A DNA stretch of 35,970 nucleotides, from positions 1-35,970 of the forward strand of contig JAKLDV010000012.1 of the NCBI GenBank assembly GCA_022703335.1, read 5' to 3'. How positions within the stretch are numbered: position 1 is the first letter of the stretch; each line of letters opens with the position of its first letter. The stretch comes from Elusimicrobiota bacterium. GTDB taxonomy: Bacteria; Elusimicrobiota; Elusimicrobia; FEN-1173. Position numbers and translations under genes: made by a program. Of this stretch, positions 1 through 35,970 are shown piece by piece. Below the pieces are notes generated by a model. It worked only from the letters and a program-made list of their open reading frames with translations. It ran no database searches and had not been told where the DNA came from.

Positions 1-292
1 CGGGCTGCTCTTGGGGGAAGTCCTGTTGCCCGCCGACGATCTCGATGCCCTCCATGAGGAAATGGCGCCGGTAGGGGTCTTCCAGGGGGGCGGGGCGGTC
101 CGCCGCGATGACGACGCGGAAATGTTCCCGGAGGAGCTTGATCAGGTTGTCCGCGGCGCGGTCTTCCGGGATGCGGTCCGGAACGGGGACATGGGGAACG
201 ATCACCAGCACCGGATCGGTCGGTTTCGCCGCGGGGCGGGGGCGCGCGCTCAGCGCCTGGGCCGCCAGAAGTTTTTTATCGAGTTTCGCCAT
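1..292 (-). CDS. Possible glycosyltransferase, N-terminal fragment (runs off the left edge)
   Basis: The reading frame starts at ATG 292 on the minus strand and stays open to base 1, giving about 97 residues of N-terminus. A good ribosome binding site (AAGGAG, seven bases upstream) supports this start. After a basic N-terminus comes a hydrophobic strand followed by a Pro-Asp pair (VLVIVPHVPVPDR), then a helix (NLIKLLREHFRV) and a PYRRHFLMEGIEIV segment. This order resembles the first Rossmann unit of GT4-like glycosyltransferases, which begin with a phrase like VxxVDHRVPxPDR and later have YxxxLxxxGVEV. That resemblance is by eye only, and the catalytic half lies outside the window. It follows the DUF3307 gene by 81 bp, which includes an AT-rich stretch with TATACT but no convincing -35 box. 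Confidence 0.4.
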   Translation of the reverse strand, partial: MAKLDKKLLAAQALSARPRPAAKPTDPVLVIVPHVPVPDRIPEDRAADNLIKLLREHFRVVIAADRPAPLEDPYRRHFLMEGIEIVGGQQDFPQEQP

Positions 293-373
293 GAGAGGGC
301 TCCTTTTTAGAATGCCGCGAAGCTGGGCATAAAGTATATAAAAATTTTTCCGCGACGCCCGGCGCGCGCGTCG

Positions 374-1072
374 TCACGCGAAGTAAAGCCGTCTCGCCAG
401 GAGACCCGCCAACAGGGCCAGGCCGTTGCCCAAGACCAATCCCGTCTTTGAAACCGCCTGCGACGGGATCTGCCGCCGAACGAGGACCTGCAGGCCGACG
501 GCGCCGAGCACCAGCCACGCCCAGGCGCTGGGAAGAAGAAGGCAGAGGAAAACGAGGAACCGCTGGGCCATGGCGCCGTATTTTTCCCGGGTCGGCGGGA
601 ACTTCATGTTGAAGAGGTCCTTTTCGATGAAGAAAACGGAGACCGTGGTGAAATGGGTCGCCGCCACCACCAGGCAGCCCATGACGGGCCACGTATTTTC
701 AATGATCCTGTCCGAGGTGACGGGGGCCAGGGCGAACAGGATCACGATGTGGATGACCTGATCCCAAATATAAAAAAGCAGGTTGTCCGGCGCCCGCTGG
801 GCCGTCACGGACCAGATGCGCCACTGGTCCTCGAAGACATGCGACACGAAGATGAGACCCAGGCCGGCCCAGCCGTTCAGCGCCCAGGGGCCGATGTGTA
901 TCCACGTCGTCCCCAGATACGGCCAAGCCAGGAAGACATAAAGGACGATGTGCGTGCCCACATGGAAAAGAAGCCCCGCCGGCCCGCGCCGTTTCCAGGC
1001 CGCCACGTAGTTGGTCTGGAGAGTGAAATCTCCGAGGAGATGTCCGAACAGCAATCGCCAGAAAACTTCCAT
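374..1072 (-). CDS. DUF3307 family membrane protein
   Basis: A 232-residue polytopic membrane protein. The N-terminus (FGHLLGDFTLQTNYVAAWKR) matches the hallmark of DUF3307 proteins, a family of unknown function with an LGDFxLQxxxxAxxKR opening. Conserved His residues follow in FHVGTHIVLYVF and in the HVFEDQWR and DQVIHIVILF segments, as usual for the family. I count about six hydrophobic segments. It lies 31 bp downstream of the adenylate cyclase gene, so it is probably co-transcribed with it, although no strong ribosome binding site precedes the ATG. The family sometimes occurs near signalling genes, but no biochemical role can be assigned here. Confidence 0.8.
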   Translation of the reverse strand: MEVFWRLLFGHLLGDFTLQTNYVAAWKRRGPAGLLFHVGTHIVLYVFLAWPYLGTTWIHIGPWALNGWAGLGLIFVSHVFEDQWRIWSVTAQRAPDNLLFYIWDQVIHIVILFALAPVTSDRIIENTWPVMGCLVVAATHFTTVSVFFIEKDLFNMKFPPTREKYGAMAQRFLVFLCLLLPSAWAWLVLGAVGLQVLVRRQIPSQAVSKTGLVLGNGLALLAGLLARRLYFA

Positions 1073-1103
1073 AGATCGGTGAGAAGAAAGCCCCGGGCCC
1101 GCC

Positions 1104-3095
1104 CTATTTCGTCGTCATCACGTACACGCCGTCCCAATCTTTCGGCGGCGGCGCGGCCAGGTAGCCGGCGCAGCGGTTCAGGTAGACGTCCGAGGGACCG
1201 TCGTGGGGAAGGAGGGCCTGTGTTTTTTTGAACAGCGCGGCCGCTTTCTCAAATTTCCGGTCCAGATAGAACGCCAGCCCTTCCTCATAGGAGGCGAAGG
1301 CCTTTTTCTGGTTGTCCGTCAGGCGGCCTTTGGCCGCGATCAGCTCATAGACCTTGATGGGAATGGCCTTGCCTTTCACGCGCAGGAGGTCCAGCTGGCG
1401 CACCTCGATGTCGTTCTTCGCTTTCTCGTAGGTGAACTCGGAGATCATGATGCGCGTGTGATAGGGCTTGTTGGCCCCCTCCAGGCGGGAGGCGAGGTTG
1501 ACGGAGTCCCCCATGACGGTGTAGTCGAAGCGGTTCTTCGAGCCCATGTTGCCGACGACCATGTTCCCCGTGTTGATGCCGATGCGGCAGTCGATGGCGG
1601 GCAATTTCCGTTCGGCGAACCCCCGCTGAAGGACGGCCAGCCGTTCCATCTGTTCGAGCGCCGTGAGGCAGGCCAGTACGGCGTGGCGCGGCTGGTCCAC
1701 CGGGGCGTTCCAGAACGCCATGATGGCGTCGCCGATATACTTGTCCACCACCCCGTCGTATTTCAGGATGATCTCGCTCATGGCCGTCAGGTATTCGTTC
1801 AGCACCGCCACGAGGTCGGGCGGCTTCATGGCTTCCGAGATGGAGGTGAACCCGGCCAAGTCCGAGAAGAAGACCGTCATCTCGCGCTCTTCACCGCCGA
1901 GCCGGAGCCGCCCGGGGTCGGAGGTGATGACCTCGATGACCTTGGGGGACAGGTATTGGGAGAACGTCCCCTTGATCCAGCGTTTTTCCCGCTGTTCCGT
2001 CAGGAAACGGTAGAAGAGGACCACCACGTAGGTGCCGAGGACCACGGTGGCCGGGGCCACGAAATCCAGGACGATGTGTTTTTTTGAGAAAAGCACCTGA
2101 CAAACCGAATAATAACCGAAGATCCAGGCGGCCGTGGAGAGAGCGCCCGCCCAGGCCGGCACGCGCGACAACAGAAGTCCGCATCCCAGGCCGAAGACGA
2201 GGATGAGCAGGATGGTCCAGAGCGGATTGATCGTGCGCAGGTGGTTGCCGTTCAGGTAGTTGTCCACCGCCACGGCGTGGATCTCCAGGCCGGGGAAGAG
2301 GGGCACGTTGGGAACGGCTTTGAAATCGAACAGGGCGGTGGCGGTCCCGCCGACGAAAACGATCTTGTCTTTGAAAACGGCGGGCGAGACACGGCCTTTC
2401 AGGACGTCCGCGTAGGAGAAATAGGGGAACATCTGGAAACCGCCGGCGAAGTTGAGGGAGAACTCGTTCCAGAGGTCTTCCGTGGGCAGGTTCAGCTCCT
2501 GGAAGAGGGTCTGCGGGTCTTTTTGTTCCGCCACGGCCAGCACCGACAGCGACAGGGACGGATAGAACTGCCCGTCGTATTCCATCCAGACCGGCAGTTT
2601 GCGCGTCACGCCGTCCACTTCGGGCCAGAAGTTCACCGAGCCCATGTGGATGCGGTCGTTCCGCAGCGGCGGGATGGGCAGGAGCGGCGCGGCGGGGAGG
2701 TTGTCCTCTCCTTTTTGGAAGAACATGCCGAAGACGACCCGCCCGCTTTTGGACGCCAGGCGGCCGAGGGCGACGTCGTCCTGGGGGTGTTCGTTGTCGG
2801 GTTCGGTGAAAAGGATATCGAAGGCGATGGCCTTGGCGCCGGCGTCGGTGAGCCACTTGATGAGGCGGCCGTGGGTGGCGCGCGACCAGGGCCATCGGCC
2901 CAGCTCGGCGATGGATTTCTCGTCGGCGGTGATGATCACCACGTTCTCGTTCGGGACGCGGTCGCCTCGGATCTTGAACCGGAAATCGATGGACTGGCTT
3001 TCCAGCCCTTGGAACAACCCGCGGACGAAGACGACCAGGACGGCGAAGGACACCGCCAGGGCCAGGGCCAGGGAGACGATTCGGATTTTTTTCAT
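1104..3095 (-). CDS. CHASE2-domain class III adenylate cyclase
   Basis: A 663-residue membrane-bound cyclase that should make cAMP from ATP. Order: one N-terminal membrane helix (about 5-27), an extracytoplasmic CHASE2 sensor domain (about 30-285), three more membrane helices (about 292-363) and a cytoplasmic class III cyclase domain (about 400-585). The metal-binding aspartates are D412 (FFSDLAGFT) and D456 (DKYIGDAIMAFW). The transition-state residues are N533 and R537 (MGDSVNLASRLEG). The purine-selecting pair is K452 and T526, the adenylate (class IIIb) pattern rather than the guanylate one. A short TPR-like tail follows (about 596-645). A GGAG ribosome binding site precedes the ATG. It lies 39 bp downstream of the UXS gene. 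What CHASE2 senses is unknown for the family. Confidence 0.9.
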   Translation of the reverse strand: MKKIRIVSLALALAVSFAVLVVFVRGLFQGLESQSIDFRFKIRGDRVPNENVVIITADEKSIAELGRWPWSRATHGRLIKWLTDAGAKAIAFDILFTEPDNEHPQDDVALGRLASKSGRVVFGMFFQKGEDNLPAAPLLPIPPLRNDRIHMGSVNFWPEVDGVTRKLPVWMEYDGQFYPSLSLSVLAVAEQKDPQTLFQELNLPTEDLWNEFSLNFAGGFQMFPYFSYADVLKGRVSPAVFKDKIVFVGGTATALFDFKAVPNVPLFPGLEIHAVAVDNYLNGNHLRTINPLWTILLILVFGLGCGLLLSRVPAWAGALSTAAWIFGYYSVCQVLFSKKHIVLDFVAPATVVLGTYVVVLFYRFLTEQREKRWIKGTFSQYLSPKVIEVITSDPGRLRLGGEEREMTVFFSDLAGFTSISEAMKPPDLVAVLNEYLTAMSEIILKYDGVVDKYIGDAIMAFWNAPVDQPRHAVLACLTALEQMERLAVLQRGFAERKLPAIDCRIGINTGNMVVGNMGSKNRFDYTVMGDSVNLASRLEGANKPYHTRIMISEFTYEKAKNDIEVRQLDLLRVKGKAIPIKVYELIAAKGRLTDNQKKAFASYEEGLAFYLDRKFEKAAALFKKTQALLPHDGPSDVYLNRCAGYLAAPPPKDWDGVYVMTTK

Positions 3096-3134
3096 GGGGC
3101 CGCTCCGTTCTTTAAGAGGTTTTCCCGCGTCGGT

Positions 3135-4100
3135 TCAACGCCGCGCGCCGCGCGGCAGATAATTTTTTTTGAACCAGGCGATGGTGTTCTTGAGGCCCGT
3201 TTCAAGAGGCACGCGCGGGGTCCAGCCCAGAACGCGTTTCGCCTGGCGGATGTCCGGTTGGCGGACCTTGGGGTCGTCCACCGGGAGCGGTTTGTGCACG
3301 ATGCGGCCGCGGTTTCCGGTGAGTTTGAGAATCATGCGGGCGATGTCCAGGATGGTGATCTCGGCGGGGTTGCCGATGTTGACCGGTCCGGGGCAGTCGG
3401 AATAAAGGAGGCGCAGGAGCCCTTCGGCCTCGTCGTCGATGTAGCAGAAGGAGCGCGTTTGGAGGCCCTCGCCGAACACCGGCAGGGATTTGCCCCGCAG
3501 GGCCGCCATGACGAATTCGGGGATGGCGCGGCCGTCGTGTTTCTGCATGCGGGGGCCGTAGGTATTGAAGATGCGCGCGATGCGCACGCGCACGCCGTGC
3601 ACGCGGTGGTAAGCCATGCAGAGGGCTTCGGCATACCGCTTGGCTTCGTCGTACACCCCGCGCGGGCCGACCGGATTGACGTTGCCCCAATAGCTTTCCT
3701 GTTGCGGATGGACAAGCGGGTCGCCGTAGACCTCGGAGGTGGAGGCGAGCAGGAATCGGGATTTCTTCGTCTTGGCCAACCCCAGCATTTTGTGCGTGCC
3801 GAGCGCGCCGACCTTGAGGGTTTTGATGGGATGTTCCAGGTAGTCGCGCGGGGAGGCCGGGCTGGCGAAATGCAACACCGCGTCGATGGGTTCGTGGAGA
3901 TAGAGGTCCTGGGTGACGTCGTGGCGGATGAAACGGAAGCGGGGGTGTCCGGTGAGGTGGGCGATGTTGTCGGGGTTGCCCGTCAGGAAATTGTCGACGC
4001 AGATGACGGAGACGCCCCGCCGGAGGAGGTGGTCGCAGAGGTGCGACCCCAGAAAACCCGCGCCGCCGGTGACGAGGGCGCGCTGGATAAGACGGCTCAT
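3135..4100 (-). CDS. UDP-glucuronate decarboxylase (UDP-xylose synthase), extended SDR
   Basis: A 321-residue extended short-chain dehydrogenase that should convert UDP-glucuronate to UDP-xylose with bound NAD+, for cell-surface polysaccharide. The N-terminus carries the dinucleotide fold ([15 protein letters not shown]) and the acidic VDNFLTG that binds the adenosine ribose. The stretch [20 protein letters not shown] is diagnostic of the UXS branch. The catalytic triad is in STSEVYGDP and YDEAKRYAE (Tyr-x3-Lys). [10 protein letters not shown] and RSFCYIDD are also typical. The start is fixed at 4100 by an ATGA overlap with the upstream membrane-protein gene, although the same frame continues open far upstream. 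Length is normal for bacterial enzymes. Confidence 0.92.
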
Positions 4101-5047
4101 GGTTGGAATCCTTTCACGGTGAATTGGTCCACCGCGGCGCACATCAGGAGGACGGCCGCGGCCGCGGCGAGGACGAGGAGGGCCCGGACCGGGCGCGGCG
4201 ATTTTTCCCACAACGTCACGGCGAAGACGGTCATGACAAAGACCGAAACGGCGAACGGCGGGAAGCCCAGGTAACCCAGAAGAGGCATCTCGAAAATCTT
4301 GCACCCGGAGACCCACGGGACGGAATAGACCCAGCGGGCGCCGGACCAGGAGTTCCACCACTCCCAGAGGACCCCGCAGAAGAATCCGCTGATGAGAAGG
4401 ATCCAGAACCGGTGGAGGCGCCCCTCGCGCCAGTCCGTGATGAGGGACGGCACGCCCCAGCGGGCGTTGAGGGGTTCCAGCAGGAACAGGAACCCGCCCC
4501 AAACCAGGGGGAAGAAGAACCGGGGCCAGAGGAGCGGCAACAGCAACATGAGCGCGCCGAGGGCCATGAAATAGGGGCCCACGCTGCGTCGCCAGCCCAG
4601 CGGCCGCACGCGCCCTTCTTTGATGAATTGCGCGGTTTCCACCAGGTCGGCGGTCTCGAGGATGGCCGGCGCCACGGTGGCGAAGGCGATCGCATACCCG
4701 AACCACCGGAGAGGAAGCGCTGCCGGGAGGCCCACATAGGCCCAGTTCTGGAGCCGGAGGTTGAACGCTTCAAAGAGGAACCACAGGAGGACGGACCAGC
4801 ACGCCAGGAACAAGAACCGGCCCGGATGGTTCAACAGGAGGGACTCCCCGCGATGCCGGTAGACCCAGCCGTCGATGAAAAGAAGATAGCTCCACCAGGC
4901 AAAATCGAAGAACCAGGTGGCGAACGGTTCCCGTCCCCGGGTGGCGAAGCCGGCGGAGACGACGAATATCCCCAGCCCGAGCAGCATGAAGATCTGGCTT
5001 AGTTTGTAACGAACGGTGGAAACGTCGATTGTTTGGTCGGGGCCCAT
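4097..5047 (-). CDS. Polytopic membrane protein, function unknown
   Basis: About 316 residues with roughly nine hydrophobic segments and few soluble stretches. I do not recognise a named family. The most striking part is near the C-terminus: [13 protein letters not shown], followed by [17 protein letters not shown], an aromatic- and Pro-rich block that looks conserved. The frame is open upstream to 5170, but that extension would run through an intrinsic terminator at 5133-5153, so I start at ATG 5047. No clear ribosome binding site is visible. A 14-bp inverted repeat (ACCGG-AATC-CCGGT, 5107-5120) sits between the terminator and this start and could be an operator. The stop overlaps the UXS start (ATGA), so the two are translationally coupled, which hints at a cell-envelope role. 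Confidence 0.7.
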
Positions 5048-5132
5048 GATGACGTGTTTGCGCAACGAATCCTGACATGTGAACGGGATGCATTCACGAA
5101 ATTTTGACCGGAATCCCGGTTTTTCACTGACG

Positions 5133-5153
5133 AAAAACCCCTCGCGAGAGGGG
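5133..5153 (-). terminator. Intrinsic terminator after the radical SAM gene
   Basis: Read on the minus strand, a perfect 6-bp GC stem (CCCCTC-TCGC-GAGGGG) is followed directly by TTTTT. It lies about 85 bp downstream of the radical SAM stop at 5238 and upstream of the 5047 start, so it separates the two transcription units. Confidence 0.8.
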
Positions 5154-5237
5154 CAGGTCATTCTACCCAATATCCGTCAAAAAAGCTATAGGACGGAGCC
5201 CGCCGCGGGGCCCGGGGGAGCGTAAGGCGTTAGGCGG

Positions 5238-6665
5238 TTATTTCGGGGTTTTTGAATGGGACGTTTCGGACGTTTGGAGCACATGAAGATGGGCCGGAGA
5301 TACCAGATTCAAAGACCCCGCTCGTTGGAGCAGCCGGTTCCGCCGATCCTCGCGGATTTCGGGGGTATTCGAGTCGTCTTTTGTCCGCCAGGAGCGCCCG
5401 TAGATATTTCCCTGGGGCGCGATGATGTTCAGTCTCTCCGTCTGATTCGCCACGAGGGCGTAGGGGCTTATCCAGAGGGTGCTGACGGCCCCGAGAGAGT
5501 CAATGTGGTCCCTGTTTTTTTCGAGGAACCGCAACGTCTCGCGAAAATCTTCTTCAGTTTCTCCCGGATAGCCGACGAGCACGTTCAGGGTCACGTGGAT
5601 CCCTGCTTTCTTCAGGTCGCGCAGATTATTCTCCGCGTCGGTCAGGCGATAGCCGCGGCCCATCAGGTCCGTCACCTTTTGGGAGCCGCTTTCCAGACCA
5701 AAGACCAGGTGATGACAGCCCGCCCGGTGCATCAGCCCCAACAAGTCGTAGGACAGGTTCGGATGAAAAACACATTGTCCGGTCCAGGTGAATTTCAACC
5801 GGTGAGAGACGATCATTTCGCAGACTTTTTTCAATTCCGGCAGGTTGGAGCTGACCGAAGGGCTCCGTTCCTCAAAACACCGAACGCGGTGCCGTTCCAG
5901 GCGTTGTTTTATCTCAAAAAAGATGTGTTCGGCCGGCCGGGTTTTTAAGTGCGCGATGTAGCCCGTCAGGGAACAGAAACGACATCGGTGCGCGCATCCG
6001 CGGGTGAACGTGATCCCCAGCCGGCCGTTGTTGAGCGAAAGATCGTAATCGTTGAAATCGGGGATCGGCAGCGCCGAGAACACGGGAGACGGCCGTGGGC
6101 CGCCGTTCCGCATCTTTCCGGATTCCCGCGCATAACAGCCGGGCGCCGGCCGAACCGCCCCGCTTTCTTCGATGGAGCGCAATATCTCAAGGACCGTTTC
6201 CTCCCCCTCGCCGTAGACCACCGCATCGAGGGCCGGCTCGGCGGCGAACGCCTCTCCGGACCAGCGGGGCATGCATTCCGGCCCGCCGAAAATGACGACG
6301 CTGGCGGGATGCCGGGCCTTGATGGTCCGCGCCAGGGCCAGGCTGCTTGTTTTGTTGGAGGCCCACACGGAAAGGCCGAAGACGTTGAAGCCGTCGCGGG
6401 CGAGTTCATCGATGCGGGCGGCGATTTGTGGCAGGTGGTTCCGAAAGAGGTCCGCCCCGAATTTCTCCAGGGCGTCGTCGTCGTAGCCGTCCCAGGGGGA
6501 TGGGGTTTCCGGGGGCCGGGCGTAATACAATTCCCAGTTCAGGTCCAGGACCTTGACCGGATAGGCGGCGTTCTTCAGCACGGCGCCGATGTAGGCCAGG
6601 CCGAGGTCGGGGGGTTGCGGCATGGTGATCGCCGGACAACGGATCAGGCAAACCTTCGGTTTCAT
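5238..6665 (-). CDS. B12-binding-domain radical SAM protein
   Basis: A 475-residue protein with an N-terminal cobalamin-binding-like region (CLIRCPAITMPQPPDLGLAY, later VFGLSVWASNK, VIFGGPECMP and VVYGEGEETVLEIL) followed by a radical SAM core. The 4Fe-4S cluster motif is TRGCAHRCRFCS (CxxxCxxC). Further core motifs are FGLESGSQKV and LVGYPGETEEDF. This architecture is shared by enzymes doing methylations, cyclisations or thiolations, so the substrate cannot be predicted. The first ATG is at 6665. An in-frame TTG at 6686 is possible but has no better signal. It is divergent from the Arg-rich gene at 6729 and ends before a terminator at 5133. It closely resembles the protein at 22153-23667, including a shared WRTKD-x-SN phrase near the C-terminus. 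Confidence 0.88.
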   Translation of the reverse strand: MKPKVCLIRCPAITMPQPPDLGLAYIGAVLKNAAYPVKVLDLNWELYYARPPETPSPWDGYDDDALEKFGADLFRNHLPQIAARIDELARDGFNVFGLSVWASNKTSSLALARTIKARHPASVVIFGGPECMPRWSGEAFAAEPALDAVVYGEGEETVLEILRSIEESGAVRPAPGCYARESGKMRNGGPRPSPVFSALPIPDFNDYDLSLNNGRLGITFTRGCAHRCRFCSLTGYIAHLKTRPAEHIFFEIKQRLERHRVRCFEERSPSVSSNLPELKKVCEMIVSHRLKFTWTGQCVFHPNLSYDLLGLMHRAGCHHLVFGLESGSQKVTDLMGRGYRLTDAENNLRDLKKAGIHVTLNVLVGYPGETEEDFRETLRFLEKNRDHIDSLGAVSTLWISPYALVANQTERLNIIAPQGNIYGRSWRTKDDSNTPEIREDRRNRLLQRAGSLNLVSPAHLHVLQTSETSHSKTPK

Positions 6666-6728
6666 GGGAGAGCTAGAAAATAGCAAATCTAATGTGCTAA
6701 GATGGGACAGAATTTTCGGAGGTTCGAG

Positions 6729-6920
6729 ATGTCAGCGGAAAAAAGGATCCCCAAAGAACGACGACTGGTGGAGCGCCGGCGGCAACGCCGCCGGCAGATG
6801 AATCTTCCGGTCTCGGTCGAACGGCGGAGCGGTTCGGACCGCCGCGGCCCGCCGCGCCGTCGCGGCATCCGTCGCACCGGCGATACCTACCTCGGCAAAA
6901 GAAAAAAACATTCCCGCTAG
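6729..6920 (+). CDS. Small Arg-rich protein, function unknown
   Basis: A 63-residue, extremely basic protein with 20 arginines. The ATG at 6729 has a strong ribosome binding site (CGGAGG, about seven bases upstream), the main reason to accept it as real. It contains ERRLVERRRQRRRQ and then ERRSGSDRRGPPRRRG. The ERR-x-G-x-DRR phrase is a recurrent basic motif in small bacterial proteins and in linkers ahead of PilZ-like domains. No globular fold is evident, and nucleic-acid binding is only an inference. The gene stands alone on the plus strand, divergent from the radical SAM gene and convergent with the rhomboid-like gene, whose stop is 8 bp away. Confidence 0.6.
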   Translation: MSAEKRIPKERRLVERRRQRRRQMNLPVSVERRSGSDRRGPPRRRGIRRTGDTYLGKRKKHSR

Positions 6921-6928
6921 GACGGGCG

Positions 6929-7561
6929 TTACCGGGTTTTCCAGCGTCGCCGGTTCCGGTAGGTCTGCCAACGCAACATCAGCCGTTCCCGGAGGTCCGG
7001 GCCGAGAAGCAGGATGTAGTTGATGAGTCCCGCCAGGATCGCCAGGCGGGTCAACAAGCCCCCCGTAAGAAAACTCCAGCCCAGCCACGCCCACGTGAGA
7101 TATCCCAGATAGCGCACCTGCACGGGCAGAACAAAAAACAACAGCAGTTCGAACGTCGGGAAAAGGGTCGCAAAGGCCAGGAAGAGGCTGGCGTTGAGAT
7201 AGACATTGGGGATCGTCCCGTGGGCCGGGAAAAACCCCACCGCCGCCGTGGCCAGGGCGCCGAGCAGGTAGTAGACGGTGAATCGGAACGACCCCCACTC
7301 CGTTTCCAGGGCGTCGGCGTAAATGTAGAGGATGTAGAGCCAGAACAGGAGAAAGAGGGGCGACAGGGGCGGCGGTACGAAGAGGAACGTCAGGAGCCGC
7401 CAGAATTCTCCGGCCCAGACGGCGGCCGGGGAGAGGGTCAGCATCGGCGTCAAGCCGGGCCGGACCCATTCGAACAGGGAGACGACGGCGTTCGACGCGA
7501 CGATGATGAGGGGAAGGTCGGTGACGCCTTCGAACCTTCCCAGCCGGTCAGGAAGGCGCAT
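6929..7561 (-). CDS. Rhomboid-like membrane protein, probably without protease activity
   Basis: A 210-residue protein with about six membrane helices. The segment GEFWRLLTFLFVPPPLSP, followed by ALETEWGSFRFTVYYLLG, matches the fold and loop-1 pattern of rhomboid-like proteins (WRxxTxxF, then LExxWGxxRF). A rhomboid protease should then show GxSG and a downstream catalytic His. Here the equivalent region reads LNASLFLAFATLFP with no second glycine, and no His follows in a membrane helix. It is therefore more likely a pseudo-rhomboid. No ribosome binding site is obvious before ATG 7561. It is transcribed away from cspA after a two-way terminator. Confidence 0.65.
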   Translation of the reverse strand: MRLPDRLGRFEGVTDLPLIIVASNAVVSLFEWVRPGLTPMLTLSPAAVWAGEFWRLLTFLFVPPPLSPLFLLFWLYILYIYADALETEWGSFRFTVYYLLGALATAAVGFFPAHGTIPNVYLNASLFLAFATLFPTFELLLFFVLPVQVRYLGYLTWAWLGWSFLTGGLLTRLAILAGLINYILLLGPDLRERLMLRWQTYRNRRRWKTR

Positions 7562-7651
7562 GGCGCTTGCGTCCGGCGGATTTTTTTCGATGTGTTTTTG
7601 AGTTGCGTGTGCGCATGGCGGCGTCCGAGATCGAACTGCGTACGGAAATAG

Positions 7652-7696
7652 AAAAACCCCCCGCCGGAGAACGAACGTCCGCCGACGGGGGGTTTT
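7652..7696 (-). terminator. Bidirectional intrinsic terminator downstream of cspA
   Basis: A long GC-rich inverted repeat (CCCCCCGCCGGA at 7657-7668, TCCGCCGACGGGGGG at 7678-7692) is flanked by AAAAA on the left and TTTT on the right. On the minus strand it lies directly after the cspA stop and ends in TTTTT, so it should terminate cspA transcription. Confidence 0.85.
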
Positions 7697-7701
7697 GAAG
7701 A

Positions 7702-7899
7702 TTAGGCTTTCTTGACGTTTGCGGCGGCCGGTCCCTTGGGGCCCGAGGTCACCTCAAACTCCACCGCCTGTCCTTCGTCGAGGGATTTGTATCCATCTCC
7801 CGTGATCGCCGAATAGTGAACGAACACGTCGTTCCCCTCTTCGGTGGTGATGAATCCATACCCCTTCGCGGCGTTGAACCACTTGACTTTTCCCTTCAT
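7702..7899 (-). CDS. cspA: Cold-shock protein (CspA family)
   Basis: A 65-residue single cold-shock domain, the usual length. It contains both RNA-binding motifs, RNP1 (KGYGFIT) and RNP2 (DVFVHYSAI), plus the MKGKVKWFN start and the C-terminal [10 protein letters not shown]. Family members bind single-stranded RNA or DNA, melt secondary structure and can act as antiterminators. A ribosome binding site AGGTGATT lies upstream of the ATG. The gene has a promoter at 8048-8076, giving a leader of about 140 nt that contains a terminator-like hairpin at 7950-7988. A second terminator follows the gene. Which paralogue this is cannot be told, and the symbol is a family label. Confidence 0.95.
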
Positions 7900-7949
7900 G
7901 GCTGTTAATCACCTACCCCTGTAAGAAAAAATATGAAGTCCGCAACCTT

Positions 7950-7988
7950 AAAAAAAATCCGCGACGGCCACTGAGGAGGCCTCCGCGG
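7950..7988 (-). terminator. Terminator or attenuator inside the cspA leader
   Basis: On the minus strand, CCGCGGAGGCC (7988-7978), an 8-nt loop and GGCCGTCGCGG (7969-7959) pair at 10 of 11 positions. One A and then eight T residues (7957-7950) follow. This is a textbook intrinsic terminator. It lies about 50 nt after the predicted start of the cspA transcript and about 50 nt before the cspA ATG. It could end the upstream folD operon, attenuate cspA, or be the end of a separate small RNA of about 90 nt. Confidence 0.75.
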
Positions 7989-8047
7989 TTCAACGTCTAC
8001 GTTTGACTGTGATAAAGTTGGAACGGTACATTCACGCTTACAAAAGA

Positions 8048-8076
8048 ATTATAGCACGCCGGGCAAAATTAATCAA
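8048..8076 (-). promoter_or_regulatory. Sigma-70-type promoter for cspA (or a small RNA)
   Basis: On the minus strand, TTGATT (8076-8071), a 17-bp spacer and a perfect TATAAT (8053-8048). It sits between the folD stop (8114) and the leader terminator. The predicted transcript start is near 8041, giving cspA a long leader typical of cold-shock genes. Confidence 0.8.
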
Positions 8077-8113
8077 GGGGGGGGCGTGGAATTAATTGCC
8101 GCCGCCGGGGGCC

Positions 8114-8980
8114 TCAGGCCTGTTCGGCGGAGCGGACGGTGTTCCAGAGAAGCATGGCCACCGTCATGGGGCCCACGCCGCCGGGCACGGGCGTGATGGC
8201 CTTGGCCAAAGGGCGGACGCGCTCGAAGTCCACGTCCCCGGTCGTCCCCTTTTCGGTGCGGTTGCTGCCGACGTCCACCACCACGGCGCCGCGCTTGACC
8301 ATGGAGCTTTTGACGAAACGGGGGGAGCCGATGGCGGCGATGAGGATGTCCGCCTCGCGGCAGACCGCGGCGATGTTTGTCGTGCGGGAGTGGCAGAGCG
8401 TGACGGTGGCGTCGGCCGAGAGCAGCATGAGGGCGAGGGGTTTTCCCACCAGGGTGGAACGGCCGATCACCGTCGCCCGGCGGCCCGCCACGCGGACGCC
8501 GTTCTGTTCCAGAAGCTCCATCACCCCCGCCGGGGTGCAGGGCAGGGGGCGGCCGGACGCGAGGATCTCTTTCCAGCTTTTCAGCCGCATCCATTGTCCC
8601 TGGTTGACCGGATGGAGCCCGTCCACATCCTTGCGCGGGTCGACCGCGAGGAGGGCCCGGTCCGCGTGGATATGTTTCGGCAAAGGCAACTGGACGATGA
8701 TGCCGTGCACCTCCGGGGACCGGTTGAGCTCCCGGATCTTCTCAAGCAGGGCCACCTCGGAGACGTCGGCGGGGAGCGGCACATGGACGGATTTGAGCCC
8801 GTGGGCCTCGCAGGCCTTGATCTTCTGCCGGACGTACACCGCCGAGGCGGGGTCGTCGCCCACCAACACGGTGGCGAGCCCGGGCGTCACGCCGCGCCGG
8901 GCGAGTTCGGCGGCCTTTTGGCGCACGTTTTCCAAGACCTTGGCCGCCGCTTTTTTGCCGTCCAATATTTTGGCGCTCAT
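8114..8980 (-). CDS. folD: Bifunctional methylene-THF dehydrogenase / methenyl-THF cyclohydrolase
   Basis: A 288-residue FolD that interconverts 5,10-methylene-, methenyl- and 10-formyl-tetrahydrofolate in the cytoplasm, feeding purine and formyl-methionine synthesis. Visible motifs: YVRQKIKACE with the catalytic lysine, IIVQLPLPKH, DVDGLHPVNQG, PCTPAGVMELL, GRSTLVGKPLALMLL (NADP-binding turn) and TPVPGGVGPMTVAMLL near the C-terminus. Length is typical. The ATG at 8980 has a GAGGAG ribosome binding site, so the longer open frame upstream is not coding. It is the last gene of the run that begins with yajQ and lies 14 bp after the exonuclease gene. Confidence 0.97.
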   Translation of the reverse strand: MSAKILDGKKAAAKVLENVRQKAAELARRGVTPGLATVLVGDDPASAVYVRQKIKACEAHGLKSVHVPLPADVSEVALLEKIRELNRSPEVHGIIVQLPLPKHIHADRALLAVDPRKDVDGLHPVNQGQWMRLKSWKEILASGRPLPCTPAGVMELLEQNGVRVAGRRATVIGRSTLVGKPLALMLLSADATVTLCHSRTTNIAAVCREADILIAAIGSPRFVKSSMVKRGAVVVDVGSNRTEKGTTGDVDFERVRPLAKAITPVPGGVGPMTVAMLLWNTVRSAEQA

Positions 8981-8994
8981 GGTTTTTCTCCTCG

Positions 8995-9552
8995 TCACGA
9001 TTCGATGCAGTCGCCGGAGTCGTCCCGCCCTTTGACTTCGGGGACGCGGAATCCGGCGGGCAGTTCGCCCTCTTCGCGCGGCACCAGCCCCAGCGTCACG
9101 GCCAGGGCTTCCAGGTTGATCACGTCTTCTCGGTTGTAGCGGAGCAGGAGCTCCAGCAGGTCTTTTTCCCCTTTGACGTACCGGTCCCACAGGAGCACCG
9201 CGTCGCGGCCGTCGAGGCCCTCGGTGTCCCGGGTGATGCCGAGGCGCTTCTCCACTTTTTTCAGTCCGCCGAAGAGACAGCGGGACCAGCAGTCGTACAT
9301 GAGGTCGTGATGCCGGTATTCCTTCGCCAGGTCGATGTCGAGCTGATCGCGGAGGACGGGGAGGTCGAACCGGGCCCCGTTGTAGGTGTAGAGCGTCTCG
9401 ATGCCCTGCAAAAATTCGCGGAGGCCGTCGGCGGAGAGGTCCGGACGGACCCACTGCTGGGTGTCGGCGCCGGGGCGGTAGACCCCGATGATGGTGATCC
9501 GTTTCTGCCAGTCCGTTTCGATGTCCAGATAGGCGCGCGGTTTCATCTTCAT
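8995..9552 (-). CDS. RNase H-fold (YprB-like) 3'-5' exonuclease domain protein
   Basis: A 185-residue protein with the three DnaQ-type exonuclease motifs: AYLDIETDW (Exo I, Asp-x-Glu), LYTYNGARFDLPVLRDQL (Exo II, with NGxxFD) and YNREDVINLEAL (Exo III, Tyr-x3-Asp). The spacing and the FDLPVL phrase match the RNase_H_2 / YprB group rather than the polymerase proofreading subunit. It should therefore be a metal-dependent nuclease, with an unknown substrate. The stop of the upstream lipid-kinase gene is one base before the ATG at 9552 (a second ATG follows at 9546), so translation is probably coupled. Acidic tail DDSGDCIES. Confidence 0.8.
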   Translation of the reverse strand: MKMKPRAYLDIETDWQKRITIIGVYRPGADTQQWVRPDLSADGLREFLQGIETLYTYNGARFDLPVLRDQLDIDLAKEYRHHDLMYDCWSRCLFGGLKKVEKRLGITRDTEGLDGRDAVLLWDRYVKGEKDLLELLLRYNREDVINLEALAVTLGLVPREEGELPAGFRVPEVKGRDDSGDCIES

Positions 9553-9553
9553 C

Positions 9554-10414
9554 TTACAACGCGGGGCACCAGAGACGGATCTGTTCCGGGAGGAGGCCGA
9601 GTTCCAGGGACGACACGGCCGCCGGAGGAGGTTCCCCGTCCGCCTGGGGCCAGACGGGCCGGTCGGTGCGCAACCGGAGCGAGCGGGTGGAGATCTTCGT
9701 GGTCTTCGTATCGAACATCGGCTGGCCCAGTCGTCCGCGCAGCAGTCGCCACGCCAGCCGCGCCTTGGAGGTGGCCGGCACGAAATAGACCTGGAGCGTT
9801 CCCGTTTCGGGGGAGACCGTTTTTTCAAAGTGAAGTCCGCCGGAAAAATAGGGGGCGTTGCAGGCCAGCATCATATAGTAGCGGCCGTCCAGCCGGCCGG
9901 CGTCCCATTCCGCGGCGACGCCGATGGGCTCGAACGATTTCAAAACGCCCCACGGCCCCTGCTTCGCCTCATAGGATTCACGTGAGCGGCCGAACCCGGC
10001 GTTGTTGACGAACACCGTCGAAAAATTCTCCCAGGCCAGCCGGCCGACGGCCAGCCGGGCCGGCCGGCCCTCCGGCGACGAGGCTTCCCATCGGCGCCAG
10101 TAGTATTTGGAAAGGTTCAGCCGCCGCGCCAGATCGTTGCACGTGCCGCAGGGCACCAGGGCCAGCTCCACCTTCTCCAGCGCTCGGCGCCGCCACAGCG
10201 TCTCCACCACCCGGTGGAACGTCCCGTCGCCACCCCAGACCACCAGGCGTTTCGTCCCTTCCCGCAGGGCCCAGTCCACGAGCGTTTCGGTGTGCAGGGG
10301 ATGTTCCCGGCTCACCCAGGCCCAGGGAGCCATGGCGGTTTGGCCTTCGGTGACCGCGCGGACCCAGCCGCGCTGGCCGGCCGACGGGTTGAGGATGTGG
10401 AAAACGGATGTCAT
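9554..10414 (-). CDS. Diacylglycerol kinase-family (lipid kinase) protein
   Basis: A 286-residue protein of the DAGK catalytic family, which phosphorylates lipids such as diacylglycerol using ATP at the inner membrane face. The N-terminal FHILNPSAG and the nucleotide-binding VVWGGDGTFHRVVETL are diagnostic, as is the PCGTCNDLARRLNL motif (usually PxGTxNDxAR). The second domain contains VNNAGFG and a C-terminal QADGEPP segment corresponding to the usual DGE motif. Length is close to YegS/DgkB relatives. Its ATG overlaps the stop of the ketopantoate reductase gene (ATGA). The lipid substrate cannot be told from sequence. Confidence 0.88.
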   Translation of the reverse strand: MTSVFHILNPSAGQRGWVRAVTEGQTAMAPWAWVSREHPLHTETLVDWALREGTKRLVVWGGDGTFHRVVETLWRRRALEKVELALVPCGTCNDLARRLNLSKYYWRRWEASSPEGRPARLAVGRLAWENFSTVFVNNAGFGRSRESYEAKQGPWGVLKSFEPIGVAAEWDAGRLDGRYYMMLACNAPYFSGGLHFEKTVSPETGTLQVYFVPATSKARLAWRLLRGRLGQPMFDTKTTKISTRSLRLRTDRPVWPQADGEPPPAAVSSLELGLLPEQIRLWCPAL

Positions 10415-11361
10415 GGTTCGCCCCTCCGCGCCGCTTCGTGTTGCTGGAAATTCTCCACTGTTTGGAGCAATCGGTCAAGCGACTGAAGGAGGGGGGCCGG
10501 TGTTTTGTGCCGGCGCGCCAGGTCGAGAAAGGGACCCAGGAGATAGGGGCGTTCCGTCGGCCGTCCGCGGAGGAGGTCCTGCCACAGGGAATTCTTGTTG
10601 GCCGCTGTTTGGGCGATGGTTTCCCGGAGCCGGCGTTGCGCCTCCGCCGGCGGGGTCGTTCGCCCGGCCCGCCGGGCCAGCCGGACGCATTCGAGGGTGA
10701 GCCCGTCGGCCAGTTCTTTCAGGGGGTTTTCGGCCAACCGGCCGTTCGGCACGCCGGCCAGCGCCCCGATGGGGTTGATGACGGCGTTGAGGAGGAGCTT
10801 GTTCCAGCGGGCGGAATCGAAATCCTTCGTGAGTTCGACCTTGAACCCCGCCGCGGCCAGCAGGCGAGAGACTTCCGCGGCGCGCTTGGTTTTGGCGTCG
10901 AGGAGGGTCGTGCCGACGGCGGCGTGAAAAACGCGGCCCGTGCTTTCCAGCGTCACGGCTTCGCCGGTGATCCCCAGGACGATGCGTTTTTTCTCCGTCT
11001 TCAATTCCTCCTCCGCCCGCCAGCCGTTCTGAAGCAGGACCCAGGCGGTGTCCTTTCCGGTAAGGCGCCGGCAGTTCCCGGCCGCTTTCGCCAAGGCCGG
11101 CGCTTTGACGAGAAAAAAGATGAAATCCATCGCCGGCCAGCCGTCGGGGCGGGCGGCGACGTGCCGTTCCGGCGCGAACCAGTCGTAGGAGTCCACGCCC
11201 CGCACGTGGAAGCCGGCCTCGGAGAGTTGTTGCGCGCGGCCTTCCCGGTGGTCCAGCACCCAGAGGCGCGGGAAGGCGTGTCCCAGCCGGGCCGCGAAGT
11301 AGGTGCCCAGCGCCCCCGGCCCGACGACGAGAATTTTTTTCTCCGGCAAAAGCGCCGGCAT
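10411..11361 (-). CDS. panE: 2-dehydropantoate 2-reductase (PanE/ApbA family)
   Basis: A 316-residue NADPH-dependent reductase. PanE reduces ketopantoate to pantoate on the way to coenzyme A. The N-terminal Rossmann fold is ILVVGPGALGTYFAARL. The family-typical FFLVKAPALAKA and LLQNG segments follow, and the helical domain has RWNKLLLNAVINPIGALAG, where the Lys and Asn are catalytic and substrate-binding. The family also contains many homologues of uncertain substrate, so the exact reaction is likely but not certain. The gene begins one base after the glycosidase-like stop and overlaps the lipid-kinase start by 4 bp. Confidence 0.85.
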   Translation of the reverse strand: MPALLPEKKILVVGPGALGTYFAARLGHAFPRLWVLDHREGRAQQLSEAGFHVRGVDSYDWFAPERHVAARPDGWPAMDFIFFLVKAPALAKAAGNCRRLTGKDTAWVLLQNGWRAEEELKTEKKRIVLGITGEAVTLESTGRVFHAAVGTTLLDAKTKRAAEVSRLLAAAGFKVELTKDFDSARWNKLLLNAVINPIGALAGVPNGRLAENPLKELADGLTLECVRLARRAGRTTPPAEAQRRLRETIAQTAANKNSLWQDLLRGRPTERPYLLGPFLDLARRHKTPAPLLQSLDRLLQTVENFQQHEAARRGEP

Positions 11362-11362
11362 G

Positions 11363-12415
11363 TCAGCGGGCTCCTTTGAGGTGGCGGAACGCCCGCGCGG
11401 TTTCTTTCCAGACGCGTTCGGGGTTTTCCGAAAGGACGGTATCGAGGAGGGCGCCGCCGTCGTAGCTCCAGGCCGCCAGGTGGGTCACCCCGGCCTCGGC
11501 GGCGGCCTGCGCCGCGGGCAGGATTTCCTTCTCGGCGCCTCGCGGGAAACGCATCGCCTGCAGCCATATCTGGCTCCCCTTGCCCGCGTCCCGCGTCTCC
11601 GCGAGCACTTTTTCCGAAAAATATTTCACGTAGGCGGCGGGGGTGCGCAGGGGACCGGCTTTTTTGGAGAGGAGGGTCTTCCAAGGGAAGGGGCTCCAGC
11701 GCCAATAGGGGTCGCACCCGAAGACGTCGAGTTTCGGGAGGGCGGCCAGTTGTTTCCAGATGCGGTCATATTCGGCGTACCCTTCGAAAGCGTAGAGGCA
11801 GAGGGCGTTCTTCAGGCGCTGGTGCGCGGCGAATCGGGTCAGATCGTCCAGAAACGAGGAGAGCGTCCGGCGACGGAACTCGCGGGCGCTGTCGTCGAGT
11901 TGCGCGGGCATGTCGCCGCCGAAGCGTTGCCGGTACAGGTCGCGACAGGCCGGGCAGACGCAGGCGTAGGTCCCCTCCCATTCTTTGTTCCAGTGGAAAT
12001 AAATGTGCGGTTCGTCCCAAAAGATCACCTCGGCGCCGGAGTCGCGCACGAGGGTCACCCATTCGCGGACGAAGTTCTTGAAGGAGTCCCTGTTGGGGCA
12101 GGCCGCCGGAACGCGCCGCCCGTCCGACAGGACCTGCCAGTCGTCGGGGTGGTCCAGTAGAAATTTGGAGAGGGCTTCTCCGCCGAACACGCCGCCGAGT
12201 CCCCACGGGTCCGCCCAGACCTCCAGCCCTTTCCGGCGGGAGGCCGAGAAGATTTTTTCCGTGGCCGCCTTGTGGAAATAAAAGTCCGTCTCGTTGACCG
12301 CGTGGACCACGTAGTCGCAGCAGTCCGCCACGACGTCGAGGTCGCGCAGGGCGTGCGGGAGGAACCGGTTGCCGAAGTAGCTGACTCCGGTCCGGGGCGG
12401 GGCGATTTTTTTCAT
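11363..12415 (-). CDS. TIM-barrel glycoside hydrolase-like protein, unassigned
   Basis: A 350-residue protein that looks like a (beta/alpha)8 barrel. It has a YFGNRFLPHALRDLDVVA opening, VVHAVNETDFYFH, GLEVWADPWGLGGVFGG, and an Asp-Glu pair at the end of a strand (VIFWDEPHIYF, about 130-140). A Cys cluster CVCPACRDLYRQRFG (about 152-166) follows, a phrase common in putative beta-galactosidase-like (GH42-related) barrels. Later strands include FGCDPYWRW and LAAWSYDGG. No signal peptide is visible, so it may be cytoplasmic. The specific family and sugar cannot be assigned. The start at 12415 overlaps the upstream stop (ATGA). Confidence 0.55.
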   Translation of the reverse strand: MKKIAPPRTGVSYFGNRFLPHALRDLDVVADCCDYVVHAVNETDFYFHKAATEKIFSASRRKGLEVWADPWGLGGVFGGEALSKFLLDHPDDWQVLSDGRRVPAACPNRDSFKNFVREWVTLVRDSGAEVIFWDEPHIYFHWNKEWEGTYACVCPACRDLYRQRFGGDMPAQLDDSAREFRRRTLSSFLDDLTRFAAHQRLKNALCLYAFEGYAEYDRIWKQLAALPKLDVFGCDPYWRWSPFPWKTLLSKKAGPLRTPAAYVKYFSEKVLAETRDAGKGSQIWLQAMRFPRGAEKEILPAAQAAAEAGVTHLAAWSYDGGALLDTVLSENPERVWKETARAFRHLKGAR

Positions 12416-14643
12416 AGCAGGGGATCTCCGTCCGGATCGTTCAAAAAGGCTTCCGGGATCCAAAAACCGTTCTGGGGGCGCCATCCGGTTTCGCGCGAGA
12501 GGAAGCGGAAAAGGATTTCCCGGAACTCCTGCTCCCGCTCCGCGCGGCCCGATGAGCCCGCGAGATTGTGCATGCCGTGGGGGTCCGAGGCCAAGTCATA
12601 GTACTCATATTCTACCCCTTCCCGCGTGGGGATATAAAGGAGGCGTTCCGTCCCCAGTTGGACGAGGCGTTGTTTTCCGACCAAGACGTCGTCCTCCCAG
12701 TTCAAGAGCAGGGAAGGGCGGTCGTTCCCGCGCGGGCCGAAGGAAAGCATTTGTGAAAGAGACGGATAGGGGATGCGCGACGGAAAACGGGGATCGCCGT
12801 CGGCGCCGGAGAGCCAGACGTCCGTTTCGCAATACACCAGGAAAAATTCATCCGGCGGCTGCGAGAAGTCGCGCCGTCTCAGCGAGAACCCTTCCATGGT
12901 TTCGGGCGGAGGGATGTCCAGGATATCGAGGAGGGTGGGGGCCACGTCCTGGCCGCGCACGGGTTCCCGTATCCAGCGCGGCGGGGTGCGTTGGCGCGGT
13001 TCCACGACGACGAACGGCGCCGCGAGCGTTTCCTCGCCGCGCAGGTGCCGGCCGTGCCCTCGGCCCAGACCCCGCTCGTAGAGTTGTTCCCCGTAAGGCG
13101 ACCAGAGGAGCACGAGGGTGTTCTCCCCCAGGTGCCGGGCGGCCAGGTTGTCGAGGAGGGTTCCCACCGCGGCGTCCACCGCGCGGACGTTGGCCCCATA
13201 AAGGCGCCGGACCCGGGCCTGTTCCGCCGGAGTCGCTATTTCCCCCTCGTCGGCCGGCGCGGCGTATTTGCAGGGGCCGCGATAATCTTTCTCCAGCGAT
13301 TCCAGGGCGGTTCTCGAAGAAACGGCGTAGGGGGAGTGGAGGGCCGAAAAGTAAACCGCCAGGAAGAATTTTTTCCGGAACCGCAGCCGGCCCAGAAGGG
13401 ACGTCGCCTCTTCGGCGAGGAGCGCCGGGTCGGAGAGTTCCGGCAGGTTTCGCAGGGCCGGAAAAAGCCGCCGGCCGGTTTTCCCGGAAAGATACGGGAG
13501 AAGATGGACGTGGGCCCGGAGGGCCCGCTGTTGCGCCAGCCGCCGGCCGCTGAGATCCGCCGCCCGCAGCGTATCGAAATTTTCAGACAGGGAGGAGAAG
13601 AAATCCCCGTTGGAGTCGGTGAGGGCCGCGGTGAAGTAGCCGCGTTGTTTCAACAGGGGGAGGAGGGAGTTGGGGCCGAGCCGGGTCTTTTCGGGAGACG
13701 GAAAGGAGTGGCGCAGGCCGTGGGTCAGCGGCGTTTGACCGGTGAAGAAGGTCGTGAGGGCGGCCGGGGTCGCGGCCAGGTTCGGGTAACAGCGGCTGTA
13801 CGTCCGCCCGGCCTTCGCCAGCGCGGACAGCCGAGGGAACCGAGGGTTTTCCAGCGCGTCCGAACGCAGGGAGTCCACCATGAGAACGAGAACGTTGGGG
13901 CCGTCGTTGCGGGGCGCTTGGAGACGGATCACGCCCCAAACACCGAGAGAGGCCAGCGTCAGGCCGCCCGTCATGACCGCCGCCGCCAGCCGGGCGGGGA
14001 CGGGGAAGGCCATGAACCAGAGAAAGGAACGGCGCGACCAGTCCACCACGGCCAGGAAAAGCACCATCGCCACCGCGGCCCCCGGCAGACCGCCGAGCCA
14101 GGCCGGGCAACGTTCGACCGCGAACGTCATGAATCCGCGGAGGGCCCCCCCCGCGTCGTAAAACGTGTTCTGATACAACGCCGGATGGGCGGCCATGTCC
14201 CGGGTGAGAAAAGTGAGATGGAAAAAGAGGGACCAGGCCGCGGCGGCCGCGATCCTCGTGGAGCGGGAGAACCGGCCCCGATGGAGGGCGGGAGCGAACA
14301 GTTCCAGGATGTCCCAGGCGTTTCGAAACAGGATCCCCACGACCGTCCCCAGGGCCAGGCTCGCGAAGAAGAGGATCCCGTGAAGGGTCAGCGCCTCCGG
14401 CCAGAATGAGCGGAGGGAGAGGAGGAGGCCGTCCGTTCCGGGCAAAGAGAACGGCCGCCAAAAGCGGGATTGCAACAGCGAGAGGAAAAAGAGGCCGGCG
14501 AACGTCGCCGCGCCCGTGCGCGCCTCCAGCGAGAGGAGTGATTCGCGTTCGATCCATCGCGCGGCTTCCAGTCCGCCGGAAAGGAACCGCTCGCCGCAGT
14601 AGCGGAAGGCGTTCCGGATGGTGTTCTTAAGTTCGGGCCGCAT
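12412..14643 (-). CDS. Membrane-anchored sulfatase-superfamily protein with a degenerate active site
   Basis: A 743-residue protein: an N-terminal membrane region with about five helices (about 45-240), then an alkaline phosphatase/sulfatase-fold domain. Fold markers are clear: VLVLMVDSLRSDAL (about 251-264) with the first metal aspartate, ALHSPY (434-439), and GHGRHLRGEETLAAPF (from 529). But the SDHGE metal motif reads WSPYGE (514-519), replacing Asp-His by Pro-Tyr. The nucleophile region reads NLAATPAALTTFFTG (288-302) with no Cys/Ser-x-Pro-x-Arg. It is probably not a working sulfatase. It starts directly after the stop of the second such gene and overlaps the glycosidase-like start. Confidence 0.8.
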   Translation of the reverse strand: MRPELKNTIRNAFRYCGERFLSGGLEAARWIERESLLSLEARTGAATFAGLFFLSLLQSRFWRPFSLPGTDGLLLSLRSFWPEALTLHGILFFASLALGTVVGILFRNAWDILELFAPALHRGRFSRSTRIAAAAAWSLFFHLTFLTRDMAAHPALYQNTFYDAGGALRGFMTFAVERCPAWLGGLPGAAVAMVLFLAVVDWSRRSFLWFMAFPVPARLAAAVMTGGLTLASLGVWGVIRLQAPRNDGPNVLVLMVDSLRSDALENPRFPRLSALAKAGRTYSRCYPNLAATPAALTTFFTGQTPLTHGLRHSFPSPEKTRLGPNSLLPLLKQRGYFTAALTDSNGDFFSSLSENFDTLRAADLSGRRLAQQRALRAHVHLLPYLSGKTGRRLFPALRNLPELSDPALLAEEATSLLGRLRFRKKFFLAVYFSALHSPYAVSSRTALESLEKDYRGPCKYAAPADEGEIATPAEQARVRRLYGANVRAVDAAVGTLLDNLAARHLGENTLVLLWSPYGEQLYERGLGRGHGRHLRGEETLAAPFVVVEPRQRTPPRWIREPVRGQDVAPTLLDILDIPPPETMEGFSLRRRDFSQPPDEFFLVYCETDVWLSGADGDPRFPSRIPYPSLSQMLSFGPRGNDRPSLLLNWEDDVLVGKQRLVQLGTERLLYIPTREGVEYEYYDLASDPHGMHNLAGSSGRAEREQEFREILFRFLSRETGWRPQNGFWIPEAFLNDPDGDPLL

Positions 14644-16995
14644 TCAGAAAACCTCTCCCGGCCGGGAGCTCTCTTCTTTTTTGGGGGGACACCGACCCAT
14701 GAAGAGCAACGGGCCGGTTTCTCCTTTTTGTGGAAACGAAAGGCCGGTCATCCACGGGAAAACGTTGTAGTCATACCACTCCACGCCGCTGCGCTCGAAG
14801 AGCGGCAGACCGAAGCGGGACACGCGGATTCGTTCGGCGGGAAAATATTCGTCTTTGAGTTTGACGCGCAGGACGTAAGAGGCCATCGGCGGCCAAATCT
14901 CGAAACGGACCTCCCCGGAAGAGGAGAGGATCTCGAAGTCGTAGAAGTTGGCCCCGCGCCGTCCGGCGGCGCCGGAAGACACAAAAGAGCGAATTTCTCC
15001 GGCCCCGGTCTCGAGGCTTCCCCGCACGGGCCGGTCCCCGAGGTCCCAGAAGAGCAGCCGGGTTTCCAGACGGTCCGGCGAGAGCTCTTCCAGGGCGCGA
15101 CGGACCTTCGCCAGGAGACCGCGATCGCGGCGGACGAGGTTTTTTTCTTCGGCCGGGTCCGCCCAGAGATCGTAGATGCTTTCCGCGTCGTCGGCCTGCG
15201 GGGAGGCGAGTTTCCGGCGCACGTACTTATGATGGTAATTCAGGATCACTCCCTTGGCCTCGTCGCTTTGCAGGAGGATCCGCGCGGGTTCTTCCGGGCG
15301 GGAAAAACCGCCGGCGGCGACGTGGAGGTTCCGGCCCTGGAATTCCGCGGGCACCTCGGCGTTCAGGTAGCGGAGGAGCGTGGGGGCGGCATCGGCCAAC
15401 TGGACCGGTTCCGAAACGGAAACCCCCTCCGGCAGCCCGCGATGTCGCAAGGCCCAGAGAACGCGGATCTCCGGTTCCGCCAAGGCGGCGCGGTCGACGC
15501 CTTCTCCGCGAAGGGAAACGAGCGAGACGAGGGAACGGGGCCAGAACTCGTAGGCGTCCAGGATATCGAGGAAACGGCCCAGGTATTCATCGGCGTAGGC
15601 GATGCGCGCCCGCTGGGTCAGCCGGCCCCGGTCCGAACGCGGGAGAGATTCGACCGCGGCGGAGGCCCAGAACCGCGGCGGAGGCGCGGCGGAGGCGGCG
15701 TCGTTTCCAAAATAGACCACCAGGAGAAATGGGCCGCCGCGGCCGTTTTGGGTCAGCCATTCCACCGCCCGCCGGGAGACGAGGGCGGGTCCGTAACCGT
15801 TCGGAGGAAAAAGATGCGCTTCGTCGAAACCGGAGTCGATCCCCGGCCGGGCGTTTCCCACAAAGGCCGTTCGATATCCGCGCCGTTTGAGGGCGCCGGC
15901 CAGCGAGGCGGCGTCGGCCGTGCCGTCCTCTCCCTCGGCCGAGAGGCCGCCGTTCGGGTTTTTGTCCGGCACATCGCCGGTCGTCAGACTTTTTGATCGG
16001 AGCAGGGAGGCCAGGGAGTATTCGCGGGAAGTGGAGTTGGAATAAACGCGCTGAAAGTCCATGGCTTGCCGCAAAAAGCGGTCGTGGCTCGTCGTCAATC
16101 GGCCGCTGTTCCCGTGCGCGACGACGGCATCCCAGCGCAAAGTGTCCGTCACCAGAAGGATGAGATTGATCCCCGCCGACCCCTTGGCCGCCGCCGGCGG
16201 CGACGCTTTCAGGACCGGTTCGCCCCAGTAGGCCTGCGGAAAGAAAACGTCGGGCCCCGCCGGCTCCTCGGGGAGAAGTCCGGTCGAGCCCGGTTCCGTT
16301 CGGAAGCTGAGTTTCACCGCCTGTCCCGCCCAGGGGGCAAGGGAGAGGTGGGCCCACTCCCACGGGTCCGGGCCGTCGGCGATGTCGCGTCCGATCCAAC
16401 GCCGGAGGCGGCGGGAGAAACGTTGGCGGAACGTCGGGGGGCCGGCGGCGGAGGCGGTGGTGGAGAAGAGAATCTGCGTCTGGTTGTCCGGGCGCGTCAA
16501 TTCCACGACGAATCGCACGCCTCCGGTCGGCGAGGGTTTCGGGGGAGAGACCGCATAATAAAATTCCAGGTCGGCGGCCGGCGGGACGGTGAGGGAGTAA
16601 ACATAGGCGGCGCCGGCCGGCGCCAGGAGGGAACGACGTCGAACGGTTTGCCCTTCCGCCTCCACGGAGGCGAGGACCACGCGGGGGCCGGCGGATTTTG
16701 GATCGGTCGCCAAGAGGCCCGCTCCGCCCGCCGCCTCGACGATGTCGGTTGCCAGGTAGCGGCATTCCCGCACCCGTTCGATGAAGTCGACGATGACGGA
16801 TTTGGACTCGTTTCCGATATCCGGGAAACTGAAATTCACCCGATGGTCGTTCGGGACGCGGAGCCAGGTGATGACGACCGCGCCTCCGGCGACGACCAGG
16901 AGGCCGGCGACCGCGGCCCGCCACAGGAACTTCGGTCTGCGTGCGGAGGTCGTTGGGGAGGGGGATCGGGAAAAAATCCCCGGGTCGGGTGTCAT
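14644..16995 (-). CDS. Second sulfatase-superfamily protein with a degenerate active site
   Basis: A 783-residue protein with one membrane helix (about 26-45) and a large, mostly beta region of unknown type (about 50-265). A sulfatase-like domain starts at LILLVTDTLRWDAV (about 278-291). As in its neighbour, the first metal motif survives but the rest is altered. The nucleophile region is SNSTSREYSLASLL with no Cys-x-Pro-x-Arg, the HxPY position reads FGNDAAS, and the SDHGE motif reads SLVSLRGEG (491-499). DAAPTLLRYL and YDLWADPAEEKNL are sulfatase-typical C-terminal phrases. A further C-terminal beta domain follows. It lies 22 bp after yajQ, without a clear ribosome binding site. Confidence 0.75.
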   Translation of the reverse strand: MTPDPGIFSRSPSPTTSARRPKFLWRAAVAGLLVVAGGAVVITWLRVPNDHRVNFSFPDIGNESKSVIVDFIERVRECRYLATDIVEAAGGAGLLATDPKSAGPRVVLASVEAEGQTVRRRSLLAPAGAAYVYSLTVPPAADLEFYYAVSPPKPSPTGGVRFVVELTRPDNQTQILFSTTASAAGPPTFRQRFSRRLRRWIGRDIADGPDPWEWAHLSLAPWAGQAVKLSFRTEPGSTGLLPEEPAGPDVFFPQAYWGEPVLKASPPAAAKGSAGINLILLVTDTLRWDAVVAHGNSGRLTTSHDRFLRQAMDFQRVYSNSTSREYSLASLLRSKSLTTGDVPDKNPNGGLSAEGEDGTADAASLAGALKRRGYRTAFVGNARPGIDSGFDEAHLFPPNGYGPALVSRRAVEWLTQNGRGGPFLLVVYFGNDAASAAPPPRFWASAAVESLPRSDRGRLTQRARIAYADEYLGRFLDILDAYEFWPRSLVSLVSLRGEGVDRAALAEPEIRVLWALRHRGLPEGVSVSEPVQLADAAPTLLRYLNAEVPAEFQGRNLHVAAGGFSRPEEPARILLQSDEAKGVILNYHHKYVRRKLASPQADDAESIYDLWADPAEEKNLVRRDRGLLAKVRRALEELSPDRLETRLLFWDLGDRPVRGSLETGAGEIRSFVSSGAAGRRGANFYDFEILSSSGEVRFEIWPPMASYVLRVKLKDEYFPAERIRVSRFGLPLFERSGVEWYDYNVFPWMTGLSFPQKGETGPLLFMGRCPPKKEESSRPGEVF

Positions 16996-17017
16996 GGGGC
17001 GCGGCGGCGGGGGAGGT

Positions 17018-17515
17018 TCAGCGATAGTTCGTGAATTGCAGCGGAATGCCGAAGTCCTTGGATCGCAGCAGGGCGATGGCGGTTTGCAGGTCGTCCTTGG
17101 CGCGTCCGGCGATGCGGACGTGGTCCCCCTGGATGGACGGCGTCACCTTGACTTTGGAGTCTTTGACCACGCGAACGATCTCTTTGGCTTTTTCGGAGGC
17201 GATGCCCTGGACGATTTTGGCCGTCTGCCGCACGGTGCCGCCTTCGGCCGGCTCGATCTTCTGGAAATCGAGCGCTTTGAGGGAGATGGACTGTTTCACA
17301 AGGCGCGTCTGGAGGATATCGATGACGCTTTTGAGCTTCCCGTCGTCGTCTGAATGGAGGGTGATGAGGGCGGTTTTTTTGTCGAGGTCGATCCGTGAGC
17401 AACTGCCCTTGAAATCGAACCGGGTCGTTATCTCCCGATTGGCGGTGTTGACGGCGTTGTCCACGGCCTGAAGGTCCACGTTGGACACCACATCGAATGA
17501 GAATTCCTGAGCCAT
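17018..17515 (-). CDS. yajQ: YajQ family nucleotide-binding protein
   Basis: A 165-residue protein matching the YajQ (UPF0234) family along its whole length: MAQEFSFDVVSNVDLQAVDN, TRFDFKGS, SIQGDHVRIAGRAKDDLQ and the C-terminal GIPLQFTNYR. Members have two ferredoxin-like domains and bind nucleotides. Some bind cyclic di-GMP and modulate transcription factors. The ATG has a strong GAGGAGG ribosome binding site eight bases upstream. It is probably the first gene of the run that continues into the sulfatase-like genes. The adjacent cAMP cyclase (1104-3095) is not enough to connect it to a signalling circuit. Confidence 0.95.
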   Translation of the reverse strand: MAQEFSFDVVSNVDLQAVDNAVNTANREITTRFDFKGSCSRIDLDKKTALITLHSDDDGKLKSVIDILQTRLVKQSISLKALDFQKIEPAEGGTVRQTAKIVQGIASEKAKEIVRVVKDSKVKVTPSIQGDHVRIAGRAKDDLQTAIALLRSKDFGIPLQFTNYR

Positions 17516-17594
17516 ACGGCAGCCTCCTCGTTCATGAAAATAAATGGAAAACGGTTTCCATTCAGACCGGCGGAAGGGCGTCCGCGCGGCAGCG

Positions 17595-18017
17595 CTATTT
17601 CAGCAGCGTGACGCCTAAGAAGACAAGGACCACACCCGCCAGTTTACGGGGCGTGGGGGCTTCGTGCAAGAAAAGGAGACTGAGCAGGAACGCCACCAGG
17701 GGCCAGGAGCCGCCGACGGTGGCGATGCGGCCGATCTCGCCGACCTTAAGGGCGCGATAAAAGAAAAATTGACCCAATACGCTGGCGATCAACCCGCCGC
17801 CGGCCAGCCAGAAGAACGATTTCCATCCGGCGGCCGCCAGGCGCACGGGAAGTTGCGGGATGAGGAAGCTGAGCGCCGCCGTGCCGATCACCACCCCGAT
17901 GCACCGCGCCCACAGGCCGGTGAGGGGGTCGGCGCCGGACACCAGACCCATTTTTTCACAGATCGCCGCCGATCCCCAAAGAAAAGCCGCCAGCACCGCA
18001 AAGCCGAATGCGCTCAT
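17595..18017 (-). CDS. Single-domain EamA/DMT transporter
   Basis: A 140-residue membrane protein with five hydrophobic segments, one EamA repeat, about half the size of the usual ten-helix DMT exporter. FAVLAAFLWGSAAICEK, FFFYRALKVGEIGRIATVGG, LFLHEAPTPRKLAGVVLVFLGV are typical of the family. Such half-size members work as dimers. The substrate is unknown. It ends 79 bp before the yajQ start, so read-through is possible. A weak minus-strand promoter lies in the divergent region at 18112-18138. Confidence 0.88.
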   Translation of the reverse strand: MSAFGFAVLAAFLWGSAAICEKMGLVSGADPLTGLWARCIGVVIGTAALSFLIPQLPVRLAAAGWKSFFWLAGGGLIASVLGQFFFYRALKVGEIGRIATVGGSWPLVAFLLSLLFLHEAPTPRKLAGVVLVFLGVTLLK

Positions 18018-18068
18018 GATGTCTTCCCCTCCGCCCGCAAGGGCGTTGTTGCCGGTTTTGGGCCGGGT

Positions 18069-18097
18069 TTGAACCGTGACCCGGCATCTGGTATCCT
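18069..18097 (+). promoter_or_regulatory. Promoter for yciH
   Basis: TTGAAC (18069-18074), 17-bp spacer, TATCCT (18092-18097) on the plus strand, giving a leader of about 55 nt before the TTG start at 18161. Confidence 0.6.
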
Positions 18098-18111
18098 AGA
18101 AGAGCGGGAGT

Positions 18112-18138
18112 ATTTTAGCTTCTTTGGACGAATTTCAA
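18112..18138 (-). promoter_or_regulatory. Possible promoter for the EamA gene
   Basis: On the minus strand, TTGAAA (18138-18133), only 15 bp, then TAAAAT (18117-18112). The short spacer makes it weak. It overlaps the leader of the divergent yciH transcript. Confidence 0.35.
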
Positions 18139-18160
18139 TACAGATTATTGGGAGGGGCGC

Positions 18161-18517
18161 TTGAACAGTTTTTCGGAACCTTCGGGCGGTTCGCCCGCGC
18201 CGGGCTGTCCCCGGTGCGGTAAAATTTCCTGCGCCTGTTTGCCGGAACGGGGGGCGGCCGTTGTTCCGCCGCCGCTCCGGCAGAAGGAGCCGGTGACGCT
18301 GCGCTTGGACCGGAACGGCCGGAAAGGCAAGACCGTCACGCTGGTGGAGGGACTGAAGATGCATCCGGAAGGCAAAGTGGCCCTGCTGAAAAAATTCCAA
18401 AAGTTGTGCGGCGCGGGCGGCGCGTTGAAGGCGGGCACCCCGGAGATTCAGGGCGACCATCGCGGGCGGATCCGGACCGAGCTGGAAGTGCTGGGGTTTC
18501 GGGTCCGGGTGATCTAA
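18161..18517 (+). CDS. yciH: SUI1/eIF1-family translation factor (YciH)
   Basis: A 118-residue protein. The C-terminal part is a clear SUI1 domain: VTLRLDRNGRKGKTVTLVEG, then a helix ending in KLCGAGGALKAG, then PEIQGDHRGRIRTELEVLGF. Bacterial YciH is related to eIF1 and influences initiation fidelity at the ribosomal P site. The N-terminus has four cysteines (C16, C19, C24, C26 in CPRCGKISCAC), a possible zinc site seen in several relatives. No in-frame ATG precedes the domain. The start is TTG 18161, supported by GGAGG about six bases upstream and a promoter at 18069. It stands alone, convergent with the duplicated small-protein gene. Confidence 0.93.
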   Translation: MNSFSEPSGGSPAPGCPRCGKISCACLPERGAAVVPPPLRQKEPVTLRLDRNGRKGKTVTLVEGLKMHPEGKVALLKKFQKLCGAGGALKAGTPEIQGDHRGRIRTELEVLGFRVRVI

Positions 18518-18524
18518 AAAATCA

Positions 18525-18589
18525 AGAACCCTGCCCCCATCCGAAAAGTTCCGGAAAGAGACAGGGTTCTGGCCCCTTACTCAGGGGCC
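18525..18589. repeat. REP-like double palindrome between convergent genes
   Basis: Two nested inverted repeats: AGAACCCTG (18525-18533) pairs with CAGGGTTCT (18562-18570), and GGCCCCT (18571-18577) pairs with AGGGGCC (18583-18589). The inner segment also has TTCCGGAA. There is no T run, so it is not a standard terminator. The composition (reading AAGGGGCCAGAACCCTG on the other strand) resembles repetitive palindromes mobilised by REP-associated transposases. Only one copy is visible here. Confidence 0.5.
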
Positions 18590-18654
18590 GAGGAACTTGC
18601 TTCCCTGCGCGCGCCGTGTTGTCAGTGGGAAGTCGCGCAGCAGAGATATCTTTT

Positions 18655-18876
18655 TTATCGGCGAACCATCTTCGCGCGGGAGACGTCACCCTGCTTGTCC
18701 ATGAAGTAGAGGTAGCCTTTTTCCTTCTTGACTCCCACTTTCTTCACTTTCTGCGGTTTGCCGCCCTTTTTCCCGCCACGAGCCATCTTCGCCCGCGAGA
18801 TGTCCCCCTGTTTATCGATGAAATACAGGTAACCTTCCTCACGTTTGACTCCGGCCTTTGCAATTTTCTGCGCCAT
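18655..18876 (-). CDS. 73-aa protein of two tandem 25-residue repeats, function unknown
   Basis: A small basic protein of 73 residues starting at ATG 18876, with a strong GGAGGTG ribosome binding site. It consists of two copies of one unit: residues 9-33 (GVKREEGYLYFIDKQGDISR...) and 48-72 (GVKKEKGYLYFMDKQGDVSR...), joined by a Gly/Lys linker GGKKGGKPQKVKKV. The repeats also align at the DNA level. Each unit could form a small beta hairpin (GYLYFxDKQGDxSR) with a basic end, but no function is known to me. It has its own promoter at 18928-18955, with a palindrome in the spacer. It is downstream of the HTH gene by 95 bp. Confidence 0.75.
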   Translation of the reverse strand: MAQKIAKAGVKREEGYLYFIDKQGDISRAKMARGGKKGGKPQKVKKVGVKKEKGYLYFMDKQGDVSRAKMVRR

Positions 18877-18927
18877 GTCTTTTTCACCTCCTTCCGTGAA
18901 TATTTTGCTCAAATCGAACGCCGCCGT

Positions 18928-18955
18928 ACTTTAGCATTTCCGGACGGAAACTCAA
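18928..18955 (-). promoter_or_regulatory. Promoter with a palindrome in its spacer, upstream of the duplicated protein
   Basis: On the minus strand, TTGAGT (18955-18950), 16 bp, TAAAGT (18933-18928). A perfect palindrome TTTCCG-TC-CGGAAA (18950-18937) fills the spacer, a position where a dimeric repressor or MerR-like regulator could act. Confidence 0.5.
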
Positions 18956-18971
18956 GATTATTTTCGTTTTG

Positions 18972-19223
18972 CTACGCTTGCGGCGGCTGAGGGTTCTTCT
19001 TTTCGAAGAGCGGCAGCGGCGACTCCTGCGGTCCCGTGATCAGCCGTTCCTTCAGCCAGGAATCGATGACCTCTTTCGAAAAACGGTACTGCCGCCCGAT
19101 CCGCGACGCCGGAATCTTGCGTTGTCGGATAAGGCTGTAGATCTTGGATTTCCCAATCCCCAGATAGGACGAGAGGTCCTTGATGTCCATGACCTCTTTT
19201 ATAGACTTTCCTTCTTCTGCCAT
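18972..19223 (-). CDS. Excisionase-type helix-turn-helix DNA-binding protein
   Basis: An 83-residue protein with one winged HTH of the HTH_17/excisionase type: IKEVMDIKDLSSYLGIGKSK forms the first helices, IYSLIRQRKIPASRIGRQYR is the wing, and FSKEVIDSWLKERL the final helix. Such small proteins bind DNA as recombination or transcription co-factors. No integrase or prophage gene is visible nearby, so it may be a stand-alone regulator. The ATG is preceded by AGGTGA (about seven bases). Its promoter (19264-19292) has a TTGACT -35 box. The neighbouring palindrome at 18937-18950 is a candidate target, which is inference. Confidence 0.85.
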   Translation of the reverse strand: MAEEGKSIKEVMDIKDLSSYLGIGKSKIYSLIRQRKIPASRIGRQYRFSKEVIDSWLKERLITGPQESPLPLFEKKNPQPPQA

Positions 19224-19263
19224 TAAGTATCACCTAATATTTTTAGTTGATTAATTGTGCTAA

Positions 19264-19292
19264 ATGGTACCGAATCGTTGGGGGGAAGTCAA
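19264..19292 (-). promoter_or_regulatory. Promoter for the HTH gene
   Basis: On the minus strand, TTGACT (19292-19287), 17-bp spacer, TACCAT (19269-19264). It begins right after the T run of the rfb operon terminator, so the HTH gene has its own transcription unit. Confidence 0.65.
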
Positions 19293-19326
19293 GAAAATAA
19301 AAAACCTCTTCCTATTAAGGGAGAGG
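19293..19326 (-). terminator. Intrinsic terminator of the rfb-like operon
   Basis: On the minus strand, CCTCTCCC (19326-19319) pairs with GGAAGAGG (19312-19305) across TTAATA, with one mismatch, followed by TTTTTTATTTTC. It lies about 40 bp after the RfbD-like stop. Confidence 0.8.
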
Positions 19327-19363
19327 CCGTGGGCGGGAGAAGAATTTTGTGGGCGCGTCGAGT

Positions 19364-20230
19364 CTATGGGGTCAGGTGGCCTTTTTCGATGAGATACGCG
19401 CGGAGCGCCTCCTGCCAGACGCGCAGAGGCGGGATGCCCAACTCCGGCAGGCGCTCGGAGCCGAGGGCGGAATAGAGCGGTCGACGGATCTTCGCGGGCC
19501 GGTCCGCGGAGCGGATGGGTTTCAAGGGGGTTTCGAGGCGCAGGAGGGCGAAAATCTTCCGGGTGAATTCATACCACGAGCAGGTGCCGCCGTTGGCGAT
19601 GTGATACAGGCCGCCGGGGACTTCCTTCGCCAGCAGCGCCCAGGTCATCTGCGCCAGGTCCAGGGTGTACGTCGGAGACATGATCATATCGTCCACCACC
19701 TCCGTCGAGAGTCCCTCCCGGGAACGCCGGATCATGGTCTCCACGAAGTTGCCGCCCTTGCCGCTGGAGCCGGCCGTCCCGAAGAGGCTGGCCGAACGGA
19801 TGACGATGTTCCTGTCGGCCTGCGACCGCACCGCGAATTCGCCGCCGAGTTTGGAGATGCCGTACACGCTCAACGGGAAAGGCGGGTCGCTCTCCCGGTA
19901 GGGCAGCCGTTTTTTGCCGTCGAACACGTAGTCGGTGCTGTAGTGGACCAGCCGCGCGCCGGTTTCGGCGCAGACTCGGGCCAGGAGGCGCGGCCCGAGC
20001 AGGTTGGCCGCAAACGCCTTTTCCGGGAAATCTTCGCAGTCGTCGGTTCGGTGATAGGCGGCGGTGTTGATGACCACGTCCGGGGCGTGCCGGCGGAGGA
20101 TTTTTTCCGATTCGGCGGCGTCCGTGATGTCGATGTCCGCGTGGGTCAGGGGGACGAGGGGATGGCCGGGGTTCGTCTTTTGCAGGTCGGTGCCGAGCTG
20201 TCCGGCGGAGCCGATGAGAAGGATTTTCAT
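19364..20230 (-). CDS. rfbD: dTDP-4-dehydrorhamnose reductase-like SDR
   Basis: A 288-residue RfbD-type reductase, the last enzyme of dTDP-L-rhamnose synthesis, using NAD(P)H to reduce the 4-keto group. Motifs: ILLIGSAGQLGTDLQ, PDVVINTAAYHRTDDCE, LVHYSTDYVFDG, and YGISKLGGE with the Tyr-x3-Lys pair. The C-terminal GGTCSWYEFTRKIF and RRPLYSALGSERL are family phrases. The ATG at 20230 is 35 bp after the epimerase stop. It is the third gene of the operon rfbC - epimerase - rfbD. The C-terminus ends in HLTP, encoded by a GGGGTCAGGTGG segment that resembles a REP word. Confidence 0.88.
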   Translation of the reverse strand: MKILLIGSAGQLGTDLQKTNPGHPLVPLTHADIDITDAAESEKILRRHAPDVVINTAAYHRTDDCEDFPEKAFAANLLGPRLLARVCAETGARLVHYSTDYVFDGKKRLPYRESDPPFPLSVYGISKLGGEFAVRSQADRNIVIRSASLFGTAGSSGKGGNFVETMIRRSREGLSTEVVDDMIMSPTYTLDLAQMTWALLAKEVPGGLYHIANGGTCSWYEFTRKIFALLRLETPLKPIRSADRPAKIRRPLYSALGSERLPELGIPPLRVWQEALRAYLIEKGHLTP

Positions 20231-20265
20231 GGCGGTGGAGGAGCGGCGCAAAACGGAGACCCCGC

Positions 20266-21345
20266 TCAAGAGGCGGCGGGGGGCGTTGTTTCGTCCGGGA
20301 CTTTAAAGATGTTCTGGGGATGGCTCCGGGAGGAGACCGTCTGCGCCTCCTGCAGGAGCTTCATCCATTCGATGTTGTAGTAGCGGGGGTAGTCGAAGTT
20401 GGTGTAGCCGCATTCACGGATGTTTTTCACCATCAGTTCCACGGAATCTTCCACGGCCACCAGGGGGGCCCAGCCCAGGGTTTGCCGGATCTTTTTCGAT
20501 GAGACGCGGTAGCTCCGTACACTGCGGTAGGCGTAGTCCACGGCCACGTTCGCCCGGATGCCCAGTTTTTCCAGCCGCCCCTGGACGTGCAGGGCCAGTT
20601 CGGAGATGCGGTAGTTCTTCTCCACCACGTTGAAAATCTCGCCGCGCACTTTTTCCAGAGGCGCCTGCAGGGCCGCGATGTAGGCGCGGGCCACGTCGCG
20701 GATCTCCACCAGCGGCCGCCACATCTCTCCGCCGTAGAAGAGGGTGATGGTCCCGGAACCGAGGGCGTCTTTGACGAACGTGTTCACCACCAGGTCGTAG
20801 CGCATGCGGGGCGAGAAACCGTGCACCGTGCCCTTGCGCAGGATGATGGGCGAAAAACGGTCGTTCTTCAGGGCCAGCACCCGTTTCTCCCCCTCCAGCT
20901 TGGACACCGCGTACGCCGCCTTGGGGAACACCTCCGATTCTTCCGTGAGCACCACGTCCTGTTCCTCCTGCTGGCCGCCGCGGTCGTAGACGGAGGCGGA
21001 GGAGGCGAGGATGTAGCGCCACACGCCCGCCGAACGGCACACCTGCGCCAGGTGCTCCGCGCCCAGGGCGTTCATGTCCCAGTTGGCGTCCGGGTTGTAT
21101 TCCGCCGTCGGGTCGTTGGAGAGGCCGGCCAGATTGATGCAGGCGTCGACCCCCTTCAAATCGGACTCCGCGATCTGCCGGAGGTCTTTTTCCAAAATCT
21201 CGATCCGGTCCTTGATCCCGACCACCCCGGCGTTTCCGTAAAAGAACCGGTCGGCCACGCGGACGCTGAACCCCAGTTCCAGGAGTTCCCGGCAAAGGAT
21301 GCTTCCTATATAACCGGCGCCGCCGGCGACGAGGACCGTTCCCAT
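20266..21345 (-). CDS. NAD-dependent nucleotide-sugar epimerase/dehydratase (extended SDR)
   Basis: A 359-residue extended SDR acting on a nucleotide sugar. Motifs: VLVAGGAGYIGSILCREL (NAD-binding), DACINLAGLSNDPTAEYNPD, ILASSASVYD, and YAVSKLEGEKRVL (Tyr-x3-Lys). RPLVEIRDVARAYI is a substrate-domain phrase. The sequence is not clearly RfbB (dTDP-glucose 4,6-dehydratase) and looks closer to generic epimerases. The exact sugar cannot be assigned. It is between rfbC (7 bp upstream) and rfbD, so it very likely acts on the same pathway. Confidence 0.85.
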   Translation of the reverse strand: MGTVLVAGGAGYIGSILCRELLELGFSVRVADRFFYGNAGVVGIKDRIEILEKDLRQIAESDLKGVDACINLAGLSNDPTAEYNPDANWDMNALGAEHLAQVCRSAGVWRYILASSASVYDRGGQQEEQDVVLTEESEVFPKAAYAVSKLEGEKRVLALKNDRFSPIILRKGTVHGFSPRMRYDLVVNTFVKDALGSGTITLFYGGEMWRPLVEIRDVARAYIAALQAPLEKVRGEIFNVVEKNYRISELALHVQGRLEKLGIRANVAVDYAYRSVRSYRVSSKKIRQTLGWAPLVAVEDSVELMVKNIRECGYTNFDYPRYYNIEWMKLLQEAQTVSSRSHPQNIFKVPDETTPPAAS

Positions 21346-21352
21346 GAGCGAG

Positions 21353-21847
21353 CTACCTCCCTTTCACCGTCCAGACGTCGCCGAACGAATCGGGCGGGAT
21401 CCGGACCTCGTCCGGCCGCCCGCGGTCGTAGACTTCCGAGGCGGTGCTGATCATCTGGGTGTCGTCCTCCAGGGACATCCACCCGTGGTACACCCCCGGC
21501 GGCACCACCAGAAGGCTGTGGTCCTTGTGCGACAGGACGAAAACGTTCGCTTCGCCGCGGGTCGGGCTCTCCGGCCGGTCGTCCACGAGGACGAACTTGG
21601 CCGAGCCGTGGGTGATGGAGAAGAGATCCCACAATTTGGCGTGCTTGTGGAACGCCCGCACCGCGCCCCGCGCCGGGTTGCCGACGAGGTAGACCTGCCC
21701 GAATTTCGGCAGGTAGGGGTCGGTCGAATGGGCGATCTCCACCAGGTAGCCGCGGTCGTCCTGGTGGGTGGTGAGCGGCACCAGGCGCACGTCTTTCAGC
21801 GTGGCCGCGTTCCATTTTACGTTGGAGAGGTCTGTCGGTTTTGTCAT
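21353..21847 (-). CDS. rfbC: dTDP-4-dehydrorhamnose 3,5-epimerase-like (RfbC/cupin) protein
   Basis: About 164 residues with the RmlC cupin layout: LVPLTTHQDDRGYLVEI, GAVRAFHKHAKLWDLF with the catalytic His, SAKFVLVDDR and LLVVPPGVYHGWMSLE. RfbC epimerises carbons 3 and 5 of dTDP-4-keto-6-deoxyglucose. The sequence is somewhat divergent (AFHKH rather than GxHxQ), so an epimerase on a related sugar is possible. The start is uncertain. ATG 21847 begins the conserved part, whereas an in-frame TTG at 21913 would add 22 residues. Neither has a strong ribosome binding site. A weak promoter-like TATAGA lies near 21905. No rfbA or rfbB is in the window. Confidence 0.8.
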   Translation of the reverse strand: MTKPTDLSNVKWNAATLKDVRLVPLTTHQDDRGYLVEIAHSTDPYLPKFGQVYLVGNPARGAVRAFHKHAKLWDLFSITHGSAKFVLVDDRPESPTRGEANVFVLSHKDHSLLVVPPGVYHGWMSLEDDTQMISTASEVYDRGRPDEVRIPPDSFGDVWTVKGR

Positions 21848-22152
21848 GTTTGCGGAAAAATGCCTGTCGATGTCGGCCTCTTTGGGGAGGTCGGGAGACT
21901 CTATAATATCCAAAGCCCCGCTTCAACAGGGCTTGCGCCCCGGACCTTTTTCAAGCAAAATGAAAAGAACGCGCCGGAAGGCCCGCGGCCGCCCGGCCCG
22001 CTCGAAAAAATTCATGGACGGGGAACCGATACGCACCACCTGATGCTTCCCGATCGCTCACGCAGGACGCCTCCGGGCGCGGCCCCCCACGGCGCCGTGC
22101 GGCTCCCCCGCGCGCTCCGCCCGCCGTATTTCCGAAAGCCCCGGCCCGTCCA
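21848..22152. other. Divergent intergenic region between rfbC and the radical SAM pair
   Basis: 305 bp with promoters expected for both directions. I see weak minus-strand promoter candidates (TATTAT/TATAGA around 21900-21910) and an inverted repeat AAGCCC...GGGCTT near 21914-21935. The right half (22020-22150) is very GC-rich with potential stems. A Pro/Arg-rich frame 22042-22156 would overlap the radical SAM start, but it has no convincing coding character. Confidence 0.5.
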
Positions 22153-23667
22153 ATGAAGATCACCCTGGTGTTGAGTCCCATGTGGTGCCGCGAGGCCCCG
22201 CCGCTCGGCCTGGCGGCCTTGAAGGCCTATCTCCAGGAACAGGGCCACAACGTCCGATGTTTCGATTTCAACAATGAGTTCTGCCTGAGAACGTCGGAGA
22301 AATGGAAACCCTATTGGGGTTCGGAACACGGGACCGCCGTTTGGACGAAGGAGGATTTTGCGGGGACGGTGATCTCGGCCCACGAAGCACTGTTGGACGA
22401 GGCCGTCGGACAGATCGCGGCGCGGGAGGCGAAACTCGTCGGTTTCTCGGTCTATGCCACCAACGCTTTGCTCAGCCTGGAAATGGCGCGTCGGCTGAAG
22501 AAGAAGGCCCCCGATGTCTTTGTCGTTTTCGGCGGCCCGTGGGTCACCCAGGAAAGAGAAAAGGTCCTGAAGCATCCCGCGGTGGACGCCGCCGTCCTCG
22601 GCGAAGGCGAGGGCTCGCTGGCCGAACTGGCGCGTTCCATGGACCAGGGCCGGCCGCTGACGGAGGTCCCGGGGCTCTATCTTCGCGCCGACGGGGACAC
22701 GGGGGTCTCCTTTAAAGCGGGGACGGAGTTGGCCTCCTTGGACGCCCTGCCGTTCCCGGATTTCAGCGATTTCCCGGTCGGCACCTACGACCGGCCGCGC
22801 CGGCTGCTGGCGTATTTCAGCCGCGGCTGTTTCAAGAAATGCGTTTTCTGCGACGTGCCGGTTCATTGGAAAAAATGGCGCTGCCGCTCGGGCCGGCGCG
22901 TCTTTGAGGACCTCCGACACCAGTTGACGCGGTATCCGGACATCCGCGCCATTGAGTTCTGCGAGGCGACCTTGAACTCGGACCTCCGCGCCCTGGAAGA
23001 TTTTTGCGACCTCGTCATCGCGGACAAAAAAAGCGACCGGTCGGCGTTTCGGAGGATATTCTGGTTCGGTTTCGCGCACGTGCGGCCGGAGATGGACCGC
23101 CCGTTTTTGGAAAAGATGGCCCGGGCCGGATGCCACCACCTCCGCCTCGGCATCGAGAGCGGATCTCAAAAGGTCGTGGATTCCATGAAGAAAGGATACC
23201 GTCTGGCCGACGCGGAACGGCTTTTGGCGGACATGCGGTCGGCCGGCATCAAGGCGCTCCTGACGTTCATGGTCGGATTCCCCACGGAGACCGAGGAGGA
23301 TTTTCAGGGGACGCTGGATTTCCTCCGGCGCAACGCCCGCCTCATCGAGCGGGTCACTCCGAACGAGAGCTTCACCGCCATCTTCCCGGGCACGCCGCTG
23401 CATCGGCAGGCCGAATCGTTCGGCGTCGAGTTGGGCGCGCATTCGGATCATTGGCGGACAAAGGACGGGAGCAACGATTTCCATGTCCGCCTGGCGCGGC
23501 ATGAGCGGTTCTGCCGGGAGGCGGCGGCGCTCGGCCTGGCCCTCTCCCCTTCGTCGACCAAAGTCGCCCGCTATCGGGACGATTTTTTGGCGGATTACGA
23601 AGAAACGGCGTCTTCTCATGGGTGGACGGGCCCTCGGGAAGCCGATGAAGAAGATGATCGCAAATAA
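22153..23667 (+). CDS. B12-binding-domain radical SAM protein (paralogue of 5238-6665)
   Basis: A 504-residue protein: an N-terminal B12-binding-like domain (ITLVLSPMWCREAPPLGL, VFVVFGGPWVTQ, AAVLGEGEGSLAEL), then a radical SAM core with SRGCFKKCVFCDVP (CxxxCxxC), LRLGIESGSQKV and FMVGFPTETEEDF. The HWRTKDGSNDFH phrase near the C-terminus also occurs, slightly altered, in the 5238-6665 protein, so the two are related. The ATG at 22153 has no good ribosome binding site, but the first strand starts there. The next gene overlaps the 3' end by 23 bp, so the two are coupled. Substrate unknown. Confidence 0.88.
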   Translation: MKITLVLSPMWCREAPPLGLAALKAYLQEQGHNVRCFDFNNEFCLRTSEKWKPYWGSEHGTAVWTKEDFAGTVISAHEALLDEAVGQIAAREAKLVGFSVYATNALLSLEMARRLKKKAPDVFVVFGGPWVTQEREKVLKHPAVDAAVLGEGEGSLAELARSMDQGRPLTEVPGLYLRADGDTGVSFKAGTELASLDALPFPDFSDFPVGTYDRPRRLLAYFSRGCFKKCVFCDVPVHWKKWRCRSGRRVFEDLRHQLTRYPDIRAIEFCEATLNSDLRALEDFCDLVIADKKSDRSAFRRIFWFGFAHVRPEMDRPFLEKMARAGCHHLRLGIESGSQKVVDSMKKGYRLADAERLLADMRSAGIKALLTFMVGFPTETEEDFQGTLDFLRRNARLIERVTPNESFTAIFPGTPLHRQAESFGVELGAHSDHWRTKDGSNDFHVRLARHERFCREAAALGLALSPSSTKVARYRDDFLADYEETASSHGWTGPREADEEDDRK

Positions 23668-24622
23668 CGGGTCGGGCCGCTCCCCGTGGTGGCGGGGTCC
23701 CTACCGGGACGGGGCCACCTTCACCTGGGACCTGCTCTATCGGTGCAACTATCGCTGCAGCTATTGTTGGTGGGAGCAGAAGAAACTCTGGGGGGAATTT
23801 TCAAAAAAATATCCGCCCGTCCCCGCGCAGAAATGGATCGATGCCTGGCGCCGGCTGGGCGGCCGATACGGCCGCGCCCGGCTCGACGTTCTCGGCGGGG
23901 AACCGCTCGCCACTCCCGACGCCGCCGGGTTTTTCGCGGAACTCTCGAAACACCACGACCTTGTCATCAACACGAACCTGTCTCCCGGCCGGAAAGAGTT
24001 GGAGACCCTGGCGGCCCGCTGCGTTCGGGAGGCCGTATACATCAACGCCAGTTTCCATCCCGAATTCGCGGAGCGGGAGAGTTTCCTGGAAAAAATGCGG
24101 TTGCTGAAAGAGGCCGGTTTCCCGGCGGCGGTGTTCGTTGTTTCCTACCCGCCGCTCATCCCGCAGTTGCCGAAGATTCGGGAATTTTTCTCGAAAGCGG
24201 GGATCCCCGTCGGGGTTCAGGTTTTTCAGGGGACTTACCGGGGCCGGGACTATCCGGCGGCTTTCACGGAGGCGGAGCGGGAGGCGCTGAAAACGGATGC
24301 CGGGCTCCGGTCGTCGGAAGAGCGGTGGGCCTACCGGGTGGAGGAGCGGCCCACGCGCGGGAAACTTTGTTGCGCGGGCTGGTTCTACGGCAACGTGAAG
24401 GCGGATGGAGAGGTCTACCGGTGCGGAGGAACCGGGCCGGGGTTGGAAACGGAAGCGCGCGTCGGGAATCTCTTCCAGGAGGATTTCGAGCTTTTTCCCG
24501 GGCCGGCCCCTTGTCCGGCCGGCCGCTGTTTCTGCCAGGAACATATTTATCTTTTGGAGGAACAGGAAAAAAAATGTCCGGACCTCGTGGAACGCTGGGC
24601 TTCCGGAAAACGCGCTCAGTAG
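23645..24622 (+). CDS. Radical SAM protein with a C-terminal Cys-rich (SPASM-like) region
   Basis: About 325 residues. The cluster motif is RCNYRCSYCWWE (CxxxCxxC), then LDVLGGEPLATPDAAGFF, a core phrase. The C-terminus has LCCAGWFYGNVKADGEVYRC followed by CPAGRCFCQEH, which looks like an auxiliary cluster region of SPASM/twitch type. These enzymes often modify peptides or act as anaerobic maturases. No precursor peptide is recognisable nearby. The start at 23645 (ATG with GGGAAG upstream) overlaps the previous gene. An earlier ATG at 23618 is possible. Its stop overlaps the convergent truA stop by 7 bp. Confidence 0.82.
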   Translation: MKKMIANNGSGRSPWWRGPYRDGATFTWDLLYRCNYRCSYCWWEQKKLWGEFSKKYPPVPAQKWIDAWRRLGGRYGRARLDVLGGEPLATPDAAGFFAELSKHHDLVINTNLSPGRKELETLAARCVREAVYINASFHPEFAERESFLEKMRLLKEAGFPAAVFVVSYPPLIPQLPKIREFFSKAGIPVGVQVFQGTYRGRDYPAAFTEAEREALKTDAGLRSSEERWAYRVEERPTRGKLCCAGWFYGNVKADGEVYRCGGTGPGLETEARVGNLFQEDFELFPGPAPCPAGRCFCQEHIYLLEEQEKKCPDLVERWASGKRAQ

Positions 24623-25323
24623 CGGACGGATTTGAGATAGAGTCCGTGGGGCGGGACGGTTTGGCGCGGATCGGGACGGGTTTTGCCCAGCCCGGCGGCG
24701 ATGAGCTGGCCTACGATGCGGCGGACCATGCGGTGCAGGAAGCGATCCCCGGAAATTTCGAAAATGGTTTCGTCCCCCCGTTTACGCGCGACGAGCCGGC
24801 TCAGCCGGCAGAGGGGTGAACGATCTCGCCCGGCGCGCCCCGCGAAGGCGGCAAAATTGCGTCGGCGCCGTATCCGTTCCGCCTCCCGCCGCAGGAGGCC
24901 CGATCGGAGCGGCCTCGCCAACCAGGCGGCCCGTGTTCTCATGAGCGCGGGCCTCTCCGCCCGGGCGAGAAGACGATAGACGTAGGTTTTTTCGACGGCG
25001 TCTCGCCGGGCGTGGAACGACGATGGCGCGCGTTCCGCGGAGAGAACGGAAACGTCGCTCGGCAGGTGGGCGTTCAGGGCCGCGGCGAGACGTCCATGGA
25101 ACAGGCCCGGCGCCCGGAGGCTCGCCACTTGTCCCATGGCGTGAACGCCGCTATCGGTGCGGGACGCCCCCACCGCCGAAACCCTCTTCCGAAACAAAAC
25201 CCGAAGCGCTTTTTCAAGCTCTCCCTGCACGGTCCGCCGGCCGGGCTGGAACTGCCAGCCGGAAAACCGCGTGCCGTCGTATTCCAACACCAGCTTATAG
25301 ACGATGGATTTTCTCATGGTCAT
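24616..25323 (-). CDS. truA: tRNA pseudouridine(38-40) synthase
   Basis: A 235-residue TruA that converts U38-U40 of the tRNA anticodon stem to pseudouridine. The catalytic aspartate is in VGASRTDSGVHAMGQV. LEYDGTRFSGWQFQPGRRTVQ and the C-terminal FLHRMVRRIVGQLIAAG are diagnostic. Length is at the short end for the family but complete. Two ATGs (25323 and 25317) are possible starts. It lies 92 bp after asd, a stretch that holds a GC stem (25331-25336 with 25345-25350) without a T run. Co-transcription with asd is likely. Confidence 0.96.
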   Translation of the reverse strand: MTMRKSIVYKLVLEYDGTRFSGWQFQPGRRTVQGELEKALRVLFRKRVSAVGASRTDSGVHAMGQVASLRAPGLFHGRLAAALNAHLPSDVSVLSAERAPSSFHARRDAVEKTYVYRLLARAERPALMRTRAAWLARPLRSGLLRREAERIRRRRNFAAFAGRAGRDRSPLCRLSRLVARKRGDETIFEISGDRFLHRMVRRIVGQLIAAGLGKTRPDPRQTVPPHGLYLKSVRY

Positions 25324-25415
25324 TGAGGGGGCCGCCGTCCGTCGGGCGGCAGGAGAGTTCCTCCGTCGAGCAGGGGGGCGCGGGGGCGATGGGTTGTCGC
25401 GCGAGGGCGGAGCCG

Positions 25416-26477
25416 CTATTTCGCCGCCGCTATTTTCTTGAGCGGTGTTTTGGCTTTCAACCAGTTCTTCTGGATGAGGTGTTCGGCGATCTGCACCGCG
25501 TTGAGAGCCGCTCCCTTGCGGAGGTTGTCCCCCACCACCCAGAAGAGAAGCCCGTTCTTGCTGGCCAGGTCGCGGCGGATGCGGCCGACGAACGATTCGT
25601 CCTTGCCGGCGGCGTGGATGGGCATCGGGCAGGTCGCCCCTTCGTAAGGGGAGTGTTCGTCCACCACGCGGACACCGGGCGATTGGGAGAGGACGTCCCG
25701 CGCGGCTTCCGGCGAGATCGGTTTTTCCGTTTCAATGTAGACCGACTCGCCGTGTCCGACGAACGTGGGCACCCGCACCGTGGTGACGATCATCTGGATG
25801 GACTTGTCCGAGAGGATCTTGTGGGCCTCGGTCATCACTTTCCATTCCTCGTTGCTGTATCCCTCCTCCTCGATCTTCCAGTTGTTGGCAAGGACGTTGA
25901 AGGCGATGCGGTCCGGAAAGCCGCCGAAGTCCGTGACTTTTTTCCCTTGGGCGACCATCTCCGCCTGCTGGCGGAGCATCTCGGAGGCTTTGCCGCCGGC
26001 GCCGGAGACGGCTTGGTAGGTGGAGACGATGACGCGCTTTACCCGGAAGGCCTTGTGCAGGGGCCCGAGGGGCATGAGGAGCGTCGCGGTGGTGCAGTTG
26101 GGATTGGCGACGACGCCGTGGTGGTTCTGCAGGGCGTCCCCGTTGATCTCGGGGATCACGAGCGGCACGTCGTCGTCCATGCGGAAATCGGAGCCGTTGT
26201 CGATCACCACCGCGCCGCGTTGGATGGCCTCGGCGCCGAAGGTGACGGCGGCGCCTTTTTCCCCCTCGGTCCCGGCGAAAAGGGCCACCTCCACGCCGTC
26301 GAAGGATTCCGGCGTGGTTTGCTTCACGGAATATTTCTCCCCGTCCACCTCAATGACGCGCTCGCTGCGCGCCAACACACGAAGTTCGTCCAGGGGGAAC
26401 CGGCGCTGCCTCAAAACCCGGATCATCTCGACGCCGACGGCGCCGACACCGACAACGGCCACTTTAAACTTTTTCAC
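25416..26477 (-). CDS. asd: Aspartate-semialdehyde dehydrogenase
   Basis: A 353-residue enzyme converting aspartyl phosphate to aspartate semialdehyde for lysine, methionine and threonine synthesis. The active-site cysteine is in VVANPNCTTATLL, and VIDNGSDFRM, STYQAVSGAGGKA, VRVPTFVGHGESV are family phrases. The N-terminal glycine loop is VAVVGVGAVG, where GATGAVG is more usual. I start at GTG 26477 because AAGGAG lies six bases upstream, whereas ATG 26492 has no site and places AAGGAG inside the coding region. A promoter and terminator abut just upstream. Confidence 0.95.
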   Translation of the reverse strand: MKKFKVAVVGVGAVGVEMIRVLRQRRFPLDELRVLARSERVIEVDGEKYSVKQTTPESFDGVEVALFAGTEGEKGAAVTFGAEAIQRGAVVIDNGSDFRMDDDVPLVIPEINGDALQNHHGVVANPNCTTATLLMPLGPLHKAFRVKRVIVSTYQAVSGAGGKASEMLRQQAEMVAQGKKVTDFGGFPDRIAFNVLANNWKIEEEGYSNEEWKVMTEAHKILSDKSIQMIVTTVRVPTFVGHGESVYIETEKPISPEAARDVLSQSPGVRVVDEHSPYEGATCPMPIHAAGKDESFVGRIRRDLASKNGLLFWVVGDNLRKGAALNAVQIAEHLIQKNWLKAKTPLKKIAAAK

Positions 26478-26521
26478 GAGCGACTCCTTCATGGATCGGC
26501 GGAGAGGCCGCCGGATCGATT

Positions 26522-26557
26522 AAAAAAGGCGCCCCGCGTTCGGGACGCCGTTTTTTT
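26522..26557 (-). terminator. Bidirectional intrinsic terminator after the dnaE - receiver operon
   Basis: GGCGCCCCG (26528-26536) and CGGGACGCC (26541-26549) pair with one mismatch around CGTT, flanked by AAAAAA on the left and TTTTTTT on the right. On the minus strand it ends in TTTTTT, 33 bp after the receiver-protein stop. It lies within 45 bp of the asd start. Confidence 0.85.
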
Positions 26558-26586
26558 ATTATACAAAAATCAAAAAAAGTCGGAAA
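26558..26586 (-). promoter_or_regulatory. Possible promoter for asd, directly upstream of the terminator
   Basis: On the minus strand, TTTCCG (26586-26581), 17 bp, then a perfect TATAAT (26563-26558). The -10 box touches the terminator, so any transcript would start inside or just before the hairpin. The -35 box is poor, and the T-rich spacer may create the TATAAT by chance. Confidence 0.45.
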
Positions 26587-26589
26587 CGG

Positions 26590-26961
26590 TCAGCCCTCCC
26601 GTTTTCCCGAAGTCATCTCCCGGATCACGCGGAGGAACTCGTTCACGTCGAAGGGTTTGGACATGTGGGCGTCGGCGCCGCAGGATTCCACGGCCACCTT
26701 GTCCTTTTCGTAATCGCGGCTCGTGAGGAGAAGGATGGGGCGTTCCGGAAACTTTTCGGAGAGCTGTTCGGCCACATGGTAGCCGTCGAGGAACGGCATG
26801 GTCACGTCGAGCACATACATCTGGAAGTCGCCGGCTTTTCCGGCCTCCAGCGCTTGCCGGCCGTCGCAGGCCGTGGTGACCTCGTGGCCGCCCATCTCCA
26901 GCGCCATCTTGATGTATTCCAGCGTCTCGGGGTCGTCGTCCGCCGCCAATATCCGTGCCAT
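26590..26961 (-). CDS. Single-domain response regulator (receiver domain only)
   Basis: A 123-residue CheY-like receiver with no output domain. It has the acidic pocket (ILAADDDPETLEY), the phospho-acceptor Asp in MYVLDVTMPFLDGY, the Thr of LLLTSRDYE and the Lys of DAHMSKPFDV. It should be phosphorylated by a histidine kinase and signal by protein contact, but no kinase is in the window. The ATG has AAAGGA eight bases upstream and lies 17 bp after the dnaE stop, so it is the second gene of that operon. Confidence 0.93.
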   Translation of the reverse strand: MARILAADDDPETLEYIKMALEMGGHEVTTACDGRQALEAGKAGDFQMYVLDVTMPFLDGYHVAEQLSEKFPERPILLLTSRDYEKDKVAVESCGADAHMSKPFDVNEFLRVIREMTSGKREG

Positions 26962-26978
26962 GCGAAGTCCTTTCCGGC

Positions 26979-29900
26979 TCAGGCCATGAGTTCCCAGCAG
27001 CCGCGGCCGAGCATTTTTTCCATCTCGCGCAGGAAACCGTCGGTGGCCTGCACGCGTTGTTGGGTCACTAAAGCATACTCCCCGCGGGTCGGGGTCTGCA
27101 AGCGAAAAATGAGGTGACATTTGCCCTGGTGGTCGGAGCAGACCTTCTGGACTTTTTTCAGCAGCTCGTCCTCCAGCCCCGCGGTGGAGACGTTCAGCAC
27201 CACCCGCCGGACCAACTGCTCCCGCGCATCCTTTAAAGGAAGCACCTTGTCCACCAGGATCTCGTGGGCGTCTCCGCGGAGCTGCACCTCGCCGTGCACC
27301 ACCACCATCTCGTGGGCGCTGAGGAATTTGGAGACGTCGTTGTAGGTTTTTGGGAAGACGACGCATTCTGTTTCGCCTTCCAGGTCCTCGATTTTGAAGC
27401 GGGCCATGGCGTGGCCGTTTTTGGTGACGGTCTTTTTTGTGTTCACGATCATTCCCGCCACGCGCACCTTGCCCGATTCCGGCAGCGTGCCGAGCGTGCG
27501 GTTGGTGTATATCTTCAATTCCTTCTGATACCGGGCCAGGGGGTGTCCGGAAAGATAGAAGCCGAGCACCTCCTTCTCGTTGGCGAGGAGTGTGTGTTCG
27601 TGCCATTCTTCGTGGGTGCCGTTCCCGCCGTTTTGCGGCGCGGGTATCGCGCGCGGCTTGATTTCCCCCATGTCGAAAAGAGCGCCCTGTCCGGCGGCGG
27701 TTTCTTCCCTCAGGCGCGTGGAGGCGGCCAGCGCGTTTTCCACCTGGGGCAGCATCTGGGAACGCCAGCGGCAGAGTTCCAGCAGCCGCACCTCTTCCGT
27801 CTCCTCGCCGAGCACGGGCCGGAGAGAATCGAACGCGCCGGCCTTGATGAGAGATTCCAGCACTTTTCGGTTGGCCTGCCGCGTGTCCACGCGGGAACAG
27901 AAATCGTCGAGCGATTGAAAGGGCCCCTTCTCCCGCCGCGCCTGCAGGATGGATTCCACCGCGCCTTCTCCGACGTTCTTCACCGCCAGCAGGCCGAAGC
28001 GGATCTTGCGGCGTTGCCGGTCCGCCGGCGGATTTTCCACGGTGAAGGCCGCCTCGGATTTTTGGACGTCGGGAGGGAGGATCTCGATCCCCATCTCCTC
28101 CGCTTCGCCGAGATAGCTGACGAGCTTGGACTCCACTTCCTTGGAACCGAGGTTGGAGTGGCCGATTTCCGATTTGAGCAGCGCGGCCATGAATTCCACC
28201 GGGTAGTTCGCCTTGAGATACGCCGTCTGGTAGGCCACCAGGCCGTAGGCCGAGGCGTGGCTCTTGTTGAAACCGTATCCGCCGAACTGGACGATGAGTT
28301 CGAAGATCTTCTGGGCGATCTTTTTGTCCACGTTCTTTTTCTGGCACCCGGCCATGAACGACTCGCGCTGCTGCTCCAATATCTCGTGGATCTTTTTTCC
28401 CATGGCTTTGCGCAGCACGTCGGCCTGGCCGGGGGTATACCCCGCCAGCGCCTGGGCGATCTGCATGACCTGTTCCTGGTAGACGATGATGCCGTAAGTG
28501 TCTTTGAGGATGGGTTCGAGCAGCGGATGGTCGTATTTCACCTTGGCGCGCGCGTGTTTTCGCTCGACGAACTCGTCGAGCATGCCGGAGCCCATGGGGC
28601 CGGGACGATAGAGGGAGATCAGCGCCACCGCGTCGGAGAGGGTGCTGGGGCGGAGTTTGCGCAGGAGGTCGCGCATGCCGCCGGATTCTAGCTGGAACAC
28701 TCCCGCCGTTCGCGCCTGCAGAAGGAGCTTGAAGGTGACGGGGTCGTCCAGCGGGATGGCGTCGATGTCGAATTGGGAATCGTGGCGGGCCTTCACCAGC
28801 GCCGAGGCGTCGCGGATCACCGAGAGGGTCCGCAGCCCCAGGAAGTCCATCTTCAAGAGCCCCAGCTTCAGCAGGGCCTCGTCGTTGTACTGGGTGGTGA
28901 TGACTTCGCGCGAGCCCTTGGCCAGCGGCACGTGCTGGGTCATGTCGCCGGCGGAGATCACGATGCCCGCCGCGTGCACGCCGGTGTGGCGTTTCATGCC
29001 CTCCAGCCGTTTCGCCAGGTCCAGGAGCTTGTGCACCTGCGGGTCTTTCTTGTAGAGGTCCGCCAGTTCCGGCACGGATTCCAGGGCGGAGTGGATGGTG
29101 GTGCCGAGTTCTTTGGGGAGCAGGCGGGCCACCTTGTCCACGTCGGGCAGGGGCATGTTGAGGGTGCGGCCCACGTCGCGCACCACCAGACGCGCCAGCA
29201 TGGAGCCGAAAGTGATGATCTGCGCCACGCATTGCTCGCCGTATTTCTGGCGCACATACGCGATCACGCGTTCGCGGCCGTCGTCGGAAAAGTCGATGTC
29301 CAGGTCGGGCATGCTGCGGCGCTCGGGGTTGAGGAACCGCTCGAAGAGCAGCCCGTTCTCGATGGGGTCGATGTTGGTGATGTTGAGTGCGTAGGCGGTC
29401 AGCGCGCCGGCGCCCGATCCGCGCCCCGGCCCAACCGGGATCCCCGCCTTTTTGGAGTAGTGGATGAAATCCCAGACGATGAGGAAGTAGGTGGAGAACC
29501 CCATCTTGCGGATGATGCTCAGCTCGTAGTCGAGCCGGGCCTTGTAGTCCGGCCGGATGTGGCCTTTGCGTTTCTTGAGCCCGTCGAGACAGAGTTTTTC
29601 CAGGTAGGTTTCGGGGGTCTCTCCCACCGGAACGTCGTACCGCGGCAGCAGGATCTGGTCGAATTTCAACTGCAGGTGGCAGCGTTCGGCCACCGACAGC
29701 GTGTTCTTCACCGCCTCCGGCACTTCGGCGAATTGCTTCGATATCTCCGCCGGCGATTTGTAGTAGAACTCCTGCCCCTCGTACCGCATGCGGTGCGGGT
29801 CGTCCACGGTTTTTCCGGTGCCGATGCACAGGAGCACGTCGTGGGCGACCGCGTCGTCCTTTCGGAAATAGTGGCAGTCGTTGGTGGCCACCGTGGGGAC

Positions 29901-30518
29901 CTCGTTCCGTTTTGCCAGATCGACGAGCATGGGGAAAACGCGTTTTTGGTCGGCGAGTCCGTGGTCCATCAGTTCGATGAAGAAATTGTCCTTGCCGAAG
30001 ATGGCGCGGTACTCGTCCAGAATTTGGACCGCCTTCTGCGGCTGGTCGGCGAGGAGCGCCGACGGGATCTCCCCCTTCAGGCAGCCGGAGAGGGCCACCA
30101 GCCCCTCGGAATGTTTCGAGAGGATCTCCCGGTCCATGCGGGGTTTGTAGTAGTAGCCCTCCAGAAAGGCCTGGGAGCTGAGTTTCAGGAGGTTGCGGTA
30201 GCCGGTTTCGTTGGTGGCCAGCAGGGTGAGGTGGTAGGCGGCCTCGCCGGGACGGCTGTCGCGGTCGAGCCGCGATTTGGGCGCTACGTAGGCCTCGATG
30301 CCGATGATGGGATTGATGCCGACTTCCGTGCACACCCGGTAGAATTCCACCGCGCCGTACATGTTGCCGTGGTCGGTGATGGCCAGCGAGGGATATTTGG
30401 TGGCCGCCATGGCTTTAACGAATTCGGACGGGTTGCCTTTTTCGTCCGTGAGGCGCGTGCCCCCGTCCAAGAGGCTGTATTCGGTGTGGTTGTGAAGATG
30501 AACGAACTCGGCGTGCAT
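26979..30518 (-). CDS. dnaE: DNA polymerase III alpha subunit
   Basis: The 1179-residue replicative polymerase. The N-terminal PHP domain is well preserved (VHLHNHTEYSLLDGG, LAITDHGNMYG, VATNDCHYF), unlike the degenerate PHP of E. coli, so metal-dependent proofreading is plausible. The palm has PDLDIDFSDDGRERVI (from about residue 404), with two catalytic aspartates. The fingers, the helix-hairpin region (GYGFNKSHASAYGLVAYQTA) and an OB fold (VRVAGMIVNTKKTVTKNGH) follow. Length is close to other DnaE proteins (about 1160). Its promoter is at 30548-30576. No ribosome binding site is obvious. A receiver gene follows in the same operon. Confidence 0.97.
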   Translation of the reverse strand: MHAEFVHLHNHTEYSLLDGGTRLTDEKGNPSEFVKAMAATKYPSLAITDHGNMYGAVEFYRVCTEVGINPIIGIEAYVAPKSRLDRDSRPGEAAYHLTLLATNETGYRNLLKLSSQAFLEGYYYKPRMDREILSKHSEGLVALSGCLKGEIPSALLADQPQKAVQILDEYRAIFGKDNFFIELMDHGLADQKRVFPMLVDLAKRNEVPTVATNDCHYFRKDDAVAHDVLLCIGTGKTVDDPHRMRYEGQEFYYKSPAEISKQFAEVPEAVKNTLSVAERCHLQLKFDQILLPRYDVPVGETPETYLEKLCLDGLKKRKGHIRPDYKARLDYELSIIRKMGFSTYFLIVWDFIHYSKKAGIPVGPGRGSGAGALTAYALNITNIDPIENGLLFERFLNPERRSMPDLDIDFSDDGRERVIAYVRQKYGEQCVAQIITFGSMLARLVVRDVGRTLNMPLPDVDKVARLLPKELGTTIHSALESVPELADLYKKDPQVHKLLDLAKRLEGMKRHTGVHAAGIVISAGDMTQHVPLAKGSREVITTQYNDEALLKLGLLKMDFLGLRTLSVIRDASALVKARHDSQFDIDAIPLDDPVTFKLLLQARTAGVFQLESGGMRDLLRKLRPSTLSDAVALISLYRPGPMGSGMLDEFVERKHARAKVKYDHPLLEPILKDTYGIIVYQEQVMQIAQALAGYTPGQADVLRKAMGKKIHEILEQQRESFMAGCQKKNVDKKIAQKIFELIVQFGGYGFNKSHASAYGLVAYQTAYLKANYPVEFMAALLKSEIGHSNLGSKEVESKLVSYLGEAEEMGIEILPPDVQKSEAAFTVENPPADRQRRKIRFGLLAVKNVGEGAVESILQARREKGPFQSLDDFCSRVDTRQANRKVLESLIKAGAFDSLRPVLGEETEEVRLLELCRWRSQMLPQVENALAASTRLREETAAGQGALFDMGEIKPRAIPAPQNGGNGTHEEWHEHTLLANEKEVLGFYLSGHPLARYQKELKIYTNRTLGTLPESGKVRVAGMIVNTKKTVTKNGHAMARFKIEDLEGETECVVFPKTYNDVSKFLSAHEMVVVHGEVQLRGDAHEILVDKVLPLKDAREQLVRRVVLNVSTAGLEDELLKKVQKVCSDHQGKCHLIFRLQTPTRGEYALVTQQRVQATDGFLREMEKMLGRGCWELMA

Positions 30519-30547
30519 GGATTCTTTTTTTCGGAGGACTTCAGAAA

Positions 30548-30576
30548 ATTATAGCTCTCCGGGAGACGTTTGGAAA
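30548..30576 (-). promoter_or_regulatory. Promoter for dnaE
   Basis: On the minus strand, TTTCCA (30576-30571), 17-bp spacer and a perfect TATAAT (30553-30548), about 30 bp upstream of the dnaE ATG. It separates dnaE from the XdhC operon. Confidence 0.75.
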
Positions 30577-30615
30577 GATTGTTGGGGGGCGGATATGAGC
30601 TTCTTCGGCCGCCCG

Positions 30616-31416
30616 TTAGAGGTCGCGCAGGTGTTTTCCGCTCCGGCCGTAACTGACTTTGAGGATTTCCGCCATCACCGACACCGCGATTTCTCCGGGA
30701 GACTTGCCGCTGATGTCCAGTCCGACGGGCGCGTAGACGCGGGGGTCCTTTTCCGGATGGATCCCCTTTTTGTTCAGCTGGGAGATGACCACGGGGACCT
30801 TGCTTTTGGAGCCGATCATGCCGATGTAGGCCGCCTTGGTTTTCAGCGCCGCTTCCAGGCATTCCTTGTCCAGCAGGTGACCCCGGGTCACGATGACCAC
30901 GTAGGTCTTCTCGTCCACCCGGGCGGCGCGCAGGGCCGCGTCCGGGGACTCGACGTGCACCGCCGAGGCTTTAGGGAAGCGCTCCCGGTTCGCGAACTCC
31001 GATCGGTCGTCGGCCACGGCGTAGGGGATCCCCGCGACGGTCGCGAGTTCGGCGATCTTCTGGCCCACGTGCCCGGCGCCGAGGACGAACAGTCGGATCC
31101 GCCCGACGAAGACCTCGATAAATATCTCGTTTTTTCCGGAACATTCCATGCCGAGGCCGTCGGGGGTCAGCGAATACGCCACTTTTTTGTTTCGGCCGGC
31201 GGCCAGGGCCGCGCGGGCCTCTTGGAGGCACGCCGCCTCGAGTTTGCCGCCGCCTACCGTGCCTTCGATCCGGCCGTCGGGGTAGACCAGCATCTTCGAG
31301 CCCGATCCCCGCGGCGTGGATCCGTCGGCCGAAATGACGGTGGCGAGGGCCACGTCCTGCCCGGCCCGGATGGCCTCGTGAAGACTTTTGAACAGCTCGG
31401 CGTCATCCATTTGCAT
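30616..31416 (-). CDS. XdhC/CoxI family protein
   Basis: A 266-residue protein. The N-terminal XdhC/CoxI domain has LATVISADGSTPRGSGSKML, TVGGGKLEAAC and the Cys-bearing GLGMECSGKNEIFIEV. The C-terminal Rossmann domain (XdhC_C) has LFVLGAGHVGQKIAELA. XdhC-type proteins bind molybdenum cofactor, help its sulfuration and insert it into molybdenum hydroxylases. No such hydroxylase is in the window. The ATG at 31416 has AAGGA upstream and overlaps the preceding gene by 14 bp, so it belongs to the transporter operon and is probably its last gene. No strong terminator follows before the dnaE promoter. Confidence 0.9.
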   Translation of the reverse strand: MQMDDAELFKSLHEAIRAGQDVALATVISADGSTPRGSGSKMLVYPDGRIEGTVGGGKLEAACLQEARAALAAGRNKKVAYSLTPDGLGMECSGKNEIFIEVFVGRIRLFVLGAGHVGQKIAELATVAGIPYAVADDRSEFANRERFPKASAVHVESPDAALRAARVDEKTYVVIVTRGHLLDKECLEAALKTKAAYIGMIGSKSKVPVVISQLNKKGIHPEKDPRVYAPVGLDISGKSPGEIAVSVMAEILKVSYGRSGKHLRDL

Positions 31417-32461
31417 GGTCGGTTCCTTTGGCGGCGCGGTCTTCCCACGCGGGAGGCCGCAGAATGGTGTATTGGGAGATTTTAAATTTTTTCGTCACGT
31501 CTTGCACCAGCCCTTCCCGAACGACCAGATACAGGGCCGCGGCGTCGGCGTGGAGGAGGTTTTCCAGGGTCTCCGCGTAACCCTCCCCGGCGAGTTCCAG
31601 CGGGCCGATTTCGTCGACGAAGACGATGGATCCGGCCGCCCGGCGGAGGAGCGACTCTTTGGCGAATTCGAATCCGGATTTGGAAAAACGGAACCCGCCG
31701 TGTTCGTGGATCGGGTCCGAGACCTCGCCGTTGCGGGACGCCAACAGGCGTGTTTCGCCCGAAGCCGCGTCGCGCGCCTCAATGCGAACCCGGCGGCCGG
31801 CTTCGAAGGCGCCGGGAGACAGGACGCCCGCCACCGGCCAGCCCCGTTCCTGGAATTTCTCCGCCAAAGCGGCGGCCAACGTGGTTTTTCCGCTGCCGTG
31901 CGGCCCGGAAATGATATGGACTTCGTTTTGCCGCGCGCCTTCGGCCACGATCATGTTTTCCGCCAGGCGTTCGGCGGCCAGCAGGGACTGCGACAACACC
32001 GCCCGCAGAAATCGGACATAGCCGAACAGCCGTGCCCGGGACGACGGGGCCCGCAACAGAAACACGCCGTGGGTCTGCAGAAAGATGCGCCGCATCACCG
32101 GCAGGATGTTCACCGCCACGCTCAGCGTGAGGGACAACCGTTCGCCGAACGCCCGCCGCAGCACGGGTTTCATCCGTTCGGCGTCGACATTTTCAACGTA
32201 CAGCAGCACGGCGTTGTAGAGGAGGACGGCGCGCAGGAACATCCGTCCGGAGACGAGGAGCATCTCTTGTCGCCGGATGAGGAAAAACGGGAGGAAGGAG
32301 GCGAGGAAGAAGAAAATCCAGAACTTGAGCCGTCTCAGTTCCTTCGCCCGGCCCCAGTTGCCGGCCGTGGCGAGCAGCGCCGCCGGGATAAGCCAGGCCC
32401 AGCTTTTGGAGAAAGCCGTTCCGAGCAGGGCCAATGCGAAAAATATTTTAAGGTTCGGCAT
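31403..32461 (-). CDS. Fusion of an EcfT-like membrane domain with a THEP1-type NTPase
   Basis: A 352-residue two-part protein. Residues 1-175 are a small membrane domain with about four helices and a cytoplasmic coupling-like part (LSLTLSVAVNILPVMRRIF) that resembles EcfT/CbiQ, the energy-coupling subunit of ECF transporters, though smaller. Residues 180-352 form a THEP1/NTPase_1 domain with the P-loop HIISGPHGSGKTTLAAAL (about 182-199) and the hallmark Walker B IVFVDEIGPLELAG (about 279-292). THEP1 proteins hydrolyse nucleoside triphosphates and are of unclear role. The first ATG for the conserved part is 32461, overlapping the S-component gene by 14 bp. The membrane assignment is less certain than the NTPase. 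Confidence 0.8.
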   Translation of the reverse strand: MPNLKIFFALALLGTAFSKSWAWLIPAALLATAGNWGRAKELRRLKFWIFFFLASFLPFFLIRRQEMLLVSGRMFLRAVLLYNAVLLYVENVDAERMKPVLRRAFGERLSLTLSVAVNILPVMRRIFLQTHGVFLLRAPSSRARLFGYVRFLRAVLSQSLLAAERLAENMIVAEGARQNEVHIISGPHGSGKTTLAAALAEKFQERGWPVAGVLSPGAFEAGRRVRIEARDAASGETRLLASRNGEVSDPIHEHGGFRFSKSGFEFAKESLLRRAAGSIVFVDEIGPLELAGEGYAETLENLLHADAAALYLVVREGLVQDVTKKFKISQYTILRPPAWEDRAAKGTDHANG

Positions 32462-33044
32462 GTCGGTTTTTTCGCAGGGATCGGCCGAGGAGCCAACCGG
32501 TCGTCCCCGCCACCGCTCCCAAAAAGGCGTGGGCGGCCGCCAATCCGAGGAGCAGGACGGTGACACTTTTCACCGGCACGCCCAGCCAGGCGCTCCCGGT
32601 GCGCGTCATTTCATCAAAGATTACCGCCAGGCCCTCCCCGAACAAGGCCCCGTAGATGAAAATCCTCTGCCCCATCGGCCAAAGACACGCCCAGATGCCG
32701 CCGAGCAGGCAGCCCGGGAGCGTGTACCCCAAAATCAGCACGCCCGCCTGCAGGAGGGCCGCCTCCGCGAGGATGGAGAGCAGAATGTTTATCTTTAGAA
32801 CCCCCATGGCCGCGGTTTTAACCGCCACCGCCACGACCCCCATCCCCAGGAGCGGCAATCCCCGGCGGGCCGGCATTCGGAGCGCGCCGGCAAGAACGAT
32901 CACCGTTCCGACGGCCGTGAGCAGGGTGCCTTTCAAAGGCAGGCCGACGGCGTGAAGTATCGTGCCCAGTGTGGCTTCCACGGCGCCCCAAAGGACGCCG
33001 AAGACCGCCACATAGGCGACCGTGTAGTAATCGTCGCGGTTCAT
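32448..33044 (-). CDS. ECF transporter S-component-like membrane protein, substrate unknown
   Basis: A 198-residue membrane protein with about six hydrophobic segments, the size of an ECF substrate-binding S component. The N-terminal VAVFGVLWGAVEATLGTILH (residues 12-31), with conserved Trp-Gly and Glu, recalls a widespread uncharacterised S-component-like family (consensus about LWGxxExxLGxxLH). The role is mainly inferred from its place between the ATPase gene (4-bp overlap, ATGA) and the EcfT-like gene (14-bp overlap). None of the known specificity signatures (biotin, riboflavin, folate, thiamin, cobalt) is recognisable. Confidence 0.68.
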   Translation of the reverse strand: MNRDDYYTVAYVAVFGVLWGAVEATLGTILHAVGLPLKGTLLTAVGTVIVLAGALRMPARRGLPLLGMGVVAVAVKTAAMGVLKINILLSILAEAALLQAGVLILGYTLPGCLLGGIWACLWPMGQRIFIYGALFGEGLAVIFDEMTRTGSAWLGVPVKSVTVLLLGLAAAHAFLGAVAGTTGWLLGRSLRKNRHAEP

Positions 33045-34381
33045 AGGGAAACAACCCCGTCCGCCCAATGTTTCAAAAGGTCCTGTTCGTGCGACGCCAG
33101 GACGACCGCGCATCCGCGTTCTCTTTCTTTCCGCAACACCCGCGCAAAGAGCCGAAGATTGTTGCGGTCCATCCCGTAGGTGGGCTCGTCCAACAAAAGA
33201 AGTTGTGGTCGGCCCGTCAGGGCCGCGGCCAGGGCCAGGCGTTGCTGTTCCCCATAACTGAGGGAATGGATCGGCCGGTTTCGCCGGGCGGTCAGATGAA
33301 ATTCGTCCAGGAGTTCCGCCGCCGCGTCCGCGTTTTCGGGGTGAATTGAAAATCCCAGCTCCTTCTCCGGCGTGTCCGTGAAGAACTGGTTCAGCGGTTC
33401 CTGGGTCACGAAGGAGACAATTCCTCGCCGGGCGTCGAAGGTTTTCCAGATTCGTCCCCGCCAAAGGATATTTCCGGCGCGCGGGGGCTGAAACCCGGCC
33501 AGGAAGTTGAGGAGGGTTGTTTTGCCGCACCCGTTCGGCCCCGAGATCCCCAGAATCTCCCCGGCATGGATCTGGAGGTTCAGCGGCCGGTCTTTAGTCG
33601 AGGCGATGCCGGGATCCGCGAGGCCGCGCAGTTCCAGGGCGGGGTCTGCCGGGACGCGCGGGGCACGGTCGGTCCCGGCGGCCATGTCCGGCCGCAGGAA
33701 CTGTTCGGCGGCGCTCTTGGACACCGCGGAGAGTTTTCCGTCCGCCAAACGGACGACGGCGTCGGCCGAGTCCAGGAGTTCCGGCGAGTGTTCCACCGCG
33801 AGCACCGCGCCGCCGCATCCCACAAAGTCGGCCAAAAGGCGCCTGAACCAGTCCCGCCGCGCCGCCGACAAATTCACCATCACCTCGTCCAGGACAAGAA
33901 GGTGTGGGTTCTGATGCAGCGACCGCGCCAGGACGACCATGGTTTTTTCGCCCTGCGACAGTTCCGCGCACCGCCGGCCGGCCAGGGAGGCCAGTTCCAG
34001 CGGTTCCAGAAAAGCCGCCGCGTTTTCCACGCGGGAGAACCCCAGTTCTTCGTGGACGAAATTGCGGAAAAGTTGGAGGCCGGGATTCTGCGCCACCCAG
34101 CCGACGCGCAAGCCGGGAAAACGGTCCAGAAATCCGTCCGTTTTCCAGCCGGCGCCCGTCGGCAGGAGGTGGAGGATGGCCCGCAGGAGCGTGGTTTTTC
34201 CGGCCCCGGACGATCCCAGGAGCGCCGTGAAGCGGCCGGGGACGATCTGCAAAGAAACGGAGTTCAAAATGTGATGTCCGTCCGGCGCCTGGACGCTGAA
34301 GGAGTCCAGGGAGACGATCCAGCGGAATTTTTCTGAAACGGCGGCGGCGCCGGCGGTCTTTTCCTGAAACGGCGCCGTCAT
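33041..34381 (-). CDS. Fused double ABC ATPase of ECF type
   Basis: A 446-residue protein with two complete ABC ATPase domains in one chain, corresponding to fused EcfA and EcfA'. First domain: Walker A LLGSSGAGKTTLL (56-63 core), signature LSQGEK (141-146), Walker B LLVLDE (161-166) and switch His 198. Second domain: Walker A GPNGCGKTTLL (281-291), signature LSYGEQ (374-379), Walker B LLLLDEP (394-400) and His 431. Two signature motifs suggest both sites may be active. The first D-loop is atypical (LDEVMVNLSAARRD). It powers a transporter of the inner membrane. The ATG at 34381 overlaps the TsaA-like stop (ATGA). The frame is open further upstream but overlaps the TsaA-like gene. Confidence 0.93.
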   Translation of the reverse strand: MTAPFQEKTAGAAAVSEKFRWIVSLDSFSVQAPDGHHILNSVSLQIVPGRFTALLGSSGAGKTTLLRAILHLLPTGAGWKTDGFLDRFPGLRVGWVAQNPGLQLFRNFVHEELGFSRVENAAAFLEPLELASLAGRRCAELSQGEKTMVVLARSLHQNPHLLVLDEVMVNLSAARRDWFRRLLADFVGCGGAVLAVEHSPELLDSADAVVRLADGKLSAVSKSAAEQFLRPDMAAGTDRAPRVPADPALELRGLADPGIASTKDRPLNLQIHAGEILGISGPNGCGKTTLLNFLAGFQPPRAGNILWRGRIWKTFDARRGIVSFVTQEPLNQFFTDTPEKELGFSIHPENADAAAELLDEFHLTARRNRPIHSLSYGEQQRLALAAALTGRPQLLLLDEPTYGMDRNNLRLFARVLRKERERGCAVVLASHEQDLLKHWADGVVSL

Positions 34382-34806
34382 GGGTTCCTCGAAAACGGAC
34401 GTTTTTCCCCAAAGACCAGGATGTCGTCCTTGGCGCTTTTGATGTCGAGCACGGGAGTGCCGTCGATGGCGTCGAGCCCTTGCACGCGCAGGACGCCGCC
34501 GCGGCAACTCAGCAGTTTCACGCGCGTCATGGCCAGGGGATTGGGCCGGTCCGGGGAATGCGTGGAAAAGACCCCGCGCAACTTTTTGTCTTTCGGAAAT
34601 CGCCGTCGCCTTGCCCGCAGGACGTCCCGGTCCGCTTTGTGGAAATAACACAGGACCCAAAGGGAAGGAGACGCCGTAATGCGATAAAGGGCTTTTCGGA
34701 ACTTTCGGCGAAGGACGATTTCCGCCGTCGTTCCCTGGTTCGGCATGTGCCGGCGTGTTTTGACGGCGGAGCGGACGCTCCCGATGGGCTCCAGAATGAC
34801 CCGCAC
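34378..34806 (-). CDS. TsaA/TrmO-like domain protein
   Basis: A 142-residue protein of the TsaA (UPF0066) family, whose best-known member TrmO is a SAM-dependent N6-methyltransferase acting on t6A37 of tRNA. The core GVFSTHSPDRPNPLAMTRVK (canonical ATRSPxRPNPIGLS) and GLDAIDGTPVLDIKSAK are diagnostic. The HSP and LAM variations and the short length (TrmO is usually about 230 residues) suggest a non-tRNA role, in keeping with its place in a transporter operon. It starts at a GTG (34806) directly after the receptor stop (TAA). No ATG precedes the conserved region. Confidence 0.85.
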   Translation of the reverse strand: MRVILEPIGSVRSAVKTRRHMPNQGTTAEIVLRRKFRKALYRITASPSLWVLCYFHKADRDVLRARRRRFPKDKKLRGVFSTHSPDRPNPLAMTRVKLLSCRGGVLRVQGLDAIDGTPVLDIKSAKDDILVFGEKRPFSRNP

Positions 34807-35970
34807 TTAAAAAGTCATTTCCAGTCCCGTCAGATAGGTCCTTCCGGGCATGGGATCGTAGAAGTTCAGCGCATATTCCTGGTCGGTGATGTTGTTGAAG
34901 CGAAGATAATAGGTGAAGTGGCGGGCAAAGGTCCATCCGCCGCTCCAATGATACACCGTGTAGGCGGCCCGTTTTCCGGTAAAGTTGTCCAGGGTGTACC
35001 GCCCGCCGGCGTGCGTCATGTCGACCGTGGTCGAGAAGCGGCCGTCCCGGTAGGTCAGACTGGACTGTGCGGTGTTCTTGTCCGTGTGGAAGGTGAGCGT
35101 GCCCGGGTCCAGGTAGGAGTACCCCGCGCCCGCCTCGAAATGCGACAGGAAGGCGTAGCGCGCCCGGACCTCCACGCCGCGATAGGCCGATTTGCCGTCC
35201 ACGTTGCGGTACTGTTTTTGCACTGCGGCGCCCTGATAGGTCAGCGGCGCGACGGGGACCTGGGAGACGATCATGTCGGTCTCCACGTTCTTGTACGCCG
35301 AGAGGTCGATCCCGCCCGCTTTTTTAGAATAGCTTAATCCGATCTCGTGCTGGCGGTTCTTATCCGGGCGGAGGTGGGCGTTGCCGAACGCCCGGGTGTT
35401 GGTGGAATACAGCTCGGTCACCGTCGGCGCGCGGAAGCCGTAGTTGAGGTTGGCACGGGCGCGCAGGTCCGGCAGGATCTTCCACACGACGCCGTATTTC
35501 GGGGTCCACTGGTCCGTGAACTTGGAGTTGTTGTCGTAGCGGACACCGGCCAGGAATATGAAACGCTCATGCCAGACGGGGAGGGACAGTTGAATGAACG
35601 GCGCCACGTACTGCTGCGTTGCGCGCGAACTCGGCGAACCGGATCGGATGTGGGAATCCTCGTAGTCCGTGCCGAAAAAGAGTTCCGCGCGCAGCGGCAA
35701 CTCCCCCTGCCACTCGAGGCTGCCGCCCTGCGTGCTGGCCCGGGACAACGGCGAGCTGGCGGACCGGTCACGGTCGGTCGTCAGGAAAGTTCGGACATAA
35801 AAGCGCGACCGGCCGAAAGTCCTCTGCCAGGTCACATAGGAGTTCGTGATCTCCTCCTCGATGTCCTTGTCGATGCCCGTGAACGCCCCCGCGTTGGTTG
35901 AGAAGACGGCTTCATTCCGTTTCGTGTTGAAGTTGCGGTGATTCAGGGTGAGCGTGTCCCGATCCCCGGC
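34807..35970 (-). CDS. TonB-dependent outer-membrane receptor, C-terminal part (runs off the right edge)
   Basis: The frame is open from the right edge to a TAA at 34807, giving about 387 residues of a beta-barrel. Alternating aromatic/polar strands are clear, with ANLNYGFRAPTVTELYSTN and LRPDKNRQHEIGLSY (both typical of TonB receptors such as BtuB or siderophore receptors), RFNNITDQEYALNFYDPMPG, and the terminal Phe (GLEMTF) recognised by the BAM machinery. The plug domain and TonB box lie outside the window. It is the first visible gene of the operon and should import its ligand across the outer membrane. The ligand is unknown; similarity of style to BtuB is only suggestive. Confidence 0.9.
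   Translation of the reverse strand, partial: AGDRDTLTLNHRNFNTKRNEAVFSTNAGAFTGIDKDIEEEITNSYVTWQRTFGRSRFYVRTFLTTDRDRSASSPLSRASTQGGSLEWQGELPLRAELFFGTDYEDSHIRSGSPSSRATQQYVAPFIQLSLPVWHERFIFLAGVRYDNNSKFTDQWTPKYGVVWKILPDLRARANLNYGFRAPTVTELYSTNTRAFGNAHLRPDKNRQHEIGLSYSKKAGGIDLSAYKNVETDMIVSQVPVAPLTYQGAAVQKQYRNVDGKSAYRGVEVRARYAFLSHFEAGAGYSYLDPGTLTFHTDKNTAQSSLTYRDGRFSTTVDMTHAGGRYTLDNFTGKRAAYTVYHWSGGWTFARHFTYYLRFNNITDQEYALNFYDPMPGRTYLTGLEMTF

Follow-up and report, generated by a model that had tools for sequence, protein, structure and literature searches.

The six minus-strand genes at positions 30616-35970 of the window—the whole contig analysed here, 35970 bp in length—probably encode an importer that salvages the molybdenum cofactor (Moco), taken up as Mo-molybdopterin or its nucleotide form across both membranes. 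Three independent lines point to Moco as the substrate, i.e. the co-occurrence with molybdenum hydroxylases, the missing Moco synthesis, and the Moco riboswitch together with the gene neighbours of the homologous loci. The host is an Elusimicrobiota metagenome-assembled genome (G000) of 2.66 Mb in 268 contigs, 96% complete. The genes are as follows:

30616..31416, minus strand: molybdenum-hydroxylase maturation factor of the XdhC/CoxI family (Pfam XdhC_CoxI 89 bits, XdhC_C 139 bits)
31403..32461, minus strand: fusion of an EcfT-like membrane domain (about residues 1-178) and a THEP1-type NTPase (NTPase_1 67 bits)
32448..33044, minus strand: ECF S component, 198 aa, putative Moco-binding subunit (predicted fold and homologues)
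33041..34381, minus strand: fused double ABC ATPase of the EcfA-A' type (Pfam ABC_tran in two stretches, 182 bits)
34378..34806, minus strand: TrmO/TsaA-like protein (TrmO_N 84.7 bits, TIGR00104 101 bits, both over the cut-off)
34807..35970, minus strand: C-terminal 387 aa of a TonB-dependent receptor truncated at the contig end (TonB_dep_Rec_b-barrel 141 bits)

All six genes, described in the sequence-only reading as consecutive and abutting or overlapping, were confirmed as real and tightly packed, with Pfam support for the receptor, the TrmO-like protein, the ABC ATPase, THEP1 and XdhC. The receptor gene abuts that of the TrmO-like protein, which starts with GTG and overlaps the ABC gene by 4 bp; the ABC and S genes also share 4 bp, and the overlaps between S and EcfT-THEP1 and between EcfT-THEP1 and XdhC are 14 bp each, all junctions thus being abutting or overlapping by 4-14 bp. 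The operon is not a product of chance, because the gene order recurs in other phyla. As for the receptor, its barrel domain was found as expected, but the N-terminal part is missing, the contig ending inside the gene, so that the region of the plug domain falls beyond the contig end. In the nearest relative with the operon (G005, rated 100% complete) the receptor homologue is intact, with 625 aa covering both the plug domain and the barrel; the homologue from locus L042 is full-length and 70% identical to the window receptor, and a plug domain is also present in that from L064.

Concerning the S component, its sequence has no match of its own in Pfam, NCBIfam or PDB in sequence searches. Its structure predicted by AlphaFold from 23 sequences (pLDDT 93.1), however, has one convincing fold match in PDB by Foldseek—the ECF S component YkoE (5edl; TM 0.58, probability 1.00, E 0.012)—and its homologues match PF09819 and PF09605, the former over the cut-off in the homologue from L071. 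The residues E23, G27, P36, G39 and K76 are invariant in the alignment of the S sequences, and H31 and E94 nearly so. The protein, as judged from the predicted model, is a member of the ECF S-component fold class; the relationship proposed from the sequence was thus borne out where a fold unrelated to ECF S proteins would have spoken against it. The fused double ECF-type ATPase was likewise recognized correctly, with Walker A, signature and Walker B motifs complete in both halves. The T half of the window fusion is degenerate, without a direct family match and with a model of modest confidence; the T family profile matches EcfT 5d3m weakly (E 0.014), and stand-alone T homologues from Chloroflexi and WOR-3 (L071, L075 and L064) score over the CbiQ cut-off. 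The NTPase half exhibits an intact P-loop and a DExGxxE motif in the alignment, and its fold matches THEP1 (1ye8) and the human NTPase 2i3b. In many Elusimicrobiota, S, T and THEP1 form one chain with no adjoining ABC gene.

With regard to the two remaining proteins, the TrmO-like one carries the motif SPDRPNP, and the window XdhC is the only XdhC found in its own genome, its score against the best NCBIfam model, NF045664, being below the cut-off of that model.

Among relatives of the same class, S is present in 31 of 147 genomes, on which single-sequence and profile searches agree. In named genomes it was located in 24 loci from Elusimicrobia, WOR-3, Neomarinimicrobiota, Sumerlaeota, Deltaproteobacteria/Myxococcales and Chloroflexi. 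It should be noted that the gene calls in the compared loci come from a simple script and are approximate, with several neighbours named from reading their translations. The gene order recurs across the phyla, as the sequence-only reading had proposed to look for, its core being A-S-T with THEP1; in diderms S often stands together with ABC, EcfT, THEP1 and the TonB receptor. The receptor flanks the module in the window, L042, L063, L064, L065, L068, L070, L084, L033 and L035, and also in L073 and L076, where it was named by reading translations; the Chloroflexi loci are without it. The TrmO-like gene accompanies the module in the window, L042, L063, L051, L057 and L058. The grouping of both the receptor and XdhC with the transporter, on which the earlier proposal relied, therefore held in part, the receptor recurring in many diderm operons but XdhC standing beside few. 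The latter is not a core part, since it adjoins the module directly in just three cases (the window, G005 and the divergent L041) and stands near it in L063, L051 and L057; for the most part, such adjacency is confined to the taxonomic order of the host.

The linkage to molybdenum enzymes—a co-occurrence suggested in the sequence-only reading—is pronounced. A molybdenum hydroxylase (PF20256) was found in 30 of the 31 S-bearing relatives versus 38 of the 116 relatives without S (p 2e-11), the single exception among the former being a 62%-complete metagenome-assembled genome. It is also present in 21 of the 22 S-bearing genomes of the collection, and the window genome contains three hydroxylase genes in intact complexes. 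Searches for MoaC, MoaE, MoeA and ModA in the window genome, and for MoaC, MoeA and ModA in G005, found none of them; in the latter genome an orphan MoaE-like gene remains next to folE. Loss of synthesis was judged by MoaC and MoeA in the class relatives and by MoaC in the other phyla, and of the molybdate or tungstate transporters the searches covered ModA and, in the window genome, ModB. Both MoaC and MoeA are absent from 14 of the 30 hydroxylase-bearing relatives with S—about half—in comparison with 4 of the 38 without it (p 0.0018); at a completeness of at least 90% the p-value is 0.0045, and permutation of S within families gave 0.012. Kinship among the genomes weakens the simple p-values, an effect partly countered by the permutation within families and by the occurrence in several phyla. 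In the four relatives that carry a hydroxylase and lack MoaC and MoeA as well as S, two of them less than 80% complete, S was not found by the profile search either. Salvage is not obligatory for all carriers, since about half of the S-bearing relatives keep both MoaC and MoeA.

A similar picture was seen in the collection, where MoaC is present in 7 and absent from 15 of the 22 S-bearing genomes, 14 of these 15 having the hydroxylase. The MoaC-less carriers include a member of Neomarinimicrobiota (G163) deposited as one chromosome (CP070656.1), which contradicts an assembly artefact as the cause of the missing gene; such an artefact was also rejected in view of the repeated absence in G005, G092, G052 and G125, all rated 99-100% complete.

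The third line comes from RNA elements and neighbouring genes. The Moco riboswitch (RF01055) lies directly upstream of A-S-T-THEP1-receptor in two WOR-3 loci, L064 and L065 (91.5 and 83.8 bits, respectively, at a cut-off of 36), and directly upstream of the receptor in L070 from Neomarinimicrobiota, and in the deltaproteobacterial L084 it heads the cluster moaA-moaC-MOSC-mobB-S-T/THEP1-receptor. The genomes G148, G149, G154 and G167 gave no other hit to this riboswitch. Upstream riboswitches, which the sequence-only reading had proposed to look for, were seen at these four loci, but none was found at the window or G005 locus, the 5' end of the window operon being missing. In L050 (genome G020), an operon MoeA-MoaA-MoaC-MOSC/MoCF ends with S-T-THEP1, beside which a ModAB-like binding protein and permease are encoded. 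Genes for MobA-like and XDH proteins adjoin S in L080, those for XDH, XdhC and a MobA-like protein follow just downstream of the S module in L063, and a NapA-like enzyme, instead of XDH, is encoded near S in L067.

For the substrate, the direction and every step of the transport, we infer the following scheme. The TonB receptor would carry the cofactor through the outer membrane, and the S component would bind it in the inner membrane, from where its delivery into the cytoplasm would be driven by the fused ABC ATPases together with the EcfT domain, the passage through both membranes being modelled on what is known of these families. XdhC would then presumably receive the cofactor and hand it over to enzymes of the xanthine-dehydrogenase type; as companions, the NTPase domain of the THEP1 type and the TrmO-like protein may perhaps act in its processing or release. 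The single import route across both membranes and the ECF-type nature of the inner-membrane parts, both already suspected from the sequence, are supported. In the single-chain S-T-THEP1 form, the THEP1 NTPase might itself power or gate the import, which we consider quite unlikely; no paper joining THEP1 with ECF transporters was found in the literature search.

The main rival to Moco import is a transporter of molybdate, tungstate or a Mo/W chelate replacing ModABC, TupABC or WtpABC, which seems unlikely. It would accord with the general molybdenum linkage of the S loci and with the lack of ModA over the cut-off in 30 of the 31 S-bearing relatives, although ModA is rare in the relatives without S, too. 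In its favour, Moco riboswitches are also known to control metal transporters. ModB, none of which was over the cut-off in the window genome, is uninformative there, as other permeases match below the cut-off. Metal import alone would, however, bring no benefit where MoaC and MoeA are missing, because such genomes cannot build the cofactor, and in L050 the S-T-THEP1 module occurs alongside a ModAB-like pair of its own. Import of a precursor—metal-free molybdopterin or cPMP—to be finished inside by unrecognized enzymes is distinctly improbable: it shares the genomic linkage with Moco, the orphan MoaE-like gene of G005 would suit it, and THEP1 and the TrmO-like protein could be the processing enzymes, but the window genome has neither MoaE nor MoeA, needed in the known route to finish cPMP and insert Mo.

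The genes of purine catabolism (adenosine deaminase, OHCU decarboxylase, HIU hydrolase) seen around S in L038, L040, L043 and L047, partly identified by reading translations, would fit an importer of purines or nucleobases feeding xanthine dehydrogenase. Such an importer is very improbable, since control by a Moco riboswitch is not expected for one; the position of S inside the Moco-synthesis operons of L050 and L084 and the NapA-like neighbour in L067 also speak against it, and the missing synthesis would be left unexplained. Purine as the common substrate was rejected on the grounds of the riboswitches, the Moco-synthesis linkage and L067. There is equally little probability that the operon has no role in molybdenum metabolism, serving e.g. 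the uptake of heme, siderophores or corrinoids with merely incidental associations. The partial window receptor does give its top NCBIfam scores with heme/hemoglobin and B12 receptor models, but all are far below the cut-off (for the BtuB equivalog 74 bits at a cut-off of 599.7, scored on the receptor cut by the contig end), and the three molybdenum lines are independent of each other. A corrinoid substrate was rejected as the receptor is far below the B12 models and no B12 riboswitch occurs at the loci scanned. The sequence-only reading had correctly seen a link to a metal- or pterin-type cofactor, now supported by the riboswitch, the hydroxylases and the missing synthesis, while leaving open molybdenum, tungsten, another metal or a corrinoid; the molybdenum side now points to Moco itself, and the corrinoid has dropped out. 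The lability of free Moco (PMC9370521) counts against the reading, as regards the source and form in which cells would meet the cofactor outside.

Several known systems resemble the operon in part. With the ECF importers (CbiMNQO, EcfAA'T with S, YkoE) it shares the S fold, two ABC halves and a T component probably of the EcfT/CbiQ type; unlike in them, both ATPases form a single polypeptide, T is joined to THEP1 and a TonB receptor is encoded in the operon, the predicted substrate differs, and the window S has no sequence match to any named S family. It would work like the salvage of B12 without belonging to the B12 families: BtuB with inner-membrane B12 uptake likewise combines a TonB receptor and a cofactor transporter under a cofactor riboswitch, as the operon does in relatives, and serves salvage by auxotrophs, whereas here the riboswitch is that of Moco, the linkage is to molybdenum enzymes, an ECF module stands for BtuCDF and the receptor is not BtuB by score. 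ModABC, TupABC and WtpABC also supply molybdenum or tungsten enzymes; the operon, in contrast, is without a binding protein or ModB-type permease and is also present in genomes that seem unable to build the cofactor. The P-loop, the Walker B motif and the fold are common to the THEP1/NTPCR NTPases and DUF2478, but the window NTPase is fused to an EcfT domain and that of the relatives to S-T in one chain. Both domains of XdhC are kept, the difference being its gene within a transporter operon. The dietary uptake by Caenorhabditis elegans also involves pre-formed Moco from other organisms, although in an animal and by an unknown transporter (PMC9793310), whereas the operon is bacterial.

According to PMC9793310, uptake of exogenous Moco had been neither examined nor observed outside C. 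elegans; our literature search found no paper on Moco import in bacteria, and a 2024 review on TonB does not mention molybdenum (PMC11658791). The accessible part of a genome survey describes 305 bacteria with Moco-dependent enzymes but no Moco pathway, whose 'orphan molybdoproteins' were left unexplained; most of these bacteria are without known Mo transporters, and that part considers biosynthetic components yet to be recognized, or forms that do without Mo, and does not propose import (PMC6147048). If the operon is indeed a Moco importer, it would be the first candidate bacterial transporter of the cofactor, uptake being reported only from C. elegans (PMC9793310), and would explain cases such as these orphan molybdoproteins (PMC6147048). 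Import powered or gated by THEP1, if true, would go beyond this and mean that an ECF-like transporter is energised in a new way. With the operon, defined proteins are at hand for tests of binding and rescue, and Moco, if imported in this way, would become a shared good in microbial communities.

The arrangement of the S component, the EcfT-like protein (T) and THEP1 varies among the loci, a single-chain fusion of all three, about 555 aa long, being encoded at L050:9693-11360, L055:9192-10892 and similar loci, with no ABC ATPase gene beside the fused genes. In a Neomarinimicrobiota operon, a second, diverged S-like gene (L070:9426-10007) immediately precedes the S gene. The S or S-T genes of L038, L040, L043 and L047 are surrounded by purine-degradation genes, i.e. 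those for adenosine deaminase, OHCU decarboxylase, HIU hydrolase and XDH.

Concerning the Moco-related genes, an orphan MoaE-like gene adjoins folE (contig C44, L091:6013-6465) in G005, the nearest relative carrying the operon, whose genome lacks MoaC and MoeA. MoaE is also found in the family members G001, G003 and G004, all without MoaC, MoeA and molybdenum hydroxylases. The window genome contains a cluster (contig C216, L086:987-14174) of YgfK-like and SsnA-like genes with two molybdenum hydroxylase complexes, and is similar to the selenium-dependent hydroxylase gene set of E. coli and others. Two B12-binding radical SAM proteins are encoded in the window outside the operon (5238-6686 and 22153-23667).

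Deltaproteobacterial operons share a conserved small secreted protein, its gene being located between T/THEP1 and the TonB receptor:

L073:11727-12239, small secreted protein gene
L076:11193-11681, small secreted protein gene
L084:8316-9494, small secreted protein gene

Just upstream of the S locus in L076, a single protein (L076:7420-8910) has an HTH of the excisionase type joined to a PBP_like domain and to a DUF2478/THEP1-like NTPase; it is possibly a molybdenum regulator.
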